A program made the translations under genes and the position numbers. From an uncultured Opitutia bacterium (GTDB lineage Bacteria; Verrucomicrobiota; Verrucomicrobiia; Opitutales; Opitutaceae): a stretch of 64,000 nucleotides of DNA. The notes under the pieces are model-generated. The model was not told where the DNA came from. It did not search any database and saw only the letters and a program-made list of their open reading frames with translations. Every line of letters begins with the position of its first letter. Position 1 is the stretch's first letter. Positions 1-64,000 of this stretch are shown piece by piece. The stretch covers positions 1-64,000 of the forward strand of contig CAIUWA010000014.1 of assembly GCA_903902745.1 (NCBI GenBank), in the 5' to 3' direction.

Positions 1-48
1 CACCTTCAGCCTTGGCTTAATGCTGCTAATGCCTACTTTAGAAAATAT

Positions 49-570
49 CTAAAGCCCACGACGCCCTAGAGCTGAAAGAACATGCCAATATCGAATAGGC
101 GATTTCGGCTTCTGTTTTTTAGGGGTGTAAATAGGTTTCGGTTGGGAATTCGGAGAAAGAGTCATCAGTCCAACATTGAGGCGCCGAAACGTCTTTAGAC
201 TTCGAATCGCCCCATTCGCTCGTCCAGCGTCAAGCAGGACCCACGACTCCGTGGCATAGTCGAGGTACCTATATGCTTGCGCGAGTGCGCGCTGCCAGTG
301 CACCAGTTTGGCTTCAATTGCGATTATCTGTGAAGCTAGGGGAACCGGCTGAACCAACTTTATCCACGTTCCGGCTTTTGACCCAGGCATACAAAACTTG
401 GAGCGTTGGTAAGATCTTAATACGTCACGAGCAGTGCCTCGCGAGGCGCCGGTTAGCTCCATGAAAAAGTCGGTAGTGAACGTTTTTCGATATGGCACCG
501 CCCGCAAAGCGAACGCCCATTGAGGCCGAATTTTCGCCAACCCGACTGAACGCTTCCAATCGCGTCTCAT
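49..570 (-). CDS. Hypothetical protein, winged-helix plus PD-(D/E)XK nuclease-like
   Basis: The 173-residue product is not one I can name. Residues about 30-60 (TTDFFMELTGASRGTARDVL) look like a helix-turn-helix. Residues about 82-112 read IIAIEAK, then W..AL.QAYRYLDYA and a hydrophobic strand (SWVLLDA). The E-x-K followed by a Q-A-x-x-Y helix is typical of the restriction-endonuclease-like fold. The C-terminus is basic (KKQKPKSP). The gene is clearly lower in GC than the rest of the window, so acquisition by transfer is plausible. The same frame continues upstream for 16 sense codons to a TAA at 619-621. A DNA-binding or nuclease role is inference only. Confidence 0.55.
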   Translation of the reverse strand: MRRDWKRSVGLAKIRPQWAFALRAVPYRKTFTTDFFMELTGASRGTARDVLRSYQRSKFCMPGSKAGTWIKLVQPVPLASQIIAIEAKLVHWQRALAQAYRYLDYATESWVLLDAGRANGAIRSLKTFRRLNVGLMTLSPNSQPKPIYTPKKQKPKSPIRYWHVLSALGRRGL

Positions 571-618
571 TCGGACACGGACTACATCAGCTTTCCCGTT
601 AGCTGAGTCTAACTCGGT

Positions 619-765
619 TTAAACCAGACGAAATGAATCTCGATGCTTGGGAAGAGACTTCAGAAACGCCCAAACCAATGAGCGCTCAGTTCGAAATCTT
701 TCAACGAGTTTCCGCTTAGCTTTCGGTTTCGAAGGCGACCTCTTGTGATTTCTACGATGGATCAC
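619..765 (-). CDS. Possible small basic protein upstream of the nuclease-like gene
   Basis: A 48-codon frame starts at GTG (765), nine bases after the ilvD stop, and ends at TAA 619-621. The product is strongly basic (MIHRRNHKRSPSKPKAKRK at its start) and ends PKHRDSFRLV. It lies in the same frame as the nuclease-like gene at 49-570, so the two may be one ancestral gene cut by the TAA, or two consecutive small genes. I see no recognised domain. The low-GC composition matches its downstream neighbour rather than ilvD. Confidence 0.25.
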   Translation of the reverse strand: MIHRRNHKRSPSKPKAKRKLVERFRTERSLVWAFLKSLPKHRDSFRLV

Positions 766-774
766 GTAAAGATT

Positions 775-2475
775 TCACAGATTTTTATCCGTCACCGCAC
801 CTTCGGATGCGCTTGTGACGTGGCTCGCGTATTTGGCGAGGACGCCGCGGGTTTCCACGGGCTTCTTCTGCTTCCACTTTTTGCGGCGGGCGGCGAGCTC
901 CTTGGCGGGGACGTCCGTGCGGAGTTCGTTCTTCACCGCGTCGATGGTGATGGTGTCGCCGTTCTTCAGGAGTGCGATGGGGCCGCCGACGAAGGCTTCA
1001 GGTGTGACATGGCCGACGACGAAGCCGTGCGTACCGCCGGAGAAGCGGCCGTCGGTGATGAGCGCGACGGAGGCGCCGAGTCCGCGGCCCATGATGGCGC
1101 TGGTGGGCGCGAGCATCTCGGGCATGCCGGGGCCGCCCTTGGGGCCGGAGTTGCGGATGACCACGACGTGGCCGGCCTTGACCTTGCCCGCGAGGATGGC
1201 GTCAAGCGCCTTGAACTCGTCCTCGAACACGATCGCCGTGCCGGTGAACGTGAGGCCTTCCTTGCCGGAGATCTTCGCGACCGCGCCGGTCGGGGCGAGA
1301 TTGCCGTAGAGGATGCGGAGGTGGCTGTCCTTCTTGATCGGATTGTTGAAGGGGCGGACGACGTCCTGGTCGGTCGGGTAGGGCTTAACGTCGCGGAGGT
1401 TCTCGGCGATGGTCTTGCCGGTGACCGTGATGCAGTCGCCGTGGAGCAGGCCCTGGTCGAGCAGCACCTTCATGAGCGGCGGCAGGCCGCCGATGCGTGT
1501 GAGGTGGACCATGCCGTACTTGCCGGAGGGCTTGAGGTCGGCGAGGACGGGCACGCGCTTCCCGATGCGGGTGAAGTCGTCGATCGAGAGCTTCACGTTG
1601 GCGGAGTGAGCCATGGCTAGGAGGTGAAGGACGCAGTTGGTCGAGCCGCCGAGCGCGATGGCGACAGTGATGGCGTTCTCGAACGCCTTTTTCGTCATGA
1701 TGTCGCGCGGCTTGATGCCGGCCTTGAGCAGGGCGACGGCGGCGGCGCCGGCGTTGCGGCAGTCGGCCTTCTTCTCCTCGCCGATGGCGATCTGGGCGGA
1801 GGAATTCGGGAGCGACATGCCGAGGGCCTCGATGGCGGACGCCATGGTGTTGGCGGTGTACATGCCGCCGCAGGAGCCGGGGCCAGGGACGCCGGCCTTT
1901 TCGATCTGGGTGAGTCCGGAATCGTCGATCTTGCCGGCGGCGTGCTGGCCGATGGCCTCATAGACGGAGACGATGTCGCACTCCTTGTGGGAGCCCGGAT
2001 GGATGCCGGGGAGGATGGTGCCGCCGTAGACGAAGACGCCGGGGCGGTTGAGGCGGGCGAGGGCCATGAGGCAGCCGGGCATGTTCTTGTCGCACGCGCC
2101 GACGGTGACGACGGCGTCGAAGCCCTCGCAGGCGGAGACGGTCTCGATGGAGTCGGCGATGACCTCGCGGGAGACGAGTGAGTAGCGCATGCCGAGGGTG
2201 CCCATGCTGATGCCGTCGGAAATGGTGATGGTGCCGAAGACGATGGCCTTGCCGCCGGCGGCGTTGGCGCCGGCCTCGGCCTCAAGCGCGAGCTTGTCGA
2301 GGTGCATGTTGCACGGCGTGACCATGGACCAGAGGGAGGCGATGCCGACGATGGGCTTCTTGAAATCGGCGTCGGAGAAGCCGACGGGCCGCAGCATGGA
2401 GCGCGCACCGGCGCGGGCGGGGCCATCGGTGAGGATGGAAGAGTGGGGGCGAAGGGGGTCGGGTTTGGAACTCAT
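775..2475 (-). CDS. ilvD: Dihydroxy-acid dehydratase
   Basis: IlvD dehydrates 2,3-dihydroxy-isovalerate and 2,3-dihydroxy-3-methylvalerate to the 2-keto acids that precede valine, leucine and isoleucine; it is a cytosolic Fe-S enzyme. The three expected cysteine motifs are present: [16 protein letters not shown] and [14 protein letters not shown]. The C-terminal [14 protein letters not shown] and [17 protein letters not shown] stretches are also family hallmarks. The frame is open upstream to 2556, but the first 27 residues have no family similarity, so I place the start at ATG 2475 ([12 protein letters not shown]), giving 566 residues, a normal length. It is transcribed away from scpB. Confidence 0.96.
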
Positions 2476-2553
2476 GATAGAGAAGGCCAGCAGACCAAAG
2501 CGGCCGGCGGCGGGCAAGCGCGCTTTCGGGCGAACGGTTAGGAAGGGAAGTTT

Positions 2554-2630
2554 CACACAGAGGCACGGAGGACACAGAGATCTATATCGTTTGGTTTTTC
2601 GAACCTCTGTGCTCTCTGTGTCACTGTGTG
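2554..2630. repeat. Intergenic imperfect palindrome, cacagag type
   Basis: Two arms built of short words (cacacagaggcacggagg and cctctgtgctctctgtgtca) face each other across about 24 bases between the divergent ilvD and scpB starts. Other loci in this window share the layout with different words: 25624-25747, 26799-26877, 38823-38899 and 50067-50145. Confidence 0.7.
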
Positions 2631-2705
2631 GAACGGATCGGTTTCAGCGTTTTAGTGTTTGCTTCGGCTTGGACGCAACGCATTCACTGACGCCACTTTT
2701 ACTGC

Positions 2706-3548
2706 ATGGCTTTCAACCTAAAAAGAGTGCTCAAGGCTCTCCTGTTCTCGTCGAACCAGCCGCTGGCGATGAAGGACATCCAGGCCGCTTTCACCCGCTT
2801 TCACGAGCAGGCGCAGCTGCCGCTGGCGCCTGAGGTGGGAGGTGTGAGGCCTGAGGTGGGAGGCGAGGTTGCTGGCCAGGGACAGCCGCAGGTTGAGGCC
2901 GCTGCGCCGGCTGTGGAAGAGGCGGCTGAAGTAATCTCGGAGGCGCCGGCGGATCCGGAGCTTTACACGGATGTGCCTTCGCTGGTCACGGCGACGCAGA
3001 TTCGCGAGGTCATGGATGAGATCGCGGCAGAGCTGCGCGCTTCCAACGAAGGCCTGTTGCTCATCGACGGGGCGAGCGGTTACCGGCTCGTCACGCATCC
3101 GAGTTTCGCGCGGTGGGTGCGCATCCTGCGCGCCGAAGCGCCGCCGCTGAAGTTGTCGCCTTCATCGCTGGAGACGCTGGCGGTCGTGGCGTATCGCCAA
3201 CCGGTCACGCGGGCCGAGATCGAGGCGATCCGCGGCGTGTCGGCGGAGGCAGGCATCAACAAGCTGCTGGAGCGCGAACTCATTTACATCACCGGCCGGG
3301 CGGACCTGCCCGGGCGTCCGCTGCAATACGCGACGACGGACCAGTTCCTGGAATTCACCGGGGTAAAGTCACTCGACGAGCTGCCGGCCTCCGACGTGCT
3401 GTCCACGCGCCAGCTCGATGACTGGCTGCAGAACGCGATGAATCCGACCCACCTCGGCGATGCCGAGATGGGGTTGCCTGGCGACGAGCAGCTCACGCTG
3501 CAACCCGCCGCCGATCCCGCGCCGTCCGATGGCGCCCCGTCCACCTGA
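2706..3548 (+). CDS. scpB: Segregation and condensation protein B
   Basis: ScpB bridges SMC and ScpA in the bacterial condensin complex on the nucleoid. The tandem winged-helix core is seen from about residue 95 on, with the diagnostic LSPSSLETLAVVAYRQPVTR, EIEAIRGVSAEAGINKLLER and GRPLQYATTDQFLEFTG. At 280 residues it is longer than the usual 180-220. The excess is a low-complexity linker at about residues 35-90 that contains a tandem DNA repeat (2829-2868), plus an acidic and proline-rich tail. pheA begins 4 bases after its stop, so the two are probably co-transcribed. No scpA lies next to it. Confidence 0.9.
   Translation: MAFNLKRVLKALLFSSNQPLAMKDIQAAFTRFHEQAQLPLAPEVGGVRPEVGGEVAGQGQPQVEAAAPAVEEAAEVISEAPADPELYTDVPSLVTATQIREVMDEIAAELRASNEGLLLIDGASGYRLVTHPSFARWVRILRAEAPPLKLSPSSLETLAVVAYRQPVTRAEIEAIRGVSAEAGINKLLERELIYITGRADLPGRPLQYATTDQFLEFTGVKSLDELPASDVLSTRQLDDWLQNAMNPTHLGDAEMGLPGDEQLTLQPAADPAPSDGAPST
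2829..2868 (+). repeat. In-frame tandem repeat inside scpB
   Basis: Two adjacent copies of cctgaggtgggaggygaggc-like sequence (2829-2849 and 2850-2868) are translated as PEVGGVRPEVGGEV in the linker of ScpB, about residues 41-54. The G-rich, purine-biased unit looks like intergenic repeat DNA that has settled in a tolerant loop. Confidence 0.6.
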
Positions 3549-3552
3549 CGCC

Positions 3553-4632
3553 ATGGACCTCGGGCCCATTCGCGAACAGATTGACGGACTCGACCGGCAG
3601 CTCGTCGAGCTGCTGAACCGTCGCCTCGCGCTCGCGGCCGAGATCGGCAAGCTCAAGCGCAGCACGGGCGGGCAGATCTATGTCGCGGAACGCGAGGACG
3701 CGGTGCTGCGCACGGTCGGGGAGCTCAACAAGGGGCCGATCAAGCAGGAGGCGCTCCGCGCCATCTACCGCGAGATCATGTCGGCGGCCATCGCGCTGGA
3801 GAAGCCGCTGGCGATCGCCTACCTCGGGCCGGAGGCCACCAACACGCACGCGGCGGCGATGAAGAAATTCGGCGCGAGCGTCGATTACCAGGCCATCACG
3901 ACGGTGGCGGACATCTTCACGGCGGTGGAACGGGGCGAGGCGGACTACGCCGTCATTCCCATCGAGAACTCAACCGAGGGCTCGGTGCGCGAGGCGCTGG
4001 ACAGCTTCGTGGAGAGCGACCTGAAGATTGTCGCCCAGATCCACCTCGAGATCACGCACGCCCTCATCTCCGCGACCCCGCGGGAGAAGATCGAGAAAGT
4101 TTACTCGAAGGACCAGGCGCTGGCGCAATGCCGGAACTGGCTCCAGCGGCACCTGCCGCACGCGCAGCTGATCGACGCGCCGAGCACCTCGCGGGCGGTG
4201 CAGATCGCCAAGGCCGAGCCCGGCGCGGCCGCGATCGCGGGCGAGCTGGCGGCGCAGTTCTACGGCGTGCCGGTCATCGAGAAAAACATCCAGGACAAGG
4301 CGGACAACACCACGCGGTTTTTCGTGCTGGGCAAGAAGGCCTCCGGCCCCGTCGGCAACGGCCGCGACATGTCCAGTTTCCTGATCTCGCTCGGCGACGA
4401 GGCCTCGGCGCATTCCGGCGCGCTCCTGAAGATGCTCATGCCGATGGCGGAGCGCGGCATCAACCTTTCAAAGATCGAATCGCGGCCGAGCAAGAAGCGC
4501 CCGTGGGATTATTATTTCTTCATCGACGTCAGCGGGCATTACGACGACGCGAACATGAAGGAAGCGCTGACCGAGCTGAAGAAGTTCTGCCCGATGGTGA
4601 AGTGGCTCGGGAGTTATCCGGCGGCGAGCTGA
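3553..4632 (+). CDS. pheA: Bifunctional chorismate mutase / prephenate dehydratase (P-protein)
   Basis: This enzyme turns chorismate into prephenate and then phenylpyruvate, the committed steps to phenylalanine. Residues 1-90 form an AroQ chorismate mutase domain (IREQIDGLDRQLVELLNRR). The prephenate dehydratase domain follows, with YLGPEATNTHAAA, AVIPIENSTEGSV and a conserved NTTRFFVLG. A C-terminal ACT domain carries the SKIESRPSKKRPWDYYFFID signature, which binds phenylalanine for feedback control in this family. ATG 3553 starts exactly at the mutase domain. An in-frame upstream extension overlaps scpB and is rejected. The product has 359 residues, the normal length. Confidence 0.95.
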   Translation: MDLGPIREQIDGLDRQLVELLNRRLALAAEIGKLKRSTGGQIYVAEREDAVLRTVGELNKGPIKQEALRAIYREIMSAAIALEKPLAIAYLGPEATNTHAAAMKKFGASVDYQAITTVADIFTAVERGEADYAVIPIENSTEGSVREALDSFVESDLKIVAQIHLEITHALISATPREKIEKVYSKDQALAQCRNWLQRHLPHAQLIDAPSTSRAVQIAKAEPGAAAIAGELAAQFYGVPVIEKNIQDKADNTTRFFVLGKKASGPVGNGRDMSSFLISLGDEASAHSGALLKMLMPMAERGINLSKIESRPSKKRPWDYYFFIDVSGHYDDANMKEALTELKKFCPMVKWLGSYPAAS

Positions 4633-4738
4633 GGATCCGGCCAAAGAACGTAGCAGCCGAGGTGACGAGGCTGAGCTGTTAGGGTAGTTTAAGCCGATTC
4701 GGGCGTGGACGAGTCACGTCCCTACCTTGTCTTTGTAG

Positions 4739-4796
4739 GGGCGCGCCTTGCCCGTTCGACAAGCTCAGGGCCCCGAGCCTGCCGCGGGGCGCGCCC
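4739..4796. repeat. Composite inverted repeat carrying a ttcgacaagctcaggg unit
   Basis: Arms of 9 bp (gggcgcgcc at 4739-4747, ggcgcgccc at 4788-4796) enclose cccgttcgacaagctcaggg at 4751-4770. The inner word is a variant of the unit found in tandem inside trpE (7274-7320) and again at 58325-58344. It lies in the 258-base gap between the convergent pheA and sigma-factor genes. Confidence 0.65.
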
Positions 4797-4852
4797 GGTT
4801 GAACCAGCCTCCTTACGTCAGCTGCTACATCCCTGCCGGACTGAATGGACAC

Positions 4853-4879
4853 AAAAAAGGGCGGGTCTGAGACCCGCCC
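4853..4879 (-). terminator. Rho-independent terminator of the sigma-factor gene
   Basis: On the minus strand a 9-bp G+C-rich stem (gggcgggtc paired with gacccgccc, 3-base loop) is followed by six T residues. It starts 12 bases beyond the stop of the sigma factor gene that ends at 4891. Confidence 0.9.
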
Positions 4880-4890
4880 TGCTGTGCCGG

Positions 4891-6012
4891 CTAGCGCCCG
4901 CCGTGGACGGAGGCGGAACCGCGGCCGGGCTTGGCGGCTGCGGCGGCCTTCTTCGACTTCGTCTCGATGAATTCGCGGATGATTTCCATGCGCTGGCGCA
5001 CGCGGTCCTCCTCCTCGATCTCGTCGCGGGAAAGCTGGGCCTCGTTTTTGGCCAGGGCCTTGCGCATCTTCGAGAGCGCGAGATACTCGAGCTGGCGGAT
5101 GCGCTCGCGCGTGACGTGGAAGCGCTTGCCGACTTCCTCGAGCGTGAGCTCGTCGCGGCCCTCGAGGCCGAAGCGGAGCTTGATGATCTCGGCCTCGCGC
5201 TCGTCGAGCGAGTTGACCATCGCGCCGAGGTCCTCGTTGCGATTGCGCTCGCGCAGGCTCTCATAGGGGCTGACGGCGTTCTCGTCGCCCACGATGTCCC
5301 CGAAGGTGCCGGAGTCGCCCTCCTCGCCGATGGAGGCGTCGAGGGAGGTCGGCCGCACGCTGACGGACTTGAGATGCGCGATCTTGCTGGTCGGCATCTG
5401 GAGCTCGATGGCCAACTCTTCATCCGTGGGCTCGCGGCCGAGCTGTTCCGTCAGCGCCATGGCGGTGCGGCGCATCTTGGAAATCTTGTCCACGAGGTGG
5501 ACGGGCAGGCGGATGGTCTTGGACTGGTTGGCGAGGGCGCGCTTGATGGACTGCTTGATCCACCAGGCGGCGTAGGTGGAGAGCTTGCCGCCCTTGCGCG
5601 GGTCAAAGCGCTCGACGGCCTTGATCAGGCCGATGTTGCCCTCGCTGATGAGGTCGAGCAGGGGCAGGCCGAAATCCTTGTAGTCCATCGCGATCTTCAC
5701 GACGAGGCGCAGGTTGGCCGAGATCATGTGGTCGCGCGCGGCCTTGTCGCCGCGGCGGATGCGCTTCGCGAGGACGATTTCCTCCTGGATCGTCAGCAGG
5801 GCGGTCTTGCCGATCTCCTGGAGATAGAGCTGGAGGTTGCTGCGCTCGCCGTGCGCGATGGGGGCCTCGGCCGCGGTGCGGTCGGGCTTTTCGAGAAAAG
5901 AGGGCGGGGCGTCGAGCGGCGTGGGGGTCAGCACCGTGGTGGCGGTGCTGCTGGTCGATTCGGTGTCGTCGGCCTCGGCAAACAGTCGGTTGCTCTTGAT
6001 TTTTGCAGGCAT
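4891..6012 (-). CDS. RNA polymerase sigma factor, RpoD/SigA family
   Basis: The 373-residue protein is a sigma-70 group 1/2 factor that directs RNA polymerase to -10/-35 promoters. Region 1.2 starts at about residue 58 (SNLQLYLQEIGKTALLT). Region 2 holds DLISEGNIGLIKAVERFDP and KLSTYAAWWIKQSIKRAL. Region 3 has GREPTDEELAIELQMP. Region 4.2 has LTLEEVGKRFHVTRERIRQLE. The N-terminus is a short Ser/Thr-rich tail with no region 1.1, and an Ala/Lys-rich tail follows region 4. It may be the housekeeping factor or a close group 2 paralogue; the missing region 1.1 leaves this open. Confidence 0.92.
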   Translation of the reverse strand: MPAKIKSNRLFAEADDTESTSSTATTVLTPTPLDAPPSFLEKPDRTAAEAPIAHGERSNLQLYLQEIGKTALLTIQEEIVLAKRIRRGDKAARDHMISANLRLVVKIAMDYKDFGLPLLDLISEGNIGLIKAVERFDPRKGGKLSTYAAWWIKQSIKRALANQSKTIRLPVHLVDKISKMRRTAMALTEQLGREPTDEELAIELQMPTSKIAHLKSVSVRPTSLDASIGEEGDSGTFGDIVGDENAVSPYESLRERNRNEDLGAMVNSLDEREAEIIKLRFGLEGRDELTLEEVGKRFHVTRERIRQLEYLALSKMRKALAKNEAQLSRDEIEEEDRVRQRMEIIREFIETKSKKAAAAAKPGRGSASVHGGR

Positions 6013-6247
6013 GAAAGTGACTTGAGTGACTTCAGTTATGGGAACGATGGGCCCGTTGGTTTATTCCTGTCGTTGTTCCGTCCCGTCGGAGCGGGAAACG
6101 TTCCATGTGACTACGGATGAACCCCAGAGGTAGTTGCACGGATTCGCGTCATAAGGACGTGCAATAATGACACAACCCCGGCCAGAGCATCGGTCAGCGT
6201 GACGCAGAGGACCCGGAAAAATAGCAGCCGAGGCTGGTTCAAACAAT

Positions 6248-6303
6248 TGTAGCGGCGGTCATCCTCCGTCGCTGAGCTATGGCGGACAAGTAGACCGCCG
6301 CTA
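6248..6303. repeat. Inverted repeat gtagcggcggtc/gaccgccgctac
   Basis: Perfect 12-bp arms (6248-6259 and 6292-6303) enclose ccgtcgctgagctatggcgg, a word that recurs at 12794-12818. Related arms occur inside hrpB (28158-28215) and as one arm at 23524. The repeat fills much of the 320-base gap between the sigma gene start and the trpE stop; the rest of that gap shows no gene or clear promoter. Confidence 0.75.
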
Positions 6304-6332
6304 CATCAATCCGCCGGGTGGCGGCGAAATCC

Positions 6333-7856
6333 TCAGAACTGCTCGGCCATGGCGACGGCCTTGAGCAGGGCGGAGGCCTTGCCGATGGTCTCCTGGTACT
6401 CGGCGGTCGGGACGGAGTCGGCGACGATGCCCGCGCCGGCCTGGATGTGCAGCTGGCCGTCTTTCAACAGCGAGGTGCGCAACATGATGCAGGAGTCGAG
6501 GTTGCCGTCGTATCCGAAGTAACCGAGGGCGCCGGCGTAGAAGCCGCGCTGGGAGGGCTCCTGTTCCGCGATGATCTGCATGGCGCGGATCTTGGGCGCC
6601 CCGCTGACGGTGCCGGCGGGGAACGTGGCCCGCATGAGATCGTAGGCGGTCTTGTCGGGCGCGATGGTGCCCTCGACCTGCGAGACGATGTGCATGACGT
6701 GCGAGTAGCGCTCAACCACCATGTACTCCGGCACATGGATCGAGCCAAAGCGGCAGACGCGCCCGATGTCGTTGCGGGCGAGGTCGACCAGCATGAGGTG
6801 CTCGGCACGCTCCTTGGCGTCGGCGAGGAGTTCCTTTTCGAGGGCCGCGTCCTCGACCGGGGTGGCGCCGCGCTTGCGCGTGCCGGCGATCGGGCGGATT
6901 TCGACCCGGCCGTCGGTCAGGCGCACGTGGACCTCGGGCGAGGCGCCCACGATGGCGAAGTCGCCGGCCTCGAGGATGAACATGTACGGCGACGGGTTGA
7001 CCGTGCGCAGCGCGCGGTAGAGATCGAGGGGGGACCTGGCAAAGGGCCGCGAGAACCGCTGGGACGGCACCACCTGGATGATGTCGCCGGACTTGATGTA
7101 TTCCTTGCAGGCGTCGACGGTCTGCTCGAACCGGGCCTGGGTGAAATTGCCGGCGGGCACGGTGAGCTTGCCCGGCTCGACGAGCGGGGCGGGGGAAAGC
7201 GCGCGCGGTTCGCGCAACATGGCGTAGAGTTCGCGCAACTCCGCGACGGCCGCGTCGTAGGCTTCGCTCGCCTCCTGCCCTGAGCTCGTCGAAGTGGCCT
7301 GCCCTGAGCCTGTCGAAGGGTGCACGTGGGCGTTAACGCAGAGGCGGAGGGTCTGCTTCGCGCGGTCGAAAATCAGCAGCGAATCCGACAGCATGAAATA
7401 GAGCAGGGGCACGCCAAGGACGTCGTTCTTCGCGGCAGGCACGGTCGGCTCGATGCGCGTGATGTACTCGTAGCCGATGAAGCCCACGGCGCCGCCAGTG
7501 AAACGCGGCATGCCCGGCAGCGTGACCGGCTGGTAGCCGCTCATCTCGGCCTCGATGAGCTTGAGCGGGTCGGGCGGGGTGGGGATGGTCTGCGCCGGCT
7601 GGCCGGGGACGCGGATCTCGGTCGTCTGCGGCCCGCAGATGAACACCTTGCGCGGGCGGCAGCCGATGAAGCTGTAGCGGGAAAGGTTTTCACCGCCCTC
7701 GACGGACTCGAGCAGGTACGACGGGCCGGCCTCCTTGAGCTTGGCATACGCCGAGACGGGAGTCTCGAAGTCCGCCATCAGGTCGGCACAGACCGGAATG
7801 ACGTTGCCTTGCGTGGCCAGGCGCAGGAACGCCTCGCGGGTTGGGTGGATGTTCAT
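6333..7856 (-). CDS. trpE: Anthranilate synthase component I
   Basis: TrpE makes anthranilate from chorismate with ammonia supplied by a TrpG partner, the first step of tryptophan synthesis. The chorismate-binding domain is intact: QVVPSQRFSRPF, IAGTRKRGATP, LVDLARNDIGRV, FPAGTVSGAPKIRAM and IQAGAGIVADSVP. The N-terminal regulatory domain contains LLESVEGGENLSRYSFIG, whose Glu-Ser bind tryptophan in the family. ATG 7856 is chosen over an upstream TTG at 7880 because family similarity begins there. Residues about 179-195 are encoded by a tandem repeat (7274-7320) in the linker between the two domains. glmS ends 16 bases upstream, so co-transcription is likely. No trpG is nearby. Confidence 0.94.
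   Translation of the reverse strand: MNIHPTREAFLRLATQGNVIPVCADLMADFETPVSAYAKLKEAGPSYLLESVEGGENLSRYSFIGCRPRKVFICGPQTTEIRVPGQPAQTIPTPPDPLKLIEAEMSGYQPVTLPGMPRFTGGAVGFIGYEYITRIEPTVPAAKNDVLGVPLLYFMLSDSLLIFDRAKQTLRLCVNAHVHPSTGSGQATSTSSGQEASEAYDAAVAELRELYAMLREPRALSPAPLVEPGKLTVPAGNFTQARFEQTVDACKEYIKSGDIIQVVPSQRFSRPFARSPLDLYRALRTVNPSPYMFILEAGDFAIVGASPEVHVRLTDGRVEIRPIAGTRKRGATPVEDAALEKELLADAKERAEHLMLVDLARNDIGRVCRFGSIHVPEYMVVERYSHVMHIVSQVEGTIAPDKTAYDLMRATFPAGTVSGAPKIRAMQIIAEQEPSQRGFYAGALGYFGYDGNLDSCIMLRTSLLKDGQLHIQAGAGIVADSVPTAEYQETIGKASALLKAVAMAEQF
7274..7320 (-). repeat. Tandem 24-bp repeat translated within trpE
   Basis: Two units with a 24-base period, cctgccctgagctcgtcgaa at 7274 and cctgccctgagcctgtcgaa at 7298, are read as STGSGQATSTSSGQEA. 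Isolated copies of the unit occur between genes at 4751-4770 and 58325-58344. The unit length is a multiple of three, so the reading frame survives. Confidence 0.8.
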
Positions 7857-7872
7857 CGGGGGCGAAGAGTCG

Positions 7873-9726
<1,854 letters not shown>

Positions 9727-9806
9727 ATTTTCGTGATTTTGTTTGGCGTAACTTTGGCCCGCCGTAATCCTCGGGCAAGGTTTTAGGACAAGCGACCCCT
9801 TCTCGT

Positions 9807-11096
9807 ATGACGACTCAAAAACGTGTGCTGGCAGTAATCATGGGCGGTGGACGTGGCACCCGCCTCTCGCCGCTCACGCTCGAGCGCTGCAAGCCGGCCG
9901 TCCCGCTCGCGGGCAAGTACCGGCTCGTGGACATCCCGATCAGCAACTGCATCAACTCGGACATCAACCGGATCTTCATCCTGACGCAGTTCAACACCGC
10001 CTCGCTGCACCGCCACATCCAGAGCACCTATCACTTCGATCCCTTCGGTGGCGGGTTCGTCGACATCCTGTCGGCCGAGCAGACCGAGACGCGCACCGAC
10101 TGGTACCAGGGCACGGCCGACGCGGTCCGCCGCAATCTCCTGCATTTCCGCGCGTTTCCGCACGACATCGTCCTCATTCTTTCCGGCGACCAGCTTTACC
10201 GGATGGATTTCCGGACGATCATCGAGGAGCACATCGCCAACCAGGCCGACGTGACGATCGCGGCCATTCCGTTTCCCGCCTCCAAGGTGGAGGGCCTGGG
10301 CCTCATGCGCGTGGACAACAGCCTGGCGATCCAGCAGTTCGTCGAAAAGCCGAAGGATCCGGCCGTCATCGCCAGCCTCGCGCTGAGTGACGCGCTGGAG
10401 GCGAAACTGCAGTCGCCTTCCAAGGAGAAGCGCTGCCTGGCCTCGATGGGCATCTATGTCTTCAACCGCTCCGTGCTCGCGGCCGCGCTGGACAACCACA
10501 TGACCGACTTCGGCAAGGAAGTCATCCCCAGCCTGCTCGGCCAGAAGAAACTCTTCGCCCATGTCTTCGAGGGATACTGGGAGGACATCGGCACCGTGAA
10601 GGCGTTCTTCGAGGCCAACCTCGCCCTCGCGCAACCGTTGCCGCCCTTCAATTTCTTCGAGCCCACCGCGCCCATCTACACGCAGGACCGCTATCTGCCC
10701 GCCTCCAAGCTCAACAAGTGCGCCATCGACCACGTGGTGATCGGCGACGGCTCCATCCTCACGGATTCCTCGCTCAAGCACAGCGTGCTCGGGGTGCGCT
10801 GTTACATCGGCGAGGGCTCGGTGCTGGAGGATGCCGTGGTGATGGGGGCGGATTTCTACGAGACGGAGGACCAACTCAAGGAGAACGCGGCGACCGGGCG
10901 ACCCCATATCGGGGTGGGCAAGGGCTGCCGGATCAAGCGCGCGATCATCGACAAGAACGCCCGGATCGGCGACGGCTGCATCCTCAATGGCGAGGGCAAG
11001 ACCGACGGCAGCTACGCCAATGGCGCCGTGGTCGTCCGCGATGGCGTGCTGGTCGTGCCGAAGGGTGCGACGCTCCCGCCGGGCACGAAGGTGTGA
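9807..11096 (+). CDS. glgC: Glucose-1-phosphate adenylyltransferase
   Basis: GlgC makes ADP-glucose from glucose-1-phosphate and ATP, the committed step of bacterial glycogen synthesis. The nucleotidyltransferase domain has the Rossmann signature MGGGRGTRLSPLTLERCKPA, KYRLVDIPISNCINS, YQGTADAVRRNL, SGDQLYRMD and QFVEKPKDP. A C-terminal left-handed beta-helix of hexapeptide repeats starts near residue 300. Its 429 residues fit the bacterial family. The gene stands alone: no glgA, glgB or glgP lies alongside. It is divergent from glmS. Confidence 0.95.
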   Translation: MTTQKRVLAVIMGGGRGTRLSPLTLERCKPAVPLAGKYRLVDIPISNCINSDINRIFILTQFNTASLHRHIQSTYHFDPFGGGFVDILSAEQTETRTDWYQGTADAVRRNLLHFRAFPHDIVLILSGDQLYRMDFRTIIEEHIANQADVTIAAIPFPASKVEGLGLMRVDNSLAIQQFVEKPKDPAVIASLALSDALEAKLQSPSKEKRCLASMGIYVFNRSVLAAALDNHMTDFGKEVIPSLLGQKKLFAHVFEGYWEDIGTVKAFFEANLALAQPLPPFNFFEPTAPIYTQDRYLPASKLNKCAIDHVVIGDGSILTDSSLKHSVLGVRCYIGEGSVLEDAVVMGADFYETEDQLKENAATGRPHIGVGKGCRIKRAIIDKNARIGDGCILNGEGKTDGSYANGAVVVRDGVLVVPKGATLPPGTKV

Positions 11097-11181
11097 CCCG
11101 CGCGCCCGGGCCGGCGCCATAACTTCGGCCCGCCTCAACCGTCTTGCCACCGGCCCCTTCAATCCGGTTTCTTAGTTTTTT

Positions 11182-12699
11182 ATGACCCCATCAACCCCTC
11201 GTTCTGTTTCCGTTCGTCGATTTACCCGGCTCTGCCTTGCGGCCGCCGGCGGCTTCATCGCCAGCCTGGCCGCCCATGGGCAGGCCGGAGTGCCGGGCGG
11301 CAATCTCGGTGCCGGTGGCAACCAGCCCGCTTATGTCATCCCCTATCACAAGTCCACGGTTGCCGAGGTGACCGAGGTGCTCGGCCGCGTCCGCACCTAC
11401 CTGGAGGCCTCCACGCCGGGCAAGATCGTGGATCGCCAGAGCGGCGCGACCATCACGGATTTCTCGCAGCCCAACCCCAACGCCACCTTTGAACGCGGTG
11501 ACGGCATTGCCTTTCCCGTGCTCAGCTATGAGTGGGGCGTGACCTATGCCGGCATGCTGCTGGCCGCCGAGGCGACGGGGGATGCGAAGTTCAATGACTA
11601 CACCGCCCGCCGGCTGAAGCTGCTGCACGATGCGCTACCCATGGCCCGGGCCCAGCAGGCGGCCACGCCCGCGCCCGCTCCGACTCCGGAGGCGACGCCC
11701 GCCCGCCCGCTCCAGCCGCGGATGGCTGAGGGCCAGCCGGCAGCCGCGACCCCTGGTGGTGGCCGAGGCGGTCCCGGTGGTGGACGTGGCGGCGGCTTGA
11801 ATCTGCGCTCCATGATCGCTCCCGGCACGCTCGACGATTCCGGCTCCATGTGCGCGGCCCTGATCAAGGCGAACCGCGCCGGGGTCGGTCCCGATCTGCG
11901 TCCCGTGATCGACACCTACATCGATTGGATCAGCCACAAGCAGTACCGCTTTCCCGACGGCACGCTCGCGCGGATGCGTCCGCAGGCGGAGACCCTCTGG
12001 CTGGATGATCTTTTCATGAGCGTCCCGGCCCTGGCACAGATGGGCAAGCTCACCGGCAAGAACGTTTATTTCGACGACGCGGTGAAGCAGATCAAGCAGT
12101 TCTCCGCCCGCATGTTCAATCCGCAGCTCGGCGTCTACATGCACGGCTGGAGCAACACGGCGCCGGAGCATCCGGAGTTCCACTGGGCGCGGGCCAACGG
12201 CTGGGCCATCATGGCCATGGTCGAGCTCCTCGACGTGCTGCCGGAAAAACATCCCGGCCGGGCCGACGTGCTGAAGCAGCTTCGCGCGCACATCAAGGGC
12301 CTCGCCGCCTACCAGGCGCCCACGGGCTTCTGGCACCAGATGCTCGACATGCCCGATTCCTACGCGGAGACCTCCGCCACGGCAATCTTCACCTACTGCA
12401 TCGCCCACGCGGTGAACCGCGGCTGGGTCAGCGCGGTTTCCTACGGACCGGTGGCGCAACTCGGCTGGAACGCGGTGGCGTCCAAGGTGAATGCCAAGGG
12501 GCAGGTCGAGGGCACGTGTGTCGGCACCGACATGGCCTTTGATCTCGCGTATTATTACTACCGGCCGGTCAGCACGACGGCGGCGCATGGTTATGGCCCG
12601 GTGCTGCTCGCCGGCGCCGAAACGGTCAAGCTGCTGAAGAACGACTCATTCAATATCGTCTCGGCCTACGGCGTCATCCAATTCGTCCCGAAAAAGTAG
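11182..12699 (+). CDS. Exported glycoside hydrolase, GH88/GH105 type (unsaturated rhamnogalacturonyl hydrolase-like)
   Basis: Enzymes of this (alpha/alpha)6-barrel family remove the unsaturated uronic acid left at the end of pectin fragments by lyases. Matching features are ETLWLDDLFMSVPAL (about residue 270), PEFHWARANGWAIMAMVELLDVLP and TGFWHQMLDMPDSYAETSAT. A signal peptide (basic start, LCLAAAGGFIASLAAHG) indicates export. Unusually, residues about 155-208 are an Ala/Pro-rich then Gly/Arg-rich insertion (TPGGGRGGPGGGRGGGL) between barrel helices. The exact family, GH88 or GH105, is not settled by eye. A GH28 pectinase sits elsewhere, at 45600. Confidence 0.8.
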   Translation: MTPSTPRSVSVRRFTRLCLAAAGGFIASLAAHGQAGVPGGNLGAGGNQPAYVIPYHKSTVAEVTEVLGRVRTYLEASTPGKIVDRQSGATITDFSQPNPNATFERGDGIAFPVLSYEWGVTYAGMLLAAEATGDAKFNDYTARRLKLLHDALPMARAQQAATPAPAPTPEATPARPLQPRMAEGQPAAATPGGGRGGPGGGRGGGLNLRSMIAPGTLDDSGSMCAALIKANRAGVGPDLRPVIDTYIDWISHKQYRFPDGTLARMRPQAETLWLDDLFMSVPALAQMGKLTGKNVYFDDAVKQIKQFSARMFNPQLGVYMHGWSNTAPEHPEFHWARANGWAIMAMVELLDVLPEKHPGRADVLKQLRAHIKGLAAYQAPTGFWHQMLDMPDSYAETSATAIFTYCIAHAVNRGWVSAVSYGPVAQLGWNAVASKVNAKGQVEGTCVGTDMAFDLAYYYYRPVSTTAAHGYGPVLLAGAETVKLLKNDSFNIVSAYGVIQFVPKK

Positions 12700-12716
12700 G
12701 AGGGCGGATGTCCGAA

Positions 12717-12845
12717 GGTAGGGCGAACCGTCCCGGTGAGCCGTTCGGCAAGCTCACGGTCCGAGACCGCGGCTCCTCCTTCGCCAAGGCTTCCGCCGTC
12801 GCTGAAGCTATGGCGGACAAGTCGGCGGGGACGCCTCGCCCTACC
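12717..12845. repeat. Nested composite palindrome in the GH105-lgt gap
   Basis: Outer 9-bp arms (ggtagggcg at 12717-12725, cgccctacc at 12837-12845) enclose a smaller hairpin (gtgagc...gctcac, about 12736-12757). They also enclose gccgtcgctgaagctatggc, which recurs at 6267-6283. This suggests one repeat type inserted into another. The genes on either side are convergent (GH105 and lgt). Confidence 0.65.
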
Positions 12846-12878
12846 AATGCGGATACGACCAGACGGGAGGAGGCGAGT

Positions 12879-13700
12879 TCAGGCCGCGTTGCGGCGGCCG
12901 CGGAGCGCGATCAGGATCGCGCCGGTGGCGATGAGGAAGAAGGAATAGAACGTGCCGCGGCTGACGCCGAGGATAAGGGAGGCGTCGGGCTCGCGGAAGA
13001 GTTCGCCCACCATGCGGAGCAGCGCATATGCGACGAGGAACTCGCCGCTCAGGCGGCCGGGCTGCCGTTGCGCCACGTCGCTGCGCCAAAAGCGCCATTG
13101 CATGAACGCCAGCAGCAGGGCGCCCTCCAGCGCGGCTTCATAAAGCTGCGAGGGATGGCGCGGCACGAGGGGTTCCGGGCTGGCGGGAAAAATCACCGCC
13201 CAGGCCACGCTCGCGGGTTTGCCCCAGAGCTCGCCGTTGATGAAGTTGGCGATGCGACCCAGCATCAGGCCGACCGGAACCGTGGTGACGACGACATCGG
13301 TGACCTGCAGGAAGGGAAGCTTGTGCTTACGGGTGAAAAGCCAGGCGGCGATGATCACGCCGGCAAAACCCCCGTGACTGGCCATGCCGCTTTTCCAGAC
13401 CATGAAAAAATTCCAGGGCGGATTGAAAAGGTCCTCCGGATGATACAGGAGAAAACTTCCGAGCCGGCCACCCACCATGACGCCCAACACGAGATAGGTC
13501 ATGAGGTCCATGACGGCATTGGCATCGAGCGGCGAACGGCCGGCGCGCCGGTAGAGCTGGAGCAGCCAGAAGGCGCCCACGAAGCCCAGCAGGTACGCCA
13601 ACCCATAGTAGCGGATGCCGAAGTTCTCGGTGAACCGGATCAGGAACGGGCTGAGATTGTGGACCCAGTAGGCGAAGAAGACGTGGGGATTGTCAGGCAT
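12879..13700 (-). CDS. lgt: Prolipoprotein diacylglyceryl transferase
   Basis: Lgt attaches diacylglycerol from phosphatidylglycerol to the lipobox cysteine of prelipoproteins in the inner membrane. The family signature GLMLGRIANFINGELWGK is present, as are RYYGLAYLLGF near the N-terminus, GGRLGSFLLYHPEDLF, KSGMASHGGFAG (catalytic-region His) and RHPSQLYEAALEG. About seven membrane segments and 273 residues fit the family. Several predicted lipoproteins in the window (16573, 23111) would be substrates. Confidence 0.96.
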   Translation of the reverse strand: MPDNPHVFFAYWVHNLSPFLIRFTENFGIRYYGLAYLLGFVGAFWLLQLYRRAGRSPLDANAVMDLMTYLVLGVMVGGRLGSFLLYHPEDLFNPPWNFFMVWKSGMASHGGFAGVIIAAWLFTRKHKLPFLQVTDVVVTTVPVGLMLGRIANFINGELWGKPASVAWAVIFPASPEPLVPRHPSQLYEAALEGALLLAFMQWRFWRSDVAQRQPGRLSGEFLVAYALLRMVGELFREPDASLILGVSRGTFYSFFLIATGAILIALRGRRNAA

Positions 13701-13801
13701 GTCGCTTGGTTTGATCGGTCGAAATAAATTTTGGAATCCAAGAGCAGCCCGGGAGCAGGGTCCCGAATTCCCCGGATGGCCCGGAAGGGCGGCGGGATAA
13801 T

Positions 13802-14878
13802 TCAGGCTTGGGGTGGAAAGGGGGTGGGCGTCGCCGAATCGCTGGCGCGCTTGGGTCGGGCCTGCTTCTGCTGCTTGGCCCGCGCGAGCTCCCGCATGTC
13901 GACGGCGATGTCGTCCTTCTCGAAGATTTCGCGTCCCAGGATGTGCTCCATGATGTCCTCCATGGTGACGACGCCGGAGGTCGAGCCGAACTCATCCACC
14001 ACCACGAGCAGCTTCTGGTGGGCCTTGAGGCAAAGCTGGAGCGCATTGGCGGCGGTGCCGGTGGCGGGGATGAAATTCACCTCCTGCATGAGCGATTCGA
14101 CGAGCGTGAGGTCCTGGTCGTTGGCCTTGGCCTTGAGCAGGTCGCGCCGCCGCACGAGGCCGGCGATGTCATCGAGGTTGCGGCCATAGACGGGCATGCG
14201 CCCGAAGGGCAGGTTGGGGAACTCCCGGAAAACCTCGCCCACCGTGGCGCTCTTCCGGAGGGCGGTGACAACGGTGCGGGGCGTCATGATCTCGCTGACG
14301 CGCACGTCATCGAGGGAGAGGGCGTTGGCGATGATGCTCGATTCGCTTTTCGAAAGTGTGCCGTGCCGGGCGCCGCGCTCGGCGAGCAGGATGATCTCCT
14401 CGTCGGAGCGGTGGACATGGGCGGTCTCGGGCACGAACAGCCGCACGACCAGGTTGCACAGAAAGGTGACCGGGGTGAGTACTTTGCGCAGCCACCAGAT
14501 CGGATAAACCACGATGGGCTGGAGCTGGCGGCGATAGACCACGCCGAGGTTCTTGGGCAGTACTTCGGCGGTGACCAGCAGGACGATGGCAAAGATCACC
14601 GTGATGACCACGAGGATCCGGTCGCCGAAGAGGTGGGCGCTGAGCGCCCCGATCACGACGGAGCCGAAGCCGTTGGCCATCGTGTTGAGGGTCAGGATGG
14701 CGGAGATGGTCTCGTCGAGCTCGTGCTTGATCGTCTCGAGCCGCTGACCGCGCCGCGGATGGGACTTTTTGAGGGCCTCGATCTCGGCGACCGTCGTGCT
14801 CAGCACCAGCGCCTCGAAGAGCGAGCAGATGAACGAAATGCCCAGGGTGAGGGCGATGGCCAGGACGAGCCAGTGCAT
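13802..14878 (-). CDS. CNNM-domain membrane protein with CBS pair (HlyC/CorC-related)
   Basis: The 358-residue protein starts with a CNNM (DUF21) domain of about four membrane segments (LVLAIALTLGISFICSLFEA, VVITVIFAIVLLVTAEVLPK). Two CBS domains follow at about residues 195-320 (VSEIMTPRTVVTAL, FGRMPVYGRNLDDIAGLVRR, LLVVVDEFGSTSGVVTMEDI). Relatives take part in magnesium or cobalt transport or tolerance and bind nucleotides through the CBS pair. It ends with a Lys/Pro-rich tail and lacks the CorC_HlyC C-terminal domain. Its substrate cannot be told from sequence. Confidence 0.85.
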   Translation of the reverse strand: MHWLVLAIALTLGISFICSLFEALVLSTTVAEIEALKKSHPRRGQRLETIKHELDETISAILTLNTMANGFGSVVIGALSAHLFGDRILVVITVIFAIVLLVTAEVLPKNLGVVYRRQLQPIVVYPIWWLRKVLTPVTFLCNLVVRLFVPETAHVHRSDEEIILLAERGARHGTLSKSESSIIANALSLDDVRVSEIMTPRTVVTALRKSATVGEVFREFPNLPFGRMPVYGRNLDDIAGLVRRRDLLKAKANDQDLTLVESLMQEVNFIPATGTAANALQLCLKAHQKLLVVVDEFGSTSGVVTMEDIMEHILGREIFEKDDIAVDMRELARAKQQKQARPKRASDSATPTPFPPQA

Positions 14879-14989
14879 GACCCCAGTTTATGGAGCTGGC
14901 GCGCGATGCGAATATAAACTGCGGACGCGGGGCCGGGGTCAGAACAGCCTTGCGGCGGCCCGACGCGGCCCGCCTAGTCATTGCCGTCC

Positions 14990-16093
14990 ATGAGCGAACT
15001 CAAACGCACCCCCCTGCGAGATTTCCACGCCGCCCATGGCGCCCGGCTGGTTGACTTCGCCGGCTGGGAGATGCCGGTGCAATACCGCAGCATCCTCGAG
15101 GAGCACAAGGCCGTGCGCCGCGCCGCCGGGCTCTTTGACGTGAGCCACATGGGCGAGGTCGACGTGCAGGGGCCCGAGGCGGGCAAGTTCCTGAATCACC
15201 TCGTGACCAATGACGTCTCCCGGCTCTTCCCCGGCCGCGTGCTCTATTCGCCGATGTGCTATCCCACCGGCGGAGTGGTGGACGACCTCCTGGTCTACAT
15301 GCGCGGGGCTGAGGACTACTTCCTGTGCATCAATGCGGGCAACATCGACAAGGATCTCGCCTGGATCCGCGAGCAGTCGTCCGGGTTTGTCGTCACCATC
15401 ACGGATCGTTCCGCCGATTACGCGCTCGTTGCCATGCAGGGCCCGCGGGCCGCGCAGATCGTGCAATCGTTGACCGGCGCAAAGCTCGGCCTCGTGAAGT
15501 ATTATCATTTTGTCGAGGGCACGGTGGCGGGCATCCACTGCCTGATCAGCCGCACCGGGTATACCGGCGAGGACGGCTTTGAACTCTATCACGCGGCGGG
15601 TGACGCGGCGGCGCTGGCCGAAGCCCTGTTGGCGGCCGGCACCCCGCTCGGCCTCGAACTGGTCGGCCTCGGCGCGCGCGACAGCCTGCGCCTCGAGGCG
15701 GGCTATCCGCTCTACGGCCACGAAATCACGCAGGATATTTCGCCGCTCACCGCCGGGCTCGGCTGGACGGTGAAGCTCGACAAGGGCGCCGACTTCACCG
15801 GCCGCGCCGCGCTGCTCGCGGAAAAGGAAAAGGGCGGCTCGCAGAAGGTGGTGTTCTTCAAGACCGGCGACCGTCGCATTGTGCGCGCCGAGACGCCGGT
15901 GCTCGGCCCCGATGGCTCCGTGGTTGGACGGGTGCTTTCCGGCACGCTCTCGCCGATGCTCAACGAGGCCATCGGTTCCGCGTTGGTGACCGCCGCGCCC
16001 GCCGCCGGGCCGCTCGCGGTGGACATCCGCGGGACGAAAATCAATTTGCAACTGGTCAAACCTCCCTTCGTCGAACTAAAAAAATCCCCATGA
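14990..16093 (+). CDS. gcvT: Aminomethyltransferase (glycine cleavage system T protein)
   Basis: GcvT takes the aminomethyl group from lipoylated GcvH and passes the one-carbon unit to tetrahydrofolate, releasing ammonia. Family marks are [71 protein letters not shown] and [23 protein letters not shown] 14990 (MSELKRTPL) is preferred to a TTG at 14981. The stop overlaps the gcvH start by 4 bases (ATGA), so the two are translationally coupled. No glycine riboswitch is recognisable upstream. Confidence 0.96.
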
Positions 16094-16473
16094 GCAACGT
16101 TCCCGGCGGTCTCCGCTATGCGAAATCCCACGAATGGCTGAAGCTGGAGGGCGACGGCACCGTCACCGTCGGCATCAGCGACTACGCGCAGAATTCGCTC
16201 GGCGACATCACCTACGTGCAGTTGCCCAAACCCGGGGCGGTGTTCAAGGCCGGCGAAACCTTTGGCGTGGTCGAGTCGGTGAAGGCCGCGTCCGATCTGT
16301 ACGCCCCGGTCGCGGGCACGGTCGTCGCGGTGAATGAGGGTCTCAACTCCGCGCCGGAGACCGTCAATCAATCGCCGTATGAGACTGGCTGGATCCTGAA
16401 GCTCAAGCCGGCCACGGCAGCGGAAGCGGGTGCGCTGCTGGACGCGGCGGCTTACTCCAAGTTGATCGGGTGA
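16090..16473 (+). CDS. gcvH: Glycine cleavage system H protein
   Basis: GcvH carries the lipoyl arm that shuttles the aminomethyl intermediate between GcvP, GcvT and the lipoamide dehydrogenase. The 127 residues contain [20 protein letters not shown] and the lipoylation motif [17 protein letters not shown], with Lys65 as the modified residue. [15 protein letters not shown] lies near the end. It is coupled to gcvT by the ATGA overlap. gcvP does not follow; the next genes are an efflux pair. Confidence 0.97.
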
Positions 16474-16572
16474 AATAACTTTCACCGGGCGGAACCGTCA
16501 GGCGGACGCCCTGATTTGGCTGTCAGGCTGGCTTTACCTTTCCTCATTTCATCGGCTTCATTTCCTGCACCC

Positions 16573-17736
16573 ATGGCTATTTTCATGACCAAACCCAGGC
16601 TGGCCTGCCTAGCGCTCGCTGCCGCCGTCCTGATGGCAGGATGTTCCAAGCAGGCCCCGGGAGTCGCCGGTGAGGCGGCGGGCGGAGCCGGTAAAAGTGG
16701 CAAGGCGGGGGGCCGGGGTGGACGGGGCCGGGGCGGCCAAAAACAGGCGGTGGAAGTCGTGACCATCATCCGGCGTGATCTCGCGGAGACGCTGAATGTC
16801 GTGGGCTCGCTGGCCGCGAATGAGTCCGCGACCCTGCGCACGGAGACGGCCGGAGCCGTGCGCGAAATCCTATTCGAGGAAGGCCAGGCGGTGAAAAAAG
16901 GTCAGGTGCTCGTCAAGATCGACGATGCGGACCTGCGCGCGCAGATGGCCCAGACCGAGTCGCGTTTCCGGGTGGCCGAGGCGACCCTGCAGCGCAACGA
17001 GGCGCTCCTGAAGACGCAGTTCATCACCCAGGCGGATTTCGACCGGATCAGCAACGACTTCACCACGGCGAAATACGATCTCGCCCTCCTGAGCGTCCGG
17101 TTGAACCGCACCGAGCTCAAGGCGCCGTTCGACGGCATCGTGAATTCCCGCTCACTTTCCCCGGGTGACTACATTACCAACCAGACGATCGTCACCACCA
17201 TCGACGACCTCAGCCGGTTGAAAATCGATTTCCAAGTGCCGGAGCGCTATCAGGGCAAGGTCACCCCCGGGACCAAGTTCACCGTTTCCGCCGGTACCGT
17301 CAGCGGCCAGGAAGAGGTGATCGGCGGAGAGGTTTACTTTGTGAGCTCATCGATCGATCGCAGCACGCGCTCGATCCAGGTCAAGGGCACGCTCGCGACG
17401 CCGCCGGCCCGCCTGCGCCCCGGCATGTTCGCCAACGTCGAGGTGGTGCTGGAAGTGCGGCCCGGGGTGCTGACCGTCCCCGAGGGCGCCATTCTGGCCA
17501 TGCCCAACCTCGTGCAGGTGATCGCGGTGCGCGCCCAGGGAGCGGACCAGGTGGTCGAGTATGTGCCGGTAAAACTTGGCCTGCGGGCCCGCGGCCTCGT
17601 GGAGATCATTTCGGTCAACGGCAACCTGGGTGAAAATGACCGGGTGGTCGCGGCGGGCGTGGGCGCGGTCCAGTTGTTCGCCGGCGCGCGGGTTGATCCA
17701 AAGCCGCTCAACGCGGAATTCCAGGTCTACGAATAG
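16573..17736 (+). CDS. RND efflux periplasmic adaptor (membrane fusion lipoprotein)
   Basis: The adaptor links the inner-membrane RND pump encoded immediately downstream to an outer-membrane channel. A lipoprotein signal ends at LMAGC near residue 25. The mature start is Gly/Arg/Lys-rich (GKAGGRGGRGRGGQK). A barrel-sandwich (lipoyl-like) half then appears (TLRTETAGAVREILFEEGQA, VLVKIDD), a coiled-coil hairpin (about residues 120-175), the second half (ELKAPFDGIVNSRSLSPGDY), and beta-barrel and membrane-proximal domains. ATG 16573 and ATG 16585 both fit the signal peptide; an upstream TTG at 16516 is less likely. The pump starts 11 bases after the stop. No TolC-like gene is adjacent. Confidence 0.93.
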   Translation: MAIFMTKPRLACLALAAAVLMAGCSKQAPGVAGEAAGGAGKSGKAGGRGGRGRGGQKQAVEVVTIIRRDLAETLNVVGSLAANESATLRTETAGAVREILFEEGQAVKKGQVLVKIDDADLRAQMAQTESRFRVAEATLQRNEALLKTQFITQADFDRISNDFTTAKYDLALLSVRLNRTELKAPFDGIVNSRSLSPGDYITNQTIVTTIDDLSRLKIDFQVPERYQGKVTPGTKFTVSAGTVSGQEEVIGGEVYFVSSSIDRSTRSIQVKGTLATPPARLRPGMFANVEVVLEVRPGVLTVPEGAILAMPNLVQVIAVRAQGADQVVEYVPVKLGLRARGLVEIISVNGNLGENDRVVAAGVGAVQLFAGARVDPKPLNAEFQVYE

Positions 17737-17747
17737 CCCGCGCCCCC

Positions 17748-20700
17748 ATGGTCCTTTCCGACCTTTCCATCAAGCGGCCGGTCGTCTGCCTCGTCGCCTC
17801 CATCATCATCGTGCTGGTGGGCTATCTGGCGTTCCTCGACCTGCCGGTCCGCGAGTATCCCGAGGTTGATTCGCCGGTCATCTCGATCTCCACAAACTAC
17901 CCCGGGGCGTCTGCCGAGGTGGTGGAATCCCGCATCACCGAGATCCTTGAGAAGGAAGTATCGGCGATCGACGGCATCCACATCATCCGCTCGTCCTCGA
18001 GCGAGGAGTCCTCGAACATCACCCTCGAGTTCAATGTGGACCGCAACATTGACGAGGCCGCCAACGACGTGCGCGACAAGGTTGGCCGGGTGCGGGGCCG
18101 CCTGCCGGTGGAGGTGGATGACTCCCGGATCGTGAAGGCGGATCCGGACGCCCAGCCGATCATCAGCCTTTCCTTCAATTCCGACCGCCACAGCCGGCTG
18201 GAACTCACCGAAATGGTGGAGCGCTTTGCGGTCCAGCGCGTGCAGACGGTGCCGGGCGTCGCCTCGGCGTCGGTCAACGGGGCGCGGTTCGCCATCCGCA
18301 TCTGGGTCAGCTCGGACCGGCTCGCCGCCTATGGCCTGACGGTGACGGACATCGACCGGGCGCTGCGGGCGCAGAACGTCGACGTGCCCAGCGGACGGAT
18401 TGAATCCGTGACGCGCGAGTTTCCCGTGCGCCTGAAGGGCCGGATCGATGAAGCGCCCGAGTTCGAGAAGATCGTGGTCGCGACCCGCGGGGGCTACCAG
18501 GTGAAGCTGAGTGACGTCGCGCGGGTTGAGCTGGGCGCCGACGACTATCGGAATTTCAATTATTTCAACGGCCGTCCCAACGTCGGCCTGCAGGTGCTGC
18601 GCCAGTCGCGCTCCAACCTCCTCGATGTGGCCAACGGCGTGAAGGCCCAGATTCCCCTGATCCAAGCCGATCTGCCCGAAGGCGTGCGGGTGGACATCGC
18701 GTCGGACAGCAGCCTGTTTGTCGAGCGCTCGGTCAGCGAGGTGAAGCGCACGCTGTGGGAGGCGTCGATCCTGGTCATCCTGATGATTTTCATTTTTCTC
18801 CGCGACTGGCGGGCGACGGTGATCCCGCTGCTGGCGATCCCGGTGTCGATCATCGGTTCGTTTGCGATCATGAGCGTCCTCGGATTCACGATCAACAACC
18901 TGACCCTGCTGGCCCTGGTGCTTGCGATCGGTCTCGTGGTGGATGACGCCATCGTGATGTTGGAGAACATTTATCGCCGGGTGGAACTGGGCGAGGAGCC
19001 AATCCATGCCGCCATCTTTGGCGCCCGGCAGGTGGCCTTTGCGATCATTGCGACGACGCTGACCCTGGCGGCGGTCTTTCTGCCGGTGGCGTTTCAAAAG
19101 GGCCAGACGGGCCGGCTGTTTTATGAGTTCGGCGTGACCCTGGCCGTCTCCGTGCTCGTTTCCGCCTTTGTCGCGCTCACGCTCACCCCGATGCTGTGCT
19201 CGCGGATGCTGCGGCTGAAGATCGTCGACGGCCACACCCAGCACGGCTGGTTCTACCGGGTCAGCGAGCCCTTCTTTCTCTGGCTGAACCGCAGCTACGG
19301 CTGGCTGCTGCGCGGGGCCCTCCAGGTCCGCGCCCTGGTGCTCCTGGTGGCCCTCCTTTTTGCCTGCGCCGGTCCCTGGCTGTACACGAAACTGCAACGT
19401 GAACTGACCCCGCTGGAGGACCGCGGCACGTTCAACGCCAACTTTACGCCGCCCGATGGATCCACCCCCGAGTACAACGCCGTCTATTCGCGGCAGATGG
19501 AGCAAATGCTGCTCGCGCTGCCGGAGATCGAACGCACCTCCCACCGCACGGGCGATGGCCGGGGGATGATCACGGCCACGTTGAAGCCGTGGGAGCAGCG
19601 CACGCGCAAGACGCAGGCCATCGTGCAGGAAATGCAGGACAAGTTTGCCGGCATCACCGGTGGACAGGCCGTCGCCAACCCGGTGCGCGGATTGGGCGGC
19701 GGCGGTGGTGGCGGCGGGCGCGGTGGTGGCGGTGGCAGTGGCGCGCAACTCGTCCTCCAGGGCAGCGATTTCGACCGGCTCCAGGAGTTGGGCAACGAGG
19801 TCCTCGGCATCATGGCGGATAACAGCGCCATGTTCACGCGGCCGCGCGTGAGCCCGTCACCGACCAAGCCGCAGCTCGATCTTCGCATTGACCGGGCCAA
19901 GGCCGCCGACATGCGCGTCTCGATCGCCGACGTGGCGTCCACGCTCGAAACGCTGCTGGGTGGGCGGCGCCTGTCGCAGTTCCAGCGCGGCAACCAGCAA
20001 TACGATGTGATCCTGCAGACGGACGGGGTCAACCGGGCCACGCCGTCCGATCTCGGGCGCCTCTACGTCAAGTCGAGCGACGGCGCCATGGTCCAGCTCA
20101 GCAACCTGGTCAGCTACACCGAGTCCGTGGTGCCCACGGGATTTCCGCACTTCAACCGCCTGCGTTCCGTGACCGTTTCGGGCCAGATCAGCGGGAGCTA
20201 CACCATTGGCGATGCGATTGATTATCTTTCCCCCCGCGTCCGCGAGATCATGCCGGCGGGCTACACGTTCACGTGGGACGGGGAGGGCCGGCAATTTGTC
20301 GAGAGCACGAGCGACACCTCCATGCTCTTCGGGCTCGCGCTGCTGTTCACGTTTTTGATCCTGGCGGCGCAATTTGAATCGTGGATCCACCCGATCACGA
20401 TTTTCACCGGCGTCGTCCTCGCGGTCTCCGGCGGCCTGATTGTGCTTTACTGCACGCGGTGGTGGGGACCGGCCATGACGGACAATCTTTTTGCCCAGTT
20501 CGGGGTGATTATGTTGATCGGCATGGTGGCCAAGAACGGCATCCTCATCGTCGAGTTTGCCAATCAGCTCCAGGTGGACGGCAAGAACGCCTTTGATGCC
20601 GCCTACATGTCGGCCACCATTCGATTCCGGCCGATCCTCATGACCTCCATTGCGACCGTGCTGGGGGCCGTGCCGATCGCCTTCGCCACCGGTGCCGGTG

Positions 20701-20912
20701 CGGAATCGCGCAATCCGATGGGCATCGTGGTCGTGGGTGGGCTGACGATTGCGACCTTTCTGACGCTGTTCGTGGTTCCGATCGTTTACATCCTGATGGA
20801 CCGCATGTGCATGAAGTTCACCGGCAAATCGAGCGCCCACGGCCTGATCAAGGCGGAGCAGATCGAGCGCGAAACCCAGGCGGGCGAATCTGTGCCGGCG
20901 CCGGCGCATTGA
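17748..20912 (+). CDS. RND-family efflux transporter, HAE type (AcrB/MexB-like)
   Basis: This 1054-residue inner-membrane pump would drive proton-coupled export of hydrophobic or amphiphilic compounds with the adaptor upstream. It starts LSDLSIKRPVVCLVASIIIV with REYPEVDSPVISISTNYPGAS, as HAE-RND pumps do. TM4 has the proton-relay pair in LVLAIGLVVDDAIVMLENIY, and the second half has MLIGMVAKNGILIVEFANQL. Twelve membrane segments and two large periplasmic loops are visible. Residues about 645-667 in the second periplasmic loop are a glycine run (GLGGGGGGGGRGGGGGSGA) not usual for the family. The natural substrate is unknown. Confidence 0.95.
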   Translation: MVLSDLSIKRPVVCLVASIIIVLVGYLAFLDLPVREYPEVDSPVISISTNYPGASAEVVESRITEILEKEVSAIDGIHIIRSSSSEESSNITLEFNVDRNIDEAANDVRDKVGRVRGRLPVEVDDSRIVKADPDAQPIISLSFNSDRHSRLELTEMVERFAVQRVQTVPGVASASVNGARFAIRIWVSSDRLAAYGLTVTDIDRALRAQNVDVPSGRIESVTREFPVRLKGRIDEAPEFEKIVVATRGGYQVKLSDVARVELGADDYRNFNYFNGRPNVGLQVLRQSRSNLLDVANGVKAQIPLIQADLPEGVRVDIASDSSLFVERSVSEVKRTLWEASILVILMIFIFLRDWRATVIPLLAIPVSIIGSFAIMSVLGFTINNLTLLALVLAIGLVVDDAIVMLENIYRRVELGEEPIHAAIFGARQVAFAIIATTLTLAAVFLPVAFQKGQTGRLFYEFGVTLAVSVLVSAFVALTLTPMLCSRMLRLKIVDGHTQHGWFYRVSEPFFLWLNRSYGWLLRGALQVRALVLLVALLFACAGPWLYTKLQRELTPLEDRGTFNANFTPPDGSTPEYNAVYSRQMEQMLLALPEIERTSHRTGDGRGMITATLKPWEQRTRKTQAIVQEMQDKFAGITGGQAVANPVRGLGGGGGGGGRGGGGGSGAQLVLQGSDFDRLQELGNEVLGIMADNSAMFTRPRVSPSPTKPQLDLRIDRAKAADMRVSIADVASTLETLLGGRRLSQFQRGNQQYDVILQTDGVNRATPSDLGRLYVKSSDGAMVQLSNLVSYTESVVPTGFPHFNRLRSVTVSGQISGSYTIGDAIDYLSPRVREIMPAGYTFTWDGEGRQFVESTSDTSMLFGLALLFTFLILAAQFESWIHPITIFTGVVLAVSGGLIVLYCTRWWGPAMTDNLFAQFGVIMLIGMVAKNGILIVEFANQLQVDGKNAFDAAYMSATIRFRPILMTSIATVLGAVPIAFATGAGAESRNPMGIVVVGGLTIATFLTLFVVPIVYILMDRMCMKFTGKSSAHGLIKAEQIERETQAGESVPAPAH

Positions 20913-20943
20913 GCGGGGCGAATGCTGCGGAGTGTGGATTGCC

Positions 20944-21063
20944 CCGGTAGGGCGCGGACTCCGCTCCGCGCCGGGAAAATCCACAGAGTTGACACGGAGC
21001 CTTTGGCTCGTTGCCAAACGCCGTCCTTTGGCCCGGCGCGGAGCGGAGTCCGCGCCCTACCGG
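20944..21063. repeat. Perfect 32-bp inverted repeat between convergent genes
   Basis: The 32 bases at 20944-20975 are the exact reverse complement of 21032-21063 (core ggcgcggactccgctccgcg). The 56-base loop holds a smaller hairpin (ttggc...gccaa, about 21003-21017). It lies between the 3' ends of the RND pump and typA and could act as a two-way terminator or form a cruciform. It lacks a T tract, so ordinary rho-independent termination is not indicated. Confidence 0.9.
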
Positions 21064-21135
21064 TGGGCCTGATTACAGGCTGTCCCGGGTGGCCGCGGCT
21101 TGAGTTCGCGGCCTCCCCGGCGACGACTGCAATCC

Positions 21136-22953
<1,818 letters not shown>

Positions 22954-23110
22954 GCGCGGGACGTGATATGTAAGTTGGAAAAAGAGTCCCAACGTGCGCG
23001 GCACGTATGCCGAAGGCAAGGCCGAAGGCGGCCGAGTGGTGCCTGGCCGAGCGGACCAAGGATTGACCCACCCTGCGGCCCGCCTCATCCTGAATGGGTC
23101 GATTTGCCAG

Positions 23111-23503
23111 ATGAGAATCGCCTTACCCCTCGTTTGTTTCTCGTTTCTTATTTCGGGCTGCATGAGCAGCCGGGCTGAGCAGCAGACTTTGCGGAAACTT
23201 TTGGCTGATTACCAATCGATCGAGAAAGGCATGACGGAAGAAGCGGTCGTGGCTCGATTGGGCGCGCCGTACAAGGCGGATAACACGGAACCTTTTATGC
23301 TCCATTGGCACCAGCCTGCAACTTTGGATCCGATGTCCGGCCAATATGCAGCACTGGACGTGAGCTTCGATGGCGATGGCCGCGTGCTGGAAGCCAATTT
23401 TCAGGTGATGAAAAATATCCGCTACAAGGCTGATCCCAACATGTCCGCACCTTCCGATCCAAGGCCGAATAATCCTCTGACCATCCCCATCGGGGGGCCG
23501 TAA
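23111..23503 (+). CDS. Small lipoprotein, SmpA/OmlA (BamE)-like fold
   Basis: The 130-residue product has a lipoprotein signal (MRIALPLVCFSFLISGC). YQSIEKGMTEEAVVARLGAPYKAD follows, then a strand LDVSFDGDGRVLEANF. The G-M-t-x-x-x-V-x-x-x-L-G-x-P motif with a following beta-sheet is characteristic of the SmpA/OmlA fold found in BamE and related envelope proteins. A true BamE role in the outer-membrane assembly complex is not shown. ATG 23111 is chosen over an upstream in-frame start at 22994 because it begins the signal peptide. Confidence 0.65.
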   Translation: MRIALPLVCFSFLISGCMSSRAEQQTLRKLLADYQSIEKGMTEEAVVARLGAPYKADNTEPFMLHWHQPATLDPMSGQYAALDVSFDGDGRVLEANFQVMKNIRYKADPNMSAPSDPRPNNPLTIPIGGP

Positions 23504-23523
23504 CTGCAGGCCACCCGGAAATT

Positions 23524-23593
23524 TGTAGCGGCGATCTATTAGGTCGTCGAACCCGGCCTGGTTAGCTTAGCACTCAGACCAGGTTGGCCGGGT
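23524..23593. repeat. Degraded repeat arm plus imperfect hairpin
   Basis: tgtagcggcgatctattagg at 23524 resembles one arm of the gtagcggcggtc repeats. It is followed by cccggcctggt (23552-23562) facing accaggttggccggg (23579-23593), an imperfect hairpin. It sits in the 219-base gap between the lipoprotein gene and the methyltransferase gene and may terminate the former. No other feature is visible in the gap. Confidence 0.45.
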
Positions 23594-23722
23594 TAGTTGT
23601 GGTTCGTTTCGGAAGAGAGGTCCCGATCCGGTCCTTTTGGCTCGGCTTGAACTGGAAGCTTGCCAGCTTGGCGGTCGCCAGTTCCGACCGTGGCAAACCA
23701 CCTAAGACGACTCCGCGAAGCA

Positions 23723-24466
23723 ATGCTCGGCTGCAATGTCGCTGCACTTGCTCATTTGGTCCGCTTGAAACCAAGGCAATTTCTCCATGCCTGCCGCAGG
23801 GCCCTCCGGGCATCCGGCGCGGTCGCCAGCGATGAATTGGTGGCGATACCGGAAGTCCCGCTGGGGAAAATTCTCGGCCATCGTCAGCCGGCCATCCGGA
23901 TGTCGGTCATGGCATACCAGGACGGCATGCTTCCGAGTGAACACGCGATGGCTCTGCTCTCCATTCTTGCCGCGGAGAATCCAGCAGAAGTACTCGAGAT
24001 CGGCACCTTCATGGGGCATACGACGCGGCAGATGGCTGAGACCCTGCCGGCCGCTATCATCCATACGGTGGATTTGCCGGAGAAGTTTATCGCCCAGGGT
24101 CAGCCGGAGCAGGACCTGCCGAAGGATGACTTTCATCTCATCAACTGCCGCAGCGTCGGCCGGGAGTTCAAGGGGCATCCTGCCGCCAGTCGCATCAGGC
24201 AACATTTCGGCGACACGGCCCAGTGGGACTTTCGCGAAGCGGGGCAGCCCGCGGTATTTTTCATCGATGGCTCGCACACCTACGAATACTGCAAGAACGA
24301 TTCCGAGAAATGCCTTGAGCTGGGTGGCGGCCGCGGCGTGTTTCTCTGGCACGACTGCGATGATTATCATCCCGGAATCGTGACCTTCCTCGCTGAGTGG
24401 CGCCGTCAAGGCCGGGATATCCAGCGAATCGCAGGTACCTCGCTCGCTTATTGGAAAGGCATCTGA
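23723..24466 (+). CDS. Class I SAM-dependent methyltransferase-like protein
   Basis: The product has 247 residues. It contains a SAM-binding type motif I (VLEIGTFMGHTTRQMAETL, about residues 92-110), an acidic end of strand 2 (IHTVDLPE) and a later VFFIDGSHTYEYCKND with a hydrophobic FLWHDCDDYHPGI. This pattern matches the Methyltransf_24 type often found near glycan or cell-surface genes. The substrate is unknown. ATG 23723 is the first good start; a TTG at 23660 would add 21 residues. It stands alone and converges on the esterase gene. Confidence 0.7.
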   Translation: MLGCNVAALAHLVRLKPRQFLHACRRALRASGAVASDELVAIPEVPLGKILGHRQPAIRMSVMAYQDGMLPSEHAMALLSILAAENPAEVLEIGTFMGHTTRQMAETLPAAIIHTVDLPEKFIAQGQPEQDLPKDDFHLINCRSVGREFKGHPAASRIRQHFGDTAQWDFREAGQPAVFFIDGSHTYEYCKNDSEKCLELGGGRGVFLWHDCDDYHPGIVTFLAEWRRQGRDIQRIAGTSLAYWKGI

Positions 24467-24575
24467 GGCCGCGCCTGAGTTTCCTTTGGCAAGGCGCGCC
24501 GATTTGCGCGCCGAGCATGGGTGGCGTTTTGTCGATTCGAATACCGGAGCGATCGACGCAAAAAACGCGAACAGA

Positions 24576-24600
24576 GGGAAATAAACTTTCCCTATTTTTC
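24576..24600 (+). terminator. Probable terminator after the methyltransferase gene
   Basis: A 6-bp stem (gggaaa with tttccc, 5-base loop) is followed by tatttttc on the plus strand, 110 bases beyond the methyltransferase stop. A stronger 7-bp G+C hairpin without a T tract lies upstream at 24494-24513. Confidence 0.5.
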
Positions 24601-24634
24601 GGCTCGCCGAACGGATCGTCCAGCCAGCCTCGTC

Positions 24635-25543
24635 CTACGGCAGAAACTTCCGCTCACGCAACCAGTAGAGGCATTCCTCCGCCCAGGGCGGCGCCTCCTT
24701 GCCGGGGCGGCCGAGGCCGAGGCCGTGGGAGCCCTTTTCGTAGATGTGCAGGGAGAAGGGCACGCCGGCCTTGCGCAGGGCGGAGGCGAACATCAGGGAG
24801 TTTTCCACGGGCACGGTCTTGTCCTCGACCGTGGCCCAGATGAAGCAGGGCGGCGTCTGGGCCGTGACTTGGAGCTCGGCGGACATGTCCTTGAGCAATT
24901 CGGGCGAGGGATTGGCGCCAAGCAGCTGGTTGCGCGAGCCGGCGTGGGCGAACTCGCCCATGGTGATCACCGCGTAGCAGAGAACCGCCACATCGGGGCG
25001 CGAGCTTTCGCGTTCGATCAGATCGGCGGCGTCGGGTTTTCCCGCATCGAAATGGGTGGCCAGCGTGGCGGCGAGGTGGCCGCCGGCCGATGAGCCGATC
25101 ACACCCACGCGGGCGGGATCGAGACCGTCGCGCTTCGCAAAGGACCGCAGCATCCGCAGGCCGCGCGCGACATCCTGCAGCATCGCGGGGTGGCGGTAGC
25201 CGGCTGAGCCGAGGCGGTACTGGAGCACGTAGGCGGTGACGCCGTGGGCGGCGAGCCACTCGGCGTAGGCGGCGCCCTCATGGGGGGCGAGGGAGGAATA
25301 ACCGCCGCCGGGCAGCACCAGCATGGAGGCGCCGTTGCGCTTGGCGGGATCAGGAAGAAAGGCGGTCAGTGTGGGCTTGTCCTGCGGGCGTTCACCAAGT
25401 GAGCCGGGCGTGCCCTGCGGCCAGAGCGGAATGGAAGGGGGAGCGGCGGGAGCGGGGGCATCGGCGGCAGACATGAGATGGGAAATGACAAAGGCGGTGC
25501 CGAAGGCGAGCAACCGGCGGAGAAGACGATGGGGGTGGTTCAT
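24635..25543 (-). CDS. Exported alpha/beta-hydrolase, acetyl-esterase-like
   Basis: The 302-residue protein has a signal peptide (RRLLAFGTAFVISHLMSAADA). An alpha/beta-hydrolase fold follows, with oxyanion-hole region LVLPGGGYSSLAPHEG and nucleophile elbow VGVIGSSAGGHLAATLA. The acid lies in ATVEDKTVPVENS and the His in YEKGSHGLGLG. This arrangement is typical of acetyl-xylan or acetyl-pectin esterases and carboxylesterases acting on plant polysaccharide. ATG 25543 is preferred over a GTG one codon earlier. The true substrate cannot be deduced. Confidence 0.85.
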   Translation of the reverse strand: MNHPHRLLRRLLAFGTAFVISHLMSAADAPAPAAPPSIPLWPQGTPGSLGERPQDKPTLTAFLPDPAKRNGASMLVLPGGGYSSLAPHEGAAYAEWLAAHGVTAYVLQYRLGSAGYRHPAMLQDVARGLRMLRSFAKRDGLDPARVGVIGSSAGGHLAATLATHFDAGKPDAADLIERESSRPDVAVLCYAVITMGEFAHAGSRNQLLGANPSPELLKDMSAELQVTAQTPPCFIWATVEDKTVPVENSLMFASALRKAGVPFSLHIYEKGSHGLGLGRPGKEAPPWAEECLYWLRERKFLP

Positions 25544-25623
25544 CACTGGCGATTAGAACCGTGTTTGGCCGCTGGGCGAGTTCGGAAAACAATCGTGGCA
25601 CGGGTTTGTGCGAAGCGTCGGAA

Positions 25624-25747
25624 TTTTTTGCCACAAAAAGGCACGAAATGACACGATAAGAAACCGGTCGGACGAAGCCCAGGCCGCCCGGATCTCAAAG
25701 GCCTTGCCGTTTTTCGTGTCATTTTGTGCCTTTTCGTGGCCAAAAAA
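25624..25747. repeat. Intergenic imperfect palindrome, ggcacgaaatgacac type
   Basis: Arm 25624-25658 (ttttttgccacaaaaaggca, then cgaaatgacacg) faces arm 25711-25747, whose complement reads ttttttggccacgaaaaggc then acaaaatgacacg. It belongs to the same layout class as 2554, 26799, 38823 and 50067. It lies just left of the predicted noncoding RNA terminator. Confidence 0.75.
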
Positions 25748-25777
25748 TCCGAGGATTGTTGGCGAGCGCTGCCGCCA

Positions 25778-25816
25778 GAAAACAATAAGGCCCCGGAGCC
25801 TTGCGGCTCCGGGGCC
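25778..25816 (-). terminator. Strong terminator of the candidate noncoding RNA
   Basis: On the minus strand ggccccggagcc pairs perfectly with ggctccggggcc (12 bp) across a GCAA tetraloop and is followed by ttattgttttc. No protein gene on the minus strand ends nearby; the next minus-strand gene (the esterase) starts further on, at 25543. The terminator therefore implies a separate transcript. Confidence 0.85.
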
Positions 25817-26664
25817 AAATTTGGGGGTGGGTGTTCGTCACGCACTCTTTCCCGATGGCACACTGTTGGACGCGCTCGCTTTCGCGGGCCGTGTGCTCCC
25901 CGACGCCACTCTCCGCGGCATGCGGATGTTTCGGTCTCATGGCGGGACCGTTCCGACCGTTTCCGGCTGGAATCTTTTGAGTGAGGTCTCTTCGCCCGGT
26001 TCGGACGCCCCCTGCCGGGTGCGGCTCGCCGGACGTGGTGCTGACACGCCTGCAATTTCTAACACTTCGCGTCGGCACCGTTGCCACGGGGACGGCCCCG
26101 GCTTTTGGCCGGACGTTGGCCCCGCGTTACGGGTCTTACCTCTTAACTCGCAGGTTGCATTCGCTTTTGCAGTGGGGTGACGCGTTTTTTCACGCCGCCC
26201 CGATTGAGGAGGTTGACGGACTTTGCCAGGTCCGCTCACTCCCCGCCGCTGCGTTTCCTTTGCGCGCCCCGCTCGTGAGAGCCGGGCCTTTTGGCGGGGT
26301 GGGCCCGCCGGGAAACGCAACTGCGTTCTGGTCTGCACAGTAGCAACCGTAACCCTCTGGGTAACTGTGTCGGTGCGCGGGTCGAAACGGCCCGCGGACC
26401 TGACTCGGCTCATGCGCGGTTTCTGATTCGCGCCTTGCCGCTCAGCTCCTGATTCGTGGATGAACTGACCGGACACGACTCCGGCCAGAGGAGCTGGTGA
26501 TATCTGCCTGCCGTGTTCCGCTTGCGCGGAATCGGAGGGGAGGGTGGCACCAGCTGCCACCAACCTTTCCCCGGTCGCCCGGGATTATCCCAGTCGTGCT
26601 CTCGGCGGGTTTTTCAGGCCGCCGCACTACGACTGTTCTATCAAGGAACGTGATAGACCGTGCG
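25778..26664 (-). ncRNA. Candidate large structured noncoding RNA (about 0.9 kb)
   Basis: This stretch has no protein gene with recognisable domains on either strand. Read on the minus strand it is a chain of hairpins. The best, with plus-strand arm coordinates, are 26637-26643/26651-26657 (7 bp), 26591-26597/26629-26635 (7 bp) enclosing 26603-26608/26619-26624, 26570-26574/26579-26583, 26543-26549/26555-26561 (7 bp), 26516-26521/26526-26531, 26469-26473/26480-26484, 26336-26341/26364-26369, 26174-26177/26198-26201 with an inner stem, 26098-26102/26108-26112 and 25858-25863/25891-25896 enclosing a small hairpin. Five loops are GNRA on the minus strand: GCGA at 26575, GCAA at 26522, GAAA at 25960, GAAA at 25880, GCAA at 25801. 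A promoter-like element precedes it and a strong terminator ends it. RNase P and tmRNA core motifs were looked for and not seen. Function is unknown; the exact 5' end is a guess. Confidence 0.6.
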
Positions 26665-26670
26665 CGCGGA

Positions 26671-26701
26671 ATTAGAAATGTGAAGACAGAGTTCTTCACA
26701 A
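26671..26701 (-). promoter_or_regulatory. Promoter-like element with dyad upstream of the noncoding RNA
   Basis: On the minus strand TTGTGA (26701-26696) and TTCTAAT (26677-26671) are separated by 18 bases, matching -35 and -10 elements moderately well. The spacer holds an 8-bp dyad, tgtgaaga at 26679-26686 and tcttcaca at 26693-26700, separated by 6 bases. That is a plausible operator. Confidence 0.45.
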
Positions 26702-26798
26702 CTTTTTCGCGTCGAAAGCTGTGAGTAACTTGGGAGCAATCTGGCTCACCGGATATTCACTGGGCCGGCAGTCCGGCTATGACTGAATACTCAGCAGG

Positions 26799-26877
26799 TT
26801 TTTTGCCACGGATGGCACAGATGTCACGGATTCTGACCTCTGCTATCTGTGTCCATCGGTGTAATCTGTCGCTAAAT
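26799..26877. repeat. Intergenic imperfect palindrome, gccacggatggcacagat type
   Basis: Arm 26799-26832 begins ttttttgccacggatggcac. The facing arm, about 26845-26877, begins atctgtgtccatcggtgtaa. It shares vocabulary with the copy at 50067-50145. It lies between the noncoding RNA promoter and hrpB. The remaining 26702-26936 shows no gene. Confidence 0.75.
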
Positions 26878-26936
26878 CTGGGATGGTCGCGTGCTTGCAA
26901 GATGTCCTGCGTCTCGTGTTGGCTCCGCCTCCGTCC

Positions 26937-29534
26937 ATGCCTGTTCCCCGCGATCTGCCCATCTACGAACTTGAGCCGGCGGTTGTGCGCGCGCTCCGGG
27001 CATCCGGCCGGCTGATTGTCCAGGCGCCCACGGGCTCGGGAAAATCGACGCAGATCCCGCAGATGCTCCTGAATCACGGGTTGCTGGGTGAACGCGGCCA
27101 GGTCGTCGTGCTGCAGCCGCGCCGGCTGGCCGCCCGGATGCTGGCCAAGCGGGTCGCGGAGGAAGTCGGCACGCCCCTCGGCGAAGTGGTCGGCTACCAA
27201 ATCCGCCTTGAGTCGCGCGTGAGCGAGCGGACGCGGATCCGCTTCGTCACCGAGGGCATTCTGCTCCGGCAAATGTCGTTCGATGCGATGCTGCGCGGGG
27301 TGGACACGATCGTGTTCGACGAGTTTCACGAGCGGCACCTCTACGGCGACATCTCGCTCGCCCGCGCGATGCAGCTCCAGCAGACGGTGCGGCCGGACCT
27401 GAAGCTGATCGTCATGTCGGCCACCCTCGATGCCGGCCTGCTCAAACCCTATCTTGCTCCCTGCGAGGTGCTGGTTTCGCAGGGCCGGAGTTTCCCGGTG
27501 CGAATCGAGTATTTGCCGAAGACGGTGAATTTTGATCAGGAGCCGGTATGGGATGTGGTCGCGCGCGAATGCGAGCGAGTCGCCGGCGAGGTGAAGGGTG
27601 ACATGCTCGTCTTCCTGCCCGGCGCGTATGAAATCAGCCGCACGGTGCAGGCCATCCAGGGCGGGCGGGCGCTCCGTGATTTTGTGACCTTTCCGCTGCA
27701 CGGCGAACTCCCGCCCGACCAGCAGGACCGGGCCGTGGCCCGCTACGATGCCCGCAAGATCATTGTCTCGACCAACGTGGCCGAGACGTCGCTCACGATC
27801 GACGGCGTGACCGCGGTGATCGACAGCGGTCTTGCCCGCGTGGCGCGCTTCGATCCGCACCGCGGAATCAACACGCTGCTCATCGAGAAGATTTCCGCGG
27901 CTAGCGCCGACCAGCGGGCGGGCCGGGCCGGACGCACGGCTCCCGGCGTGTGTGTCCGACTGTGGACCGAGCGGGAGCATGGTCAGCGACCGGTACAGGA
28001 ACTGCCGGAGGTGAAACGCCTCGATCTGTCCGAGGTGGTGCTGACGCTCAAGGCGAGCGGCATCGACGACGTGGCGAATTTCCCGTGGCTGGAGAAGCCC
28101 GACCCGAAGGCGCTGGAACGGGCGGAGACGCTGCTGGCGGACTTGGGCGCTCTGGCTGTAGCGGCGGTCTATGACCACCGGGGTTCGACGGACGGCGGTC
28201 ATAGACCACCGCTACAACAGATCACCGAGCTCGGCCGGAAGATGCTGCGGTTCCCGGTGCATCCGCGCTACGCCCGGATGTTCCTCGCGGGGCAGGAGCG
28301 CGGCTGTGTGCGCTCGGTCGCACTCATGGCGGCGCTCACACAGGGGCGCAATTTCCTGATGCGCGGTGTGCCCAAGGCGGTCGAGGACGCGCGGGAGGAT
28401 CTCTTCGGCGAGGAGCACGAGAGCGATTTCTTCCTGCTCATGCGGGCGTGGCGTCACGCCGACCAGGCGAACTACTCGCTCGATGCCTGCCGCCGCCTCG
28501 GCATCCATGCCCAGGGCGCCCGGCAGGTGGGGCCGCTGTTCCGGCAATTCCTGGAAATCGCCGGGGCCGAGGGACTCGACATCACGGAGCGCAAGATCGA
28601 TGGCACCGAGGTGCGCAAATGCGTGCTGGCCGGCTTTTCCGACCAGCTCGCGAAGCGGCTCGATGCGGGCACGCTCCGCTGCGAGCTTGTGCACCAGCGC
28701 AAGGGTGTGCTGGCGCGCGAGAGTGTCATCCAGAAGGCGCCGCTGCTGGTCGCGGCCGAGATCAGCGAGATCGGGGGCCGCGGCGGCGAAGTGAACGTGC
28801 TGCTCTCGCTGGCGACCGCCATTGAGGAATCGTGGCTGAAGGAGGTTTTCCCCGAAGACTACCGGGAGACCAAGGGCGTGACCTACGACGAGTCGATCAA
28901 GCGCGTGGTCTCACGCCGCGAGCGGCGTTTCCGCGACCTAGTGCTGGAGTCGAAGTCCAGCAGCGACGAGGCCCCGCTCAACGAGGCCGCCGCGCTGCTC
29001 ACTAAGGAGGTTGTCGCCGGACGCTTGAAGCTGGAGGCATGGGACGAGGCGGTGGAGCAGTGGATCATCCGTGTGAACCGGCTGGCCGAGTGGTTTCCCG
29101 AACTGGAGGTGAATCCCATCACGGACGCCGACCGCGCAACCTTGATCGAGCAGGTCTGTTACGGCGAACTGGGCTACCGTGACATCAAGGACAAACCGGT
29201 GATGCCCGTGCTCAAGGACTGGCTGACCGCGGAGCAACTCGCGGTGATCGACGACTACCTGCCCGAGCGCCTGACGATGGCCAACGGCCGCCGCTCCAAG
29301 ATCACCTATGCGCCCGAGGGTCCGCCCGTGTTGAGCGCCCGCATCCAGGAACTCTACGGCATCGAGGGCAAGTTCACCCTCGGCCACGGCCGCGTGCCGG
29401 TGAAGATCGAGGTGCTGGCGCCGAACCAGCGCGCGATTCAAATCACGGACGACCTGACCAACTTCTGGCGCGAGCAGTATCCCAAGGTGAAAGCCGAACT
29501 CGCGCGCAGATATCCCCGGCATGAATGGAGGTAG
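26937..29534 (+). CDS. hrpB: ATP-dependent helicase HrpB
   Basis: HrpB is a DEAH-type RNA helicase. Motif I is APTGSGKSTQIPQML, motif II DEFHER, motif III MSATL, and the C-terminal RecA-like domain has STNVAETSLTIDGVTAVIDSG and SADQRAGRAGRTAPG (motifs V and VI). The HrpB-specific C-terminus ends with GKFTLGHGRVPVKIEVLAPN and LTNFWREQYPKVKAELARRYPRHEW. ATG 26937 (MPVPRDLPIYELEPAV) is chosen over an upstream ATG at 26883. Residues about 407-426 come from a palindromic repeat inserted in frame. It has 865 residues, slightly over the family norm because of that insert. Confidence 0.93.
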   Translation: MPVPRDLPIYELEPAVVRALRASGRLIVQAPTGSGKSTQIPQMLLNHGLLGERGQVVVLQPRRLAARMLAKRVAEEVGTPLGEVVGYQIRLESRVSERTRIRFVTEGILLRQMSFDAMLRGVDTIVFDEFHERHLYGDISLARAMQLQQTVRPDLKLIVMSATLDAGLLKPYLAPCEVLVSQGRSFPVRIEYLPKTVNFDQEPVWDVVARECERVAGEVKGDMLVFLPGAYEISRTVQAIQGGRALRDFVTFPLHGELPPDQQDRAVARYDARKIIVSTNVAETSLTIDGVTAVIDSGLARVARFDPHRGINTLLIEKISAASADQRAGRAGRTAPGVCVRLWTEREHGQRPVQELPEVKRLDLSEVVLTLKASGIDDVANFPWLEKPDPKALERAETLLADLGALAVAAVYDHRGSTDGGHRPPLQQITELGRKMLRFPVHPRYARMFLAGQERGCVRSVALMAALTQGRNFLMRGVPKAVEDAREDLFGEEHESDFFLLMRAWRHADQANYSLDACRRLGIHAQGARQVGPLFRQFLEIAGAEGLDITERKIDGTEVRKCVLAGFSDQLAKRLDAGTLRCELVHQRKGVLARESVIQKAPLLVAAEISEIGGRGGEVNVLLSLATAIEESWLKEVFPEDYRETKGVTYDESIKRVVSRRERRFRDLVLESKSSSDEAPLNEAAALLTKEVVAGRLKLEAWDEAVEQWIIRVNRLAEWFPELEVNPITDADRATLIEQVCYGELGYRDIKDKPVMPVLKDWLTAEQLAVIDDYLPERLTMANGRRSKITYAPEGPPVLSARIQELYGIEGKFTLGHGRVPVKIEVLAPNQRAIQITDDLTNFWREQYPKVKAELARRYPRHEWR
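28158..28215. repeat. Palindromic repeat inserted in frame within hrpB
   Basis: Arms 28158-28180 and 28193-28215 match at 21 of 23 positions as an inverted repeat around 12 bases. The outer word gtagcggcggtc is the same as the arms of the intergenic repeat at 6248-6303. It is translated as VAAVYDHRGSTDGGHRPPLQ between the helicase core and the winged-helix region. Confidence 0.9.
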
Positions 29535-29666
29535 GCCGCGGCCGTTCTGACGGGCTTGCGGGAAAGAACGGGCGGAGCGGGGCGGGACGATGCGTGATTT
29601 GCAGGGGCGGGTAACACCCCATATCCGCCCGCGGAGAATTGGCCCAAACTAAGGAGGCGAAAGCCC

Positions 29667-30983
29667 ATGGCCAAAACCAAGATCGAACAATTCAACGCCC
29701 TCTGCGATTATTTGAGGGAACAGCGGGAAGCGATCTTGCAGGCTTGGCGGAAAGCGGCCGATACCGATCCCAAGCAAACGACGGTGCGCGCCCTGACGCG
29801 GGGCCAATTCAATGATCATATTCCCCAAGTGCTCGACGCGTTTGAGGGAAAGCTTCGGGCCCGTCCCGGCGGCGCGGCCGACAAGGCGGCGGACTCCGCC
29901 ACCAAACGGGAGGAAGTGAAGCACGGCCTGCACCGCTGGCAACAGGGCTATCAGCTGCAGGAGCTCATGCAGGAATGGGGGCATTTTCAGCTCTGCATTT
30001 TTCAAGTAGTGGAAACCTATGCCGCCACTCATCCGGAGTTCGAGCGCGAGACCCTGGTGGAGGCGAATCATCTGATGATCACCCTCGTCAACGAGGCGAT
30101 CAGCGAAAGCACGGCCCAATACGAGCGCATGCAACAGGCGGAGGCGGCGGGCCGTCTGAATGACCTCGAGGTTGCGCTGACCAGCCTCAATGAAATCGAG
30201 CGCCGGCGGGCCATCCTCATCCACGAGGCCGTCCATGATATTGGGAGCAACGTCTTCGGGGTGGCGCTGGCGGCGAAGCTGCTGGGCAAACCCGACATCG
30301 GGATGGGCGATCGCGTGGATTTTGCGAAGCTGCTGGAACAGGGGGTACAGTCGGTGTCGGCCATGCTCAGCGATCTCAAGGAGCTGGCCCGCCTCGAGGC
30401 CGGCAGGGAAACCCGGGTCATCAGCGAGTTCGATGCCGCCGTGCTGGTGGCCGAGCTGGGCAATGCGAACCGGCCGGTGGCCAGCGGCAAGGGCTTGTTT
30501 CTGGAAATCGAGGGTCCGAGCAGTCTGCCAGTGGAGTGTGATCCGGGTAAGGTGCGGCGCCTGTTGCAAAACCTGCTGATGAACGCCCTCCGCTACACCG
30601 AGCAGGGCGGGGTGACCGTGAGTTTGGGGATGGAAGGGGATAACTGGTGGCTCATGGTGAAGGACACCGGGCCGGGCATGCAGGCCGGACCGGGGGCGCC
30701 CATGGTGGTTGGGCTGAAGGAGGCCACGGCGAGCGCGCGGGAGTCGGACGAAGAGTCGGCCGCCCTCACCGGGGAAACCCCACGCGTACTGGTCGCAGCC
30801 CCGGGCGGCGAGAACTTGCATGCGCCCCATCAACAGGCGGGAGAAGGCATCGGGCTCTCGATTGTGAAACGCCTCTGCGAATTGCTTGACGCGAGCCTGG
30901 AAATGGCGAGCGCAGCCGAAACCGGTACCACGTTCCGCGTAGTCCTGCCCCGGAAGTACGAGGGAGGGATGCGCATCCCGTGA
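29667..30983 (+). CDS. Soluble sensor histidine kinase with RsbRD-like N-terminus
   Basis: Residues about 10-165 are helical and resemble the RsbRD N-terminal domain (LREQREAILQAWRKAADTD, RWQQGYQLQELMQEWGHFQL). A dimerisation segment holds IHEAVHDIGSNVFGVALA, whose HD pair at about residue 189 is the likely phosphorylation site. The HATPase domain has LLQNLLMNALRYTEQGGV (N box), VKDTGPGMQ (G1) and GEGIGLSIVKRLCELL (G2). About 45 poorly conserved residues between G1 and G2 are an insertion. There is no membrane segment and no adjacent response regulator. A clear AAGGAGG at 29651-29657 sets the start, which is rare in this window. Confidence 0.8.
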   Translation: MAKTKIEQFNALCDYLREQREAILQAWRKAADTDPKQTTVRALTRGQFNDHIPQVLDAFEGKLRARPGGAADKAADSATKREEVKHGLHRWQQGYQLQELMQEWGHFQLCIFQVVETYAATHPEFERETLVEANHLMITLVNEAISESTAQYERMQQAEAAGRLNDLEVALTSLNEIERRRAILIHEAVHDIGSNVFGVALAAKLLGKPDIGMGDRVDFAKLLEQGVQSVSAMLSDLKELARLEAGRETRVISEFDAAVLVAELGNANRPVASGKGLFLEIEGPSSLPVECDPGKVRRLLQNLLMNALRYTEQGGVTVSLGMEGDNWWLMVKDTGPGMQAGPGAPMVVGLKEATASARESDEESAALTGETPRVLVAAPGGENLHAPHQQAGEGIGLSIVKRLCELLDASLEMASAAETGTTFRVVLPRKYEGGMRIP

Positions 30984-31009
30984 CAGGAGTGGCGGTGATG
31001 CCGGGCACC

Positions 31010-31285
31010 CTAGCGCCGGGACCGCCACCATTCAAAGCCGAGCACCAAACATCCCAATCCCACGATGGCGGTGGAGGTGACCGCATTCATCCCTTGGGCG
31101 TCCTTCGTCTGTTGGTTAAGGTCCTTTCCGGTGATGGTGGTTGATTGCCAGTTGCCGCCCTTGGCCCGGCTCAGCTCATAGTTCGCGTTCTCATCGTATT
31201 CCTTCTGGGGTGAAAAAAAGTACGATCCGATACCCACGGCAATCAACAGGAGGCCGTAAATGAGCAATTTGCGTTCGCGAAGCAT
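31010..31285 (-). CDS. Small two-TM membrane protein
   Basis: The 91-residue protein has a membrane segment at residues 8-25 (LIYGLLLIAVGIGSYFF). A polar, probably periplasmic loop of about 45 residues follows, then a second segment (TSTAIVGLGCLVLGFEWW) and a basic end (RSRR). The topology recalls DUF3185-type proteins, but I cannot assign it. It is followed on the same strand by nothing close, and the TPR-like gene lies 36 bases upstream of its start, so the two may be co-transcribed. Confidence 0.65.
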   Translation of the reverse strand: MLRERKLLIYGLLLIAVGIGSYFFSPQKEYDENANYELSRAKGGNWQSTTITGKDLNQQTKDAQGMNAVTSTAIVGLGCLVLGFEWWRSRR

Positions 31286-31321
31286 GAAGGGAGGGGCGAG
31301 CGGGCGGGGAGCGCCAGTTCG

Positions 31322-31930
31322 TCAGCGGCGGTTTTGGATTTCCTGCACGGCCTCAATCTCCGCCCGCACGGCATTGATGGCGCGGCGCTGCTTGTCGTCC
31401 CGGGCGAGAATGCTCGCGTAGCGCAGGGAGAGGAGGGCGGGCTCGGGCTGCTTCAGCCATTTCTGGCAGAGGGCCAGGTTGTAGTGATAGTCGCTCACCC
31501 ACAGGGCGGAATTCAGGGCCAGTTGGAATTCCTTGCGCGCGGCTTCGAAGTCACGCGCGTCCTTGCCGTTCTTGATGAAGGCCACGCCCTTTTGGGCATG
31601 AAAATCAGCGTCGTCGGGTGTGGTGGGAGCGGGATCGAGTTTGCCGAGACAGGTGGCCAGTCCCTGGATGATCGGCTCCACCTCCCGGCCTTGCTCCCGG
31701 TATTGCTCGGTCTGCTTGCGATCCCAGTACAATTGCAGGAAGTAATAGGGCGCAGCTCCGTGAGAGCTGATAAAAATCTCGAACGCGCCGCGGTAGTCGC
31801 CCTTGGCCAGAAGTTGGAACCCCGTATCGAGGGAAATGGGATTTAACACAGCCGGCACCTGCTGCGCCCGACCGGCAAGCGGCAGGTAGAGCGCGGCCAA
31901 CAAGAACAGGCGCAGGGGGAAATTGGTCAT
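31322..31930 (-). CDS. Exported TPR-like protein
   Basis: The 202-residue protein has a signal peptide (MTNFPLRLFLLAALYLPLAG, then RAQQ). Helical pairs resemble tetratricopeptide repeats (TGFQLLAKGDYRGAFEIFIS, DFEAARKEFQLALNSALWVS, YHYNLALCQKWLKQPEPALL). No catalytic motif is visible, so a scaffold or binding role in the envelope is likely. ATG 31930 is chosen because it starts the signal peptide; the frame is open to 32038, which would overlap the end of speA. Confidence 0.65.
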   Translation of the reverse strand: MTNFPLRLFLLAALYLPLAGRAQQVPAVLNPISLDTGFQLLAKGDYRGAFEIFISSHGAAPYYFLQLYWDRKQTEQYREQGREVEPIIQGLATCLGKLDPAPTTPDDADFHAQKGVAFIKNGKDARDFEAARKEFQLALNSALWVSDYHYNLALCQKWLKQPEPALLSLRYASILARDDKQRRAINAVRAEIEAVQEIQNRR

Positions 31931-32034
31931 GGGCGGTTGTCTCGGGGAACCGTGGGCGGCACTTTGGCGAGCTTGGCTGTGGCGGGCACGGGTTAAAGCA
32001 AAAATCCGGCCCATTGCTTCCCCGGTCCGGGATA

Positions 32035-33978
32035 TCACGCCTTTTTCTTCCGGCCGTTCTTCGGGTCGATGTTCAGGTAGGTCTTGTTGAGCATCTGGCC
32101 CTCGTAGAGTTCGAGGAGGCGGACGCCTTCGCGCGGCTTCACCATGTCCTTGCGCGTGGCGTGGTCGATCTGGGCCTTCATCTTCCGGCAGAGCTCCTCC
32201 TGCTGGTATTGCACGCCCTCGATCACGTCGGCGATGCGGCTGCCGGCCATCGCCTCCTCGATGTAGAAGCCGTTGGGCTCGTCGTCCTCGAGGAAGACGT
32301 GCACCTCGTTCACGCGGCCGAACAGGTTGTGGAGGTCACCCATGATGTCCTGGTAGGCGCCCGTGAGATAAATGCCGAGGTAGTAGGGCTGGCTGTTCAG
32401 CGGGTGCAGCGTGATGTAGTCCTTCACGTCCTGCAGGTCGATGAAGCGGTCGATCTTGCCGTCGGAGTCGCACGTGATGTCCACGAGGATCGCGTTGACG
32501 CTGGGCTTCTCCTTGAGCCGGTGCAGCGGCGTGATGGGGAAGAGCTGGTCAAGGCCCCAGTGGTCGAGGAGCGACTGGAAGACCGAGAAATTGCAGACGT
32601 ACTGGTCGGCGAGGAGCTTCGACAGGTCGTGGAGCTCCTCGGGCTGATAGCCGGCCTTCTGGTTTTCGCGGGCGATCTGTTCGCAGATCTGCCAGAAGAG
32701 CGACTCGGCGGCGGCGCGGTTCTCGAGGTCGAGGTAGCCGAGATTGAAGAGCGAGAACGCCTCCTCCTTTTTCTGAAGCGCGTCGTGGAAGCGCTCGAGG
32801 CGGCCGAGCTTGGTCTTGTTCTTCAACATGACCTCGAGGTCGGTGACGACCTTGTGCTTCTCCTCCGGCTCGTGCTGCTTGCCGAGGGACTCGCGCTTGT
32901 TGATGCGCTCGAAGACCTCGACGACGAGCAGGGAGTGGGGGGCGACGACGGCGCGGCCGGACTCGCTCACGATGTCGGGCTCGCGCACGCCGGAGTCGCG
33001 GCAGATCTCGCGGATGTTGAACACGACGTCGCGGACGTACTCCTCCATCGAGTAGTTCATCGAGCTCTCGAAGTTGGTGCGCGAGCCGTCGTAGTCGATG
33101 CCGAGGCCGCCGCCGACGTCGAGGTAGCCCATGGGGAAGCCCATCTTGGCGAGCTGGCAGTAGAAGCGCGTGGCCTCGATGACGGCGTTCTTGATCGTGA
33201 TGATATTCGGCACCTGCGAGCCGATGTGGAAATGGACGAGCCGCAGGGCGGACTGGAGCTTGGCGGCGCGCAGCTTCTCGATGGCGAAGAGGATTTCCGC
33301 GGTATTGAGCCCGAACTTGGCGTTGTCGCCGGTGGACGTGGCCCACTTGCCCTCGCCCCGGGTCTGGAGCTTGGCGCGGAAGCCGATCATCGGCTTGACG
33401 CCGGTCTCCTGGGAAATGCGGATGATGTCGTCGATCTCGGAAAGCTGCTCGACGACGAGGATGATCTTCTTGCCGAGCTTGCGCCCGAGCAGGGCGAGGC
33501 GGATGTAGTCGTGGTCCTTGTAGCCGTTGCAGATGATGAGGCGGTTGGGCCCCTCGTTCATCGCCAGCGCGATCATCAGCTCGGGCTTGGAGCCGGCCTC
33601 GAGGCCGTAGTGGTAGTCCTTGCCGGCGGCCACGATCTCGTCGACGACCTCGCGGAGCTGGTTGACCTTGATGGGGAAAACGCCGCGGTACTCGCCCTTG
33701 TAGCCCTCCTGCTTGATGGCCTGGCGGAACAGCTCGTTGAGCTGGATGACGCGGTGGCGCAGCAGATCCTGGAAGCGGATGACCATGGGGGCCTGGAGGC
33801 CCATGCCGAGCGCCTCATGCACCACGTCGAGGACCCGGATGCTGCGCTCGTCGGCGAGCGGGTGCACGTTGACAAAACCGCCGGTGTCGACCGAGTAATG
33901 CCCGGCGCCCCAGCGTTTAAAACCGTAATGCTCCTCGGACTTGGCGGCCGACCAGGTGGTTGCGGATTTGCTTTTCAA
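32035..33978 (-). CDS. speA: Biosynthetic arginine decarboxylase
   Basis: SpeA converts arginine to agmatine, the first step of the agmatine route to putrescine; it uses pyridoxal phosphate. The PLP lysine lies in YRGVFPIKVNQLREVV (about residue 103). LRLVHFHIGSQVPNI, GGGLGIDYDGSRT, VSESGRAVVAPHSLLV and ITCDSDGKIDRF also match the family. The start is TTG 33978, the only start near the family N-terminus (HYGFKRWGAGHYSVDTGGF). Its 647 residues are full length. It is divergent from yajC. Confidence 0.95.
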   Translation of the reverse strand: MKSKSATTWSAAKSEEHYGFKRWGAGHYSVDTGGFVNVHPLADERSIRVLDVVHEALGMGLQAPMVIRFQDLLRHRVIQLNELFRQAIKQEGYKGEYRGVFPIKVNQLREVVDEIVAAGKDYHYGLEAGSKPELMIALAMNEGPNRLIICNGYKDHDYIRLALLGRKLGKKIILVVEQLSEIDDIIRISQETGVKPMIGFRAKLQTRGEGKWATSTGDNAKFGLNTAEILFAIEKLRAAKLQSALRLVHFHIGSQVPNIITIKNAVIEATRFYCQLAKMGFPMGYLDVGGGLGIDYDGSRTNFESSMNYSMEEYVRDVVFNIREICRDSGVREPDIVSESGRAVVAPHSLLVVEVFERINKRESLGKQHEPEEKHKVVTDLEVMLKNKTKLGRLERFHDALQKKEEAFSLFNLGYLDLENRAAAESLFWQICEQIARENQKAGYQPEELHDLSKLLADQYVCNFSVFQSLLDHWGLDQLFPITPLHRLKEKPSVNAILVDITCDSDGKIDRFIDLQDVKDYITLHPLNSQPYYLGIYLTGAYQDIMGDLHNLFGRVNEVHVFLEDDEPNGFYIEEAMAGSRIADVIEGVQYQQEELCRKMKAQIDHATRKDMVKPREGVRLLELYEGQMLNKTYLNIDPKNGRKKKA

Positions 33979-34070
33979 CGCGAGGACGAAGGAGGGGAGT
34001 TATAGCTTGCTTTTGCGAGCGTGGATTCAGTTAAGTGCATGTTTTCTTTTTTCAAATCGCCCAACACGCA

Positions 34071-34409
34071 ATGTCGAAAATGTCCTTACTCCCCGCCGCA
34101 CAGGCTTTTTTCGCCGAGCAAGCCGCCCCCGCCGCCCAGCAACCGGGGGGTATCTTCCCGCTCATTCCCATCGGCCTGATGATCGCGGCGTTCTACTTCC
34201 TGATGGTGGCCCCGCAGCGGAAGCAGAAGAAGGAGCAGGACAAGATGCTGGCCGCCCTCGGTACGGGGGATGATGTCATCACCACCGGCGGCATTTACGG
34301 CACCATCACCAATGTGAAGGACGACCGTTTCGTCCTGCGGATCGCGGACAACACCAAGATCGAGATTGCCAAGGCATTCATCCAGGCTGTCGTGAAGAAG
34401 CCCGAATAA
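34071..34409 (+). CDS. yajC: Sec translocase accessory subunit YajC
   Basis: YajC is a small inner-membrane partner of SecDF. The protein has one membrane segment, FPLIPIGLMIAAFYFLMVAP. The signature RKQKKEQDKMLAALGTGDDV follows, then ITTGGIYGTITNVKDD and a short SH3-like tail. ATG 34071 (MSKMSLLPAAQAFF) is used; two further ATG codons nearby are possible. secDF begins 93 bases after the stop, and the pair forms the usual yajC-secD-secF order. Confidence 0.95.
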   Translation: MSKMSLLPAAQAFFAEQAAPAAQQPGGIFPLIPIGLMIAAFYFLMVAPQRKQKKEQDKMLAALGTGDDVITTGGIYGTITNVKDDRFVLRIADNTKIEIAKAFIQAVVKKPE

Positions 34410-34502
34410 GCCCCCGGCCCGCCCCATACCCCGTTCGCCGCTTCCGGCGCGCCTCCGTGGCCCGCCCGCGGCCCGGTTTCCCTTTTAAAACCCAAACGAA
34501 CC

Positions 34503-37064
34503 ATGCTCAGCCGCAACCTCTGGAAAATCCTGCTCTCCCTCGCGCTCGCGGCCTGGGCAATCTCGGAACTTTTCCCGCTCAAAAACATCGATTTCGCCAC
34601 CTACGCGAGGTCCCATGCCACCGCCAAGCCCGCCGACTTCGGCAAGCTGCTGGATGAGGCCGTCGCCCGCCGGAAGGCCGACCCGTCGCTGAGCGACTTT
34701 GTCGCCCTCAAGCAGATCGCCCGGGAGCGTTCGCCGAAGCTCGACCTTTCCCAGTATTTCCCCGACATCGGGCTCGAGGCGACGCTCAAGAACGTCGAGA
34801 AGCGCAACGACATCCTCATGACCGAGCTCTACCAGCGCTCGCGGGCGGGCCTGCAGCTCGGCCTCGACCTGAATGGCGGCGTCTCCGCCACGCTGGAGGT
34901 CGATCCGAAGGCCGCGACGAAGTACGCGGACGATGTGCGCCAGGAAAAGCTGACCAAGGCCATCGACATCATTCACGAGCGCATCAGCCGCACGTCGCTC
35001 GCCGAGCCCATCATCCGCCCGGTCGGCAACAACCGCATCGAAGTGCAGCTGCCCGGCCTTGATCCCAAGACCAATCCCGAGGTGCTCGATGACATCAAGA
35101 AGCCCGCGCGCCTCGATTTCCGGCTGGTTCATCCGACACTCACGCCGGCGATGATGCAGAACGGGGAAATCCCGCCCGGCTACGAGGCCATGACGCTCGA
35201 CGACGAGGGTCGCAATGGCGAGACCGTAACCGAGGAACTATTCATCAAGCGCATTCCCGAGATGACCGGCGAGGGGATCGCCTCGTCGTTTGCCCATCAG
35301 GACATGTATGGGAAATACGAGATCATCATGCGGTTCAGCAGCGAGGGCCGGAAGAATTTCGCGAAGGCCACGCGCACCATTGCCGAGCAGGGCAAGACGG
35401 CCGGCACGATCGGGCGCATGGCCATCGTCCTCGACGGCAAGCTTTACTCCGCGCCGACGGTACGCGAAGAGATCGACAACGACTCGGCGCAGATCACCGG
35501 CAGCTTCACCGACCGCGAGGCCCTCAATCTCGCCAATGTCCTGAACAACCCGCTCGACCTGCCCCTCGTGGTGCGCGAGTTGAAGGTCATCGGCCCCTCG
35601 CTTGCCCAGGACGCGATCGACAGCGGTAAGCGGGCTGCGGTCATCGGCACCGTGCTCGTCGCGATGTTCATGGTCACCTTTTACACCACCGGCGGCCTGG
35701 TCGCGGTGATCACACTCGCGATCAACATCCTCATCATCCTCGGCATCATGGCCAACTTCCATGCGACGATGACGCTGCCCGGCCTCGCCGGCATCGTGCT
35801 GACCATCGGCATGGCGGTGGACGCCAACATCCTCATCTTCGAGCGCATGCGCGAGGAACTCGCGGCGGGCAAGACGCTGGGGGTCGCCAACGAGAGCGGC
35901 TATAAGAAGGCGCTCACGACCATCCTCGATGCCCATATCGTGCAGCTCATCATCTGCGCGATCATGATCCTGCTCGGCACGGGGCCGATCAAGCTCTTCG
36001 GCGAGACGCTGGCCATCGGTGTGCTTTCCACGCTCTTCTCCGTCCTGATCACCGCCCACCTCCTGATGGAGCTGCTGATTGATTCCGGCTGGATGAAGAA
36101 GTTTACGATGCGGCACCTGTTGAAGAACATCAACGTGGACTTCATCAAATACGGCAAAGGCGCGGCCATCGGCTCGATTCTCCTCGTGGTCGTCGGCATC
36201 GGCTATGTCTTTTACCAGGGCAACAAGATCTATGGCATCGATTTTTCCGGCGGCGACGTGATCAGCGTCCAGTTCAAGGAGAAGCTCGACACGGCGAAGG
36301 TCCGGCAGGTTGCCCAGGCGGCCCAGATCGGCGAGGTCAAGCCCACCTACGTCAACGCGCTGGGCGGCGGCCGGGAAACGCTCGAGATCGAGACGGCCGA
36401 GGGAAAGTCCGATCCGTTGTTTGATGCATTGCAGAAGGCCTACCCGTCGGCCGGGCTGGAGCGCATCGGCGTGAGCCACATCGGCGCCCAGATCGGCAAG
36501 GAAATCGAGCTGAACGCGCTGCTGGCCGTGGGCGTCTCGATGTTGACCATCCTGGTCTACATCGCATTCCGCTTTGAATTCGGCTTCGGCGTCGGCGCCA
36601 TGGCGTCCACGCTGCATGACATCCTGATGACCATCGGCATCTTCGTGCTCTTTGGAAACAAGTTTACCGCGGAGATGGTCGCCGCGATCCTGTGTATCGC
36701 CGGCTATTCGATCAACGAGACGGTCGTCGTGTTCGACCGCATCCGCGAGGAGTTGAAGCTCAATCCCACCGGTTCGCTGCGTGATGTCATCAACAGCGCC
36801 ATCAACAAGGTTTTCGCCCGCACGATCATGACGTCGACCACGACATTCCTGGCGGCGCTGTCGCTCTACGTCTTCGGCAGCGGCCCGTTGCGCAACATCT
36901 CCTTCACCTTCCTCGTCGGCATCGTCACCAGCACGTTCTCCGCGATCTTCATCGCGGCCCAGATCTTCTACTGGTGGCACAAGGGCGACCGGAAGCACGT
37001 GGAGGCCCACTCCGATGTGGCGCCGAAGTACGAGTGGCAGGGATCGAGCAAGGCGTCGCAGTAA
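34503..37064 (+). CDS. secDF: Fused protein translocase subunit SecD-SecF
   Basis: SecD and SecF use the proton gradient to pull exported proteins through SecYEG. Here they are one 853-residue chain. The SecD half (about 1-545) has GLQLGLDLNGGVSATLEVDP, the P1 head and GLAGIVLTIGMAVDANILIF. The SecF half (about 560-853) has KIYGIDFSGGDVISVQF, VGAMASTLHDILMTIGIFVL, AGYSINETVVVFDRIREEL and TTFLAALSLYVFGSG. Fused SecDF occurs in several phyla, so this is not an error. recJ follows after 23 bases, so a yajC-secDF-recJ transcript is likely. Confidence 0.96.
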   Translation: MLSRNLWKILLSLALAAWAISELFPLKNIDFATYARSHATAKPADFGKLLDEAVARRKADPSLSDFVALKQIARERSPKLDLSQYFPDIGLEATLKNVEKRNDILMTELYQRSRAGLQLGLDLNGGVSATLEVDPKAATKYADDVRQEKLTKAIDIIHERISRTSLAEPIIRPVGNNRIEVQLPGLDPKTNPEVLDDIKKPARLDFRLVHPTLTPAMMQNGEIPPGYEAMTLDDEGRNGETVTEELFIKRIPEMTGEGIASSFAHQDMYGKYEIIMRFSSEGRKNFAKATRTIAEQGKTAGTIGRMAIVLDGKLYSAPTVREEIDNDSAQITGSFTDREALNLANVLNNPLDLPLVVRELKVIGPSLAQDAIDSGKRAAVIGTVLVAMFMVTFYTTGGLVAVITLAINILIILGIMANFHATMTLPGLAGIVLTIGMAVDANILIFERMREELAAGKTLGVANESGYKKALTTILDAHIVQLIICAIMILLGTGPIKLFGETLAIGVLSTLFSVLITAHLLMELLIDSGWMKKFTMRHLLKNINVDFIKYGKGAAIGSILLVVVGIGYVFYQGNKIYGIDFSGGDVISVQFKEKLDTAKVRQVAQAAQIGEVKPTYVNALGGGRETLEIETAEGKSDPLFDALQKAYPSAGLERIGVSHIGAQIGKEIELNALLAVGVSMLTILVYIAFRFEFGFGVGAMASTLHDILMTIGIFVLFGNKFTAEMVAAILCIAGYSINETVVVFDRIREELKLNPTGSLRDVINSAINKVFARTIMTSTTTFLAALSLYVFGSGPLRNISFTFLVGIVTSTFSAIFIAAQIFYWWHKGDRKHVEAHSDVAPKYEWQGSSKASQ

Positions 37065-37087
37065 TCCAGGCCGGCCACGCATCCACC

Positions 37088-38812
37088 ATGCGCTGGACGT
37101 ACACGCCGCTCCCGGCCGCGGAGGTTGGGGCATTGAGCCAACGTGCCGGGGTCAGCCCCGTGCTCGCGGAGCTGTTGTTGCGCACCGGCGGACTGGCCGA
37201 GGGCGACGCGGCGGCTCGTTTCCTCAATCCCGCCCTGGCGGAGCTGGCCGATCCCTTTCTGCTGACCAACCTGGACAAAGCAGTGACGCGCCTGCGGCAG
37301 GCCATCACGGGGCGTGAGGAAATCGTCGTGCTGGGTGACTATGATGTCGATGGGGTCAGCAGCACCGCGCTGCTGGTGGGCATCCTGCGGCGTTTCGGCG
37401 CCAAACCGCGCTTCATCGTGCCGCGCCGCTCCGAGGATGGCTACGGTCTCTCGCGCAGCGCCATCGACCGGGCGCTGGAGCAGGGGAAGCCCGACCTGTT
37501 CATTGCCCTGGATTGTGGCACGAATTCACACGCGGAGGCCGCTTATCTGCGCGGGCAGGGCGTCGACGTGATGGTGATTGACCACCACCGGTCCAAGGAG
37601 CCTTCGCTCGACCAGGGCCTGCTCATCAATCCCCACGTGCATATGGGCCCGGATGACGACGCGTGGCGGAACCTTTGCACGGTCGGCCTCGTGTTCAAGC
37701 TCGTCCACGGGCTGCTCAAGCAACTCCGCGCGGAAAACGATCCGGTCGCCCTCGGCCTCAAGCCGCGCGACTATCTCGACCTGGTCGCACTCGGCACCGT
37801 CGCCGACCTCGTGCCGCTCCGCGGGGAAAACCGCATTCTCGCGCGCCACGGCCTGCGCATCCTGCAGGAAACACAGCGGCCCGGCCTGCGCGCGCTGATG
37901 GACATCGCCGGGGTCAAGGCGGGGCAGGAGATCATGCCCGTCGATATCTCGTACCGCCTCAGCCCGCGCATCAACGCCTCGGGCCGGCTGGCGGACGCCG
38001 CGCTCTCGGTGGAGTTGCTGCTGAGCGAGGACCCGGACTTTTGCGCGGAGACCGCGCGCCAGCTCGACACCTTCAACCGCGAGCGGCAGGACATCGAGCG
38101 GCTCATCACCGATGAGGCCGAGCGGATCATCGAGACACAGTTTGCGGACTGCCCGGGGGTCGTGCTTTACGGCGACAACTGGCATCCCGGCGTGGTCGGC
38201 ATCGTGGCGGGCCGGGTTTCCCGGAAATACAACCGGCCATGCGTCGTGCTCGGCAACGAGGGCGAACTGGCCAAGGGCTCCGGCCGCAGCATCGACGGCA
38301 TCAACCTCGTCGAGGTGCTGGGCACCTGCTGCGAGCACCTCACGAGTTGGGGCGGCCACCCCATGGCCGTGGGCGTCTCGCTGGCAAAGCCGCATCTCGA
38401 CCGGTTCCGGGAGCAGTTTGCCGGGGCGGTGCGCGCCCATGCGGGCGACGACATCGCCGAGGCGCGGCTGGACCTCGCGGCCTGGCTCACGCCGGAACAG
38501 ATCCGCGAAAGCCTGATGAACGAGATCGATGCGCTGCATCCCTTCGGGCAGGGCAACCCTGAGCCAGTCTTCGGGGTGCGCGGCATCGTGTTCCGCCATC
38601 CACCGGATGTTTTCAAGAGCCTGCATTTCCGTTTCAACTTCGAGGACAACCGCGGCCGCCGCCTGTACGGCGTGGCGTGGAAGATGGCGAAACGCATCCC
38701 GCCGTGCGGAGTGCCGGTCGACCTCGCGTTCGAGTTGAAGTGGAATCACTTCAACGACCGCAAATTACTGCAGCTCGTCCTCAGCGACTGGCGCTTGTCC
38801 GAACCGGCATGA
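37088..38812 (+). CDS. recJ: Single-stranded-DNA-specific exonuclease RecJ
   Basis: RecJ degrades single-stranded DNA 5' to 3' in recombination and mismatch repair. The DHH phosphoesterase motifs are intact: VVLGDYDVDGVSSTAL, LFIALDCGTNSHAE, VMVIDHHRSKEP and LGTVADLVPLRGENR. SYRLSPRINASGRLADA follows, and the DHHA1 domain has KGSGRSIDGINLVEVL and WGGHPMAVGVSLA, with an OB-like C-terminus. ATG 37088 (MRWTYTPLP) is chosen; a longer frame overlapping secDF is rejected. It has 574 residues, the normal length. Confidence 0.95.
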   Translation: MRWTYTPLPAAEVGALSQRAGVSPVLAELLLRTGGLAEGDAAARFLNPALAELADPFLLTNLDKAVTRLRQAITGREEIVVLGDYDVDGVSSTALLVGILRRFGAKPRFIVPRRSEDGYGLSRSAIDRALEQGKPDLFIALDCGTNSHAEAAYLRGQGVDVMVIDHHRSKEPSLDQGLLINPHVHMGPDDDAWRNLCTVGLVFKLVHGLLKQLRAENDPVALGLKPRDYLDLVALGTVADLVPLRGENRILARHGLRILQETQRPGLRALMDIAGVKAGQEIMPVDISYRLSPRINASGRLADAALSVELLLSEDPDFCAETARQLDTFNRERQDIERLITDEAERIIETQFADCPGVVLYGDNWHPGVVGIVAGRVSRKYNRPCVVLGNEGELAKGSGRSIDGINLVEVLGTCCEHLTSWGGHPMAVGVSLAKPHLDRFREQFAGAVRAHAGDDIAEARLDLAAWLTPEQIRESLMNEIDALHPFGQGNPEPVFGVRGIVFRHPPDVFKSLHFRFNFEDNRGRRLYGVAWKMAKRIPPCGVPVDLAFELKWNHFNDRKLLQLVLSDWRLSEPA

Positions 38813-38822
38813 TGCCCGGATT

Positions 38823-38899
38823 TATCGCGAAAGCGCGAAAGGGCAAAAATACCGGGAAAAGATGGTTCTGCGTTTTCGCCCTTCCGCGATTCTGCGATG
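38823..38899. repeat. Intergenic imperfect palindrome, gcgaaagcgcgaaagggc type
   Basis: Arm 38823-38850 (tatcgcgaaagcgcgaaagg, then gcaaaaat) faces 38871-38899 (cgttttcgcccttccgcgat, then tctgcgatg). The layout is the same as in the other word-palindromes. It lies between recJ and the tRNA gene and could help end the secDF-recJ transcript. Confidence 0.7.
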
Positions 38900-38964
38900 G
38901 ATTGCCCCCTTACTTCGCGCTTGCCCTTGGCCCTCAATCTTTGCTTCTTCTCGCGCTCTTTCAT

Positions 38965-39041
<77 letters not shown>

Positions 39042-39047
39042 CTTTTA

Positions 39048-39082
39048 AAACCGCCTTTCTCCCTTGGGATGGCGGTTTTTTT
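39048..39082 (+). terminator. Terminator of the tRNA-Arg gene
   Basis: aaaccgcc at 39048-39055 pairs with ggcggttt at 39071-39078, and the T run reaches 39082. It begins 7 bases after the tRNA. Confidence 0.9.
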
Positions 39083-39275
39083 GCGAGCGAGCCGGAGGAT
39101 TGGATTTTCCCGGGCCCACCACCTACGCCCGCGGGAAAGTCGTGACGCAAGCTGGCGTGCGACTCGCGGAGGGAGCATCGGGCAAACCACCGCCGGGGAA
39201 CCCGGCACCGGGGTCCGCGCCAGGAAGTCATCCATGCGCCGTTCATAATCCCGGAGCGTTTATCTATGTTCTGTC

Positions 39276-39281
39276 TATAAT
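39276..39281 (+). promoter_or_regulatory. Possible sigma-70 -10 element for amt
   Basis: A perfect TATAAT lies 67 bases before the amt start, but no convincing -35 is found 16-18 bases upstream. It abuts the sigma-54 candidate at 39284-39300. Confidence 0.35.
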
Positions 39282-39283
39282 CC

Positions 39284-39300
39284 TTGGTATGCGAGGTGCA
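39284..39300 (+). promoter_or_regulatory. Candidate sigma-54 (-24/-12) promoter for amt
   Basis: ttggtatgcgaggtgca matches the -24/-12 consensus in the invariant GG (39286-39287) and GC (39298-39299) at the exact required spacing, with most flanking positions also matching. It lies 48 bases before the amt ATG. Sigma-54 control of ammonium transport genes is common in other bacteria. Confidence 0.5.
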
Positions 39301-39347
39301 ACAAGCGTGCGCGTCCTCGGATCAGCCGAGCCCTGCAACTACAACCT

Positions 39348-41048
39348 ATGATCAAGAAGAATTCCTCCATGAGAAACTGGTATTCAGCCTTCAACTGGTC
39401 GCGCGCGTTCTTCGCGGGATTTGCGCTTTTCTGCACGCTCAACGCCTCGCGCGTCATGGCGGACGATCCCAAGCCCGATCCCGCCGGCACAATGACCGGC
39501 ATGGCGTCCGATGTCCCCGGCTTCGTTGTCAGCGCTCCGGCCGAATTGAGCGCCGACGACAAGAAGGACAAGGACAAGGTCAAGGCCTTCGATGACGCCA
39601 AGAAGGCATTCGACGATTATACGAAACAGGCGGCGACCGAACCGCTGGCAGTAAAGCTCGCGGACAACGTCGGCCACAACCGCGTGGCGGTTAACTTCAT
39701 GTGGACGCTCGTCACGGGCTTCCTGGTCATGTTCATGCAGGCGGGCTTTGCCCTCGTCGAGACCGGCCTGTGCCGGGCCAAGAACTCCAGCCACACGATG
39801 GCGATGAACTTCATGATCTACCCGCTGGGCATGCTCGGATTTTATCTCTGCGGGTTCGCTTTCATGTTCGGCGGACTTGGGGCCATCGGCACGATGGGCG
39901 GTTATGCCGGATTGAATAACGAGTTCACGGTCATGATCGCGGGACATCCGTTCGGGCTCATCGGCCTGAAGGGCTTCCTGCTGCAGGGCGCCGGTTATGA
40001 TACCGCAGCCTTCGCCCTCTTCCTCTTCCAAATGGTGTTCATGGATACGACGGCAACAATTCCCACCGGCGCGGCCGCCGAACGCTGGAAATTCTCCGCC
40101 TTCATGATCTACGGCTGCTGCATCGGCACGTTCATGTATCCCCTGTTTGGCAACTGGGTCTGGGGCGGCGGCTGGCTCGCGCAGCTTGGCACCAACTTCG
40201 GCCTCGGTCACGGCCACGTGGATTTCGCCGGCTCTTCGGTCGTGCACATGCAGGGTGGCGTGATCGCGCTGGTCTTTGCCTGGCTCATCGGCCCGCGCCA
40301 CGGCAAGTACGACAAGGCTGGGAAACTCGTTCACCCGATCATGCCACACAGCATCCCGATGGTGATGCTCGGCACTTTCATCCTCGCCTTCGGCTGGTTC
40401 GGCTTCAACCCCGGTTCGACGCTGGCGGCCACGGATCTGCGCATCGCCGTTGTGGCGGTCAACACCATGCTGGCCTCCGCCACCGCGGCGCTGGCGACCA
40501 CGCTCTACATGTGGTGGTTCAAGACCAAGAAGCCCGATCCTTCGATGATGTGCAACGGCATGCTCGCGGGTCTGGTGGCGATCACGGCCCCTTGCGCCTT
40601 TGTGAGCGCGGGTGGGGCCGCCCTCATCGGCATCATCTCCGGCATCCTGGTCGTGGAGGCGGTCTTCTTCTTCGATAAGCACCGCATCGACGATGCGGTC
40701 GGAGCGATTTCCGTGCACGGCGTGAATGGCGCGTGGGGCTGCCTTTCGATCGGGCTCTTTGCCGATGGCACCTATGGTGATGGCTGGAATGGCGTCGCCG
40801 GCACTGTGAAGGGACTTTTTTACGGCGGTGGCATGAGCCAATTCTGGGCCGAGCTGGTCGGCGTCGTGACATGCTTTGTCACCCTGACGATCCTCTCGTT
40901 CATCGCCTACTACATCGCCGAGTGGACCGTGGGTAACCGTGTGTCCCTGGAAGTTGAAATCGAGGGTCTCGATGTGCCCGAGATGGGCGTACCCGGCTAC
41001 GGTGGCATGGTGATGGACAAGCAATCTGAGACGCCAGTCGCCCATTAA
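39348..41048 (+). CDS. amt: Ammonium transporter (Amt/MEP/Rh family)
   Basis: Amt proteins are trimeric inner-membrane channels for ammonium. Core motifs are FMQAGFALVETGLCRAKNSS, GGGWLAQLGTNFGLGHGHVD, FAGSSVVHMQGGVIALVFAW and AVGAISVHGVNGAWGCLSIG; these include the twin pore histidines. An unusual N-terminal part of about 105 residues has a signal-like segment (RAFFAGFALFCTLNASRVMA). A charged, Lys/Asp-rich region (ADDKKDKDKVKAFDDAKKAF) follows before the first channel helix. The total of 566 residues exceeds the usual 400-450. A hypothetical membrane gene and glnK follow, so this is the nitrogen cassette. Confidence 0.95.
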   Translation: MIKKNSSMRNWYSAFNWSRAFFAGFALFCTLNASRVMADDPKPDPAGTMTGMASDVPGFVVSAPAELSADDKKDKDKVKAFDDAKKAFDDYTKQAATEPLAVKLADNVGHNRVAVNFMWTLVTGFLVMFMQAGFALVETGLCRAKNSSHTMAMNFMIYPLGMLGFYLCGFAFMFGGLGAIGTMGGYAGLNNEFTVMIAGHPFGLIGLKGFLLQGAGYDTAAFALFLFQMVFMDTTATIPTGAAAERWKFSAFMIYGCCIGTFMYPLFGNWVWGGGWLAQLGTNFGLGHGHVDFAGSSVVHMQGGVIALVFAWLIGPRHGKYDKAGKLVHPIMPHSIPMVMLGTFILAFGWFGFNPGSTLAATDLRIAVVAVNTMLASATAALATTLYMWWFKTKKPDPSMMCNGMLAGLVAITAPCAFVSAGGAALIGIISGILVVEAVFFFDKHRIDDAVGAISVHGVNGAWGCLSIGLFADGTYGDGWNGVAGTVKGLFYGGGMSQFWAELVGVVTCFVTLTILSFIAYYIAEWTVGNRVSLEVEIEGLDVPEMGVPGYGGMVMDKQSETPVAH

Positions 41049-41079
41049 GCCCTGCGGTAACCTTTAAACTCCTCCTATC

Positions 41080-41785
<706 letters not shown>

Positions 41786-41881
41786 TCCGGCAGATGCGGG
41801 CAGGCCAGCCGAGGAAAAACGTCGGCAGGCTTCCAGCAGGGAGGCTCGATTGACGCGGGCGAGTTGGCGCCGCAGGCCGTC

Positions 41882-43216
41882 ATGATTTTCACGCCGATCA
41901 TCGTCGTTGCCACATTGACCGGCGGCATCACGCCGCTGCTCCTTGTACCGTTCGCACTCCTGCTGCTGCTGATTGCCACGATGCCCCTCAGCCCCCCTGG
42001 GCTGAAGCACCTGTGGGAGAAGTTTTATCCCGCAATTTCACTGGCGCTCGGGGCGGGCGTCGCCGGGTTCTATCTCGTGAAAATACCGGCAGGCGGCACC
42101 GAGATTGGGCATACTCTGGGCGAGTATTTTGCGTTCATCGCGCTGGTCGGTTCGCTCTATGTGGTTGCCGGCGGCATTCATCTCAAGGTGAAGGGCGAGG
42201 CGACACCCCTGGCCAATGTCGTGTTTCTCGCCGTCGGCGCCATCATTGCCAACCTGATTGGCACGACGGGCGCATCGATGGTGATGATCCGGCCATGGAT
42301 CCGGATGAACAAGATCCGGGCGAGTCCCTACCATGTGGTGTTTTTCATCTTTGTGGTCTCCAACGTCGGCGGCGCGCTCACTCCTGTGGGCGACCCGCCC
42401 CTCTTTCTCGGCTTTCTGCGGGGGGTGCCATTTTTCTGGCTCATCGATCATGTGATGGTGCAGTGGCTGGCCACGCTCGCGGCGATCCTGGCCGTATTCT
42501 ATGGCTTTGACCAGCGCAGCTATGCCCGGATGCCCGCAAAAATCCGCCACGATGTCGAGACGCACGCCGAAACCTGGCGCTTTGATGGTGCGATCAACGT
42601 TCTCTTTCTCCTCGCGGTGGTGGGGGCGGTGTTCCTGCCCGAAAAATTATTCCTGCGGGAGGCGGTGATGTTGGGCGTGGCCCTGGCGAGCTGGCTGCTC
42701 ACTCCGAAGGAGGTCCACGCGGAAAACCATTTCAGTTTCGGGCCGATCAAAGAGGTCGCCTGGCTCTTTCTCGGCATTTTCCTGACCATGATGCCGGCGC
42801 TCGGTTACCTGGCGGAGCACGGACAGGAGTTCGGCTTCACCCGTCCGCTGCACTACTACTTTGCGAGTGGCGCCCTCTCGTCGGTCCTCGACAACGCCCC
42901 GACCTACGCGAATTTTTTCCAGCTCGCGCAGGCGACGACCATGGCCCAGGCCCCGGCGGCATTGGCCGCCACCGCGAATCCCGCGGCCATCACCGAGCTG
43001 CTGCTCACCCAGCATCCGCTTTACGTCATTGGTGTCAGCCTGGGCTCGGTGTTCTTCGGCGCGATGACCTACATCGGCAACGGACCGAACTTTATGGTCA
43101 AGGCGATCGCGCATGACGCCGGGGTCCATTGTCCAACCTTCTTTGGCTACATCTTCAAATACAGCCTGCCCGTCTTGTTGCCGATTCTGGCAGTGAGTGG
43201 CTGGCTGTTCCTGTGA
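41882..43216 (+). CDS. Sodium/proton antiporter, NhaD-like (ion transporter superfamily)
   Basis: The 444-residue protein has about 11-12 membrane segments. Conserved stretches are NLIGTTGASMVMIRPWIRMN, FFIFVVSNVGGALTPVGDPP, LSSVLDNAPTYANFFQLAQA and GAMTYIGNGPNFMVKAIAHD, which are typical of the NhaD branch. The family exchanges sodium or lithium for protons. ATG 41882 is used rather than a TTG at 41864. It follows glnK by 96 bases and may be read from the same transcript, but a functional link to nitrogen uptake is not shown. Confidence 0.85.
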   Translation: MIFTPIIVVATLTGGITPLLLVPFALLLLLIATMPLSPPGLKHLWEKFYPAISLALGAGVAGFYLVKIPAGGTEIGHTLGEYFAFIALVGSLYVVAGGIHLKVKGEATPLANVVFLAVGAIIANLIGTTGASMVMIRPWIRMNKIRASPYHVVFFIFVVSNVGGALTPVGDPPLFLGFLRGVPFFWLIDHVMVQWLATLAAILAVFYGFDQRSYARMPAKIRHDVETHAETWRFDGAINVLFLLAVVGAVFLPEKLFLREAVMLGVALASWLLTPKEVHAENHFSFGPIKEVAWLFLGIFLTMMPALGYLAEHGQEFGFTRPLHYYFASGALSSVLDNAPTYANFFQLAQATTMAQAPAALAATANPAAITELLLTQHPLYVIGVSLGSVFFGAMTYIGNGPNFMVKAIAHDAGVHCPTFFGYIFKYSLPVLLPILAVSGWLFL

Positions 43217-43231
43217 CGCGCCAGGGGCGCC

Positions 43232-43267
43232 AAAAGAAAGCGGCCCTCTGTTCCACGAGAGGGCCGC
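43232..43267 (-). terminator. Terminator between antiporter and kdpE genes
   Basis: A 10-bp stem (gcggccctct/agagggccgc, 8-base loop) is followed on the minus strand by ttttctttt-like sequence (complement of 43232-43239). It could end the kdpE transcript, 167 bases past its stop. The hairpin lies 24 bases after the antiporter stop and may serve that gene too. Confidence 0.75.
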
Positions 43268-43434
43268 TCATGACATTGCAAAGGCCTCCGGGCTTCCACG
43301 CACCGGAGGGATTTAGGATGCAATCCTGTTGGTGCAGGAGGCATACCACGGCGGATGAACAGAATATAGATGGTTGGCGTGGAAACGTGGACAAAACATA
43401 TACAACCCATCTTGCGCCTGGCCTGGCGCTGGTG

Positions 43435-44160
43435 TCATCCGCCGGCCGATCCCGAGTGGATCAACGACTCGCTGACGAAGCGGTAACCCACGCCCGACTC
43501 GGTTTGAAAATATTTCGGCGTGTCGAGGTCGTCCTCGAGCTTGCGACGGAGGCGAAGCATGTAGGTGCGCAGGTAGTGGGTTTGCAGTTCCGCCTTGGGG
43601 CCCCACAACGTGCGCAAGATCTGCCGGTGGGTCAGGACCTTGTCGCGGTGCGTGATGAAGAGCTGCAGGATCGCATACTCCATGGCCGTGAGCTTCACGG
43701 GCCGGCCGGCCTTCGAGACGCGGCGGCGCATGAAATCGACCTCAATTTCATCGAAACGAAACACATTCGAGGCCACCGCCGGCTTGATCCGGCGCAAGAG
43801 GGCCCGTAGCCGCGCGAGTAGCTCGGCGCTGCCAAACGGCTTGGTGAGGTAGTCGTCGGCTCCCGCATCGAGCCCGGCGACCTTGCTGTCCTCCTGCCCG
43901 AAGACTGACAGAATGAGAACGGGAATCACATTGCCCTCGCGCAGGCGCTTGAGCACGACCACCCCGGGGATGTCGGGGAGTCCCAAATCGAGGATGACGG
44001 CGTCGGGATTTTGCCGCGCCACCTCGTCAAGCCCGGCCTGGCCGGTCGCGGCCTCGCGCACGGCGTAGCCGGCGTCCTCGAGCGTGAGACGCAGCAGCCG
44101 GCGGATCTGCCGCTCGTCGTCAATGACCAGGATTTCCGGCTTGTTGGGATCAGCGCTCAT
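43435..44160 (-). CDS. kdpE: Response regulator, KdpE-like (OmpR family)
   Basis: The 241 residues comprise a receiver domain with the acidic pair VIDDERQI, phosphorylatable Asp58 (VILDLGLPD) and the lysine in DDYLTKPF. An OmpR-type winged helix follows (KLTAMEYAILQLFITHRDKV, LRTYMLRLRRKLEDD, YFQTESGVGYRF). This combination is closest to KdpE, which controls potassium uptake with KdpD. The start overlaps the end of the kinase gene by 11 bases. No kdpFABC genes are in the window, so the regulon is not known. Confidence 0.85.
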   Translation of the reverse strand: MSADPNKPEILVIDDERQIRRLLRLTLEDAGYAVREAATGQAGLDEVARQNPDAVILDLGLPDIPGVVVLKRLREGNVIPVLILSVFGQEDSKVAGLDAGADDYLTKPFGSAELLARLRALLRRIKPAVASNVFRFDEIEVDFMRRRVSKAGRPVKLTAMEYAILQLFITHRDKVLTHRQILRTLWGPKAELQTHYLRTYMLRLRRKLEDDLDTPKYFQTESGVGYRFVSESLIHSGSAGG

Positions 44161-44854
44161 CTTCGGGCACGTCGCCGTGAGGGTGATAGGGGAGGTGGAC
44201 GGTGAAGCAGGCGCCGCCTTCGGCGCTACGCCCTGCGGTCACATCTCCGCCCTGCGCCTGCATGAATCCGCGCACAATGGACAGCCCGAGCCCGAGTCCC
44301 CCGGCGCCGGCATTGTGGCCGGGCCGGAACTTCTGAAAGGGATTCGCGGCGATTTCCGGCGGCAGGCCCGGACCGTTGTCGGCGATGGCGATGAAAATTC
44401 GCGCGCTGGCCCGGCCGGCGGAGATGCGGATCTGGCTGCCGGCCGTCGTATGACGGGCGGCATTGAGCAGGAGATTGATCAGCACCTGCTCCATCAGGGG
44501 CGAATCGGCGCGGAAGAGCGGCAAGTCATCGGGGATTTCCAGCGTGAGCGAATGGCCTTCCAGGGCGTCATCGACCGCCCGGCGCGCGGCCGCGATGAGA
44601 TCGCGGGCATCGCACCAGTCGGGTTGGGGTCGGAGCGCGCCGGACTCAAGGCGGGTTTGATTCAGCAGGTTGGCGACGAGGCGGTCGAGCCGGTGGGTGG
44701 CCGTGCCGATTTCGGCGACGAGGCGGGCCCGCTTCTCCGGTTCAAGGGTGCCCAGCTTTTCCGTGGCACTGCGCAGCACCGAGAGCGGGGTTTTCAGCTC
44801 ATGGGACACGCTGTCGAGCAGGGTGCGGTGGAGCCGGTCGGAGGCCGACAGCAA
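44150..44854 (-). pseudogene. kdpD: KdpD-like sensor kinase, C-terminal kinase part
   Basis: This open frame holds the complete catalytic core. It has the H box LLDSVSHELKTPLSVLRSAT, N box EQVLINLLLNAARHTTAG, G1 IADNGPGLPPE and G2 GGLGLGLSIVRGFMQAQGG. It is in the same frame as the membrane part at 44876-45319 and separated from it only by TAA 44876-44878 and seven sense codons. It could be translated alone from TTG 44854, or the full kinase may be lost or need readthrough. There is no other sign of decay. Confidence 0.7.
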
Positions 44855-44875
44855 TTCGCGCTGACGGGCATCGCG

Positions 44876-45319
44876 TTACTGCGTGCGCATCCGCGCGGTG
44901 AGCTGGCTGCCGATCAGGGCCACGACGAAATAGGTTCCCAGCAGGAGGACATCGTCGAAGTGCAGGATGGAGAATGACAGCTGCGGTGGCAGGAACACAA
45001 AATCCCACGCCACGGCGCTCACCACCGCGGCGAACAGGGCGGGCCGTCGGCCCACGCGCAAGCTGAGGGCGATGACGGTAAAAAGATAAATGTGCCCGAA
45101 CGCCTCATAGCCCAGCGGAGCGAACCAGCCCGCCGTGGTCACGGCGGTGATCGCCGCCAGCACCTCAAAGTAATCACGCACGGGTGATCGCTCACCCAAC
45201 ACCCCATCGTTGCCGGGCGGCAGGGCGGCACTCACCGCCGGCCACTTTGGTGGCACAGCAACCGGGGTCGGGGAATCGACCCAATCGGGAGGACAGCTCG
45301 CGGCAGATTCATGAGTCAT
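44876..45319 (-). pseudogene. kdpD: KdpD-like sensor kinase, N-terminal membrane part
   Basis: This part is 147 residues from ATG 45319. After a Pro-rich cytoplasmic start it has the four-segment DUF4118 membrane domain of KdpD (AAITAVTTAGWFAPLGYEAF, YLFTVIALSLRVGRRPALFA, VVSAVAWDFVFLPP, VLLLGTYFVVALIGSQLTAR). It stops at TAA just where the linker to the kinase helix should begin (RMRTQ, stop, RDARQREL). The N-terminal KdpD and USP domains of classical KdpD are absent. The start could also be ATG 45349. Confidence 0.65.
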
Positions 45320-45599
45320 GGGATCGTGGGTTCGGAATGCAGTAAGCATACCAACCGAACCTTCATTCCCCGGAGGGAGCCAGCCGGGAGGTGTCGCGGA
45401 GGTGCGTCTAAGACCCAACCGGAAAATGGGTTGCGGGACAGGCAGCTTCCCCTGCTCGTCTGGCGGGGCATTTGCGGTGTTTTGACGCGCACCAGACGCT
45501 GCAAAACCACCTTTCGCCCATGGAGCAGGTCGGCTTTCTCTTGCGGGCCGCGTACTTTCGCCATCGACGGGAGCGGCTCACTTTGCCACCGTCAATCGC

Positions 45600-47246
45600 A
45601 TGAGAGGAGCACTACCCCGGGCTCTGTGGACTCTGGCCGTTCGGCTGCTGGTCATGATCGTCCTTTTCGCGGGCGCAGAAGTTCAGGCAGCGAGCAACAC
45701 TCCGCTCTTCAATGTCCTGGACTACGGCGCGAAGAACGACGGTTCAGCCAGTGCCACGGAAGCGTTTCGCGCGGCGATCCAGGCGGCCAAGCTCGCTGGC
45801 GGCGGGACGGTTTTCGTTCCGCCCGGCGAATACGTCACCGGGCCGATCGAACTGGTGAGCAACTTGGTGTTCAATATCGAGGCGGGCGCCACGCTGCGTT
45901 TCCCGGCCTCCCGGCTGCCGCTCGCGCAGGGGAGGGTGCAGGGCATCGAATGTCTTCAGCCTGTACCCCTGATCGGCGGCATGAATGTCGAGAATGTCTC
46001 CATCACCGGCCGGGGCGTGGTCACGACGATCAATGCTGACTGGACCGCGCTCATGGGCCGGCCGCAGGGGGTCAGAGGGGGAGCTTTTGGACCGGTTTGG
46101 GAGACCCTCCGCACGGGGCTGGAACAGAAGACGCCGGCGACGGAAGAGGAGTACGTGAAAGCAGCTCCGTTTCTCCGCCCCGCGTTTATCCGTTTCATGG
46201 AAAGCAAGAATGTGCTCGTCCAGGGCATTCACATGGTGGGTTCGTCATTCTGGACCATCCACATGCTGTACTCCACGAATGTGGTCATTCATGGCGTCAC
46301 GCTTGAGACCTATCCCGGAGCCTTCACCGGCGGCATCTATATCGACTCCAGCCGTGATGTCCGGATCGCCGACTGCTATGTCGATACTGGGGACGACGCC
46401 ATCGTGCTCAAGTCGGGGAAGGATGCCGACGGACTGCGGGTCAACCGCCCGACCGAGAACGTGGTCATCACCAATTGTGTCATCCACCACGGGTCGGGCG
46501 GCGTGGTGATCGGCAGCGAGATGTCGGGCGGAGTCCGCAATGTCGTGGCGAGCAACATCGTCTGCCAGGGCACGCAGATGGGGATCAACATCAAGAGCGA
46601 CCGTGGACGCGGCGGAGTGGTGGAAAATATCCGGATGGACAACTGGACGATGGATGACGTCGGCCGGGCGATCAATGTATCGGAGTATTACCCCCACGAG
46701 GGCAACGTGACGGCCACGCCGCCCCTCGCCTCGGAACGCACCCCGGTGCTCCGCAACATTTCCATCAGCAACATCAATGTCATCCGGTGCCGGGCCGCGG
46801 TGAGCTACGAGCCGGGAGCGCCCGTGATGATCAACATCGAGGGACTGCCGGAGATGCCGATTTCCGGACTGCGGATCAGCAATGTGATTGCCGCAGGCAA
46901 GGGCGGATTGAAGGTGCACGATACCATGGCGCTGCAATTGCACGATGTGGAGGTGAACACCGACGCTGGGCCAGTTTTCCTGATTCGGGATTCAAAAGAT
47001 CTCTTGTTGGACCGCGTGTCCACGCGCCAGCCCTTGGCCGGGGTTCCCGTGCTCCGGCTGGATCATTGCCCGGGCGCCATCATTCAGGCCAGCCGGGCGT
47101 TTGCCGGCACGGGTACGTTTCTGTCCACGGCGATCGGAGAACTGAAGGCCATCGTGCTTCAAGGCAACATCCTCGATGGTGCGCAGAAGCCTACCGAGGA
47201 GGCGGCGCCTCCGCCTCCGCCCCCTCCGCCAGCACCTCGCAAATAG
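45600..47246 (+). CDS. Exported polygalacturonase-like glycoside hydrolase, GH28
   Basis: GH28 enzymes hydrolyse polygalacturonan or rhamnogalacturonan. The 548-residue protein has a signal peptide ending near AEVQA. The pectate-lyase-type N-terminus is NVLDYGAKNDGSASATEAFR. The right-handed beta-helix carries YVDTGDDAIVLKSG (catalytic Asp pair, about residue 264), HHGSGGVVIGSEMSGG (catalytic-region His) and NIKSDRGRGGVVENI. The C-terminus is an unusual Pro run (EEAAPPPPPPPPAPRK). The DapA-family gene follows after 52 bases. The 280 bases upstream to the kdpD start show no gene or clear promoter. Confidence 0.9.
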   Translation: MRGALPRALWTLAVRLLVMIVLFAGAEVQAASNTPLFNVLDYGAKNDGSASATEAFRAAIQAAKLAGGGTVFVPPGEYVTGPIELVSNLVFNIEAGATLRFPASRLPLAQGRVQGIECLQPVPLIGGMNVENVSITGRGVVTTINADWTALMGRPQGVRGGAFGPVWETLRTGLEQKTPATEEEYVKAAPFLRPAFIRFMESKNVLVQGIHMVGSSFWTIHMLYSTNVVIHGVTLETYPGAFTGGIYIDSSRDVRIADCYVDTGDDAIVLKSGKDADGLRVNRPTENVVITNCVIHHGSGGVVIGSEMSGGVRNVVASNIVCQGTQMGINIKSDRGRGGVVENIRMDNWTMDDVGRAINVSEYYPHEGNVTATPPLASERTPVLRNISISNINVIRCRAAVSYEPGAPVMINIEGLPEMPISGLRISNVIAAGKGGLKVHDTMALQLHDVEVNTDAGPVFLIRDSKDLLLDRVSTRQPLAGVPVLRLDHCPGAIIQASRAFAGTGTFLSTAIGELKAIVLQGNILDGAQKPTEEAAPPPPPPPPAPRK

Positions 47247-47298
47247 TTTCCCCTCGGAATTGAGGGGCATCGTCTAAAAAACCAGAAAGATCGACACC

Positions 47299-48426
47299 AT
47301 GAACGACAATAAATCGGAGAAGCAACTGGATCGGCGGACGTTTTTAAAGTCCGCGGGAACCCTGGCCTTGGGCGCAAGTGTCCTGCAGGCGGCCAGCCGG
47401 GCCGGGGCGGCCGAGGTTGAGGGAGCGCATCTTCTGACCCCGAGCGGCAAGCCGCTGCGCGGGTTGTACCCCATCATGGAGACGCCCTTCACCCCGGAGG
47501 ACAAACTGGACACGGACGCACTCGCGGCGGAGGTGAAGTTCTGCAATCGCGGGCGGCTCGGCGGCATGATCTGGCCGGTGTTTGCCAGCAGCTGGTCGAC
47601 CTTGTCCGACGCGGAACGCATCGAGGGGGCCGAGACGATCCTGGCGGCCGGCAAGGGCGGCAAGGCCGCAATGGCCATCGCGGTGCAGAACATGGCGTGG
47701 GACACGGCCACCTCCATCCGCTACGCCAAGCACGCCGCCGCCCACGGGGCGGATGCGATTGTCTCCATCCCCCCGAACAACGGCTGGAACGTGAGCGACC
47801 AGGCGGTCGTCGATTATTACAAGGCGATCGGCGCGGCGACGGACCTCCCGCTGATCGTCCAGACGCGCGGCACCATCAGCGTCGATCTCATGATCCGGAT
47901 TTTCCAGGAGGTGCCGACCATGAAGGCGACGAAGGACGAGGTGGGGAATCCCCTCGAGCGCGTCTCGGAGTTGATCAAGCGCACGGACAACAAGCTCGCG
48001 GTCTGGGCCGCGGGGGGCGGCAGCGGGGATCTGCTGCTGCAGGAACTGCCGCTGGGTTTTGTCGGGCTGTGTCCGACCCCGCAGTTTTCCGATCTCCTGC
48101 AGCAGGTGATGGATCTCTACTGGGCGGGCAAGAGACGCGAAGCCTTCGACATGTTCGGTCGGGTGCAGGCGTTTGCCGCCATCCCCGGGGCGAGCAGCTA
48201 CATGATGATCGCCCGTGGCGTCTTCAAGGAGACGAACAAGTCGCGCCAGCAACCCATGGAGCCAGAATCCCGTCCAGCCGGTGCTGGCGGAGGTGGTGGC
48301 CGCGGTGCCGGTGCGGGCGGTGGCGGTGGTGGCGGCCGAGCGGCGGCGAGCTCCCTGTCTGACGCCCAAAAGGAATTCATTCGGAAGGCGATGGACGAGT
48401 ACCTGAAGCCCTACCTGAGGGCGTGA
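47299..48426 (+). CDS. Tat-exported DapA-family (aldolase-like) protein
   Basis: The N-terminus has a twin-arginine signal (LDRRTFLKSAGTLALGASVL). The body follows the dihydrodipicolinate synthase fold: LRGLYPIMETPFTPEDKLDT, AAAHGADAIVSIPPNNGWNV, LPLIVQTRG, and a Schiff-base-type lysine in VPTMKATKDEVGNP. Two usual active-site motifs differ: the GTTGE loop is replaced by PVFASSW, and the PYY tyrosine is replaced by PNN. Residues about 325-352 are a Gly/Arg-rich insert before the last helix. Cytosolic relatives handle 2-keto-3-deoxy sugar acids, but export and the altered site make function uncertain. It is likely co-transcribed with GH28. Confidence 0.8.
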   Translation: MNDNKSEKQLDRRTFLKSAGTLALGASVLQAASRAGAAEVEGAHLLTPSGKPLRGLYPIMETPFTPEDKLDTDALAAEVKFCNRGRLGGMIWPVFASSWSTLSDAERIEGAETILAAGKGGKAAMAIAVQNMAWDTATSIRYAKHAAAHGADAIVSIPPNNGWNVSDQAVVDYYKAIGAATDLPLIVQTRGTISVDLMIRIFQEVPTMKATKDEVGNPLERVSELIKRTDNKLAVWAAGGGSGDLLLQELPLGFVGLCPTPQFSDLLQQVMDLYWAGKRREAFDMFGRVQAFAAIPGASSYMMIARGVFKETNKSRQQPMEPESRPAGAGGGGGRGAGAGGGGGGGRAAASSLSDAQKEFIRKAMDEYLKPYLRA

Positions 48427-48451
48427 GCGTGTTTTAATTCAGGTAATTTGA

Positions 48452-48491
48452 AAACAAACGGCCCGGTTCCCGAAAGGGAACCGGGCCGTTT
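48452..48491 (-). terminator. Long hairpin terminator between the DapA-family gene and hpf
   Basis: A perfect 16-bp stem (48456-48471 with 48476-48491) closes on a four-base loop. On the minus strand it is followed by tgttttc, fitting termination of hpf, which ends at 48519. It also lies 30 bases past the plus-strand stop at 48426 and may act both ways. Confidence 0.85.
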
Positions 48492-48518
48492 GCCTGGTTG
48501 ATACCGGCAATAAGCGGA

Positions 48519-48893
48519 CTAGACCGCCTTGGGCAGCGCGACGTCCATTTCCACGGCGTGCGGGTGGTGACGCTTCACGCGGTCCATCTGGGCACGACGG
48601 CCCAGCATGCGGTCGAGCTTGTCGACCAGCAGGGAGACCGCCTTATGGCACTCGTCGGCCTCGACGGTGGCGTTCATGTCGGGCCCGTGGATGACAATGT
48701 GGCCCTTGGCCTTGAAACGCGTGGCGACCGTCTCCTTCGGATCACACTCCAACTCAACCCGCAGGCGCACGATTTTCTCCTCGTGGCGGAACAATCGCTC
48801 CGCCTTTTCCTTCACGAAGGTTTTGAGCGACGGCGTCAGCTCAAGATGAATGCCCGAGACGATGAGTTCGTGATGATTGTTTGGTCGATTCAT
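48519..48893 (-). CDS. hpf: Ribosome hibernation-promoting factor, HPF/YfiA family
   Basis: HPF binds the 30S decoding region and silences ribosomes in stationary phase. The 124 residues form the beta-alpha-beta-beta-beta-alpha fold: HELIVSGIHLELTPSLKTFV, KAERLFRHEEKIVRLRVELE, AKGHIVIHGPDMNATVEADE and CHKAVSLLVDKLDRMLGRRA. A short tail (KRHHPHAVEMDVALPKAV) replaces the long-HPF C-terminal dimerisation domain, so this is the short type. ATG 48893 is chosen by similarity; the frame is open to 48995. Confidence 0.9.
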   Translation of the reverse strand: MNRPNNHHELIVSGIHLELTPSLKTFVKEKAERLFRHEEKIVRLRVELECDPKETVATRFKAKGHIVIHGPDMNATVEADECHKAVSLLVDKLDRMLGRRAQMDRVKRHHPHAVEMDVALPKAV

Positions 48894-49242
48894 GATGCGT
48901 CTTGTCGGTTGGTTTGAACCAAGGCCGGCGGAGTGCCGGCCCTGACGGAAAATCTCACTGGACCATTTGTGCCCTCGTCGCGGGAGGCGCTCCAAAATTT
49001 TTCGACCGTCACCCGGTCGGCCGGATCTTCCAGTGGGGAAAAATCATTCATCTAACTAGTCGAGAATGGAGTTTGAAATTTGCGCTTTGCAAACCAACTC
49101 GCCTCAAACATCGCATAATAATTTTCAGCTTAAGCCACGCCAGCCACCGGGAATTTTTCGCGGGGCTCAAAACGGCGGCGGGATAGTAGCCGAACTTACT
49201 CGCGCTGGTCGAAAAAGTGGGATTGCTGCTGCGGAACGCCGC
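48894..49242. other. Gene-free divergent region between hpf and the pseudouridine synthase gene
   Basis: These 349 bases are more A+T-rich than their surroundings, especially about 49030-49150, as expected for divergent promoters. I see no clear -35/-10 pair, RNA structure or repeat in it. Confidence 0.5.
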
Positions 49243-50058
49243 ATGAACCCCGAAGCCCAGCCGGATGATTTTTCAGCGCGAGGTCCGCGCGCCTCGGCCT
49301 GGCCGCGGCGGCTGCACCAGGGGCCGGCCCGGCTGATTGCCTTGGACGAGCTGCGCTCCTGGATCGTGCAGGAGGATGAGCGGCTGCTGGTGATCGCAAA
49401 ACCGGGGGACGTCGTGTGCCATCCGTCGAAGGCAGGCCCGTGGTCGAGCTTGGTCGGGGCGGCCCGTGAATACACGGGTCTGCCGGTGATGCACCTGGTC
49501 TTCCGGCTGGACCGTGAAACCAGCGGGATCGTGGTGCTGGCGAAGGATGCGAAGATGGCGGGGCGCCTCCAGAAGGCCATGCAGCAGCGCAAGGTGGGCA
49601 AGGTTTATTTCGCCATCCTCACGGGGGAATTGCCGGCGCCAGTCACGGTGGACCAGCCCCTCGGTGATGACACCGGCAGCCCGGTCTTCATCAAGTCTGG
49701 CGTGGTTGCGGGTGGACAGGCGGCGGTGACCCATTTCACACCGGTCGCGGTGGGTGGCGGCTTTACCCTTGCGCGTGTCGTGACTGAAACCGGCCGCAAG
49801 CATCAGATCCGCGCCCATGCGCAATGGCTCGGTTACAGTCTGGTGGGCGACAAGATCTACGGCCCGGATGCCCGGCTCTACCTGGAATTCATCGACCACG
49901 GATGGACCGAGGCACTGGCGGCGAGGCTGCTGCTGCCGCGCCAGGCGCTACATTGCGCGGAGATCGATCTGCGGGCAGCGGGGCTGCCCGATGTTTTTAC
50001 GGCGCCATTGCCAGCGGATATGCGGGTGTTCTGCGAAAAGTCCGGCCTGATATTTTGA
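49243..50058 (+). CDS. RluA-family pseudouridine synthase
   Basis: The 271-residue enzyme would isomerise uridine in ribosomal or transfer RNA. The catalytic motif is LVFRLDRETSGIVVLAKDAK, with Asp in RLDRE. The region LLVIAKPGDVVCHPSKAGPW, KVGKVYFAILTGELP and TETGRKHQIRAHAQWLGYSL also fit the RluA/RluC/RluD group. There is no S4 domain. ATG 49243 is preferred over an upstream start at 49066. The RNA target cannot be told. Confidence 0.88.
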   Translation: MNPEAQPDDFSARGPRASAWPRRLHQGPARLIALDELRSWIVQEDERLLVIAKPGDVVCHPSKAGPWSSLVGAAREYTGLPVMHLVFRLDRETSGIVVLAKDAKMAGRLQKAMQQRKVGKVYFAILTGELPAPVTVDQPLGDDTGSPVFIKSGVVAGGQAAVTHFTPVAVGGGFTLARVVTETGRKHQIRAHAQWLGYSLVGDKIYGPDARLYLEFIDHGWTEALAARLLLPRQALHCAEIDLRAAGLPDVFTAPLPADMRVFCEKSGLIF

Positions 50059-50066
50059 ACCAGATT

Positions 50067-50145
50067 ATTTTGCCACCGATTACACAGGGGGACACAGATG
50101 ACCGCCTGCGCGATCGGTGCTCAGATGTGTAATCTGTGGCTAATC
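50067..50145. repeat. Intergenic imperfect palindrome, gccaccgattacacag type
   Basis: Arm about 50069-50098 (tttgccaccgattacacagg, then gggacacaga) faces about 50111-50143 (cgatcggtgctcagatgtgt, then aatctgtggctaa). It sits exactly between the convergent pseudouridine synthase and M14 peptidase genes and touches the latter's stop codon. It may terminate both. Confidence 0.75.
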
Positions 50146-50902
50146 ATCTCTGACATAAACCGATGATGGCGGTCTCGATGGCGGCGCAGTGGGCGGCGAT
50201 GCGCTGCGGCAGAGACAGGGCGGACGGCGTTTCCAGCGTGTAACCCAGAGTGGTGTGATGGGCGTTCAGGTAGATCGCCTCGGGCCAGGTTTCCCGAAGC
50301 AGGGGATCGCCTACGGGGCGGATAATACCAGCGTGCGCCTCGCGTCCGTCGATGACCGTGCTTTGGTCGATTGGGCAGACCTGGCTCACGGCAGCGATGA
50401 TCGGTTCGGCAAGGCTGGGGCGCTGCCGAGGATTGAGTTCATAGAGGTAGAATCCGGTCGATTCCCAGTCCTCGTGCACACAGATGCCGAGGTCGAAGTT
50501 GGGCTGGTGTCGCAACCAGGAGGCATGGGCCTGGATTTCCCGTGTGCGGAGATCCTTGTAGTCGCGGTTGAGGTCGACGCCACCGGCGTTTTCGCGGGTG
50601 CCCCGGGCGAGGCCCGCGGGATTGAGCAGCGGACAGATGAGCCAGGTGGCGCGATCGTCGAAAATTCCGCGCTCCAGCAGCTGGAGGAGCGCCTCCGGTG
50701 GGGCAGGCTCGTCGCCGTGCATGCCCGCGGACAGATAGATGCGCGGACGTGGGCCGGGTGTGCGCCGGGTGAGGGCTTGGAGGGGGCAGCCTTCAATTTC
50801 ACCGAATGGCTCCAGCCGAAAACCCCGGGCCCGGCCGGCATCAGCGAGCCGGGCAGTCAGGGCGGTTACTTTTTCGATGGAGGAAATTTTGACAGGAGGC
50901 AT
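50144..50902 (-). CDS. M14-family zinc carboxypeptidase-like protein
   Basis: The 252 residues carry the M14 zinc site: [20 protein letters not shown] gives the H-x-x-E pair, and [16 protein letters not shown] gives the third-ligand His region. The substrate-binding [22 protein letters not shown] is present, as is the catalytic Glu in [11 protein letters not shown]. There is no signal peptide. The MpaA or succinylglutamate-desuccinylase-like branch is most similar, so cell-wall peptide or amino-acid amide hydrolysis is possible. It is divergent from gltX. Confidence 0.78.
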
Positions 50903-50981
50903 GGAATGCGCGGGAATGAATCTTCGCTCGTCTGCCCGTCATTCTGCGGATTCTGTCCGCTCTGTCCCCCAAAATCTTACC

Positions 50982-52355
50982 ATGGCCCAAGTCCGCGTCC
51001 GTTTTGCCCCGAGTCCGACGGGGTTCTTCCACATCGGCAGCGCCCGCACGGCGCTGTTCAACTGGCTGTACGCGCGCCACACGGGCGGAGTCTTCATCCT
51101 GCGCATCGAGGACACGGACAAGGAGCGCAACAGCGAGCAGTTCCTGAAAGTCATCTACGACAGCCTCCGGTGGCTCGGGCTGAACTGGGACGAGGGTCCG
51201 GAGGCCGGGGGCAATTTCGGACCCTACCGGCAAAGCGAACGCGCCGCCATCTACGCGGAATATTTGGAAAAACTGAAGGCGGCCGGCCGCACGTACGAGA
51301 AGGACGGGGCCATTTGGTTCAAGCTGCTCGGCGATCGCAGCGAAGTGTACGACGAGCACCGCAAGAAGACCGTGACGAAGGTGAAGAACGCGCCGTCGGT
51401 CATCGACGACCGGATTCGCGGCCGCGTGGAACGGACGGAGGACGAGGATTTCGTGATCGTGCGGTCCGACGGCAACCCGGTGTTTCACTTCGTGAACGTG
51501 GTCGACGACATCACCATGCGAATCACGCACGTGATCCGCGGCGAGGATCATCTCTCCAACACGAGCAAGCACGTGGAGCTGTTCAAGGCCCTTGGCGCGC
51601 CCGTGCCGGAGTATGCGCACATCCCACTCATCCTGAAGCAGAACGGCCCGGGCAAGATGTCGAAGCGCGACCAGGGCGCGCTGATCGAGGAATACCAGCG
51701 GCGTGGCTTCCTGCCTGAGGCGCTCGTCAACTTCCTCTGCCTGCTTGGCTGGAATCCGGGCGACGACCGGGAAAAAATGCCAATTGCGGAGATCATCCGG
51801 CTCTTCGACCTGCCGGGCGTCAACCAGAGCAATGCGCGCTTCGACGAGAAGAAACTCGCGCACATGAACATGGCCTACCTGCTGGAATTGCCGGCCGACC
51901 GGTTTATCGAGCGGACGCTGGCTTACTTCCGAAAGGCCAGCCCGACCACCGTGGCCGCGGCCGATCCGGGCTTCTTTCGGGAAGTCATGCTGCTGAGCCA
52001 GCCGAAATTGAAAGGGTTGGAGGAACTGCCCGCTTATACGGCGTATTTCTTCACCGAGGATTACTCCATCGACGCCAAGGTGCGCGAGAAGGTGATGGGC
52101 AAGGGCGATCCGAAGGTGCGGCTGGCCGAGCTCATTGAGCTGGTGAAGACGGCGGATTTTTCCAGTGACACAGCCATTGAGGAGGCGCTCAAGGCGCTGG
52201 CGACCGGCAAGGGCCTGGGTTTTGGCGACTACCAGTCGGTGGCGCGGCTTGCCGTATCGGGGACGAATGTCGGCCCGAGCATCACGGGAATGTTCCGTGT
52301 CCTCGGCCGCGAGCGCGTGCTGGGGCGACTGACGCGTTTTGCCGCTGCGCGGTAG
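50982..52355 (+). CDS. gltX: Glutamyl-tRNA synthetase
   Basis: GltX charges tRNA-Glu with glutamate. The HIGH motif is [20 protein letters not shown] and the KMSKS motif is [44 protein letters not shown] and the C-terminal anticodon-binding helices complete the class I structure. ATG 50982 begins at the family N-terminus; a longer frame to 50739 overlaps the M14 gene and is rejected. It has 457 residues, normal length. GlnRS is also encoded in the window, so the GatCAB route is not required for Gln-tRNA. Confidence 0.97.
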
Positions 52356-52394
52356 GCCAGCTCGGTGCGCTCGCAGCGAGGCCAACGACCTGGA

Positions 52395-53312
52395 CTACTG
52401 CTTCTCCTTCGTGTTGTTGGTCTTCATCACGTCGAGGAACTCGACGGGCGCGAAATCATCCGTGAGCAGCGGTGCCCGGGCGACCTCCGCGGTGGGCCAG
52501 GGGATTTGCTCGGAGCGGACGAGCCGGAGGTCCACGCGGTCCTGGAGCGGGGCGTTGAGGGTCACCGGATCCGGCCAGGCGGCCGGCACGGACATCAGGG
52601 GCGTCTGGTATTTTACGGCGCAGGCGATGACGTTGCCGCGGCCGTTTGTATTAAAGAGCACCACCTGCGGAAACACGGACTTGAGCGTTTTAAGATCGGC
52701 GTAAAACAATTCGGTGGTGGCGTGGAGATTCGTGATGAATACCCCGTTGTCAGCCAGGCGGGCGGCACACTCGCGGTAGAATTCCTGGGTCTTCAGATGC
52801 GGCGGCACATAGCCGCCGCGGAAGGCATCAAGGATGATCCAGTCCCATTTCTGCGTCGAACGCTTCACATACAGGCGGCCGTCCATCAGGGCGACGGGTG
52901 TCTGGTCCGTGGGCTTGAAGCCCAGTCGGCTCTGGGTGAGTTCCAGCACCTTGGGATCGAGCTCGACCGTCTGCAGCAGGACCGAAGGGTAGGCCGCGGC
53001 GAAGAGGCGGTGGAAGGCGGCGCCTCCGAGGCCGATCATGAGGACGCGTTCCGGCTTGGGCTGGAAGAACAGGCCGGAGTAAAGGGTACGGGTGTAGCCC
53101 ACGACCTGTTTGAGCGGGTCGTTCAGGTCGACGGCGGATTCAATATACTCGCCGCGGCGGGAACGGGCGCGCAGTTCGACGACGGAGCCCCGGCGCTCCA
53201 CGGTCAGGCTGTTGTAAGTCGTGTCGAAACTTTCGACATAGTCGCCGGTTTTTTCCGCGGCGAGGGCGGGCAGGAGAAGCAAGGGCAGGAAAAGGAGATG
53301 GCGGATTTTCAC
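52395..53312 (-). CDS. Spermidine-synthase-like protein with an export signal
   Basis: The 305-residue product starts at GTG 53312 with a hydrophobic signal-like segment (VKIRHLLFLPLLLLPALAA). An aminopropyltransferase-type domain follows: VLMIGLGGAAFHRLFAAAYP (motif I), VELDPKVLELTQSRLGF, ALMDGRLYVKRS and DWIILDAFRGGYVPPHL. The start GTG overlaps the stop of the upstream membrane gene as GTGA. In many bacteria these parts are fused as an MFS/spermidine synthase. Polyamine synthesis outside the cytosol would be odd, so another substrate or a non-enzymatic role is possible. Confidence 0.75.
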   Translation of the reverse strand: MKIRHLLFLPLLLLPALAAEKTGDYVESFDTTYNSLTVERRGSVVELRARSRRGEYIESAVDLNDPLKQVVGYTRTLYSGLFFQPKPERVLMIGLGGAAFHRLFAAAYPSVLLQTVELDPKVLELTQSRLGFKPTDQTPVALMDGRLYVKRSTQKWDWIILDAFRGGYVPPHLKTQEFYRECAARLADNGVFITNLHATTELFYADLKTLKSVFPQVVLFNTNGRGNVIACAVKYQTPLMSVPAAWPDPVTLNAPLQDRVDLRLVRSEQIPWPTAEVARAPLLTDDFAPVEFLDVMKTNNTKEKQ

Positions 53313-53923
53313 GAGGAGGGGGATTCCGGCACGGTGCGCAGGATGGCGATCAGACCGCCGAGGCTGAGGACGGCCACGGCGAGCCAGAGATATAACAGGG
53401 ACGAGACTGGAAAATGGGGGATGAGGGCGAAGGCGGTGAGCATGACGCCGGCAATGTTGCCCACCGTACTGATGCCATAGATCAGTCCCGAGGCGGCCCC
53501 GGGAGTGGTCCCGCGGGCGGCGAGATATTGGACGCACTGCGGGCCAAAGGAGGAAAGCATGGTCACCGGCACAAAGAAAAGTCCGAGACAGGAAACGAGC
53601 AGCCCGGTGCCCGGATCAATGAAGGCGATCTCAATCTGGTCCAGCGCCGCCCGGCCAAAAAATGCCGTGAATGCGAGGGTCAGCACGCCCAGCACGGCGG
53701 CTGCTACCTGCAGGCGGGAACGCCGGGGGCGCGGCTGGCAGCTGATCCAGCCGCCGAGCATGGAGCCGAGGCTGAATGCCAGAAGAAACGTGGAAATGAG
53801 CCAGGCCCAGACAATGATCGATGAGCCGAAGTGCGGATTGAGCAGCCGCGAGGCGAGGAGCTGGAAGCCCATGCTCAGGATGCCGAGCACGATGACGAGG
53901 GTATGGAAGACGATCAGGGACAC
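53309..53923 (-). CDS. Membrane protein, N-terminal half of an MFS/spermidine-synthase pair
   Basis: The 204-residue protein has about six membrane segments (VSLIVFHTLVIVLGILSMGF, SSIIVWAWLISTFLLAFSLG, LLVSCLGLFFVPVTMLSSFG, GIMLTAFALIPHFPV region). LLASRLLNPHFGSSIIVWAW and GLIYGISTVGNIAG match the membrane half of fused MFS/spermidine synthases. The start is uncertain: GTG 53923 fits the first helix, with TTG 53974 and ATG 53872 as alternatives. Its stop overlaps the next gene's start by 4 bases, so the two are coupled. Confidence 0.7.
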   Translation of the reverse strand: MSLIVFHTLVIVLGILSMGFQLLASRLLNPHFGSSIIVWAWLISTFLLAFSLGSMLGGWISCQPRPRRSRLQVAAAVLGVLTLAFTAFFGRAALDQIEIAFIDPGTGLLVSCLGLFFVPVTMLSSFGPQCVQYLAARGTTPGAASGLIYGISTVGNIAGVMLTAFALIPHFPVSSLLYLWLAVAVLSLGGLIAILRTVPESPSS

Positions 53924-54030
53924 GCAGGGTAAGGAGGAGCCTTGGACGACACGGGAATTAGGAAGCGCAATCAATCATCAAAGGCTGCTGGTAATTGGTA
54001 AATCAGTCGATGCCCTTGCTGGCTAACTTC

Positions 54031-54070
54031 AAATTCCCAATTCCCAACTACGAATTCCCAATTTCCAATG
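54031..54070. repeat. Short aattcccaa repeat cluster
   Basis: aaattcccaattcccaacta and cgaattcccaatttccaatg are near-tandem copies of aattcccaa. A facing word, gtaattggtaaa, occurs at about 53993. The cluster fills the gap between thrH and the membrane gene. The 9-base word and A+T richness stand out from the surrounding DNA. Confidence 0.6.
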
Positions 54071-54078
54071 CTAGCTCC

Positions 54079-54677
54079 CTACAGCCTGTCCCGGATCAGT
54101 TTCAACAGCGTCGGATAATCATTGATCGCCGGAAACTGCGGAAACTCGCGGACGACATTCTCCGGTGCGTGAAAAAGGATGCCGTGGTCGGCCTGGATGA
54201 GCATCGTCGTGTCGTTGAAGGAATCGCCGGCGGCGATGACCTGGTAATTCAACCCCTGCAGCGCCTGCACGCTCCGCCGCTTCTGATCCGGCATGCGGAG
54301 TTCGTAGCTGGTGATGCGGTCAGCGACCACCGTGAGACGGTGGCAGAAGAGGGCGGGCCAGCCGAGCTGGCGGAGCAACGGCTGGGCGAACTGCTCGAAG
54401 GTGTCGGAGAGGATGATCAGTGGCGCCTGCTGCCGCAGGGCCTCGAGGAACTCGACCGCGCCCGGCAGCGGGGCGAGGCCCCCGATGATCGCCTGGATTT
54501 TCGAGAGCGTGATGCCGTGACGGTCGAGAATGCCGAGACGGTAGCGCATCAGCTTGTCGTAGTCCGGTTCGTCGCGGGTGGTGCGGCGCAGCTCGGTGAT
54601 GCCGGTGCGCTCGGCCACGGCGATCCAGATCTCGGGCGTGAGGACGCCTTCCATGTCGAGGGTGACGATGCTTTGCT

Positions 54678-54681
<4 letters not shown>
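54079..54681 (-). CDS. thrH: Bifunctional phosphoserine phosphatase / homoserine phosphotransferase
   Basis: ThrH is a HAD-family enzyme first described in Pseudomonas that can dephosphorylate phosphoserine and transfer phosphate to homoserine. The catalytic motif is LDMEGVLTPEIW, with Asp9 as nucleophile and Glu11 in place of the usual second Asp. LIILSDTFEQFAQPLLRQLG (motif II) and VIAAGDSFNDTTMLIQADHG (motif IV) follow. Its 200 residues are the right length. It overlaps the glnS stop by 4 bases (ATGA), so it is coupled to glnS. Confidence 0.88.
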
Positions 54682-56405
<1,724 letters not shown>

Positions 56406-56464
56406 ATCCGCAGACCATGCAGAAACGGCGCACCCGGAGGCAACGCCGCAGTTTGGGTCCGTTC

Positions 56465-58201
56465 CTACCGCTTTTTGCGGAAGGGAGGCGAAGTGGCGGT
56501 CTTGAGGTGGCTGCCGTCGGCGGCCATCTCCTTGAGGATGCTGCCGATGTAGGGGATGAGCTGCTTCTTGCGGCTCACGATACCCGGCAGGTCAAAGATC
56601 TCGTCCTTCTCGACGTGGGCGTAGGAGATGCGCTGGATGAACCCGGCGTCACCCTTGACCAGCAGCAGCGAGTTCTGGGTGTTGATGTCGGTGACGAGCA
56701 GGCAGGCGAAGGCGAGCCGCTCCTCCTCGCGCAGGTTTTTCAGCGCCTCCGTGATGGCCTTGGCGTGCTGCCAGAAATTGCCGAAGCCGAGCTCCTCGAC
56801 CTGCGAGACGGCGAACTTCACGCCGTCCTCCTCGTAGATCTTGTAGTCGGAGCGGACGACCTTCTCGGGCGCACTGGCGAGAATGACGGAGCCCGAGCTG
56901 AAGATCGTCTCGGCGAGCTGCGGCGGGTCGACCTTGGCGATCTTGGCGAGCCAGGTGAGGACGGAGCGGTCCTTCTCCGTCGAGGTGGGGCTGTTGAGGT
57001 TGAGGGTGTCGGACACGATGCCCGACATCATGATGCCGGCGAGGTCTGCGGAAGGCTTGAGCTCCTCACGGCGGAACATGTCGGCCACGATGGTGCAGGT
57101 GGAGCCGACCGGCTCGTTGATAAAGAGAATCGGCTGCTGCGTGTTCAGGGCGCCGAGGCGGTGATGGTCGATGATCTCGCTGATGATCACCTCGTCGGCG
57201 CCGTTGACCGCTTGGGTCATCTCATTGTGGTCGACGAGCACCAGGCGGGTTTTCACCGGCTTGAGAATGTCGCCCCGCGAGAGCACTCCGACCAGCACGC
57301 CGTTGTCGTCGAGCACGATAAAGGTGGCGACGCCCTGCGTGGCGACCTTGCGGCGGATCTCGGCGATGCGCGCGTCCGGGTGGACGGAGGTGAATTGCGT
57401 CTCGATGACGCGCTCGATGGTCGAGGCCGTGCGCACGACCCACGCGGTTGTGGCTGAGTCATAGGGGCTGACGATCAGGCCGACGCCGCGGGCCTGAGCC
57501 TGCTGGATGATGTCGTCGTCCACCGGCAGGTTGCTTGTGATGACGATGGCGCGCACGCCGAGCTCGATGGCGCGCTGCTGGACGTCGCGCCGGTCGCCGA
57601 CGATGATGATGGACTGGGCCGCGGGGATTTTTTCGCGCTCGGAGATTTTCCAGAAGGAGCGGATGTCCATGGTGCCGAGGCGCACGTAGAGCTGCTCGGG
57701 CTTGTTCTCGTCGGTGACATGGAGCATGCGGGCCTTGAGGGCGCGGGCGATGTTGGCGAGCGAGGAGTTGACCTGCCGCATGAGGCGGGGCGCGCTGGCC
57801 CGGGGAATGAAAATGCCGCCAAGATGCGCCAGCGAAATGGTGCCGACAACGTGGCGTTCCGCATCGGTGACGGGCAGCAGCCGGATGTCGTGGCGGTCAA
57901 TCAGTTCCAGGGCCTCGGCGCAGGTGGCGTTGGCGGGCACGGAAAGAATCTCGGCGGCCATGAGGTCGCGCACCCGCGGCGAGACATCGCTGAGATAGAG
58001 CGGAAGGGGCTGGTGAAAACGGGAGAGGATGGTGTCGATGCGGGCGTTGGAGTTGCCGCATCGCGCGGCGACATAGCCCTGCTGACCCCGCTGCTCCTTG
58101 AAGGCAGCATAGGCGATGGCCGAGCAGATGGCATCGGCATCGGGGTTCTTGTGCCCGATGATGTAGGTGGTGTCGGCGGCGGGAGCGACGGGAGTCGTCA
58201 T
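56465..58201 (-). CDS. ppaC: Family II manganese-type inorganic pyrophosphatase with CBS-DRTGG regulatory insert
   Basis: The enzyme hydrolyses pyrophosphate to phosphate in the cytosol. The DHH half has YIIGHKNPDADAICSAIAYA at the start; later LVLVDHNEMTQAV and SEIIDHHRLG supply metal ligands; the DHHA2 half follows. Between the first two blocks lie a CBS domain (about 65-125), a DRTGG domain (about 190-280) and a second CBS domain (about 285-345). In this subfamily CBS pairs bind adenine nucleotides that inhibit or activate. ATG 58201 is used; a longer frame to 58306 runs into a repeat. It has 578 residues. Confidence 0.92.
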   Translation of the reverse strand: MTTPVAPAADTTYIIGHKNPDADAICSAIAYAAFKEQRGQQGYVAARCGNSNARIDTILSRFHQPLPLYLSDVSPRVRDLMAAEILSVPANATCAEALELIDRHDIRLLPVTDAERHVVGTISLAHLGGIFIPRASAPRLMRQVNSSLANIARALKARMLHVTDENKPEQLYVRLGTMDIRSFWKISEREKIPAAQSIIIVGDRRDVQQRAIELGVRAIVITSNLPVDDDIIQQAQARGVGLIVSPYDSATTAWVVRTASTIERVIETQFTSVHPDARIAEIRRKVATQGVATFIVLDDNGVLVGVLSRGDILKPVKTRLVLVDHNEMTQAVNGADEVIISEIIDHHRLGALNTQQPILFINEPVGSTCTIVADMFRREELKPSADLAGIMMSGIVSDTLNLNSPTSTEKDRSVLTWLAKIAKVDPPQLAETIFSSGSVILASAPEKVVRSDYKIYEEDGVKFAVSQVEELGFGNFWQHAKAITEALKNLREEERLAFACLLVTDINTQNSLLLVKGDAGFIQRISYAHVEKDEIFDLPGIVSRKKQLIPYIGSILKEMAADGSHLKTATSPPFRKKR

Positions 58202-58263
58202 GGAGGCCGGACACAGTAGCGAGCTGGAGCAGGGGGGGAAGCGGGAAATGAAAATCAGTGCAG

Positions 58264-58373
58264 AAGGCGGAGCGACTTGTCCCCAATCCGCTGGCTCGGG
58301 GCTCATCGTCGGCGGAGCTAAACTCCTTCGACGGGCTCAGGACCGGCTACGCGTGGGGGACAACGCGTTCCAC
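58264..58373. repeat. Inverted repeat with ttgtcccc/ggggacaa arms
   Basis: aaggcggagcgacttgtccc at 58264 faces gggggacaacgcgttccacc, ending at 58373. The inner part holds ccttcgacgggctcaggacc (58325-58344), the same unit as the trpE tandem. A second copy of the outer arms is at 59308-59402. It occupies the gap between the pseudopilin and PPase genes. Confidence 0.7.
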
Positions 58374-58387
58374 CTTCGGCCCTTGAC

Positions 58388-59143
58388 TCAGGGGCCGGCC
58401 GTGGCGGGCACGCCGGCAGGATCGCTGATCAAGGCTCCGCCGGGCGGGGGAGTCCCGTACAGCCGGGCCGCGCCGACTGAACTGAAAGGAATGGCCTGCC
58501 GAACGTCGCCGACGGTCTGGCTCGAGCTGTTGGAGGTAAGTCTGCCTTCGACGGAGGGGTAGAAAACGACGTTGCCGCCGAGAAGGGCGACATATCCGCC
58601 GGTATCCCGATAAACCCCGGCGCCGGCGTCCCAAGTGCCGTTGGCCGTCAGTCCCCGGGTGTAGGCGATGGGCGTGGAGGCGGGGTCGCCCATTTTCAGG
58701 CCGCCGACGAATTCCCAGGCGAGGTAACGGCCGGTGGTGAAGTCCGGGTCCAGCTGGTTTCGCTGGCTGTTCCCGGGAGCGAGAATGGTCGCCGGATAGG
58801 TGCCGCTGAAGAGCGGATCGTTTTTTGCAAAGTAAAACGAGGCATCGGTCAGGACGCCGTGGCGGGCGAGGGCGGCCGGAAAGCGGTGGACCGCGGCCGA
58901 GCCGGGGAAGGTCGCGGCCAGGTTCTGTGGGTCGGGCAACCGGTCGTTGTTATCGCCGGCGTAGATCATGGCGGCCTTGGCAATCTCGCGGAGATTATTG
59001 GCGTCGACTGTCCTTTGCGCGGTCTCGCGGACCTTTCCGACGGTAGGAATGATGATGGCCGCGAGGATGCCGATGATGGCGATGACCGTCAGCAGCTCGA
59101 TCAGGGTGAATCCGGAGGACTTGGAACAGGCGGAGGTGGGCAT
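58388..59143 (-). CDS. Pseudopilin-like protein with type IV prepilin N-terminus
   Basis: The 251-residue protein has a class III signal, SSGFTLIELLTVIAIIGILA, cut after the Gly with Phe+1 and Glu+5. A hydrophobic helix and a C-terminal globular domain follow. Proteins of this type are numerous in Verrucomicrobia and Planctomycetes and resemble PulG/GspG pseudopilins. It stands alone, with no secretion genes beside it. The C-terminal domain (Thr/Gly/Pro-rich) has no recognisable motif. Confidence 0.85.
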   Translation of the reverse strand: MPTSACSKSSGFTLIELLTVIAIIGILAAIIIPTVGKVRETAQRTVDANNLREIAKAAMIYAGDNNDRLPDPQNLAATFPGSAAVHRFPAALARHGVLTDASFYFAKNDPLFSGTYPATILAPGNSQRNQLDPDFTTGRYLAWEFVGGLKMGDPASTPIAYTRGLTANGTWDAGAGVYRDTGGYVALLGGNVVFYPSVEGRLTSNSSSQTVGDVRQAIPFSSVGAARLYGTPPPGGALISDPAGVPATAGP

Positions 59144-59307
59144 AGTCGGGGAAGCGAGGTTTCAGCTCAGGGAGTTCGCCGCGGAGGCATTGGGCGTATG
59201 CAGCCTTCCCGTGCGCCGACCCCGGCGGCGAGAAAGTTAATTGTCGCCGCAATAACTTTCCTTGAAAGACTGCAGGGCTAAGATGCGTTGGTGGTAAGCT
59301 GAATTAG

Positions 59308-59402
59308 GGTGGAGCGTGTAGTCCCCAACGGCTGAGCAGCGCGAGCTGGCATTTTGAATGCGGACGGACGGGAAAAACGCATTGGGGACAACGCGTTCCA
59401 CC
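59308..59402. repeat. Inverted repeat, second copy of the ggggacaacgcgttccacc type
   Basis: ggtggagcgtgtagtcccca at 59308 faces ttggggacaacgcgttccac, ending at 59402, with 18 of 21 positions complementary. It lies in the 363-base divergent space between the pseudopilin and aminotransferase genes, about 105 bases before the latter. The rest of the gap shows no gene. Confidence 0.75.
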
Positions 59403-59506
59403 TGGGCCGGGCTCAGACCTGTACCGGTCGCCGCCTGCAGTGGCTGCCCGGCGGGCCTCCAGCGGAAGCTCGACAAAACTTTTCGCAGGCCGCTACCGTG
59501 GCGGTG

Positions 59507-60373
59507 ATGAAAATCTACCTCGATGGTAAATTTGTGGATGAGGCCGAGGCCAAGGTGTCCGTGTTCGATCACGGGCTGCTCTATGGCGATGGCGTCTTCG
59601 AGGGTATCCGCCTTTACAGCGGCAATGTCTTCCGCCTCGAGGACCATCTGGAGCGTCTCGAGTATTCCGCCAAATCCATCCTGCTGCCTCTCCCGCTGTC
59701 CCGCGCCGAGCTGAGCCAGGCGACCTGCGAAACCTGCCGCCTCAACAATTTGACCGACGCCTACATCCGCCTGGTCGTCACGCGCGGGGTGGGTGATCTC
59801 GGCCTGGCGCCCTGGCTGTGCCCGAAGCCGTCGCTGTTCATCATCGCGAGCAAGATCACGCTGTATGCGAAGGAGTGCTATGACAACGGCCTGGCCATTG
59901 TCACCGTGCCCACGCGCCGCATCGGACCCGCCGCACTCCCGGCCACGATCAAGTCGCTCAATTACCTCAATAACATCCTGGCCAAGATCGAGGCAAAGCA
60001 GTTTGGCGCGCTCGAGGCGATTATGCTGAACGACCAGGGCTATGTTGCCGAATGCACGGCCGACAATGTCTTCATTGTCCACAAGGGCGAGATCATCACC
60101 CCCGCTTCCTCACAGGGCGCGCTCAAGGGCATTACCCGCGCCGCGATCATCGACATTGCCCGGGAGCTCCAGATTCCCCTCCGGGAGACGGACATGACGC
60201 GCTATGACATCTGGTGTGCCGACGAGTGTTTCCTCAGCGGCACCGGCGCCGAGGTCATCCCGGTGGTGAAACTGGACGGCCGCGAAGTCGGCACCGGCCG
60301 ACCCGGCCCGGTCACCCAGCGCGTGCTGGCTTCCTTCCGGAAGCGGGTGCTGACCGAGGGTACCCGGATTTGA
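59507..60373 (+). CDS. ilvE: Class IV aminotransferase, branched-chain type
   Basis: The 288-residue PLP enzyme matches the IlvE group: MKIYLDGKFVDEAEAKVSVF, DHGLLYGDGVFEGIRLYSGN, PLP lysine in ATIKSLNYLNNILAKIEA, GYVAECTADNVFIVHKGEII and LSGTGAEVIPVVKLDGREVG. It would add the amino group in the last step of valine, leucine and isoleucine synthesis, complementing ilvD at the other end of the window. A D-amino-acid aminotransferase function cannot be excluded by sequence alone. ATG 59507 is clear by similarity. Confidence 0.88.
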   Translation: MKIYLDGKFVDEAEAKVSVFDHGLLYGDGVFEGIRLYSGNVFRLEDHLERLEYSAKSILLPLPLSRAELSQATCETCRLNNLTDAYIRLVVTRGVGDLGLAPWLCPKPSLFIIASKITLYAKECYDNGLAIVTVPTRRIGPAALPATIKSLNYLNNILAKIEAKQFGALEAIMLNDQGYVAECTADNVFIVHKGEIITPASSQGALKGITRAAIIDIARELQIPLRETDMTRYDIWCADECFLSGTGAEVIPVVKLDGREVGTGRPGPVTQRVLASFRKRVLTEGTRI

Positions 60374-60532
60374 GGATGAAATTCCGCCGCATTCCCGCCC
60401 CGATTGGGACAGGCTTGCGCGCTTTCGCTGTCGCTTTGAGCCGGATCGGCAGCCGGCGGGGTTTGTCGTCCCGATACTTGCCAGCGGGCGGGGGCATGGC
60501 ATGTTAGGTGCAGATACTTTTTTTGAATCTTC

Positions 60533-61042
<510 letters not shown>

Positions 61043-61046
61043 AGCC

Positions 61047-62132
61047 ATGACGATCGCCTCGCTCATCGACACGCCGTGCGAACTGACCGATTCGGCCAGC
61101 AGCAAAACGGCGATCGTGTTGATGACGCGCGTGCGCCTCGCCCGCAACCTCGCCGGCAAGTCCTTTCCGGGCTGGGCGGCCAAGGCGGAGCGCGCCAAGC
61201 TCCTCGAGACCTGCCGCGAGGCGGTCGCCGCCGCGCCGCAGATGAAGCGCGGGCTGAATGTCACGGTTGAGGAACTCACCGAGCTTGAGCGCCAGATCCT
61301 CGTCGAGCGCCATCTCATCAGCCGCGAGCTCAGCGGCTCCAAGGGCGGTGGGGGCGTGGTCATTAGCAAGGACCAGACGTTTTCGGTGATGATCAACGAG
61401 GAGGACCACCTCCGGATCCAGGTGCTCCGCGCGGGCTTCCAGCTCAAGAAAGCGTGGAACGCCATCAACGACTTCGATTCCGGGTTGGAGGCCGAGCTCG
61501 ACTATGCCTTTTCCCCGACCCTGGGCTACCTGACGGCCTGCCCGACCAACCTCGGCACCGGCATGCGCGCCTCGGCCATGATGCACCTGCCGGCACTGGT
61601 CATTGCGGGCCAGATGGAGAAGGTCGTCCGCGCCGTGAACCAGCTTGGCATGGTGGTCCGCGGGCTGTTCGGCGAAGGCTCGGATGCGAGCGGCAGCATT
61701 TTCCAAATTTCCAACCAGACGACCCTGGGCGAGGCCGAGGAGGAAATCATCAAGCGCCTTGGCAGCGTGCTCAACTCGATCGTCGAACACGAGCTCAACG
61801 CCCGCGCCAAGCTGATGGAGACCGACTCCCGCAAGCTCTTCGACAAGATCGGCCGCGCCTATGGCATCCTGCAGAACAGCCACCTCCTCAGCTCCGGCGA
61901 GGCGATGAACCTGCTCTCGCTCCTGCGGCTGGGCGCCGACCTCGGCGTTTTCCCCGAGGTGAACCGCTCGTTGATCGACCGGCTCTTCATCGAGGCGCAA
62001 CCCGGCCACCTGCAGCATGCGCAGAAGGGCGAGTTCGAACCGACGGAGCGCGACCTGCTCCGGGCCCGGTGTCTGCGCGCAGAGTTTGCAAATTTTCCGC
62101 GTCCGGCCTTTGTTAATCCCGGCCAGAACTGA
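61047..62132 (+). CDS. mcsB: Protein arginine kinase McsB
   Basis: McsB phosphorylates arginines on proteins to mark them for ClpCP. The phosphagen-kinase fold is clear in the 361 residues: VLMTRVRLARNLAGKSFPGW, a catalytic Cys in GYLTACPTNLGTGMRASAMM, the acidic pair in VMINEEDHLRIQVL, and SNQTTLGEAEEEIIKRL as in McsB rather than creatine kinase. ATG 61047 (MTIASLIDTPCEL) is 4 bases after mcsA; a start at 60993 would overlap mcsA. clpC starts 19 bases downstream. Confidence 0.93.
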   Translation: MTIASLIDTPCELTDSASSKTAIVLMTRVRLARNLAGKSFPGWAAKAERAKLLETCREAVAAAPQMKRGLNVTVEELTELERQILVERHLISRELSGSKGGGGVVISKDQTFSVMINEEDHLRIQVLRAGFQLKKAWNAINDFDSGLEAELDYAFSPTLGYLTACPTNLGTGMRASAMMHLPALVIAGQMEKVVRAVNQLGMVVRGLFGEGSDASGSIFQISNQTTLGEAEEEIIKRLGSVLNSIVEHELNARAKLMETDSRKLFDKIGRAYGILQNSHLLSSGEAMNLLSLLRLGADLGVFPEVNRSLIDRLFIEAQPGHLQHAQKGEFEPTERDLLRARCLRAEFANFPRPAFVNPGQN

Positions 62133-62151
62133 CCCGACCAACTATCCATTT

Positions 62152-64000
<1,849 letters not shown>

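Follow-up and report, generated by a model that had tools for sequence, protein, structure and literature searches.

What is encoded on the minus strand between positions 25778 and 26701 of the window, the whole 64,000-nt stretch of DNA analysed here? The original prediction was a separately transcribed, large structured RNA of a new class, perhaps specific to this lineage, and the checks it proposed included a search with the Rfam covariance models and, second, a test of the stems for covariation in Opitutaceae homologues. Using cmscan with Rfam 15, the core of the region was matched to the MISL RNA (RF03079) over the whole length of the model, with a score of 507.5 bits against a gathering threshold of 274.6 (E = 5e-153). 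When the 174 pairs of the model were transferred to the sequence, 159 fell on standard pairs. It is virtually certain that this region is a MISL RNA gene. The family is already catalogued, so the match removes the novelty, and this gene adds one more member.

Weinberg et al. reportedly described the MISL RNA in 2017, in a survey of 224 candidates. Our literature search, with most subscription papers outside its reach, found no study of the function or regulation of MISL, and none linking a large RNA with a DnaA box and boxA; in excerpts of PMC10925082 MISL serves purely as a chemical-mapping example. One tRNA was the only other feature in the window to reach an Rfam gathering score. There was no such match to RNase P, OLE, GOLLD or ROOL, and no tmRNA was found in the window by ARAGORN or at Rfam gathering scores, which agrees with the earlier view that neither RNase P nor tmRNA was the answer. 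OLE, GOLLD and ROOL are likewise large structured non-coding bacterial RNAs of poorly understood function (PMC12286853, in excerpt). Matches to Guanidine-II, cobalamin, sraL and mir-425 scored under their gathering thresholds and were taken as chance, the one to mir-425 arising from an inverted repeat at 25613-25757.

Homologues from the organism's own family (Opitutaceae, by named relatives) were used to examine coding capacity and the ends of the unit. Only 3 of the 38 aligned own-family sequences, its own included, keep open the frame of the longest minus-strand open reading frame inside the region (25937-26563, 208 aa), which rules out a protein gene, in line with the original prediction. 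Strong folding had also been claimed, and is borne out: 25782-26652 of the minus strand folds at -411.8 kcal/mol, compared with -354.3 +/- 6.6 kcal/mol for 20 dinucleotide shuffles (z = -8.8). Conservation extends some 60 nt beyond the Rfam model on its 5' side: the unit opens with a boxA-like element and a stem that covaries, and the 62 nt directly 5' of the model start align in 38/38 sequences. At the other end the model is followed by CACCCCC and then by the predicted 12-bp terminator hairpin with its T-rich tail. The terminator scan gave 4 terminator-like sites in the region against a background of 1.9 per shuffle on average. A terminator is conserved at the MISL end in own-family loci and is present, by eye, at most MISL loci outside the family. 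From the conserved 62-nt 5' stretch and the covarying terminator the unit spans about 26652 to 25782, ie about 870 nt, close to the 885 nt first proposed, and the transcript would start near 26652.

The five GNRA loops named in advance all lie in hairpins of this sequence, either in the Rfam structure or in the terminator. Within the family the GCGA loop is kept in 38/38 sequences, the GAAA of helix 28 in 37/38, the GAAA of helix 33 in 32/38 and the terminator loop in 27/38; the fifth is in the poorly aligned hairpin of helix 4.

Features of the MISL locus. Positions are those of the window; pairing and double changes (pairs changed on both sides) were counted on the alignment of 38 own-family sequences.
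Feature	Positions	Strand	Evidence
MISL RNA core (Rfam RF03079, model 1-751)	25830..26590	-	covariance-model match, 507.5 bits
5' leader, outside Rfam model, with putative transcript start	26591..26652	-	aligned in 38/38 own-family homologues
boxA-like element GTTCCTTGATAGAACAG (own sequence)	26633..26649	-	motif in 58/64 loci; compared with 16S leaders of three relatives
5' stem, CAGUCG 26630-26635 with CGACUG 26591-26596	26591..26635	-	97.8% of cells paired, 2/6 pairs with double changes
Two mutually exclusive CAGCU pairings	26443..26555	-	both conserved in the alignment
Pseudoknot PK-D, UCGUG 26474-26478 with CACGA 26454-26458	26454..26478	-	95.0% of cells paired, 3/5 pairs with double changes
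Pseudoknot PK-B, 5' strand GGUUGC	26343..26348	-	pairs with 26153-26158
Pseudoknot PK-B, 3' strand GCAACC	26153..26158	-	pairs with 26343-26348
Long-range helix A, 5' strand GCAGUUGCGUUUCC	26311..26324	-	13/13 pairs with double changes, 86.3% of cells paired; inverted repeat I3
Long-range helix A, 3' strand GGAAACGCAGCGGC	26245..26258	-	partner of 26311..26324; covariation in the alignment
Pseudoknot PK-C, 5' strand CUGCAA	26167..26172	-	97.4% of cells paired, 3/5 counted pairs with double changes
Pseudoknot PK-C, 3' strand UUGCAG	26050..26055	-	hairpin-loop bases, partner of 26167..26172
Intrinsic terminator hairpin, T-rich tail to about 25780	25789..25816	-	12 pairs, 10 with double changes
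DnaA-box-like site TTACTCACA, 1 mismatch to TTATNCACA	26720..26728	-	nonamer scan
DnaA-box-like site TTCTTCACA, 1 mismatch, half of inverted repeat 26679-26700	26692..26700	+	nonamer scan

The second proposed check was made on an alignment of the 38 own-family MISL sequences with 62 nt of 5' and 50 nt of 3' flank, and the structure scored was that of Rfam together with the helices added here, 221 pairs in all. Its pairs were formed in 90.9% of cells, compared with 82.2% in shuffles. Both sides had changed in 127 of the 221 pairs, against 71.4 +/- 3.9 in shuffles and 43-53 in slid versions of the structure, and the covariation score was 0.302 against 0.143 and 0.055-0.069, respectively. The stems thus covary in the Opitutaceae homologues. 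Some Rfam helices were weak (helix 4 with 58.4% and helix 27 with 71.8% of cells paired). Because the added helices were chosen from this same alignment, their counts on it are not independent. The Rfam model as printed begins 62 nt downstream of the start of the conserved unit, and it leaves the 5' stem, helix A, PK-B, PK-C, PK-D and the terminator unpaired.

In the own family five pairs of PK-B are formed in 38/38 sequences and the sixth in 37/38. Of the 26 loci compared outside the family, 21 carried the 3' anchor (missing in L030, L099, L102, L105 and L108), and in 14 of those 21 all six pairs form where they were expected; in L028, L095, L096, L100, L101, L109 and L112 they do not all form. 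Replacement 6-mers found there included GAAGAC:GUCUUC, GAAUGC:GCAUUC, AUCGAU:AUCGAU, AAUUGC:GCAAUU and GGAAUG:CAUUCC. The anchored scan could pick among offsets, and the partners were therefore permuted, using 15 hand-listed pairs without L028 and L101. Ten of the 15 were fully complementary, compared with a permutation mean of 1.5, and 0 of 10000 permutations scored as high. The loci outside the family give PK-B independent support.

The strand CAGCU (26492-26496) is shared by two mutually exclusive pairings. Upstream, AGCUGGU (26549-26555) pairs with ACCAGCU (26492-26498), and each of the 7 pairs is formed in 38/38 sequences. The downstream option is the Rfam stem, in which CAGCUCCU (26489-26496) pairs with AGGAGCUG (26443-26450) through 8 pairs, each formed in 36-38 of the 38. 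The shared strand has a single variable base, which is pairable with both partners in 38/38. The palindromic core common to both pairings could account for part of the dual pairing; a switch between them is possible on this pattern of conservation.

MISL was found in 31 of the 387 genomes of a phylum sample (0/14 controls) and in 83 of the 372 genomes of an order sample, 43 of the 83 being own-family. A separate, large, structured minus-strand RNA, as originally predicted, is strongly supported by conservation; its restriction to one lineage fails on these counts, as novelty of class did on the Rfam match. Within the own family, MISL was present in 21 and absent from 16 of the 37 genomes of the phylum sample, so it is not generally required. 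A single copy was found in the source genome (3.29 Mb in 52 contigs), and two copies each in G155 and G330. The second copies (L093 and L016, respectively) keep the leader and the RNA and lack the upstream box array described below and the hrpB and typA neighbours; they may be under different regulation. The two samples together listed 89 loci, of which 64 were compared, 38 own-family and 26 others.

A DNA-pattern scan of named genomes gave at least 118 stretches. Among the matches listed, many titles were Opitutaceae, Opitutales, Limisphaerales or subdivision 3, and some Actinomycetota or Proteobacteria. Rfam, applied to 15 of the stretches, found MISL in 8, all with Verrucomicrobiota titles (one under Akkermansia; two truncated by the end of a contig or locus), and no MISL in the other 7, none of which was Verrucomicrobiota-titled. 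The titles of Rfam-confirmed records include Limisphaerales, Pedosphaera, Opitutus and Lacunisphaera. Occurrence in viruses was rejected, as four viral contigs fitted the DNA pattern and Rfam found MISL in 0/4.

A promoter-like element had been predicted upstream of the RNA. A sigma-70 consensus scan of the window found no promoter; outside the family, hexamers resembling those of sigma-70 can be picked out by eye at some loci (eg L023, L105 and L107). At the place of the predicted element lies an inverted repeat at 26679-26700 with two DnaA-box-like half sites, of one and two mismatches. The window has just two sites at one mismatch to TTATNCACA and none that is exact. In the 300 bp upstream of 63 loci there were 180 sites with no more than one mismatch, 41 of them exact, compared with chance expectations of 12.65 from shuffles and 4.48 from flank density, both for 64 loci and both overstated since they counted one mis-cut locus (L100) that was left out of the 63. 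At least one box was present in 59/63 loci and at least two in 57/63, and the commonest spacing was 11 bp (26 times). The loci without a box were the two second copies, L016 and L093, together with L099 and L102, which also lack the boxA-like motif. The nonamers TTATTCACA and TTATCCACC are among the Bifidobacterium DnaA-box types listed in a supplementary legend of PMC2430713, and box pairs spaced by 11 bp occur at dnaA itself in G023 and G210. DnaA is the best candidate for the protein that these boxes serve.

An 11-bp-phased pair of the TTATTCACA type was also observed at the start of a PIN-PhoH gene in five own-family genomes (L114, L115, L121, L122 and L123; assigned by Pfam in L114 and, in the other four, by eye from the shared start of the protein), and mraZ has a nearby box pair in one genome. 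These cases, which come from 15 picked stretches, others of which lack an evident replication link, may weakly support DnaA ownership. The dnaN gene was rejected as a further example, its nearby pairs having three mismatches and lying within the gene and some 2.2 kb before it.

At the 5' end of the unit, a boxA-like motif was found no more than 160 nt upstream in 58/64 MISL loci, compared with 1/761 control windows; the box array and this motif co-occur with the RNA. Among the misses, L010, L021 and L109 are one base off by eye, the motif was not seen in L099 and L102, and L100 lies at a contig end. In three further loci, from Limisphaerales, subdivision 3 and Pedosphaera, the leader reads GTTCATTGAAAGAA, and GTTCTTTGA is replaced by GTTCATTGA in 3/3. 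One published boxA is GTTCTTTAAAA, and boxA is stated to precede long non-coding RNAs (PMC7862264, in excerpt). The comparison with 16S leaders covered three relatives in which these were readable, the sequence before 5S being masked in five genomes, four of them own-family. The likeness of the MISL leader is clear in G158, where the 12-mer GTTCTTTGAAAG is common to both leaders of the same genome, fair in G319, and loose or weak in G023. The element is likely to be a boxA.

As in rrn operon leaders with boxA (PMC10250234 and PMC4807359, as excerpted), the element would sit close to the 5' end of a long transcript that is not translated. MISL, however, is not ribosomal RNA, and its element lies at the putative start itself. 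In rrn, boxB precedes boxA (PMC10250234, in excerpt), and in G319 a hairpin is seen by eye upstream of the element in both leaders. There the rrn hairpin is followed further on by GATCTTTCACAG, whereas that of MISL stands directly before GATCTTTGACAG, so the distance from hairpin to element is much shorter in MISL. CRISPR arrays with boxA are also non-ribosomal untranslated transcripts carrying the element (PMC7862264, in excerpt), but MISL is, by alignment, a single structured unit and no array.

The explanation we favour, with a probability of about one half, is that MISL is a free-standing structural RNA with rrn-style antitermination under DnaA-type control. A promoter under the DnaA-box-like array, bound by DnaA, would start transcription near 26652, and the first bases of the transcript would form boxA, loading the NusB/S10 complex that serves in the antitermination of ribosomal RNA. 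Antitermination would allow the long, untranslated and highly structured transcript to be finished and would help it to fold. The transcript, of about 870 nt, would end at its own terminator and would not be the leader of a neighbouring gene. Its product would fold to a compact body held by the pseudoknots and the long-range helix, and may serve the cell as a stable structural RNA that works by itself, in oligomers or together with a protein partner. The amount of MISL would be tied to DnaA activity, and thus to replication or growth state.

A possible but doubtful alternative is an ordinary MISL RNA, in which the upstream repeats serve another regulator and the 5' element is merely a small stabilising hairpin. 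Another regulator would suit the finding that the commonest own-family site is TTATTCACC and not TTATTCACA, and that some other phased pairs of the same box sit at unrelated genes, without an evident replication link; against this, exact TTATNCACA nonamers lie near dnaA in 9/12 genomes (absent in L037, which is cut at the contig start, L040 and L048). The boxA-like element can indeed also fold as a small hairpin, GTTC..GAAC being pairable in many loci, yet in L026, L027, L101 and L104 the hairpin is broken and CTTTGANAGAA is kept, and the 12-mer common to the MISL leader and a 16S leader also argues against a purely stabilising role.

A replication-coupled structural RNA, in which a DnaA-governed promoter and rRNA antitermination would be combined with a CAGCU strand exchange toggling two states, or monomer and oligomer, seems to us unlikely. 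Still less can be said for the DNA being mainly a DnaA-titrating site and the RNA a passenger or transcription-driven modulator. The comparison case for such a site is datA, and a box array at least about 155 kb from dnaA, as in the single-contig genomes compared, would be in keeping with it; that same distance led us to drop a placement of MISL at the replication origin. Titration is made very unlikely by RNA covariation over hundreds of bases, and by the second copies L016 and L093, which keep the RNA without the boxes.

In the flanks examined, hrpB is divergent and upstream in 28/38 own-family loci and typA is downstream in 19/38, sometimes after an esterase gene. The neighbours were called by NCBIfam as HrpB (603 bits, cut-off 546) and TypA (812 bits, cut-off 757); the esterase passes the Pfam BD-FAE and alpha/beta-hydrolase cut-offs and no NCBIfam cut-off. 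This arrangement might suggest that MISL acts in cis, as leader or riboswitch, on the esterase or typA gene downstream, a reading that is largely refuted, and highly improbable, given the terminator at the MISL end and the absence of hrpB and typA from the examined flanks of all 26 loci outside the family, where the boxes and leader mostly remain. The neighbours outside the family offer no functional hint. Of the 16 own-family genomes without MISL, 12 were examined and hrpB is kept in 12/12; upstream of it neither a MISL remnant (11 genomes scanned) nor a box array nor a boxA-like motif was found, with a lone box in 1/12, so the array and the motif belong to MISL and not to hrpB. A genuinely new RNA class, for which the size, the GNRA loops, the upstream elements and the terminator could be cited, is practically excluded by a full-length RF03079 match so far above the cut-off.

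Protein partners were sought in 26 own-family genomes, 12 without MISL and 14 with it. For Ro60, the TROVE domain was found in 1/26, and that genome lacks MISL. Hfq was found by Pfam in 0/26, and in 5/14 controls; its absence from all 26 bears on the sRNA biology of the lineage.

Two repeats flank the locus. Just past the MISL terminator, at 25613-25757, there is an imperfect 47-bp inverted repeat, 85% complementary and with its arms 51 nt apart. Its half site AAAGGCACGAAATGACACG occurs 24 times in the genome at no more than 2 mismatches (0 reversed-control matches), and this copy number suggests a dispersed element of the REP or MITE kind. A stretch containing TTTTTTGCCACGGATGGCACAGATGTCACGG at 26799-26875, beside the MISL promoter region, resembles by eye a second dispersed repeat.

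The added helices and pseudoknots provide a better model of MISL for searches, for probing and for the design of cryo-EM constructs, which are best begun some 60 nt ahead of the first base of the Rfam model. MISL is one of several large bacterial RNAs without an assigned job. If the favoured explanation is true, the DnaA-box-like sites and the boxA-like start would for the first time place it within cell physiology, in replication or growth control and in rrn-style transcription.
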